From: Actinomycetota bacterium
Lineage (GTDB): Bacteria; Actinomycetota; Aquicultoria; Aquicultorales; JAMCWL01
Reading direction: 5' to 3'
DNA length: 33,947 nt
NCBI GenBank assembly: GCA_023481285.1
Contig: JAMCWL010000008.1
Span: forward strand, 1 to 33,947
A program made the position numbers and the translations under genes. Shown here piece after piece: positions 1-33,947 of this stretch; position 1 is the first letter of the stretch; every line of letters starts with the position of its first letter. The notes under the pieces were generated by a model, which was not told where the DNA came from, did not search any database, and saw nothing but the letters and a program-made list of their open reading frames with translations.

Positions 1-82
1 ATAAATGGCTCCTCTCTCTTGGGCTTGACTGGTATACAACTCAATCAAACCACGAGTTGGGAGCCGCTTCAATTTCAACTAA

Positions 83-625
83 GTATGGGACACCGCCAAC
101 CAGATCAATAATGATTATAAAGCTCTGAGAGATACTTCACCGGTCTTGGACTTGCCACCATACAGTCATGAGAACGAAAACGACTACAATGAGAAGGTCG
201 CTCACGATAATAGCGAATTTTGTTGCATGGATTGTAAAACTATAAGTCATGGAGGCGGACATAGTAGCGTCGAGTTTTGTGATTTGTTCAGCAAGGACAA
301 CAAGATGATCCATGTCAAGCGTTATGGCGGATCTTCGGTATTAAGCCATTTGTTTTTTCAAGGCGCAGTATCTGGAGAACTATTCTTGGCAGATAAAGAA
401 TTTAGAGGCAAGGTAAATCAAAAATTGCCTGAGAGCCATAAGCTTGCCGACCCGGATAGTAAACCAAAACCAGGCACTTACCAAGTTATTTTTGGGATTA
501 TTAGCTCCTCATCCGACTCTTTAGAGCTTCCGTTCTTTAGCAAAGTGGCATTAAGAAACGCAAGGCGAAGGTTAGAAGCTTTTGGATACGAGGTGGCGTT
601 GCAGAAGATCAGCGCCGAGGATTAG
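83..625 (+). pseudogene. C-terminal remnant of a TIGR04141/DUF6119-family protein
   Basis: The ORF at 146-625 contains IHVKRYGGSSVLSHLFFQGAVSGELFLADKEFR and LPFFSKVALRNARRRLEAFGYEVAL, typical of the TIGR04141 C-terminus. Family-like sequence continues upstream in the same frame (VWDTANQINNDYKALRDTSPVLDLPPY), but that frame has TAA at 80-82 and TGA at 26-28. Confidence 0.5.
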
Positions 626-759
626 TTTCAGATCAACTTCTCTAGCTGCTCAAACATTTTCATGACATGGTTCGAATAGTAACTTGTTAGGGGCACCAAG
701 CTTAGGTCGAGCAATTTCTTCAAGAAGATTACGCTCACTTTGAAGGTCGTTGTTTCCTG

Positions 760-1107
760 CTAAACGACGGCTATCTCCTTGACGTGAAAGCCGCGCAGCG
801 AGCGGATGCTCCTCATGACGATCGATCTGAGACATAGCTCGCACTTCTCGGAATTGGAAGTGCAGCACGCCACGTTTCTAGGGAGCTGCGGAGAGCAGTC
901 AGGTTTGCGGCAGATCGCCACAAACGAAACACTGAAGCGCTTGGAGCCGTTTGAGGTGGTCGCCATGGTGCACTTAAACATCATCATCCTCCTGATCTGC
1001 TCATCGATAATCGCCCTAATGCAGCGCGAGCACTTTGCTTCGCTGGGCTCACACCGCATGTTCTTGCAGCTCACAGCGAAGTTCACGGCAAACGCCTTTT
1101 CTGACAT
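760..1107 (-). CDS. Cys-rich small protein with two related CxxxxC...CxxC modules
   Basis: Internal duplication: FAVNFAVSCKNMRCEPSEAKCSRCIRAI and FSVSFVAICRKPDC...EKCELCLRSI. There is a GGGGGAG ribosome-binding site upstream of the ATG. Preferred over the overlapping plus-strand ORF 806-1147. Confidence 0.55.
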   Translation of the reverse strand: MSEKAFAVNFAVSCKNMRCEPSEAKCSRCIRAIIDEQIRRMMMFKCTMATTSNGSKRFSVSFVAICRKPDCSPQLPRNVACCTSNSEKCELCLRSIVMRSIRSLRGFHVKEIAVV

Positions 1108-1253
1108 CTTCGCTCCCCCCTTTCCCTCAACCGGAAAACCGCTATAAAAAATATAGAACGACTACCCTCACCTCGCAAGTGAATTTGTGAAAATCTTTTG
1201 TTAACGACGCCCCTTATCATTGGGTATAGGGAATCCGCTCGGGCGCAGCTTAT

Positions 1254-1829
1254 ATGATGGCGGGAGGGGATGTGGGTCGACTTAGGGGCTTGCTCGGTGG
1301 CAACCGAATAGCTTTCGTTCTGGAACGGGACTTCGACGGAGCGAACTACACTGAGCTCAGAGGCTGTCTTGGGGGTGCAGGCGCTAACGTTATGGTCGTA
1401 AGCTCCGATAGCTGGAGCGAGATAACCGACCGGGACCGGTCTTTGAGCATCAAGCCCGATCTTTCCTTCATGGAGGCAGAGGTGGGCGTCTTTGATGTTC
1501 TCGTTATCGGAGACGACAGCACGGCCCGCCAGGATAAATCGCGCCCGGACGCCTGCCGCCTGGTATCAGAGACCATGCGGTTTAACAAGCCCTTGGTTGC
1601 CGTCGGCCTCGGGCCCGAGCTCTTGATCTGCGCCAACGCTCTAAAGGGCCGTAAGGTCACCGGTCTACCCTCGATAGCCGATGCTATTAGATTGGCCGGC
1701 GGGATGTTCAAAAAGAGGTCCGTGGTGATCGACGGCAACTTGATAACGGCGAGATCTTCGGGGTCGGTGGGAAAAATCTGTGACCTCCTCGCGCCGCTGC
1801 TACGAGGAAGGTCCGCCGAAGCGGCCTAG
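1254..1829 (+). CDS. DJ-1/PfpI-like (class I glutamine amidotransferase-like) protein lacking the nucleophile Cys
   Basis: PfpI-like fold pattern: RIAFVLERDFDGANYTELRGCLGGAGANVMVVS, FDVLVIGDDS, KPLVAVGLGPELLICANALKGRKVTGLPSIADAIRLAGG, VVIDGNLITARS. Exact start uncertain. Confidence 0.7.
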   Translation: MMAGGDVGRLRGLLGGNRIAFVLERDFDGANYTELRGCLGGAGANVMVVSSDSWSEITDRDRSLSIKPDLSFMEAEVGVFDVLVIGDDSTARQDKSRPDACRLVSETMRFNKPLVAVGLGPELLICANALKGRKVTGLPSIADAIRLAGGMFKKRSVVIDGNLITARSSGSVGKICDLLAPLLRGRSAEAA

Positions 1830-1922
1830 GCGGGCGCAAACGTCGAGCGTTAATAATGGGAATATCTCTAGAGCGGCCGGCGCGCGCAAGGCGTCGGCAC
1901 AACCCACATTAGGAGGTTTGTC

Positions 1923-2372
1923 ATGGAGATGACAAGAACGGAGATGAAGAAGCTCTTCAGGCGGCGAAGCCCGCTCGCCGTCGTCCTGCTCTCCGTTATC
2001 ACATTGGGCGTTTACTTCGTCTACTGGTACTATAAGGTGAATAAAGAGATCGCCGCTTATGACGAAAAGATCGAGACGAGCCCGGGGGTTTCTGCTTTCG
2101 CGATTACGCTCGGTTATTTCCTCGCTTTTTTCATCGTAGGCTTCATCTCGTCTTACAATACGGCAGCTCGAGCAAAGCGCATGTTCCACGACTTCAACAC
2201 GCCAATCTCGATCTCGCCGATTTTCGCGACGCTTCTCTACGCCCTGAGCGCGCTGGGCTTCCCGATGCTGGCCCTCTTCTACCCCGCCTACATCCAGAGC
2301 AAGCTAAACGCCTTTTGGCGCCATGAGTCAGCCAGGATGAAGGCGGCTGCCGAAGAACGGCCGGCGGCCTAG
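1923..2372 (+). CDS. DUF4234-like small membrane protein
   Basis: LLSVITLGVYFVYWYYKVNKEI motif and hydrophobic segments. RBS AGGAGG upstream of ATG. Confidence 0.65.
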   Translation: MEMTRTEMKKLFRRRSPLAVVLLSVITLGVYFVYWYYKVNKEIAAYDEKIETSPGVSAFAITLGYFLAFFIVGFISSYNTAARAKRMFHDFNTPISISPIFATLLYALSALGFPMLALFYPAYIQSKLNAFWRHESARMKAAAEERPAA

Positions 2373-2381
2373 CAGATGACG

Positions 2382-2419
2382 GATCAAAGGGCCGCTCTTT
2401 GTTTGGCAGCCCTTTGATC
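2382..2419 (+). terminator. Putative hairpin after the DUF4234-like gene
   Basis: Inverted repeat GATCAAAGGGC (2382-2392) / GCCCTTTGATC (2409-2419), 11-bp perfect stem and 16-nt loop, just after the stop. No strong T-tract follows. Confidence 0.4.
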
Positions 2420-2547
2420 TCCAGCATCATTTGGAATAGCGCCATTGCCGCCGAGAGCCTCCAATACTAATATCTTGATAGTGGCTGCTAATGTCTTGCT
2501 AAAGACGACAAGCAATCCCATTCTTGTTTGAAGGCCGGAGGTGAGCG

Positions 2548-3453
2548 TTGCCTAACCCGAAGAGTGGCAGTGGCGTCGAAACAGAAGGGCTTGCCGATCG
2601 CGTGCGGCATCTGGTGCCGGCGCCGAAAGCCCTCTACAGCGATGTTGATGGCACCTTGCTTGGCCCGGGCGGATGCCTCTTTCTAGACGCCGGACACCGC
2701 TTGACGCTCGAGCCGGCCCGGGCGATCATGGCTTGCCACCTCAGCAAGCTAGACGTACTCCTCGTATCCGGGCGAAGGCGCCTACAGCTCCACGGAGATG
2801 CGCGCGTTTTCGGGTTCAACAATTGGATCGCGGAGCTCGGCTGCCAGCTCGTCTATAATCGCGGGGAGGTCGTGATTGAAAACGTCGGGGATTTCCCGAC
2901 CAACGGAAAGACGGTCTACCAGGCGATTGAGGAGTCCGGCGCCCCCCGCCTTCTCCTCGAGGAGTATGCGGGCAAGCTAGAATATCATACACCCTGGTCT
3001 GACGAGCGAGAGTGCACACACGTCATGCGCGGCTACGTGAATGTCAATGAGGTGAACGCTCTTCTTGGGCGCGAGGGCCTTGAGGGATTGAAGTTGGTTG
3101 ACAACGGACGTGTTCACCGGACGAGCCTTGGTCTCTCTCTCGACCTGCCGGAGATCCACGCCTACCACCTGCTGCCAAAAGAGAGCGGTAAGGCCTCCGC
3201 CGTCCGCAAGGACAGGGAGATCAGGAATATCCCTAAGGAATCGGCGGTCGCTATCGGGGACGCCGCATCTGATCTTGAGCTCGCCGACGAAGTCGCCATC
3301 CTATTCTTGGTCGCTAACGCCCTTTGTGAGAACCACAATCTAGCCGAGCAGATACGGGAAAAGGAAAATGTCATCGTGACCAAGCGCGCGATGGGCCTTG
3401 GCTGGGCGGAGGCGATCGGCTACTTAACTAGCCCGCGCTTTTTTGTCGATTAG
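2548..3453 (+). CDS. HAD-superfamily (IIB-like) hydrolase
   Basis: YSDVDGTLLGPGG (motif I), LLVSGRR (motif II), AIGDAASDLELADEV (motif IV). TTG start after GGAGG. Confidence 0.7.
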   Translation: MPNPKSGSGVETEGLADRVRHLVPAPKALYSDVDGTLLGPGGCLFLDAGHRLTLEPARAIMACHLSKLDVLLVSGRRRLQLHGDARVFGFNNWIAELGCQLVYNRGEVVIENVGDFPTNGKTVYQAIEESGAPRLLLEEYAGKLEYHTPWSDERECTHVMRGYVNVNEVNALLGREGLEGLKLVDNGRVHRTSLGLSLDLPEIHAYHLLPKESGKASAVRKDREIRNIPKESAVAIGDAASDLELADEVAILFLVANALCENHNLAEQIREKENVIVTKRAMGLGWAEAIGYLTSPRFFVD

Positions 3454-3454
3454 T

Positions 3455-4030
3455 TTAGTTGATTAGAACGGTGTGAAATCCGGCCACCTCCGAGTCGGGG
3501 AGAGACCGGTACTCTTCCGGGGTGAAGGTTGAAAGGTTGACCTTCCTGCCGACCCTTCGGCTCGCCGCCCCAACCACCTCGGCAAGCGCGGAGAGCTCCC
3601 ACCCCACCACGATAAGCCTCAAGGGCTCGGTGAGCGGCCAGTTCTCGTCGACATCCCCTACCAGGTAGGCAAGCTCAACCCCTTCTGCGGCCATGAGGTG
3701 CTTTTTTAGCTCTCTGACCAAGCCTACCGTCTTGGCAAAGAGCGATTCGATCTCGGCCCCTATCGGACAATCCTGGTCGAGGGCGTGAAACTTGACACCC
3801 CCACGCTCTCTAGTCCTGAACAGGCCTAGGGCGGAGAGCGTTTCGAGCTGTTTCGCGACAGAACTCACCGGCTCGCCCAGGTGCCGTGCGAGCTCTCGAA
3901 CGTAGAGCTCCTCCTCTGGCCGCGCATAGAAGGTGTCGAGGATTTTAACGGCCAGCTTGGACTTGAAGAGTTCCTTCAGCAACCCAACCACCTCCACTGC
4001 CATTGGGCGGGAACGTGGACGGTCGTCCAT
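3455..4030 (-). CDS. Winged-helix regulator with degenerate nucleotidyltransferase-like C-terminal domain
   Basis: wHTH segment KILDTFYARPEEELYVRELARHLGEPVSSVAKQLETLSALGLFRTRERGGVKFHAL followed by ELAYLVGDVDENWPLTEPLRLIVVG, where an MNT-type GSxARGE...D(I/L)DL(L/I)VVG motif would be expected. Confidence 0.55.
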   Translation of the reverse strand: MDDRPRSRPMAVEVVGLLKELFKSKLAVKILDTFYARPEEELYVRELARHLGEPVSSVAKQLETLSALGLFRTRERGGVKFHALDQDCPIGAEIESLFAKTVGLVRELKKHLMAAEGVELAYLVGDVDENWPLTEPLRLIVVGWELSALAEVVGAASRRVGRKVNLSTFTPEEYRSLPDSEVAGFHTVLIN

Positions 4031-4092
4031 TGTTGTTGGACAATTATATAGCTTAGGGTGGTGCTTGGCAAGCTTTCGGCGGCGTTCTTGGA

Positions 4093-4980
4093 TTATCTAA
4101 CGAAAACCGAGCGCTCGTAAAGGCTGAGCGCTTCTTCGTTCGCCTCATGCCAGGAGACCGGCGGGGGCGTCAAGAGCCCAAGCGCCCCGACCAGCTCGGC
4201 GGAGATCGCTTCGCCGATTCTTTCGATAAGCCGCTCTTCGCAGGGAACCGCTTTTGTCGTCATCATCACGAGATGGCCGGCGTCCCCTTCGACGATCTGC
4301 TCAATCTCGATCGGGCCCAGAAGGAGCGGGTGGCCGGCGTAGAGATCCGATATCCTTTCGATCGCCCTCTTGATCTCCCTGCCGTCGCCCGGGGGAAGCA
4401 GGAGCTCGAGCCGGTATGTGGTATACCCGGAAGCATAGCGGTCGACGCCCTGGATGCCGCCGTTCGGGATAAAGCGAAGGTTTCCGGCGAGGTCGCGAAC
4501 CTTTGTAAAGCGCAAGGAGAGCTCCTCGACGATCCCAAAGACCTCGAATCCGGAGAGGCGGATTCGAACCACGTCCCCGATGCCATACTGGTTCTCGAAG
4601 ACGATGAAGAAGCCCGCAATTATGTCCTTTAAAACCGCTTGAGCTCCGAATGCCACCGCGACGCCTGCGACGCCAAGCCCTGTTAAGACCGCCGCCAACT
4701 GGGGGAATTTGATGAAAAGAGAGATCGCGATGGAGTAGCCGGCGATCCCGAAAATGGCGTACCTGAGGGTGTGCCTGAGCAGCGCCGCCGCCGTGTAGGA
4801 TCGCTTCCGCGCCGCTACAAGCTCAGTCGTCAACGGCTCTCCGCTCTTCTCCCTCAAACTGACATAGCGGTCGACGAGCCTGTTCCCCAGGCGATTGGCG
4901 ATATGCGCGATCAAGACGATTGCCGCAACCTCTATTATGACATAAGCGGCGCTTAGCAGCGCCTCAGACATCTTAAACAA
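4093..4980 (-). CDS. Mechanosensitive ion channel, MscS family
   Basis: LTGLGVAGVAVAFGAQAVLKDIIAGFFIVFENQYGIGDVVRI...GIVEELSLRFTKVRDLAGNLRFIPNG is characteristic of MscS. Confidence 0.9.
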   Translation of the reverse strand: MFKMSEALLSAAYVIIEVAAIVLIAHIANRLGNRLVDRYVSLREKSGEPLTTELVAARKRSYTAAALLRHTLRYAIFGIAGYSIAISLFIKFPQLAAVLTGLGVAGVAVAFGAQAVLKDIIAGFFIVFENQYGIGDVVRIRLSGFEVFGIVEELSLRFTKVRDLAGNLRFIPNGGIQGVDRYASGYTTYRLELLLPPGDGREIKRAIERISDLYAGHPLLLGPIEIEQIVEGDAGHLVMMTTKAVPCEERLIERIGEAISAELVGALGLLTPPPVSWHEANEEALSLYERSVFVR

Positions 4981-4987
4981 AACCGCT

Positions 4988-5863
4988 TCAAGCCCTCTCC
5001 AGCGCCCTCCGAGGCTCCATCTCCGTATCGGTCAACCTGTCAAGCATCTCGGAGACTGGCACGATCTCATAGCCGGCGCTTCTGAGGTAATCGATTACCA
5101 ATGGGAGCGCCTCGACGGTGGATGCTCGCTTTCCTCCCTCTCGGCGAAGGAGCGCCCCGGAGTCGTGGAAGAGAATTATAGCCCCGGGTCGCACGTAACG
5201 GGCGATCCGCCGAACTATCTGTTTGGGGGTCAAGCCTCGCCAATCCAGCGCCGAGACGGTCCATAAAATCATCTGTAGACCGAACTCATCAACGACTATA
5301 CGCCTGACCGCATTCGAATACAACCCGCGCGGCGGACGGAAAAGCCTCGTCGCTACGCCGGTCACCGAAAAAATTGCAGCCTCCGCGCGGCGAAGTTGGT
5401 CCTCTACAACGCGCCTGGTCGCGGGTACAAGATCGCGATGGCTATAGGTATGGCTACCGATGTCATGCCCTTCAGCGACGATCCGCCTCGCTATTTCCGG
5501 ATATTTTTCCACGTGAAGGCCGGTGCAAAAGAAGGTTGCCCTAGCTTCCTTCGTCTGGAGTATCTCCAATATCCTGGGGGTATACTTTGGGTTCGGGCCG
5601 TCGTCGTAGGTGATGGCGACGACCGGCGCATTGGGTCCACGGCGGACGATTCCCTCTTGAGTTCCGAAGCCATGATACTCGTAATAGCTGACGATTACCG
5701 CGACCACGGCGATAATCGCGAAGCTCACAAAAAGCGTGGGGGCGTAATGAGCCGAACCACCGAGCACACGCTCTACTAGAGTAGGCCGATACGCAGATGT
5801 GACTGCCGTGAGAAGCACGGCCACTCCGACGACGACCAGCAGCCGGTAAGGTCGGCTGTTCAA
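4988..5863 (-). CDS. Polysaccharide deacetylase (NodB homology domain)
   Basis: VAITYDDGPNPKYTPRILEIL, ARATFFCTGLHVEKYPEIARRIVAEGHDIGSHTYSH, FRPPRG, GAIILFHDSG. TTG start. Confidence 0.9.
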   Translation of the reverse strand: MNSRPYRLLVVVGVAVLLTAVTSAYRPTLVERVLGGSAHYAPTLFVSFAIIAVVAVIVSYYEYHGFGTQEGIVRRGPNAPVVAITYDDGPNPKYTPRILEILQTKEARATFFCTGLHVEKYPEIARRIVAEGHDIGSHTYSHRDLVPATRRVVEDQLRRAEAAIFSVTGVATRLFRPPRGLYSNAVRRIVVDEFGLQMILWTVSALDWRGLTPKQIVRRIARYVRPGAIILFHDSGALLRREGGKRASTVEALPLVIDYLRSAGYEIVPVSEMLDRLTDTEMEPRRALERA

Positions 5864-5908
5864 GCGGCATTCCCTCCGATGTTTAGTCGAACCAAAATCT
5901 CTTTCCCG

Positions 5909-7012
5909 CTACTCCGACGCTTCAAACCTTGTGGCAAGCTTGGCCATGACCTCGGGCATGGTTGTGTACTCCATCTCCTCAAGGGGCAGGCGGTGGGGCT
6001 CAAAGGGCCCGTGGCGCCTCAGGTAATCGGCAACATCGAGCGCCAGCTTGCGTGCGTTGTCGTAAGACGGATCGTCGAACATGTCTCGAGGTCCGACAAG
6101 CTGTCCCTGGGTGAGCTGAAACCCCAGGCTGACGACGCGCGGCGGGCCGTCGAAGCGCGTGGGATGGTCGTCCTCAAAGGAAACGGGCATCATCGGCCCG
6201 TGGTGTGAGCCCCTCATCCAGCCGGCTACCGTGTGCGGGAAGGCAAACGGCTCGACGACCTCGCCGACAGCCGGTAAGCCAGACTGGGAGCGGACGATCA
6301 TCACCGGGTCGTCCTTGCCGATGTAGCGCCCCGCCAAAAGGAAGAGGCGCTGGGTGGAAGTGGCCGCAGCGATCTCGTTGTCGTTCTTGCGGTAGACGTT
6401 CTTTATCACGTAGCGCGACGGGGCGCCGATGAAGACGAGCATGTCGTAAACGTCCTCAGGGCAAGAGAAGAGAATCCTCTTGTGCTCGATAAGGTCGTGA
6501 ACCTCAAAGACGAAGCCGTCATGCATTTTGGCGTCGATAATCAGGCCAATTGTGTTAAATGGATCGGCAAACATCTTGAAAAGGGGCAGATTCCAGGCTC
6601 CCGGCTCTGTCTTATCGGCCAGGAAGACGATGATCGGCTCGCTGGTCCGCTCAACGAACTCCATTTCGGCGACGCCAGGGCCCATACCCCTGACATTTCC
6701 AGAGAAAGCGTCCGAGAGGAGGTCCTGGCCCGCGCCGTACTGGCCGTACTTCTTGGCGACCTCCGTTGCCGACTTGAAGGTTTCCCACGCAAAGCCGTGG
6801 ATGTCGGGCGAGTCGATGCCCTTCTTGTGGGTCATGATGAGCGCAATGTCATCGCCGACTTTTCCACGACAGTAATCGACGAGAAGACCGGTCTTCTTCG
6901 CTTCGGCCAGTTTCTCTTCGGCCCTTTCCAGCAGGGCGGGGTGAACGTCGCAGTGGCCGACGTAGCCTCCGACATCCGCCTTAATGACGCTAAGCGTAAT
7001 CTTTTCAGACAT
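5909..7012 (-). CDS. fbp: Fructose-1,6-bisphosphate aldolase/phosphatase (archaeal/class V type)
   Basis: Full-length translation matches the bifunctional FBPA/P family: KITLSVIKADVGGYVGHCDVHP, DDIALIMTHKKGIDSPDIHGFAWETF, YGAGQDLLSDAFSGNVRGMGPGVAEMEF. RBS GAGGAGG. Confidence 0.9.
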   Translation of the reverse strand: MSEKITLSVIKADVGGYVGHCDVHPALLERAEEKLAEAKKTGLLVDYCRGKVGDDIALIMTHKKGIDSPDIHGFAWETFKSATEVAKKYGQYGAGQDLLSDAFSGNVRGMGPGVAEMEFVERTSEPIIVFLADKTEPGAWNLPLFKMFADPFNTIGLIIDAKMHDGFVFEVHDLIEHKRILFSCPEDVYDMLVFIGAPSRYVIKNVYRKNDNEIAAATSTQRLFLLAGRYIGKDDPVMIVRSQSGLPAVGEVVEPFAFPHTVAGWMRGSHHGPMMPVSFEDDHPTRFDGPPRVVSLGFQLTQGQLVGPRDMFDDPSYDNARKLALDVADYLRRHGPFEPHRLPLEEMEYTTMPEVMAKLATRFEASE

Positions 7013-7259
7013 TAATAAATCTCCTCCTCAAGCACGTGGATTTCTGTTGCGATGAATTTCCGCGGTGCGCGCTCGCCTCTTCCCCCGGCACTTATCGATT
7101 AAGAATATAGCACAAACGGTCCGTGATGGCGACAGCCTTTCTATTTGCCGGTACTTTGCTCGTGGTTGACCTTTTGGCCGTCGTCGTTCCTTACATTTCG
7201 GTTGAATGCACGGCTCTATGCTCTATAATTGAGCGAGTGATCGAGACCGGGTAGGGTGG

Positions 7260-9902
7260 ATGCTTTTACATAATGAACCGGCTAACGAGTGGTATCGCCT
7301 GACCGCCGGGGAGACAATTGGGGCGATCAAGAGCAACGCCGAGACAGGCCTCTCGCTAGCAGAGGTAGGCCGTCGCCTTGCCGAGGTTGGCGCCAACGAG
7401 CTTCCCAGGTCCGAAAGGCGATCAGCGCTCTCGATTTTCCTTGGCCAGTTCAACGACTTCATGATTTGGGTGCTCGTTGCCGCAGCGCTCGTCTCCGGAC
7501 TTATCCTAAAAGAACTTGTCGACGCGGCGGCGATCGGGGCGATTCTCATCATAAACGCGCTGATCGGCTTCGTTCAGGAGTTCCGGGCGGAGGCGGCGAT
7601 CGAGAGCCTTAAGGAGCTATCGGCGCCTCGCGCCGCCGTCTTAAGGGATGGGCGGGAGGAGATCGTTCCGGCCACCGAGCTGGTTCCTGGCGATATCATT
7701 CTTCTCTCGGCGGGGGACATCGTGCCAGCCGATAGCCGGCTAATAGAGGTTGCCGCCCTTCAGATAGACGAATCCTCTCTAACCGGTGAATCGGTTCCGG
7801 TCCATAAAGAGACCGAACCCATCGAGATCGAGCGGCTTCCGCTGGGGGATCGGAAGAATATGGTCTACCTGGGAACGACAGTGCCCGTCGGCCGGGGGAA
7901 GGGCGTCGTCGTCGCGACCGGCGCGTCCACGCAGATGGGCGAGATCGCCCGCCTCGTGGGGACAAGCGGCGATGAGCTGACGCCCCTTCAGATTGAGCTA
8001 AAGCGGGTCGGCAAGGTCATCGCCCTCATCGTCCTCGCTGTGGCGGCCAGCGTCTTCCTTGCGGGGATTGCTACCGGTAAGCCTCGCATTCTCATGTTTC
8101 TCGCCGCCGTCTCCCTTGCGGTCGCCGCTATTCCGGAGGGGCTGCCGGCCATCGTAACCGTCACACTGGCCCTCGGTGTCCGCGCGATGGCTTCCGCCCG
8201 TGCGATTGTCAGGCGCCTTCACGCCGTCGAAACGCTCGGGTCGACGACCTTCATCGCGACCGATAAGACCGGCACGCTGACGGTGAACCGTATGTCCGTG
8301 CGCTACCTTGAGGTCGCTGGTCGCCTTATCGACGCTTCAGAGATCAGCGAAGCTTCGCCTCCCGAAGCCATGCGTCTCTTGCAGGCGGCGGTCCTGGCCA
8401 ACGACGCCCACCAGAGTGGCGATCGCCTGGTCGGAGACCCGACTGAGACCGCTCTAATTGAGGCGGGCGGGCTGGCTGGGCTTGCCAAGGAGCGCCTTGA
8501 TGCGGCCCTGCCAAGGATCGACGAGGTCCCCTTCGACTCGTCCAGAAAGCTCATGACGACGCTCCATCCAGAAGGAGGAGGGTTTATCGCCTTTACAAAG
8601 GGAGCCCCGGAGATTCTACTCGACCGATGTGCCCTCTCGGACGAGGAACGCGCCCGCTTGACGGCCACCGCCGACGAGCTCGCCGCGGACGGCTTGCGCA
8701 CCCTCGCGGTTGCCGAAAGGCCGTTTGACGCCCGCCCGCCTGAGCTGGCGTTGGAGGAGCGCGATTTCACCTTCCTCGGTCTCATCGCGCTTCTGGACCC
8801 GCCAAGGCCCGAGGTGGCGGAAGCGATCAGGACCTGTCGCCAGGCCGGCATTCACGTCGCCATGGTCACCGGGGACCATGCCGCGACCGCTCGGGCCATA
8901 GGCCGGGAGATCGGTCTTGTGGATGATTCATTCCTGACCGGCAAGGAACTCGAAGAGATATCGACGGACGAGCTCGCTAGGGCCCTCGACCACGTCTCAA
9001 TCTTCGCCAGGGTCGACCCGGCGCATAAACTAAAGATCGTCGAAGCGCTCAAGGCGCGGCGCGAGGTCGTCGCGATGACGGGTGACGGGGTTAACGACGC
9101 GCCTGCGCTCAAAAAGGCGGATATCGGGGTCGCGATGGGGGTTGTCGGGACGGAGGTGGCCAAAGAGGCCTCGGACATGGTCCTTGCCGACGACAACTTT
9201 GCAACCATCGTCTCGGCCGTGCGGCAGGGACGTCTTATCTTCGACAACCTGAAAAAGTTCATCCATTTTCTGCTCTCCGCCAACGTGAGCGAGGTTCTTA
9301 CGATGTTCAGCGTGACGATAGTCGGCCTCCCAATACCCCTCTTCCCGGTACAGCTCCTCTGGATCAACCTCATAACCGACGGCTTTCCGGCCCTTGCGCT
9401 CGGCGTGGATCCACCCGAGAGAGACCTGATGGGGAGGCGACCCAGAGGTCCTGGAGAGGGAATAGTGGCTCCTCGTGCGCTAAGAAGACCCCTGGTCTGG
9501 GGAGCGCTCCTCACCCTGGGAACGGTCGGGGCTTTCCTTGCCGTTCTCATGGTCCGCGGCGTGCCACTCTTCTCCGCTGGGGAGGCGAGGTTTGCCGCAG
9601 ACCTCGCCGTCGCCCAGACGGCGACGTTTACCACGATGGTCCTCCAGCAACTCGTCCACTCGCTTAACTTCCGCTCAGCAAGTGAGAGTATTGTATCGTT
9701 GGAATCGCTGAAGAATAGGGCTCTTATCGTTGCCATCGTCGCCTCCGCTCTGCTCCAATTGGCGGTCATATACATCCCGGGAGCGAATCTGGTCTTCCGG
9801 ACGACGCCCCTTGGTTTGACAGAGTGGGCGGTCGTGGCTACGGCGATCTTGTTTCCAATCGCCCTCATCGATTCGATTAAACAGCTAAAAGGAGGGAGAT
9901 AG
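7260..9902 (+). CDS. P-type cation-translocating ATPase, calcium-type (P2)
   Basis: DKTGTLTVNRM phosphorylation motif, SLTGESVPV, TGDGVNDAPALKKADIGVAMG, VAAIPEGLPAIVTVTLALG. Confidence 0.92.
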   Translation: MLLHNEPANEWYRLTAGETIGAIKSNAETGLSLAEVGRRLAEVGANELPRSERRSALSIFLGQFNDFMIWVLVAAALVSGLILKELVDAAAIGAILIINALIGFVQEFRAEAAIESLKELSAPRAAVLRDGREEIVPATELVPGDIILLSAGDIVPADSRLIEVAALQIDESSLTGESVPVHKETEPIEIERLPLGDRKNMVYLGTTVPVGRGKGVVVATGASTQMGEIARLVGTSGDELTPLQIELKRVGKVIALIVLAVAASVFLAGIATGKPRILMFLAAVSLAVAAIPEGLPAIVTVTLALGVRAMASARAIVRRLHAVETLGSTTFIATDKTGTLTVNRMSVRYLEVAGRLIDASEISEASPPEAMRLLQAAVLANDAHQSGDRLVGDPTETALIEAGGLAGLAKERLDAALPRIDEVPFDSSRKLMTTLHPEGGGFIAFTKGAPEILLDRCALSDEERARLTATADELAADGLRTLAVAERPFDARPPELALEERDFTFLGLIALLDPPRPEVAEAIRTCRQAGIHVAMVTGDHAATARAIGREIGLVDDSFLTGKELEEISTDELARALDHVSIFARVDPAHKLKIVEALKARREVVAMTGDGVNDAPALKKADIGVAMGVVGTEVAKEASDMVLADDNFATIVSAVRQGRLIFDNLKKFIHFLLSANVSEVLTMFSVTIVGLPIPLFPVQLLWINLITDGFPALALGVDPPERDLMGRRPRGPGEGIVAPRALRRPLVWGALLTLGTVGAFLAVLMVRGVPLFSAGEARFAADLAVAQTATFTTMVLQQLVHSLNFRSASESIVSLESLKNRALIVAIVASALLQLAVIYIPGANLVFRTTPLGLTEWAVVATAILFPIALIDSIKQLKGGR

Positions 9903-10445
9903 GTGTCCTATAAAGAGCTCGTCGTCTTCGTCTTGTCAATGCTCCCGGTTTTCGAGCGCACGACGATCCCTCTGGGCATAGTGACTTACAAGATGCCGCC
10001 GGCAGTCGCTTTTGGGTGGGCTCTGGCGGGAAACCTGGTCCCGGTTATACCGCTTATGCTCCTTCTCGATCCGGCCATAAGGGTTTTGACCAGGTACGTG
10101 CCTGCCACAAAACGACTTGTGGATTGGGCGTTCGACCGCGCGAGGCGCAAGCACTCCAAACAGATGGAGAGGTATGGGGCCCTCGGCATCGCCCTCCTCG
10201 TTTCCGTGCCCGTTCCTGGATTCGGACCGTGGACCGGCGTTCTTTTGGCTTACCTCTTTAATGTGCGTCCTCGATACGCGGTGCCCGCGATCTTCGCCGG
10301 CGCGACGGTCGCCTGCGTACTCTTAACGGCGGCCGCGACCGGGGCGGTTTGGTTGGGGAGAATTCTTCACGGGCCGACGGCGATCGCGTTGAGCGCGCTC
10401 TTTGTTCTGGGAGTTCTTTTCGTTCTTTTTCGGAAGAAAAACTAG
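9903..10445 (+). CDS. COG2426-like small multidrug export/membrane protein
   Basis: LPVFERTTIPLGIVTYKMPPAVAFGWALAGNLVPVIPLMLLL...VPVPGFGPWTGVLLAYLF. GTG start directly abuts the ATPase stop. Confidence 0.7.
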   Translation: MSYKELVVFVLSMLPVFERTTIPLGIVTYKMPPAVAFGWALAGNLVPVIPLMLLLDPAIRVLTRYVPATKRLVDWAFDRARRKHSKQMERYGALGIALLVSVPVPGFGPWTGVLLAYLFNVRPRYAVPAIFAGATVACVLLTAAATGAVWLGRILHGPTAIALSALFVLGVLFVLFRKKN

Positions 10446-11377
10446 CCTTCGAGGGCTAGTTCGACGATCCTTTCTACGAGGGCGTCAAATTCGATTCCCG
10501 CTGAACGCGCCGCATCGGGAAAGAGGGAGAGCTCGGTCATGCCCGGTATCGTATTCACCTCAAGGACGAAAGGATTTCCCCGGTCGTCGAAGATCAGGTC
10601 GACCCTGGAAAAGCCGCGGCATCCGAGCGCTCGGTGTGCCTTGATCGCGAGATCCTGGGCGAGCACGCGATGCTCATCCGGGATCCTCGCGGGTATGATG
10701 TGCTCGGAGAGACCCGGCGTGTACTTCGTCTCGTAATCGTAAAGGCCGGTTTTCGTTACCACTTCGAGCGTCGGCAAGGCTTCCGGCTCGTTCCCCAAAA
10801 TGCCGACGGTCACTTCGATTCCGCCAACGAAACTCTCTACAAGCACGTCCTTGTCGTGCGAGAACGCCAAACCCAGTGCCGGGAGAAGCTCGCCTGCCTC
10901 TTTGATAATGGTCATTCCGATCGTCGAGCCCTCACGAGCCGGCTTCACCACCGCAGGGAGGCCCACTTCGTTTAAGATGCGATCGACCTCGTTCCGGGCG
11001 TCTGCCATATAAATCGCCCTTGTAGTGCAGGCAAAACCGGGCGTCGGTATCCCATCAGACACGAAGACTTTTTTGGAGACGATCTTGTCCATGCCCAGCG
11101 CCGACGCGAGGACGCCCGACCCGGTGTACGGGACGCCTAAGAGCTCCAGGAGCCCCTGTATCGTACCATCCTCGCCAAACCGTCCGTGCAGCGCGATAAA
11201 GCAGACATCTGGAGCCTCTTCTCGCAATCGCTCAACCAGGTTTTCGGCCACATCTACGCCGACGACCTCGTGTCCGCGCTTCTTGAGGGCTCTTATGACC
11301 TGGTCCCCGGTCTTGAGGGAGATCTCTCGCTCCGCGGAGCGGCCTCCCATCAGGACCGCTATTTTTCTCTTCTCCAT
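10442..11377 (-). CDS. ddl: D-alanine--D-alanine ligase
   Basis: KIAVLMGGRSAEREISLKTG, LHGRFGEDGTIQGLLELLGVPYTGSGVLASALGMDK, LEVNTIPGMTELSLFP. Start trimmed from 11428 to the ATG at 11377 (MEKRKIAVL). Confidence 0.93.
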   Translation of the reverse strand: MEKRKIAVLMGGRSAEREISLKTGDQVIRALKKRGHEVVGVDVAENLVERLREEAPDVCFIALHGRFGEDGTIQGLLELLGVPYTGSGVLASALGMDKIVSKKVFVSDGIPTPGFACTTRAIYMADARNEVDRILNEVGLPAVVKPAREGSTIGMTIIKEAGELLPALGLAFSHDKDVLVESFVGGIEVTVGILGNEPEALPTLEVVTKTGLYDYETKYTPGLSEHIIPARIPDEHRVLAQDLAIKAHRALGCRGFSRVDLIFDDRGNPFVLEVNTIPGMTELSLFPDAARSAGIEFDALVERIVELALEG

Positions 11378-11393
11378 GAGCGCGGGTCTCCCC

Positions 11394-11702
11394 TTACGAG
11401 GGCTTCTCGCTTGGCACGTATCCGTCAAGCTGAGCCCTTATCTCCTCAAGACGCTTGCGGATATTCCGGTCGCTGATTCCCATCGCCCTCTCGATTCGCG
11501 AAGCAGCCCGCTCGACGCCCTCTCGAGTATGCTCAATAAAGTCGGTCGTGGAGTCTTTGATGTCCGTCGCGATTTCGGCCAGATCACGCCTGGTCTGGGT
11601 TCCAGCCTGTGGCGCCGCTAAAATACCGAGCGCAATCCCTCCAGCCAGGCCGACCATCAATCCCAGCAAGAACTCCGAATAGTTAAACTCTCTCTCCGCC
11701 AT
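11394..11702 (-). CDS. YtxH-domain protein
   Basis: FLLGLMVGLAGGIALGILAAPQAGTQTRRDL, the YtxH membrane segment, followed by a helical tail. Confidence 0.75.
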   Translation of the reverse strand: MAEREFNYSEFLLGLMVGLAGGIALGILAAPQAGTQTRRDLAEIATDIKDSTTDFIEHTREGVERAASRIERAMGISDRNIRKRLEEIRAQLDGYVPSEKPS

Positions 11703-11735
11703 CTCTCCTCCTCGCCGCCCATGGGTAGCCGTCCA

Positions 11736-12599
11736 CTAGGAATGGTCAACTGTTCCAAATCGCTGGACAGCGCCCGGCGCCAGCCGCCGGCTCAGCCTCT
11801 CCAGCTCATCGAGTGAATTGAAGTGTATCTCTATTCTACCCCGGCCCGCTTTACCGATCTTCACCTTAACGCGAGCACCGAGGTCCCTACCGATAGTCCG
11901 GCCCAGTTCTTCCCTTTCTGCCAGCGGCGATCGTTGTTGGGCTGGCTGGGCGCTCCAGAGCTTCGCCAGGCTCTCCGTCTGCCTGACCGAGAGGCCCCCG
12001 GTAGTGACCTTCTCGGCCAACTTAAGCTGTTTTTCCTCATCGTCAAGTGAGAGTATCGCCCTAGCATGGCCTGCGGTAAGAGCACCGAGCTGCAGCAACC
12101 CCTGGATGGAGTCGGGGAGTTGGAGGAGCCTCAGGGAGTTCGCAATGGCGCTCCGGCTTTTCCCGACCTTATCAGCCAGCTCCTCTTGGGTCAGACCGAA
12201 CTCTTCCGTCAACTGATGGTAGGCGGTCGCCTCTTCTAGGGCGTTAAGATCTTCTCTCTGGACGTTCTCTACAAGGGCGATCTCCAGCGACGTCAAATCG
12301 GTCGAGCTGCGCACGACCGCGGGCACGCACGTTAGACCAGCCGCCCGGGCCGCTCGCAACCGCCGCTCGCCGGCGACCAGCTCATATTGGGACCCCGCTT
12401 GGCGAACGACGACCGGCTGGATCAACCCGTGCTCTTTAATCGAGGCCGCGAGCTCTGAAATCGCCACCTCGTCGAAGCGCCTGCGTGGCTGTCGCGGGTT
12501 CGGAAGGATGTCATCCACTTCGACTTCGATAATCTTGGCCGAGCCTTCGAGCGCCGGGATCAAGGCGCTTAATCCCTTACCCAGCCCTTTTCTCTGCAC
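11736..12599 (-). CDS. parB: Chromosome-partitioning protein ParB
   Basis: RKGLGKGLSALIP, ILPNPRQPRRRFDE, LIQPVVVR, ELVAGERRLRAARAAGL, EEATAYHQLTEEFGLTQEELADKVGKSRSAIANSLRLLQLP. Confidence 0.95.
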   Translation of the reverse strand: MQRKGLGKGLSALIPALEGSAKIIEVEVDDILPNPRQPRRRFDEVAISELAASIKEHGLIQPVVVRQAGSQYELVAGERRLRAARAAGLTCVPAVVRSSTDLTSLEIALVENVQREDLNALEEATAYHQLTEEFGLTQEELADKVGKSRSAIANSLRLLQLPDSIQGLLQLGALTAGHARAILSLDDEEKQLKLAEKVTTGGLSVRQTESLAKLWSAQPAQQRSPLAEREELGRTIGRDLGARVKVKIGKAGRGRIEIHFNSLDELERLSRRLAPGAVQRFGTVDHS

Positions 12600-13407
12600 G
12601 AGCGATCACCTCCTCGGCTAGCTTCCGATAGGCAATCGTCCCTTTAGACGCCGGGTCATACCGGTTTATGGGCAAGCCGTGGCTCGGCGCCTCCGAAAGG
12701 CGGACGGTCCGTGGCACCACGACGTCGTAGACTAGCTCCCTGAAGAAGCTCCTTACCTCGTCGACAACCTGCTGCGCAAGGCGCGTCCGACTATCGTACA
12801 TCGTCATTAGAACGCCCGCAATCCTCAGTGTCGGATTCAGGTTGGTCTTGACCAGACGAATGCTCTCCAGGAGCTTGCTGAGCCCCTCCAGGGCGTAGTA
12901 CTCACATTGGACGGGGATGACCAGCTCGTCTGCCGCCGTCAGGGCGTTTATGGTCAGCAAGCCGAGCGAGGGAGGACAGTCTATAATGAGGAAATCGTAA
13001 TTGTGTTTAATGGTCTTGATCGCTCTCTTCAGCTTATGCTCTCGCGATAGCGCCGACACGAGCTCGATCTCCGCTCCGGCAAGCTGCAATGTGGCCGGAA
13101 TAGCAGACAGGCCCTCGATTCTCGTGCTCTCTATGAGCTCCTCGATGGCAATTTCATCGGTCAGTGCGTTGTAGATACAGGCGGCTCCGCTCGCCTTGTC
13201 GAGACCGATGCCGCTTGTCGCGTTTCCCTGAGGGTCGAGGTCGACCAGCAAAACCTCCATCCCCGCTTCGGCGATGCTTGCCGAAAGGTTCACCGCCGTC
13301 GTGCTCTTCCCAACGCCGCCCTTCTGGTTGACGATAGCAAACGCGCTCGCCACTCGACTGACCGCTCTCTTTTTCTGCGCAGCTTCCGGGATGGCGATCC
13401 CAGCCAT
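12577..13407 (-). CDS. parA: Chromosome-partitioning ATPase ParA/Soj
   Basis: FAIVNQKGGVGKSTTAVNLSASIAEAGMEVLLVDLDPQGNATSG. Confidence 0.95.
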   Translation of the reverse strand: MAGIAIPEAAQKKRAVSRVASAFAIVNQKGGVGKSTTAVNLSASIAEAGMEVLLVDLDPQGNATSGIGLDKASGAACIYNALTDEIAIEELIESTRIEGLSAIPATLQLAGAEIELVSALSREHKLKRAIKTIKHNYDFLIIDCPPSLGLLTINALTAADELVIPVQCEYYALEGLSKLLESIRLVKTNLNPTLRIAGVLMTMYDSRTRLAQQVVDEVRSFFRELVYDVVVPRTVRLSEAPSHGLPINRYDPASKGTIAYRKLAEEVIARAEKRAG

Positions 13408-13423
13408 TGCGACTCCTTCAAGA

Positions 13424-14152
13424 CTAGGCTCCGAGGGGGCGTTTCGATGGGATGCCGACTCTTCTCGGATACCTCTCGTCGGTCGGCACCTCTTTTGTCG
13501 CTACCACCAGGTAGCGCTTAGCATAAAGAAATGGTACCACAGCGGGCCTGATCCCTTCAATGGAGCCCCCGAGAAGCTTGACCGCCCTACCAGCCGCCTC
13601 CACCTCACCTACCAGGCGCTCTGCCTTATAGGCGACCAGGCGCCCCCCGGTCTTGACCAGCGGGAGCGCGTACTCAATGACCGTTGAGAGGTGCGCCAGG
13701 GCGCGGGCGACGGCGACGTCGAAGGTCTCTCGATAGCGGGCTTGGTGCGCGATCAGCTCAACGCGCTCGGCGGCTACCGAAACGCCCTCGAGTTCGAGCC
13801 CGGCCGAGACGCGTTGGAGGAAACTCGCTTTTTTCCGGGTGGCCTCGATTAGAAGGAGCGAGATATCGGGCCTGGCGATCTTCAAGGCCAAGCCGGGTAG
13901 GCCGGCTCCCGCTCCCACATCAACGACGCGCGCTCGGCTGGGAATGCCGATGGCGAGTCCGGCGAGAGAGTCGAGAAAGTGGCCGACGACGATGCTCATA
14001 TCATCATCGATCGCCGTCAGATTAAGCCGTCGGTTCCACCGCTGGATTTCGTTCTTGTACCGGACAAAAAGGGCGACCTGCCATTCGTCCAGGGGGACGC
14101 CCAACCGTTCGGCCCCTTCTGCTAACGCCTGGATCGGTTCGATCTCTGCCAT
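13424..14152 (-). CDS. rsmG: 16S rRNA (guanine-N7) methyltransferase RsmG/GidB
   Basis: VVDVGAGAGLPGLALKIARPDISLLLIEATRKKASFL and its position between jag and parA. Confidence 0.93.
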   Translation of the reverse strand: MAEIEPIQALAEGAERLGVPLDEWQVALFVRYKNEIQRWNRRLNLTAIDDDMSIVVGHFLDSLAGLAIGIPSRARVVDVGAGAGLPGLALKIARPDISLLLIEATRKKASFLQRVSAGLELEGVSVAAERVELIAHQARYRETFDVAVARALAHLSTVIEYALPLVKTGGRLVAYKAERLVGEVEAAGRAVKLLGGSIEGIRPAVVPFLYAKRYLVVATKEVPTDERYPRRVGIPSKRPLGA

Positions 14153-14179
14153 ATTTTCTTGATTCGGGAATATTTGGCG

Positions 14180-14195
14180 CGTTTCACGTGAAACA
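14180..14195. promoter_or_regulatory. parS: parS centromere site
   Basis: CGTTTCACGTGAAACA matches the parS consensus TGTTTCACGTGAAACA at 15/16, with a perfect 14-bp palindromic core (14181-14194). Confidence 0.93.
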
Positions 14196-14228
14196 AAAGG
14201 CCCGGCCGCCCGGCCGGGCCTTTTGTTT
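14191..14228 (-). terminator. Strong, potentially bidirectional terminator after jag
   Basis: 18-bp perfect inverted repeat AAACAAAAGGCCCGGCCG / CGGCCGGGCCTTTTGTTT (14191-14208 / 14211-14228) with A and T tracts on the two sides. Confidence 0.85.
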
Positions 14229-14845
14229 TATCTCGGAACAACTACGACCTCTCGGTCGGGCTCCTCGCCCTCGCTGTGCGTTACTACCTCCGAGTCCTCT
14301 TTGAGAGCAAGGTGGACGGCCCGCCTCTCATAAGAGTTCATGGGCCCGAGCGATACGGGCCTCCCAGTCGTCGTGGCTTCCTCGGCCGCACGTTTCGCCA
14401 GTTTTTCCAGGTTCTCCAGGCGCCGCTCCCGATATCCTTCGATATCGACGATGATTCTCGGGGCGCCGCCAAGCCTGCGAAGCGCGGTGGTGACCACCGT
14501 CTGGAGCGCGGACAAAGTCTCCCCATGTCTTCCTATCAGAAGACCGAGGCCCTCTGCGCCCTTGATCGAAATGAGCACATGCTCTTCTTTTTGCTCGACC
14601 TTCAATTCCGCCTCGAGATCAAGCGCATCCAGAACGGCCTTAAGAAGAGCGGTCGCCGCTTCGACGTGCTGACCATCAACAGCGACGCGAACCAGGGCCT
14701 TTTCGCCGCCGATCCCAAGAAAGCCTCGAGACGGCTCTCTTAAAACCTCCACCTTGACTTGAGAGCGCTCAGCCCCAAGCTTGTCGAGCGCACCTTTAAC
14801 CGCCTCGTCGACGGTATTGCCCTCCTCTTCTACCACGTCGCTCAT
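14228..14845 (-). CDS. jag: Jag/KhpB, R3H-KH RNA-binding protein
   Basis: Jag N-terminus (EEEGNTVDEAVKGALDKLGAERSQVKVEVLREPSRGFLGIGGEKALVRV), KH GLLIGRHGETLSALQTV, R3H LGPMNSYERRAVHLAL. Confidence 0.92.
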   Translation of the reverse strand: MSDVVEEEGNTVDEAVKGALDKLGAERSQVKVEVLREPSRGFLGIGGEKALVRVAVDGQHVEAATALLKAVLDALDLEAELKVEQKEEHVLISIKGAEGLGLLIGRHGETLSALQTVVTTALRRLGGAPRIIVDIEGYRERRLENLEKLAKRAAEEATTTGRPVSLGPMNSYERRAVHLALKEDSEVVTHSEGEEPDREVVVVPR

Positions 14846-15597
14846 TACTCCGCCTCCGCTTGCTTGGACTTCTTTTTGCCGCCCTTAGCCACAGGAGCCG
14901 ACGCCGGCTCCTCCTTCTTGACGAGCTTCAGCATTATCCACTGCTGGACGATCGAGATCAGGTTCGTCGTCACCCAGTAGATAAGAACTCCGGCTGGCAG
15001 GCTCCAGGCGATGAAGACCATAAAGGCGCTCATAAACAGCATCGTCTTTTCCTGCTGCGGGTCGTTCATCATCATCTTTGATGGGATGTACGACGTTACC
15101 GCCATGAGCGCGATTAGCAGCAGATACGGCCAACCTATCACCAATCCCTTGGCGATGCCGCCAGCAAAGGCCATCCCGGGCGCTTTGCCAAGCACCATAC
15201 CGAAAGCCACGGCTTTCTTCAGCGCGTCGAACTGGTAAAGAACCCTGAACAGCGCGAAGAAGACCGGCAACTGGAGCAGGAGGGGCAGGCATCCGCCGAA
15301 CGGATTAACCTTGTGCTCTTGATAGAGCTTCATCATCTCCTGCTGGAGCTTATCTTTATCGTCCTTATACTTCTCCTGCAGCTCCTTCAGCTTGGGTTGC
15401 AGACGCTGCATATCCATCATGGACGTCGTCTGCTTTATCGTAAGCGGAAGCATCAGCAACCTCACCGCGACCGTCAGCAGCACGATCGCGATCCCGTAGC
15501 TCAAGCCGCTCGATAAGCCCAGCCCGCTGACAAAGCCTTGGAAGAACTGGAGGCTGGTCTGTAACAGATCCAACAGTCCCTTCCAGATTTCGGCCAA
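14845..15597 (-). CDS. yidC: Membrane protein insertase YidC/Oxa1
   Basis: YGIAIVLLTVAVRLLMLPLTIKQTTSMMDMQRLQPKLKELQEKYKDDKDKLQQEMMKLYQEHKVNPFGGCLPLLLQLPVFFALFRVLY. Confidence 0.95.
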   Translation of the reverse strand: MAEIWKGLLDLLQTSLQFFQGFVSGLGLSSGLSYGIAIVLLTVAVRLLMLPLTIKQTTSMMDMQRLQPKLKELQEKYKDDKDKLQQEMMKLYQEHKVNPFGGCLPLLLQLPVFFALFRVLYQFDALKKAVAFGMVLGKAPGMAFAGGIAKGLVIGWPYLLLIALMAVTSYIPSKMMMNDPQQEKTMLFMSAFMVFIAWSLPAGVLIYWVTTNLISIVQQWIMLKLVKKEEPASAPVAKGGKKKSKQAEAE

Positions 15598-15633
15598 GCT
15601 CTCTCCTCCTTACTATACGTTACTTTATATGCG

Positions 15634-15843
15634 TTACTTTACTGGATCATAGCCGCCCGGATTGAACGGATGGCACCTCAGAAGCCTCCGGACAGCCAGA
15701 TACAAGCCGGTCGCCGCGCCGTACTCCTCAATCGCGTCGATCGCGTAGCTGGAGCACGACGGGTAAAACCGACACCGTGGCGCCCCCAGCGGGGATATAG
15801 CTCTTTGGTACAGCCGAATGACGGCCACTAATATCTTCTTCAT
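15634..15843 (-). CDS. yidD: Membrane protein insertion efficiency factor YidD
   Basis: [64 protein letters not shown]. Confidence 0.95.
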
Positions 15844-16199
15844 GCTCCCTTAACCAAGATTCCGGCCCGCTCTGCGGCCTTAATAAAAGCCCTTTCCACT
15901 TCGCGAAAGGGCTGCCCTGCGATTTCTCGCCTGGCCACGATGACGATGTCCCGATTGTCCGCCAGGCGAGCCTCATTAAGTCGATATGCTTCCCGCAAAA
16001 GTCGCTTGACTCTGTTTCTAACGACCGCGCCGCCGATCTGGCGCCCGACCGTATAACCAATCCTACGAGGACCTGCGGTTCCAAGGGCGATTACCACGAG
16101 GCCCCGCGCCGCTCCTGCCCTTCCCTCCGCGAAGACGCGAGCAAAATCCGCCGTGCGCTTCAGGCTCGCCTCTCTCTTCCTACGCGGAGAGGCGTTCAC
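15840..16199 (-). CDS. rnpA: Ribonuclease P protein component
   Basis: [17 protein letters not shown]...[31 protein letters not shown] start. Overlaps yidD by 4 bp. Confidence 0.9.
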
Positions 16200-16314
16200 G
16201 ATTCTTACGCCTGCGATTTGCGAGAATACGCCGCCCCGCCTTAGTCCTCATCCGGACTCTAAATCCGTGCGTCTTCTTCCTTCTGCGATTATTGGGCTGA
16301 TATGTTCTCTTCAC
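16180..16314 (-). CDS. rpmH: 50S ribosomal protein L34 (not in the supplied ORF track)
   Basis: Manual minus-strand translation from [47 protein letters not shown], 44 aa, a clear L34. Confidence 0.95.
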
Positions 16315-16398
16315 GCTCTACCCTTTCGTCTAAAGAACGTCCCTAATTATATGGATGTCCGCGTTTTGGTGTCAAGAAAGCACGGCCAGCGCTTCTTC

Positions 16399-16745
16399 TG
16401 TGGAAAATGTGCAAAACTCGTGACGGCGCTGGACATCGCGTTTCGCCCGGTTTATCTTATCTCTAGTGGCGCCAGCCTTGAGGTCAACCCCTTGCCAGCA
16501 TTATCCCTGGTAAATGCGGTACTGCCTGGTCTCGGCGGTGACCTAAAGCTGGCGCAGGCTTGAGCTGCTGTTAGAGTAATTTTTGCCGGCGTTAGGCGTT
16601 CTTTTTCATAGTTTTCCATAGGCATGGCTCTTTTCGCAGGCGTAGAGTCGCCTTGTGGGGCAACGCGAGGGGCGAAGGTCTGAAATTTTCTCGCCAATGA
16701 CGAGCTTTTCCCTTTTTCCACAGATGTGGAATTCTCTGTGGAGAA
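16399..16745. promoter_or_regulatory. Candidate oriC segment with DnaA-box-like sites
   Basis: TGTGGAAAA (16399-16407), TTTTCCACA (16714-16722), TGTGGAATT (16725-16733) and TGTGGAGAA (16737-16745) are 7-8/9 matches to TTATCCACA or its complement. They lie at the transcription divergence point between rpmH and the dnaA operon. Confidence 0.45.
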
Positions 16746-16893
16746 AGAGCTCTTTTAGCCTGCTCAGCCTATGCCGACGGGCTCTTTCTAAATATACGAG
16801 GGTGGACTTCTGGCCCGTCAAGGGCTCGGCCTGCTTGTTAATTTCAACCTTGATATCCGGTGGAATAACGGATTCCAAGGGGTAGGATGACAC

Positions 16894-17673
16894 ATGTTGA
16901 AAGATTTTCTGGAAAAGATTGAGGCGCGAGGGGAGAATGGTCCTGAAAGCTCAGCCCTTGCGCCAGCCCGTCTTGCTATCTACGACTCGCCGGCTGTCGC
17001 GCCCCGCGTCGTCGAGCTTACGGCGGATGATTACGATGGTTTTATCGGTTTAATCGCGACCAAAACGTACCAGTTTTCGCAGGAAAAAGGGGGCAAGCTT
17101 CCGTTTACGATCATAAAAGAGGTCATCGAGAATCTTATTCACGCATATTTTAAAGAGATCGTCATTACCATCCTCGACGAAGGGAACACCATCCGCATCT
17201 CCGACCAGGGGCCGGGAATCGTAAATAAGGATAAAGCGTTCGAGCCCGGATTTTCGACCGCGACGCAGGACATGAAGAGGTTTATCCGGGGGGTCGGCAG
17301 CGGTCTTCCAATCGTCAAGGAGTCTCTCTCTCTTCTCGGAGGAGCCGTAATCATCGAGGACAACCTCTCGAGCGGGACGGTGGTCACCATCCGCGTTCCA
17401 GGCAAGCGCGAGACCGCGCCCGGACCCGAGCCTTCAGATGGCGATCAGCCGTGCTACCCCCTTTCCTACCGGCAAAAAAAGGTTCTCTCGCTCATCATGG
17501 AGCTTTCAATTGCCGGTCCCTCTATCATCGCCAAATCTCTAGGCATTAGCCTTAGCACCGTATACAGGGATTTGCTATACTTGGAGGGGCAAGGCCTCGT
17601 CGACTACGACCGCCAAGGAAAGAGATCTCTCACGCCCCGCGGCATTGAGCTTCTCAGCGGCCGTTCAAATTAA
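16894..17673 (+). CDS. GHKL-type ATPase (SpoIIAB-like) fused to a C-terminal winged-helix domain
   Basis: N box [15 protein letters not shown]1 ISDQGPGI, G2 [29 protein letters not shown]; then [61 protein letters not shown]. Confidence 0.8.
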
Positions 17674-17687
17674 GGACTGGAGCTTTA

Positions 17688-19031
17688 ATGGACGAACTCT
17701 CCGGCATCTGGGAAGGCGCCCTCGAAGTCATTCAGCGTCAACTGAATACCCCGACCTTCAAGACCTGGTTTGAGAATACTTCTCCCATATCGATAGATGA
17801 CAGCACCCTTACAATTTCGGCTCCCAGTCCATTCGCGAAGGACTGGCTGGAAACCAGATATTCGAGCCTCATCGCCGACGCATTAAGGCAAGTAACCGGA
17901 AGCCCCATCAATGTCCGCGTGATCGTTGGCGATATTCCTAGCGGGAATGGCGCGTTGAGCCAGCCGACCGTCGACGCCTCGACGGCGGTCCGGCAGCCGC
18001 CCCAGGCGCTGAACCCCAAATATACCTTCGAGTCTTTTGTCATCGGTGGCTCGAACCGGTTTGCTCATGCTGCCGCTCTAGCGGTCGCTGAAAAGCCGGC
18101 GCAGGCTTACAACCCCCTCTTTATTTACGGGGGGGTCGGGCTTGGCAAGACACACCTTTTGCAGGCAATCGCTCACTATGTTCAACTGCACCATCCTCAC
18201 CTACGAACCAGGTATGTCTCTTGCGAAAAATTTCTAAATGATTTTGTCGCCTCCATCAGGGATAAGGATAAGATCATCGGCTTTCAAAAGCGCTACCGCT
18301 ATAATGACGTTCTTCTAGTCGACGATATACAATTCCTCGAGAATAAGGAGGGGACCCAGGAGGAGTTCTTCCATACCTTTAACACTCTTTATGAGGCGGG
18401 TAAGCAGATCGTCATCTCGAGCGACCGCCCTCCCAAGGATATTGCTACCCTCGAGGACAGATTAAGAAGTAGGTTTGAATGGGGCTTGATTACAGACATA
18501 CAGCCCCCTGACCTTGAAACGAGAATTGCCATCCTCTCGAAGAAGGCACAGCATGAGGGAGTCGACGTGCCGTATGACGTCCTGGAATTCATCGCCGCCA
18601 AAATACTGTCGAACATCCGAGAGATCGAGGGCGCGTTGATCAGGGTCCTTGCTTTTTCATCCCTTACGACCAGCCCGATAACCGTAGATCTGGCAAGAGA
18701 GGTTCTTAAAGACGTCTTTCCTGATAGAGCAACGCGGCCAATTTCCATACAATCCATCGCCCAGGAGGTCTGTCACTACTTCGCCATATCAAAGAGTCAA
18801 CTGACGGGCAATAAGAGAAGCCAGTCCGTCGTATACCCGAGGCAGATCGCCATGTACCTCTCTCGAGACCTGACCGACATGTCCCTTCCAAAGATTGGGG
18901 AGGAGTTCGGCGGCCGGGACCACACCACAGTCATGTATGCCGTCTCAAAGATTGAAAAGTTGATAAATACGAAGCGCGAGGTTTATAACCAGATTCAAGA
19001 ATTAACCAATCGCATTAAACAAAAGGGTTGA
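17688..19031 (+). CDS. dnaA: Chromosomal replication initiator DnaA
   Basis: [63 protein letters not shown]. Confidence 0.97.
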
Positions 19032-19214
19032 TTGTGGAGAGGCCTGTTAATATAAGCGGGGATTTCGATATTTTTAACAGCGGTAAACACTTGATCCGCA
19101 GCGCTCTCTACAGGGAAGCTCTTTTCTCACGTCGTGCTCTACTATTAACTAACAGCTTCCACAGCCCTTACTACTACATACTACCTCTTTAATGTTATAG
19201 AACGGAGGAGCTAA

Positions 19215-20309
19215 ATGAGGATAAAGGTTTCACAGGAGGAGCTTAACTCGGCAGTTTCAATCGCCCTTAGGGCGATATCGATGAGAAGTATTCTACCTAT
19301 TTTATCCGGGGCAAGGCTGGTGGTTAACGAGGGAAAGCTAAATATATCGGCAACCGACCTAGATATAACTCTCCACTGCTCGATCGCTGTGAATGTGGAA
19401 GAGGAAGGAAGGGCCGTCATCCCAGCGAAGCTCCTCGGGGAAGCGGTGAAGAGCCTGCCATCAAGCATGGTCGATTTGTCGGTGGATAACAATGACGGAC
19501 AGGCGAGCATATCTTGTGAAAATGCCCACTACGTAATAAAAACGATGCCCTTAGAAGATTATCCTCAATTACCGGAGAGCGATATGAAAGGGGCGATAAG
19601 ATTATCAGGGGAAGTGCTCTCTGAAGCGATAAGGCAAGTAATAAAGGCTGTAGGAAGAGACGAGGCCAGACCGACGCTCGGCGGCGTCCTTTTCACAGCG
19701 AACGGCGAAAAGATGAAGATGGTGAGTACGGACTCTTATAGGCTTGCCGTTAAAGAGATCAACACGGAAGGAGGGGAGGGAGAGCTTGAGCTAATCATAC
19801 CAGGGCGAGCGGTTGAAGAGCTGGGAAAATTAACTGGAGAAGATAGTATATCGATGAATGTTGGAGATGGTCAGGTTTTCTATAAAGCGGGGGAAACGGA
19901 ACTCATATCGCGGCTTATTGAGGGGCAGTTTCCTAAATACGAACAACTGCTGCCGAACGAGTGGGCGACCAGGGTAAGATTCGATAAAGAGATGATGATA
20001 TCCGCGATCAAAAGGATATCGGTTATCTCCCCGACCACCGCTATAGTAAGAGTCGTGATTGACGGAGATGTGATGAAGTTTAATTCGTATGCGCAGGATA
20101 TAGGCTCCGCCGATGATGAGGTGAGATGCACGACGGAAGGGGAGAAGGTAGAGATAGCCTTCAACGCACAGTACTTACTGGACGGATTAACGGCTGTTCG
20201 GGGAAGTGAGGCATATATAGAAATGAGCTCGCCGATAAAACCCGCGGTGATAAAGTCGACCGACAAACAAGATTATATATACCTCATCATGCCGATAAGG
20301 CTTAGTTGA
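19215..20309 (+). CDS. dnaN: DNA polymerase III beta sliding clamp
   Basis: Clamp-like translation ending YLIMPIRLS, located after dnaA. Confidence 0.95.
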   Translation: MRIKVSQEELNSAVSIALRAISMRSILPILSGARLVVNEGKLNISATDLDITLHCSIAVNVEEEGRAVIPAKLLGEAVKSLPSSMVDLSVDNNDGQASISCENAHYVIKTMPLEDYPQLPESDMKGAIRLSGEVLSEAIRQVIKAVGRDEARPTLGGVLFTANGEKMKMVSTDSYRLAVKEINTEGGEGELELIIPGRAVEELGKLTGEDSISMNVGDGQVFYKAGETELISRLIEGQFPKYEQLLPNEWATRVRFDKEMMISAIKRISVISPTTAIVRVVIDGDVMKFNSYAQDIGSADDEVRCTTEGEKVEIAFNAQYLLDGLTAVRGSEAYIEMSSPIKPAVIKSTDKQDYIYLIMPIRLS

Positions 20310-20521
20310 TGAGGGTGGTAGAGGTTGAAGCAGGAACAAAGTTGGAACAGCTCTTGAAGTACGCCGGCCTTTATGAGAGCGGAGGTCTGGCGAAGAGAGA
20401 GATACAAGCCGGATTGGTTAAAGTCAACGGAGCCGTCGAGGAGAGACGAGGACGACGGCTCAAAGATGGAGATATTATAGAAGCGGCGGGCGCTAAAATA
20501 GAGGTTAAAGTAGTAGAATAG
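20309..20521 (+). CDS. S4-domain RNA-binding protein (YaaA/RlbA-like)
   Basis: TKLEQLLKYAGLYESGGLAKREIQAGLVKVNGAVEERRGRRLKDGDIIE, and its position between dnaN and recF. The track start (TTG 20306) is one codon upstream of the ATG. Confidence 0.88.
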   Translation: MRVVEVEAGTKLEQLLKYAGLYESGGLAKREIQAGLVKVNGAVEERRGRRLKDGDIIEAAGAKIEVKVVE

Positions 20522-20526
20522 ATTGT

Positions 20527-21594
20527 ATGCGCATCGATGAGTTGAGGCTCTTCAGCTTCAGGAACTTCAGTACCTTTCACGTAGAGCTCGGCCCGGGTTT
20601 TAACCTCGTCATCGGAAAAAATGCCTGTGGTAAGACGAATCTCCTCGAGTCGGTATACCTTCTCTCAACCGGCAAATCCCAGCGCACCTCCTCTATTAAA
20701 GAGATCATTAGGTTTGGGGAGAGCGCGGCGAGAGTCGAGGCGATAGGAAGTGCCGGCGAGCGGCGGGTTGAAATGGCGCTATCCATATCCGGAGCATCAA
20801 GCCTTTTTAGGGTTAACGGCGTCCGACACGATCGAAAAAAAAGAGAATCGCCGATTCCGACGAGCCTCTTCTCCCCCGACCATCTCCGATTGATAAAGGG
20901 CTCTCCCGAAGAGAGAAGAGATCTCCTCGACGGGATACTCTCTCAAATAAACCCAATATACGCGCACAAAAGGGCGTCCTATTCAAAGGTGCTGAGAGAG
21001 AGAAACGCGGCTCTTCAGAGAGTCGCGGCCGGAAAGATGAACTCCGAGGTGATAGAGCTCTTTGACGACCAATTGATCCCATTGGGAAAAGTGATCGTCG
21101 AGGAGAGAGCGGCGATGGTGGAAGAACTCTCATCAACCGCCTCGGAGATGTATGGAGAGCTTGCAGCCGGGGGACTCTACATAGCATACGTGAGCCAACT
21201 CTATCCGAGCCTCGATATCGAAGGGTCGTTCAGAGAGCGGCTTAAAGAGAGGAGACCGGCAGAACTGGCGAGAGGCGTGACGCTCGTCGGTCCTCACAGG
21301 GACGATCTTCTCATAAGCTTGGGAGCTCACGAAATGAGGGCCTTTGCCTCCCAGGGAGAACAAAGGACGGCCTGCCTGGCGATAAAGCTTGCCGAGGCAA
21401 AGATACTCGAGAGGAAGTTTCGCGTGAGACCGATTCTGATCCTCGACGATGTGATGAGCGAGCTTGACGAAGCTCGAAGGCGTGCGCTGATGGAGAGGGT
21501 GCTCTCCGGAGGGCAGGCCCTCTTGTCGAGCACAAACAAGGAGTACTTTTCACAATTCGAGCTCTCCAGGGCGGAGGTGATCGATCTTGGGTGA
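20527..21594 (+). CDS. recF: DNA replication/repair protein RecF
   Basis: LRLFSFRNFSTFHVELGPGFNLVIGKNACGKTNLLESVYLLSTGKSQR, VGPHRDDLLI, ASQGEQRTACLAIKLAEA, PILILDDVMSELD. Confidence 0.95.
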   Translation: MRIDELRLFSFRNFSTFHVELGPGFNLVIGKNACGKTNLLESVYLLSTGKSQRTSSIKEIIRFGESAARVEAIGSAGERRVEMALSISGASSLFRVNGVRHDRKKRESPIPTSLFSPDHLRLIKGSPEERRDLLDGILSQINPIYAHKRASYSKVLRERNAALQRVAAGKMNSEVIELFDDQLIPLGKVIVEERAAMVEELSSTASEMYGELAAGGLYIAYVSQLYPSLDIEGSFRERLKERRPAELARGVTLVGPHRDDLLISLGAHEMRAFASQGEQRTACLAIKLAEAKILERKFRVRPILILDDVMSELDEARRRALMERVLSGGQALLSSTNKEYFSQFELSRAEVIDLG

Positions 21595-22096
21595 CCCGAT
21601 CATCCTGGGCGATCTTCTGGCGGTTGCGGCGCGGAGCCCGGAGCTGCTCACGGAGACTCGCCTCCGCTCCGTCTGGCAGGCTGCGGTTGGCAAGAGGACG
21701 GCCACCAACGCCAAACCGGGACGCTTGAAAAAGGGCGTACTCTATGTGTCCACGCGAGACGCCGTCTGGGCGAATCAGCTCTCCTTTATCAAGGAGGACA
21801 TCCTGGAAAGACTGAATGCGGAGCTCCCCAACTCCGTCAAGGACGTGCGCTTCGCCTCCGCCGGATGGTCGGAAGAGCCGTCTGCAAGAAAAGAGAGGAA
21901 GCTGTCGCTGTCGGAGGAGGAGACCCGTGCTCTCGAGAGGACGGCTGCCTCGGCCCCGGGCTGGCTGCGAGAGCGCATAATCGCTTCCTCGGCGGCCGCC
22001 AAGCTTGTTGCCAAGGAGCGGCTGCGGGAAGGTTGGCGGGATTGCCCCTCGTGCGGACGGCTCACGCCGCCGCCCGGCTGCCCGCTCTGTCGATGA
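21587..22096 (+). CDS. DUF721 protein with C-terminal zinc-ribbon-like tail
   Basis: WQAAVGKRTATNAKPGRLKKGVLYVSTRDAVWANQLSFIKEDILERLNAEL is DUF721-like; the C-terminus is CPSCGRLTPPPGCPLCR. TTG start overlaps recF by 8 bp. Confidence 0.75.
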   Translation: MGDPIILGDLLAVAARSPELLTETRLRSVWQAAVGKRTATNAKPGRLKKGVLYVSTRDAVWANQLSFIKEDILERLNAELPNSVKDVRFASAGWSEEPSARKERKLSLSEEETRALERTAASAPGWLRERIIASSAAAKLVAKERLREGWRDCPSCGRLTPPPGCPLCR

Positions 22097-22143
22097 AAAA
22101 GCAGAGCTACGCCCCAAAATCGGGCCGAAATGTGATACAATAA

Positions 22144-24105
<1,962 letters not shown>

Positions 24106-24156
24106 GTGGCAGCCAGCGCGGCCACTCATGAACATTTATAGTCTGACAAGGGAGCT

Positions 24157-26592
24157 GTGGAGTTGGCAGAGGATCTGAACGGAAGAATCGAAATCATAGA
24201 GATAGAAGAAGAGATGAAATCCTCCTACATCGATTACGCTATGAGCGTAATCGTAGGCAGAGCGCTTCCTGATGTGCGCGATGGCTTAAAGCCCGTGCAC
24301 CGGCGCATCCTTTATGCCATGCATGACATGGGGATGCTCCCCGGACGTCCGTTCAAGAAGTGCGCGAGGATCGTCGGCGAGGTTCTCGGCAAGTACCACC
24401 CACACGGAGACATGGCCGTCTACGACGCCCTGGTCAGGATGGCTCAGGACTTCTCGGTCCGCTACGAGCTGATCGACGGGTATGGCAACTTCGGCTCGGT
24501 CGACGGCGATTCGCCGGCCGCCATGCGATATACCGAAGCGCGGTTGTCTAAAATAGCGACCGAGCTCTTGCGAGACATCGACAAAGAGACGGTCGCCTTC
24601 GTGCCGAATTTCGACGACACGCTGACCGAACCGTCCGTTCTCCCGAGCAGAATACCCAATCTCCTGGTCAACGGCTCGTCTGGCATAGCCGTGGGCATGG
24701 CGACCAACATTCCCCCTCACAACCTAGGGGAGGTCATCGACGCGACCATAGCGCTCATCGACAACCCAGAGGCGACCGCCAAGGATCTCATGAAACACGT
24801 CAAAGGCCCAGACTTTCCCACCGCCGGCATCATAATGGGCAGGGGGGGCATCAGGGACACCTACGAGTCCGGGCGGGGCTCGATCACCGTGCGCGGGAGG
24901 GCGCACTTCGAGGAGACGAAGACCGGCAAGAATCGGATAGTCGTCACCGAGCTGCCCTACCAGGTGAACAAGGCCCGAATGGCTCAGAAGATCGCCGAGC
25001 TCGTTCGCGAAAAGAAAATAACGGAGATATCCGACCTGCGGGACGAGTCGGACAGGAGAGGAATGCGCCTCGTCGTCGAGGTGAAGCGGGACGCGATTCC
25101 CCAGGTGGTGCTAAATAAGCTTTACAAGCACACGCAACTCGAGACATCGTTCGGCGTAATCATGCTGGCTCTCGTAGACGGGGTGCCGAGGACGCTGTCG
25201 CTTCCCCAGACGCTCAGCCACTATGTGGATCACCAGAAAGAGGTCGTCGTCAGGCGGACAAGGTACGAGCTGGCCAAGGCAGAGGCGAGGGCGCACGTCC
25301 TGGAGGGACTCCTCATCGCCCTGAAGAACCTAGACGAAGTCATCAAGACGATTAGGGGATCGAAGACCGTCGAGAGCGCCAGAACGAACCTCGTTGCGAA
25401 GTTCGAGCTTACCGAGATACAGGCGCAGGCCATACTCGACATGCGCCTCCAGAAGCTGACCGGCCTCGAGCGGCAAAAGATCGAAGAGGAGCACAAGGAG
25501 CTGCTCGAGAGGATCGCCCACCTCAAGGGAATTCTCGCGGACGAGACGAAAGTCTACGGGATCATTAAAGAGGAGCTCCTTGAGATCAAAGAGAAGTACA
25601 AGGACCCAAGGCGAACACAGATATCGGCGTCCGCCGCCGAGATCGAGCTGGAGGATTTGATAGCCGAAGAGGACATGGTCATCACGGTGACCAAGTCGGG
25701 CTATGTGAAGCGCCTGCCGGCAACAACTTACCGGCAGCAAGCTCGCGGGGGGAAGGGCGTTTCGGGAATGAATCTCAAAGAGGGTGATTTCGTCGAGCAC
25801 CTCTTCGTCAGCTCGACCCATGATTTTATCCTATTCTTTTCAAACAAGGGCAAGGTCTACCGCCTTAAAGTCCACGAATTGCCGCTCGCATCGAGAACGG
25901 CGAGGGGGCAGGCGATCGTTAACGTCCTGCCCTTCGCGCAAGATGAAAAGATCGCCGCCATCATAACGACCCGCGATTTCGACGAGGACCGCTTTCTCGC
26001 CATGGCCACCAGGGGAGGTTTGGTTAAGAAGACGCCTTTCCGGGAATACAACACCTCTAGGCGGGATGGAATCCTGGCGATAGGTCTGCGGGGCGACGAC
26101 GAGCTAATAGACGTTAAGATCACAAGCGGAAGCGACGAGCTGGTGCTCGTTTCGGCGAATGGCATGTCCATCCGCTTTAGCGAGACGGACGTCAGGCCGA
26201 TGGGCCGCACGGCTTCGGGCGTGCGCGGAATCGCTCTCGCAGATGACGATAAAGTCATCGCCGTCGAGGTGGTCAGAGAGGACGCCGACCTCTTCATCAT
26301 CACGGACATCGGTCTCGGTAAGCGTACGAGGATGAGTAATTACTCAGTACAGAGACGCGGCGGCCGTGGCCTTAAAACCGCCGAACTCAAGAAGACCAAA
26401 GGGAAGATCGTCGGGGCGCGTCTCGTCACTGACGAGCACGAGCTACTGCTCGTTACGACGGAAGGGATCGTCATCCGGGTGCCGGTAAAGCCGATAAGGA
26501 GACTGGGGCGCGCCACTCAAGGCGTCCGCATCATAAACCTCAAAGGCGGCGACAGGGTCAGCGCCCTGGCGCTGCTTTTCGAAAAAGATTAG
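24157..26592 (+). CDS. gyrA: DNA gyrase subunit A
   Basis: [94 protein letters not shown]. Confidence 0.97.
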
Positions 26593-26631
26593 GCTTGATA
26601 TATAAGGTACGGAAACACGGGATCCGGCCGA

Positions 26632-27051
26632 ATGCAACAGCCATACGAGACCATAAACCATACCGCCGACGTCGGCCTCAAGGCCAGTGGAGTGACGCTG
26701 GCCGAGGCCTTTGAGAACGCCGCTACGGGCATGTTCTCCCTCATCTCCGATTTGGAAAATGTCGGTTCCGGCGCGGCCCTCGACGTCTACGTCGAAGCGG
26801 AGGACCGGGAGACGCTCCTCGTCGAGTGGCTCAACGAGCTCCTCTACCTGTTCGAGGTCGACCACTGGATATTCAAGCACTTTAGGATAGAGGATACTGA
26901 CGGTGAGCACTACTTAAGAGCGAAGGCCTTTGGAGAAGAGCTTGACCTGGGCCGACATCAGATAAAAATCCAAATCAAGGCGGTCACGTACCACATGCTC
27001 AAAGTCGAGCATGACGACCGTTGGATCGCCCAGGTAATCTTCGATGTTTGA
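26632..27051 (+). CDS. Archease
   Basis: YETINHTADVGLKASG...FSLISDL...LLVEWLNELLYLFEVDHWIFKHF...KAVTYHMLKVE. Confidence 0.92.
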   Translation: MQQPYETINHTADVGLKASGVTLAEAFENAATGMFSLISDLENVGSGAALDVYVEAEDRETLLVEWLNELLYLFEVDHWIFKHFRIEDTDGEHYLRAKAFGEELDLGRHQIKIQIKAVTYHMLKVEHDDRWIAQVIFDV

Positions 27052-27065
27052 GTTGTGGAGGGGCA

Positions 27066-28508
27066 GTGGAGCCGGAGCGAATATCCAAGCACCTTTGGAG
27101 ATTGCCCACCGATTATAAGGCCGGCATGCGGGTTCCGGGGCTGGTCTTTGCGAATGAGCACCTCATCAAAAAGGCCGAAGAGGACAGGGCCCTTGACCAG
27201 GTGGCAAACGTCGCCTTTCTTCCCGGAATCGTCGGTGCCTCGATAGCCATGCCTGACATCCACTGGGGCTACGGCTTTCCGATAGGTGGAGTGGCCGCAA
27301 CCGACCCGGAGGCCGGCGGCGTCATCTCGCCGGGAGGGGTAGGCTTCGATATCAACTGCGGCGTCCGTCTCGTCAAGACGAACCTCCGTGCAGCGGAGGT
27401 TGCGAACACGATCCCCCAACTCCTGCAAGAGCTCGGACGAAACATACCCAAGGGCGTCGGCTCCAAGGGGCGAATAAAGGTCAGACGCAATGAGATGGAA
27501 GAGCTCATGGTTCAGGGGGTCGCTTGGGCCATAGGGCACGGCTATGGGTGGGCGGAGGACGCCGAGCTCTGCGAGGAAGGCGGGCGCCTGGAGGGGGCGG
27601 ATCCGTCAAGGGTCTCCGGCCGGGCTTTCGAGCGAGGCGCGGATCAGGTGGGCACCCTGGGCAGCGGCAACCACTTCCTGGAGGTCCAGGTCGTCGAGGA
27701 GATATACGAGCGCGCGACGGCCGAATCGTTCGGGTTGTTCGACGGCCAAATGGTCGTCATGATTCACTCGGGCTCTAGAGGCGTCGGGCATCAGATAGCG
27801 ACGGATTACCTCAAGATTATGGACAGGGTCGTCGCCAGGGCCAAGATATCTCTTCCCGACCGGCAGCTTGCCGCCGCCCCCGTCGACTCTCCGGAGGGGC
27901 GTGACTACTTGGCCGCGATGGCCTGCGCGGTGAACTTCGCTTTTGTAAACAGGCAGGCGCTCATGTACTGGGCCCGCGACTCTTTCGAGTACGTCTTCAA
28001 ACGGAGCGCCAAGTCGATGGGAATGCACCTGCTTTACGATGTCTGTCACAACATCGCTAAATTTGAAGAACACGAAGTAGAAGGGGCGAGGAAACGCCTC
28101 TGCGTCCACAGGAAAGGGGCGACCCGGGCCTTCGGTCCCGGCCACGCGGCCCTGCCGCAAGCATACCGGGAGACCGGCCAACCCGTTCTGATCCCGGGCG
28201 ACATGGAGACGGGTTCCTACGTTCTCGTCGGCACGGAGGAGAGCATGAAGCTGGCCTGGGGATCGGCCTGTCACGGGGCCGGGCGGCTGCTCTCCCGGGG
28301 AGCCGCCAAGCGCCAGATCAAGGGGGATGTTCTCAGGCGAGAACTCGAAGAGCGCGGCATTATCGTTATCGCGGGCCACATGGGCCTCCTGGCCGAAGAG
28401 GCGCCCGCGGCCTACAAGGACGTCGGCGAGGTCGTTGAGATAACCCACGAAGCGGGGCTTGCCAGGAAGGTCGCCCGCTTAAGGCCCCTCGGAGTCGTCA
28501 AAGGCTAA
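27066..28508 (+). CDS. rtcB: RNA-splicing ligase RtcB
   Basis: MPDIHWGYGFPIGGVAATDPEAGGVISPGGVGFDINCGVRL, GTLGSGNHFLEVQ, MIHSGSRGVGHQI, CVHRKGATRAFGPG, GSACHGAGRLLSR. GTG start at 27066 after GGAGGGG (track start 27021). Confidence 0.95.
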   Translation: MEPERISKHLWRLPTDYKAGMRVPGLVFANEHLIKKAEEDRALDQVANVAFLPGIVGASIAMPDIHWGYGFPIGGVAATDPEAGGVISPGGVGFDINCGVRLVKTNLRAAEVANTIPQLLQELGRNIPKGVGSKGRIKVRRNEMEELMVQGVAWAIGHGYGWAEDAELCEEGGRLEGADPSRVSGRAFERGADQVGTLGSGNHFLEVQVVEEIYERATAESFGLFDGQMVVMIHSGSRGVGHQIATDYLKIMDRVVARAKISLPDRQLAAAPVDSPEGRDYLAAMACAVNFAFVNRQALMYWARDSFEYVFKRSAKSMGMHLLYDVCHNIAKFEEHEVEGARKRLCVHRKGATRAFGPGHAALPQAYRETGQPVLIPGDMETGSYVLVGTEESMKLAWGSACHGAGRLLSRGAAKRQIKGDVLRRELEERGIIVIAGHMGLLAEEAPAAYKDVGEVVEITHEAGLARKVARLRPLGVVKG

Positions 28509-28674
28509 CAAGCAATCAGCAGCCAAAACCCTTTTATCTTTCCTTTGGTGCTGGACATCCGAGCTACTGAGCTAGAAAGGATGCCAAACACCAAGGCGCA
28601 AGAAGCCGGAAAGACTCGCATTTCTCCCGAAGATGCTGTAGCCTATCCGCATACATTATCTGCCGGAGGCCAGC

Positions 28675-29538
28675 ATGCTCGAGCACAACCGCGTCTTTGT
28701 CGGGAGCGTCTGTTCGAATGAGTGCAAGCATTGTCCCCACGAGACCAGGCAAAACCGGCAGCTCTCGGAGATAGAGGCCGACCTGTCCGCCGGCTCTGGA
28801 AAGCACGGGGTTGAAATATACGGCGGTGAACCGCTCGAAAGATTTGACTTTTCGAGGCTTGTCGCAAGCGCTAAAGCGCTGAACAGGCTGATCAAGGTGG
28901 TAACAAACGGGCGGGCGCTCTCCAGGTGGGAGACGGTTAAATCGGCCATCGAGGCCGGGGTGAGCGGCTTTGAGGTTAAGCTTTGGGGGGCAAATCAGGC
29001 CCTACATGACGAGCTCACCGGTCGGGACGGTAGCTTCTTCGAGGCGGTGCAGGGGATATCTAATGCACGGGGCTCGAACGCTAAGATATATCTGGCGATC
29101 AGGGCGCTTACGTGTCGCGAAAATATCGACAGCCTGGCTGACATCGCCCGCATCGCCGCGACATTTCGCGTCGATCGGCTCGTTATCGAGCCGATCGACC
29201 CCGAACTCTCGCTCGTCGAAGCGTCACGTTCGATAAAGCTCGCAATTGAAACGGCGATAACCAATCGAGTCTGGGCCATGACCGAGAGGATGCCGCTCTG
29301 CACGATGAGCGGATACGAGCCCCATGTCAGCGAGGCGCTTCTCCCTAAGCCCGAGGGCTTGGTCAAGGTTTCAGCTTGTGGCCAGTGTGTGTACACCGAC
29401 GTTTGCGACGGGGTGGCCGATGCGTCGGCAGAGCGCTTTCAGGTAGAAGTGAAGCCGGCTAAGGATAGCGCATTTCTTGACGATTTGAGGGCGATAAGAG
29501 ATGAAAGAAAAGCTAAAAGTCTTACTTACAAGCTTTAA
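28675..29538 (+). CDS. Radical SAM protein
   Basis: CSNECKHC (CX3CX2C) cluster motif, EIYGGEPLERFD, VVTNGRAL. C-terminal extra cysteines CGQCVYTDVC suggest an auxiliary cluster. Confidence 0.8.
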   Translation: MLEHNRVFVGSVCSNECKHCPHETRQNRQLSEIEADLSAGSGKHGVEIYGGEPLERFDFSRLVASAKALNRLIKVVTNGRALSRWETVKSAIEAGVSGFEVKLWGANQALHDELTGRDGSFFEAVQGISNARGSNAKIYLAIRALTCRENIDSLADIARIAATFRVDRLVIEPIDPELSLVEASRSIKLAIETAITNRVWAMTERMPLCTMSGYEPHVSEALLPKPEGLVKVSACGQCVYTDVCDGVADASAERFQVEVKPAKDSAFLDDLRAIRDERKAKSLTYKL

Positions 29539-30775
29539 TTCCTGTTCGAGCCCACACCACCTCTCTCTGGCGCTCGGCTATCTCAAGGCTTATGCGATGG
29601 CCGATTCCGAACTCGCTAGCGCGGTGGACATAGAAATCGCCGATTTTTGCACCGACTGCAACCCGGTCACCCAGGTCCTCTTTTATCTAACGGGGGCCCA
29701 GCCCGATGTCGTCGGCGTCTCGTGCTACTGCTGGAATATGGAGAAGGTCTCCGACCTGGTAAGGCTGGCGGCGGGGGTTCTGCCGAAAACCACCTTCATC
29801 CTAGGGGGCCCCGAGGTGGGGCCGATAGCCGAGGAGGTGCTCGCGAAGAACGACAACGCGGCGGCGGTCGTGCGCGGCGAGGGGGAGGAGACCTTCACGG
29901 AGTGTTTGAAGCGACTTGCGGCCGGGGATACCCTCGCCGGTGTTGCCGGGGCAACGTACCGGAGCGGTGTGGAGATAATCTCCAATCCCGATCGCCCGCC
30001 CATCGAAGAGCTGGACAGAATACCGTCACCATATCTCTCCGGGGCTTTGCGACCTCTCGACGGGGTCACCTATCTTGAAACTTATCGAGGATGCCCCTTC
30101 AGTTGCGCCTACTGCTATGAGAACAAGGGCCTACGAAGATTGCGCTATTTTTCCGATGAGAGGGTCGATTCGGAAATCAAGTACGTCATGTCCCACCCAG
30201 AGGTAAGAACCTTCTCCTTCATCGACTCCGTCTTCAATCTCTCGAAAGAGCGGACGGCCAAGCTGGTCGGCTGGCTTTCCGAGGCGAACGTCCACGGGGC
30301 CGGCCTTCACACGATCGAGGTTGCGACCGAACAGGTAGACGAGGAGACGGTCAATCTCTTCAAGAAGGCCAATGTCTTGTCCGTCGAGACGGGGCCGCAG
30401 GCGGTTCACCCAGAGACGACGGCTAATGTTTCCAGGCACTTTGATCGCGATAAATTTTCGGCTGGCGTCAGGCTGATGGAGGAAACGGGCATCAAAGTCA
30501 CCTGCGACATGATACTCGGGCTCCCCCGCGACAACTTTTTCAGGTTTGCCCAGACGGTCGCCTTCGTCTTCGGTCTGGCGCCCGCCAAGGTCGTCTTCTC
30601 GACCCTGAACGTCCTTCCCGGGACGGCGCTCTACCGGCAGGCGGATACGGCGGGCCTTGAGTATGACGAGAAGCCCCCGCACATCATCCAACAGACCGCT
30701 TCTTTCCCCTTCCGGGAGCTCAGGAAGGCGGAGATGTTCGCTCACTCACTCGATCGTGAGTACAATATGTCCTAG
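29501..30775 (+). CDS. B12-binding-domain radical SAM protein
   Basis: N-terminal Rossmann region (PDVVGVSCYCWNMEKVSDLVRLAAGVLPKTTFILGGPEVGPIAEEVL) and CPFSCAYC (CX3CX2C). Overlaps the preceding gene by 38 bp. Confidence 0.88.
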   Translation: MKEKLKVLLTSFNSCSSPHHLSLALGYLKAYAMADSELASAVDIEIADFCTDCNPVTQVLFYLTGAQPDVVGVSCYCWNMEKVSDLVRLAAGVLPKTTFILGGPEVGPIAEEVLAKNDNAAAVVRGEGEETFTECLKRLAAGDTLAGVAGATYRSGVEIISNPDRPPIEELDRIPSPYLSGALRPLDGVTYLETYRGCPFSCAYCYENKGLRRLRYFSDERVDSEIKYVMSHPEVRTFSFIDSVFNLSKERTAKLVGWLSEANVHGAGLHTIEVATEQVDEETVNLFKKANVLSVETGPQAVHPETTANVSRHFDRDKFSAGVRLMEETGIKVTCDMILGLPRDNFFRFAQTVAFVFGLAPAKVVFSTLNVLPGTALYRQADTAGLEYDEKPPHIIQQTASFPFRELRKAEMFAHSLDREYNMS

Positions 30776-30994
30776 CCTCTTGGTTTCATGGCTTCCTAGC
30801 GCCTCAGGGTCATTGTTCCTCGGCACCTTAGCACCTTAGCACCTATTACCTATGTACCAAGAAACCAAGAAACCAAGAAACCAAGACGCCAAGAAACCAA
30901 GAAACCAAGACGCCAAGAAACCAAGAAACCAAGAAACCAAGAAACCAAGAAACCAAGAAACCAAGAAACCAAGAAACCAAGAAACCAAGACGCC
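30771..30994. repeat. Octamer repeat array (CTTRGYNN-type, then AAACCAAG x17)
   Basis: 30771-30858 is a degenerate 8-bp register (CCTAGCCT CTTGGTTT CATGGCTT CCTAGCGC CTCAGGGT CATTGTTC CTCGGCAC CTTAGCAC CTTAGCAC CTATTACC). 30854-30989 holds 17 octamers in the other orientation (GTACCAAG, 14x AAACCAAG, 2x ACGCCAAG), then ACGCC. Confidence 0.95.
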
Positions 30995-31005
30995 CGCTTC
31001 ATTCC

Positions 31006-31034
31006 TTGCCCATGCCTGGGGTGCCTGTTACAAT
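31006..31034 (+). promoter_or_regulatory. Candidate sigma70-type promoter of lysC
   Basis: TTGCCC (31006-31011), 17-bp spacer, TACAAT (31029-31034), 27 bp upstream of the GTG start. Confidence 0.4.
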
Positions 31035-31060
31035 AAACGCTAACGTTCGGGGGGTGACTC

Positions 31061-32293
31061 GTGGGCATTATAGTGCAGAAATATGGCGGCAGCTCGGTCG
31101 CCAACGCTGAGCGCATCAAGAACGTGGCGAGACGGGTTGCCGAAACGGCAAGCGAGAACCCGGTCGTCGTCGTGGTCTCGGCGCTTGGCGACACGACCGA
31201 CGAGCTCGTTGAACTGGCCCGCCAGATTAACCCGCAACCCCCGGAACGAGAGATGGACATGCTTCTGGCAACCGGCGAGCAGATATCCATCGCGCTCCTC
31301 GCCATGGCGATTCACGCGCTGGGCCGGGAGGCGATCTCTCTCACCGGTAAGCAAGTAGGGATTGTAACAGACGACGCGCACACCAAGGCCAAAATTGTCG
31401 AGATTACAAATTGCGACCGGGTGCACGAGGAGCTTTCACGCGGCCGCGTCGTCATCGTCGCCGGCTTCCAGGGCGCGACTTGCGATGACGACATCACGAC
31501 GCTCGGTCGGGGCGGCTCGGATACGACGGCCGTGGCGCTCGCCGCCGGCCTGGGCGCCGAGCGGTGTGAAATATATACGGACGTCGACGGCGTCTTCACC
31601 GCCGATCCGAGGATAGTTCCGGAGGCTCGCAAGCTTGATCGAGTCTCTTACGACGAGATGCTCGAGATGGCGGCGGCCGGCGCCAAAGTTCTTCAAATGC
31701 GCTCGGTCGAATTCGGCAGGAACTACAAGGTCGTCATCAACGTCCGATCGAGCTTTAACGACAACGCAGGCACGGAGGTCAAGGAGGCCGATGAATACAT
31801 GGAGCAACCGATCATCTCCGGCGTGATCCACGATGTTTCCGAGGGCAAAGTGACCCTCTTCGGGGTGCCGGACAAGCCGGGCGTGGCCGCGCGAGTCTTC
31901 GCAGCGCTCGCCGAGGCAAACATCAACATAGACATGATCGTCCAGAACGTCTCCTCTGAAGAGAGAAGCGACATCTCGTTCACTATGCCGAAGGACGACT
32001 TCGCCAAAGCGGAGACGGTCTTGAGAGAGCTCGCCGATGAGCTCGGCGGTCGAGGCTACAACATCGATCCGGACATCGCCAAGGTGTCCCTCATCGGGGC
32101 GGGGATGAAGACCCATCCCGGCGTTGCCGCTGCGATGTTCTCGGTTCTCGCCGAAAACGGCATAAATATCGAGATGATCTCGACGTCGCCCATTCGCGTC
32201 TCCTGCGTCATCGGAGAGGCGGACGTCGACAGGGCGGTGCGAGCGCTTCATGACGAGTTCAAGCTTGGTGAGGAGGTACCAAGTGGGCTATAG
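31061..32293 (+). CDS. lysC: Aspartate kinase with C-terminal ACT domains
   Basis: [94 protein letters not shown]. Confidence 0.95.
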
Positions 32294-33281
32294 GGTTGCG
32301 ATCGTTGGAGCGACCGGCGCGGTGGGGGGAGAGATGCTCAAGGTTCTCGAAGAGAGATCCTTCCCCATTGACGAGGTGCGCCTCCTCGCGTCGCATCGCT
32401 CCGCAGGACGGGAGCTTTTCTTTAAAGGGACCGCCATCAAGGTCGAGGAGCTGGCGGCCAGCTCCTTTTCGGGCATGGACTTCGCGCTCTTTTCGGCGGG
32501 AGCTTCTATTTCTCGCGAGTTCGCGCCGCCGGCCGTGGCCGCGGGAGCGACGGTCATCGACAACTCCTCGGCTTTTCGCATGGATCCCCAGGTGCCGCTC
32601 GTCGTTCCGGAAGTTAATCCGGAGGATGCTCTTGCGAGCCATGGCATAATCGCCAACCCGAATTGCACGACGATAATCCTGGTCGTAGCGCTCAAGCCCC
32701 TGCATGATTACGGCAAGATCAAGAGGGTTACGGTGTCGACTTACCAGTCGGCATCAGGGGCAGGGGCCCGAGCGATGGAAGAGCTTGAAAGGCAGGCGCG
32801 CGCCTGGATTGCTGGTGAGCCGATTCCGGTCGAGCACTTCCCCCACCAGCTCCTCTTCAATCTGATTCCCCACATCGACAGCGTGATGGAGGGCGGCTTG
32901 GTTTCTTGGTTTCTTGGTTTCTTGGTTTCTTGGTTTCTTGGTTTGCACGAACCGGACCTAATCGTCTCCCCAACCTGTGTACGAGTTCCCGTAATGCGCG
33001 CCCACTCGGAGGCGGTATTCATCGAGACTGATAGGAAGATAGCCGCCGCCAAGGCAAGAGAGTTGCTGGCGGAAGCGGCGGGCGTTTCTCTTATTGACGA
33101 TACAGCGGAAAAGCGCTACCCGATGCCGCTCTTTGCAGCAGGCCAGGATGACTGCTTCGTCGGGCGGATCAGGGAGGACCTGGGGGTTGAGAAGGGACTC
33201 AGCTTCTGGGTCGTAGGCGACCAGTTGAGAAAAGGAGCGGCCTTGAACGCGATCCAGATCGCGGAGCTCCTGGTATCCTAG
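32283..33281 (+). CDS. asd: Aspartate-semialdehyde dehydrogenase with an in-frame octamer-repeat segment (possibly inactive)
   Basis: [77 protein letters not shown] encoded by 32898-32945. GTG start after GAGGAGGT (track start 32250). Confidence 0.92.
32897..32944 (+). repeat. (CTTGGTTT)x6 perfect tandem repeat inside asd
   Basis: Six consecutive identical octamers, read directly. Confidence 0.98.
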
Positions 33282-33382
33282 TTTCTTGGTTTCTTAGTGT
33301 CTTGGCGCCGGCTATCGCTGGCAAGGTTAGAACAATATATAGTGATAATTTGCTAAGAAACCAAGAAACCAAGAAACTAGGA
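33276..33382. repeat. Inverted octamer repeats flanking the asd-fmdE intergenic region
   Basis: Left arm TCCTAGTTTCTTGGTTTCTTAG (33276-33297). Right arm CTAAGAAACCAAGAAACCAAGAAACTAGGA (33353-33382), whose reverse complement is the left arm plus one CTTGGTTT unit. Confidence 0.95.
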
Positions 33383-33390
33383 GTCAAGCA

Positions 33391-33936
33391 ATGATCGATA
33401 AGGATATGCTCGACCGGACCGTGGCTTTCCACGGGCACCTCTGCCCCGGTCTTTTAATCGGCCTGCGGAGCGCCATCATCGCCTTGGCCCACTTTGGGAC
33501 AGGTCGGGCGTCCGACGAGGAGCTCATAGCCATCGTCGAGAACCGCGCTTGCGGGGTCGACGCGCTCCAGGTCGTTCTGGGAACGACGGCCGGCAAAGGC
33601 AACCTCTTCTTTAAGAACCACGGCAAGCAGGTGGTGACAGTTGGCAGTCGCCTGACCGGTAAAGCTGTACGAATATCTCTCCGCCGCCAGGAGGAGCTGA
33701 GCCGGGCCGAGAAGACCGAAAGGCTCATGACCGCATCGGACGGCGAGCTCTTTGACGTTGTCGAAGTGGAGATGGACTTTCCAAGCAAAGCCAAGGTCTT
33801 TCGGAGCGTCGCTTGCGACGATTGCGGCGAGGGTACGATGGAGACGGCGCTCCGTCTCCTCGAGGGGCGCAAGCTCTGTGAGCCGTGTTTTGAAATGGCG
33901 ATGACGTCAAAAGATTTCTTCCCACCAAAGGGATAG
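33391..33936 (+). CDS. FmdE-family protein with C-terminal zinc-finger-like motif
   Basis: FHGHLCPGLLIGLRSAIIAL, RACGVDALQVVLGTTAGKGNLFFKNHGKQ, and CDDCGEGTMETALRLLEGRKLCEPC. Confidence 0.85.
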   Translation: MIDKDMLDRTVAFHGHLCPGLLIGLRSAIIALAHFGTGRASDEELIAIVENRACGVDALQVVLGTTAGKGNLFFKNHGKQVVTVGSRLTGKAVRISLRRQEELSRAEKTERLMTASDGELFDVVEVEMDFPSKAKVFRSVACDDCGEGTMETALRLLEGRKLCEPCFEMAMTSKDFFPPKG

Positions 33937-33947
33937 CCTAAAGCCAA

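Follow-up and report, generated by a model that had tools for sequence, protein, structure and literature searches.

Related GHKL proteins and regulators of DnaA

Regulators of the COG2865/DIP2311 type combine an AlbA-like domain, a GHKL domain and a helix-turn-helix (HTH). SpoIIAB, whose N-box has the form E-x3-N-x3-H, is a kinase of SpoIIAA and a binding partner of sigma-F. YabA, SirA, Hda, Soj, SeqA, DiaA, PrpR and IciA control the expression of dnaA or the activity of DnaA; we know of no DnaA regulator or dnaA repressor that is a GHKL-winged-helix protein encoded in the dnaA operon. How the state of the cell feeds into initiation is little understood except in E. coli, B. subtilis, Caulobacter and mycobacteria. 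PrpR is a metabolic regulator of dnaA in M. tuberculosis (PMC3982210).

The window (the whole stretch of DNA that was analysed, 33,947 nt from a member of the Actinomycetota) encodes a protein, P0001, in which a GHKL ATPase domain is joined to a winged helix. Its candidate role is the same as that of the DnaA regulators named above, and its sequence is unrelated to theirs. YabA gave no match in this genome and Hda none above cut-off, so these direct DnaA inhibitors are not evident here. Proteins with GHKL and HTH domains are a known kind; a dedicated member in the dnaA operon is undescribed as far as the open-access literature shows, where no published description of a dnaA-linked GHKL-winged-helix protein was found.

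Gene neighbourhood

The genes around P0001 are:

14228-14845, on the rpmH side: jag
14845-15597, on the rpmH side: yidC
After rnpA: yidD, named from its translation without a family search
15840-16199, after rpmH: rnpA, named in the same way
16183-16314, minus strand: rpmH, GTG start, divergent from P0001, named in the same way
16894-17673, plus strand: GHKL ATPase-winged-helix gene (P0001), 259 aa, ATG start, heading the dnaA operon
17688-19031, plus strand: dnaA (TIGR00362, E=4.9e-170)
19215-20309, plus strand: dnaN (TIGR00663, E=3.1e-93)

An earlier note on this DNA had described an open reading frame ending 14 bp before the dnaA start, and it is present exactly so: 14 nt separate the P0001 stop codon from the dnaA ATG at 17688. 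The divergent side upstream holds rpmH, rnpA, yidD, yidC, jag, rsmG, parA and parB; downstream are dnaA, dnaN, recF, gyrB and gyrA. This is a classical origin neighbourhood.

Domain architecture of P0001

The protein has two domains:

16966-17403, plus strand: GHKL domain, residues ~25-170
17461-17661, plus strand: winged helix, residues ~190-256, with recognition helix ISLSTxYRDL and wing GKRxLT

The fusion of these domains, proposed in the earlier note, is real. Pfam HATPase_c (PF02518) matches residues 71-170 of P0001 (E=3.6e-14) and is matched in 65 of 65 aligned orthologues. The N-box (E76-N80-H83), G1 (D104-x-G106-x-G108) and G2 (G133-x-x-x-G137) motifs of the GHKL superfamily are found throughout these 65 sequences, and the named residues, together with G150 and G161, are invariant; in GHKL proteins these positions include the general base (E76), the Mg ligand and both glycine motifs. 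All residues expected to be necessary for binding ATP and Mg are thus invariant in the family, and ATP binding and hydrolysis are predicted. R26, A28, P70, L198, G208, L227, L230, E231, R244 and G250 are near-invariant. The N-terminal beta hairpin (residues 25-42) is a conserved extra in which R26, A28, Y30 and P37 are strongly conserved.

The winged helix of P0001 alone finds only sub-threshold best matches (Fe_dep_repress, 0.0017; HTH_IclR, 0.0019); it is clear in the orthologues (TrmB, 4.3e-9; HVO_A0261_N, 4.3e-8). Profile matches, the alignment and an AlphaFold model all give a three-helix and wing fold with a conserved recognition helix. The model, a structure prediction of the kind the earlier note had suggested, is confident for both domains (mean pLDDT 87, most of both domains >90), including the three helices and wing of the C-terminal domain; the linker (about 170-189) is not confident. 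Before the N-box, the model and the alignment have one hairpin and one helix. The histidine phospho-acceptor domain that had been reported as absent is indeed not matched: a Pfam scan of P0001 detected no HisKA/DHp, and a family search no HisKA in the orthologues. Families f20, f27 and f43 have a longer linker with the two domains unchanged, and the recognition helix is altered in f20, f27, f43 and f22. The GHKL motifs are kept, at ~40-50% identity, even in lineages with an extremely divergent DnaA.

Comparison with COG2865, SpoIIAB and histidine kinases

Like COG2865/DIP2311 (PDB 3lmm), P0001 has GHKL followed by HTH in one chain. A fold search with P0001 returned histidine-kinase catalytic domains and DIP2311; 3lmm is the sole listed fold match which spans the full length (270 columns, TMq 0.48, E 2.2e-7). 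However, P0001 is only 259 aa, about half as long, its HATPase_c motifs are intact, it is locked to dnaA, and the Pfam scan matched neither an N-terminal AlbA_2 domain nor a divergent HATPase_c_4.

P0001 resembles SpoIIAB and RsbW in being built on a small soluble GHKL domain, with the same order of strand, helix and N-box helix in the model. It has profile matches to the anti-sigma F structures 1th8 (E=1.1e-4), 1l0o and 1til. It differs in its fusion to a winged helix and in the spacing of its N-box, which is E-x3-N-x2-H and not E-x3-N-x3-H. Its score against the SpoIIAB model TIGR01925 is 25.5 bits, where the curated cut-off is 135, and dnaA alone is linked to it rather than a sigma and an anti-anti-sigma factor in the operon.

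Sensor histidine kinases and CheA provide the closest matches to the ATPase domain, in sequence and in fold. P0001 shares HATPase_c with histidine kinases but has no HisKA/DHp dimerisation and phospho-acceptor domain, no sensor and no linked response regulator, and carries a C-terminal domain of DNA-binding type instead. By the tests run, P0001 appears to be neither a histidine kinase, nor a SpoIIAB, nor a member of COG2865.

Distribution and linkage to dnaA

The survey covered 247 genomes, all from one phylum, with a match threshold of 1e-8. The phylum is taken to be the Actinomycetota, since the dnaA of a member with a 9.2-Mb genome has its best matches in Nonomuraea, Tsukamurella, Nocardia and Arthrobacter. 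P0001 matched in 99 of these; the matches in G053 and G173, which are weak, lie in long frames and resemble ordinary kinases, were rejected as orthologues, leaving 97 orthologues in 20 families, in single copy per genome. Seventy ATPase loci were examined, of which 67 were testable, with dnaA within the available sequence. In all 67, dnaA is the next gene after the ATPase gene, on the same strand. The gap between the genes has a median of 15 nt (range -4 to 247, with some overlaps of 1-4 nt); an outlying value of 486 is artefactual and comes from a dnaA with an in-frame stop. The three other loci end at a contig end, and in one of these genomes (G196) dnaA starts at base 19 of the same contig. 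At locus L067 (G004:C39), an in-frame TAA breaks the dnaA open reading frame, which is either a pseudogene or misassembled; the ATPase gene upstream is intact.

Loss of the linkage to dnaA in other genomes had been named beforehand as an outcome that would count against the earlier note, as had the protein proving to be an ordinary anti-sigma factor. The linkage held at 67/67 testable loci within the phylum. No sigma or anti-anti-sigma factor is linked to the gene, around which only dnaA and the yidC-jag side are conserved.

The gene is missing from nine genomes within the 20 families: seven of these also have no dnaA match (incomplete assemblies), one has a weak dnaA match only, and G015 is a clear loss. 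The rpmH-dnaA spacers of G015 and of G181, from the same class, contain no recognisable gene remnant, and HMM and tblastn searches found no divergent remnants in gene-free genomes. Several lineages live without the gene. On the DnaA tree, its presence or absence requires 7 changes or more, of which supported branches force 6, compared with 18 in shuffles. Gene-free crown lineages cluster together inside gene-bearing ones on this tree, the root of which is arbitrary and some branches of which are long; this nesting fits early presence and several losses. Plasmids, phages and viral contigs hold no close relatives of P0001, just weak kinase-like matches, and an origin from mobile elements is therefore rejected. 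An exact-peptide scan of a genome contig collection gave two weak Providencia matches (residues 87-187, mainly the ATPase domain; 548-aa open frames); it missed even 64%-identical relatives and is thus uninformative on distribution.

Promoter region and origin

Exact DnaA boxes are found in the spacer between rpmH and the ATPase gene:

16714-16745: triple DnaA-box module TTTTCCACA-GA-TGTGGAATT-CTC-TGTGGAGAA, in the operon promoter region
16399-16407, minus strand: one more exact TTTTCCACA box, in the same spacer

The module, searched as TCCACA-N1-3-TGTGGA-N4-8-TGTGGA, occurs upstream of the ATPase gene at 33 of 69 loci and in none of the shuffles. Seven of 20 gene-free genomes have it immediately before dnaA, so 16321-16893 is more plausibly taken as the operon's DnaA-box promoter. 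The ATPase gene looks to be placed between an apparent dnaA autoregulatory promoter and dnaA, which supports a shared transcript, presumably under DnaA control. That DnaA regulates its own promoter is established for a number of bacteria, among them Streptomyces lividans and slow-growing mycobacteria (PMC8203912).

The suggestion that 16321-16893 is the binding site of P0001 itself found no support. When the 420 bp upstream were searched for k-mers and inverted repeats in 20 families, DnaA boxes were all that emerged, and the winged helix is thus without a demonstrated target. Near the start codon, a second block (TGTTRATAAC-N2-GGGGATAA) was rejected as a site; it reads as degenerate DnaA boxes and is confined to close relatives. 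The same spacer has a sigma-70 consensus promoter directed towards rpmH (16346-16375, minus strand; a perfect 12/12, TTGACA-18-TATAAT), which is back to back with the dnaA-side promoter region.

An element of a different kind is present on the other side of dnaA:

19155-19185, plus strand: BUS-like origin-unwinding element in the dnaA-dnaN spacer, with DnaA-box-like TTCCACA, GC spacer and DnaA-trios TTACTACTACATACTACC

The layout of box, GC spacer and trios is that of the described basal unwinding system (PMC8287927). The pattern is found in the dnaA-dnaN spacer in 10 of 62 sequences (the window and nine relatives), many downstream stretches being short, and in 0 of 67 upstream spacers; looser versions can be seen by eye in further loci. 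GC skew changes sign near 19 kb of the window. Among f19 loci with enough dnaA-dnaN spacer sequence (family loci L036-L038 and L074), about 13-14 near-perfect TTATCCACA boxes lie within 350 bp of this spacer and are followed by a DnaA-trio array; the f19 ATPase promoter has three DnaA boxes. Because of the BUS-like element, the GC-skew switch and the distribution of boxes in f19, the unwinding site is placed downstream of dnaA: the dnaA-dnaN spacer, not the region upstream of the ATPase gene, appears to hold the unwinding element of oriC. The claim that the gene directly follows the origin thus holds for the DnaA boxes of the upstream spacer but not for the BUS-like element and the GC-skew switch, which are in or near the dnaA-dnaN spacer. 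The f19 dnaA-dnaN spacer is an unusually clear origin in its own right.

Covariation with DnaA

Evolutionary distances of the ATPase follow those of DnaN (r 0.90) more than those of DnaA (r 0.70), and thus give no hint that it co-evolved specially with the DnaA protein; rate co-evolution of the two was rejected as not above the DnaN background. In families f20, f27 and f43 (L040-L053), DnaA is extremely divergent, with long insertions and an altered domain IV, and upstream most of the usual TTATCCACA boxes have given way to TTTTCAACA-like or CTGAATA-like repeats. Judged from these sequences, DnaA-box specificity would have switched naturally within the phylum in these three families. Their winged-helix changes coincide with the changed domain IV and the altered boxes. 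They form one DnaA clade, so the covariation counts as about one event. In f22, the winged helix is changed and DnaA is normal, and covariation between recognition helix and DnaA box was rejected as a general rule.

Proposed function and alternatives

A dedicated link of the gene to dnaA or to initiation is likely. Since it is a single-copy gene directly before dnaA in essentially every carrier, it probably helps to control the timing or strength of the start of chromosome replication. We lean, with some reserve, towards a dedicated regulatory role for P0001, the product of the first gene of the dnaA operon, in the supply of DnaA, in replication initiation or in both. ATP-gated DNA binding is a moderately likely mechanism. 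Coupling of ATP state to dnaA expression or initiation would be the most economical reading; we infer that P0001 may sense "energy or stress". Linkage alone could mean co-expression, not regulation.

In such a mechanism, P0001 and dnaA would be carried on one transcript under DnaA autoregulation, as suggested by the position of the gene after the DnaA-box promoter and 14 nt before dnaA. The intact GHKL site, with its invariant residues, would bind ATP and Mg, with E76 as general base. Binding or hydrolysis of ATP might then flip the GHKL domain between monomer and dimer, or between a closed and an open form, perhaps by way of the conserved N-terminal hairpin, and this state would set the binding of paired winged helices to DNA at the dnaA promoter or oriC. 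The outcome would be feedback on initiation or on the expression of dnaA, responsive to nucleotide state or to a bound partner, for instance DnaA.

That partner role could also be the whole function of P0001, as an anti-initiator or chaperone-like protein: a GHKL domain of SpoIIAB type would bind or phosphorylate DnaA, and the winged helix would be an origin anchor or a protein-protein module. The 1-4 nt overlaps with dnaA in some families are consistent with this, as are the SpoIIAB-type layout with its match to 1th8 (E=1.1e-4) and the changed winged helix where DnaA domain IV diverges (f20, f27, f43). However, the closer fit of ATPase distances to DnaN than to DnaA weakens it; the GHKL motifs persist at ~40-50% identity beside extremely divergent DnaA, the f22 winged helix is altered alongside a normal DnaA, and the TIGR01925 score is 25.5 against a cut-off of 135. 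We consider this explanation rather unlikely.

It is more doubtful still that P0001 regulates the transcription of other genes (stress or cell-cycle genes, for example) in response to ATP, has no direct role in initiation and is encoded in the dnaA operon to keep its level in step with growth and replication. Its winged helix is like those of ordinary regulators (TrmB, IclR, DeoR), and a specific site near dnaA was not found; against this, dnaA is the only gene to which it is linked across 20 families, and it is in single copy and has its promoter in common with dnaA. It is very improbable that P0001 is just an anti-sigma factor or orphan histidine kinase fragment of the ordinary sort, near dnaA by mere chance. 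The similarity of the ATPase domain alone to histidine kinases and CheA points that way, but the reading is largely refuted by the absence of HisKA, the constant fusion to a winged helix, the perfect linkage to dnaA and a conserved neighbourhood without receiver or sigma partner.

Evolution and significance

There is perhaps an even chance that the dedicated regulator favoured here represents an ancient class: an ATP-gated GHKL-winged-helix switch whose gene has preceded dnaA from a point close to the base of the Actinomycetota. Deep lineages, probably with gut Coriobacteriia among them, would have kept it, and it would have disappeared at the root of the crown actinobacteria. Such a loss, in the better-studied crown group, would explain why model organisms never revealed the gene. 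A single-copy ATP-binding regulator permanently joined to dnaA in many deep lineages is a concrete, testable candidate, and cultivable carriers are probably to be found among Coriobacteriia-type genomes. The gene is also a marker for the timing of its loss towards the crown actinobacteria.

Other features of the window

An RtcB-related protein (27021-28508, plus strand) is encoded after gyrA and a small conserved open reading frame. It scores 721 bits to an intein-containing RtcB-like model, is shorter than that model and shows no sign of an intein. The ParB-family gene at 11736-12599 (minus strand) scores best against the nucleoid-occlusion (Noc) model, yet under its cut-off, and adjoins parA (12577-13407).
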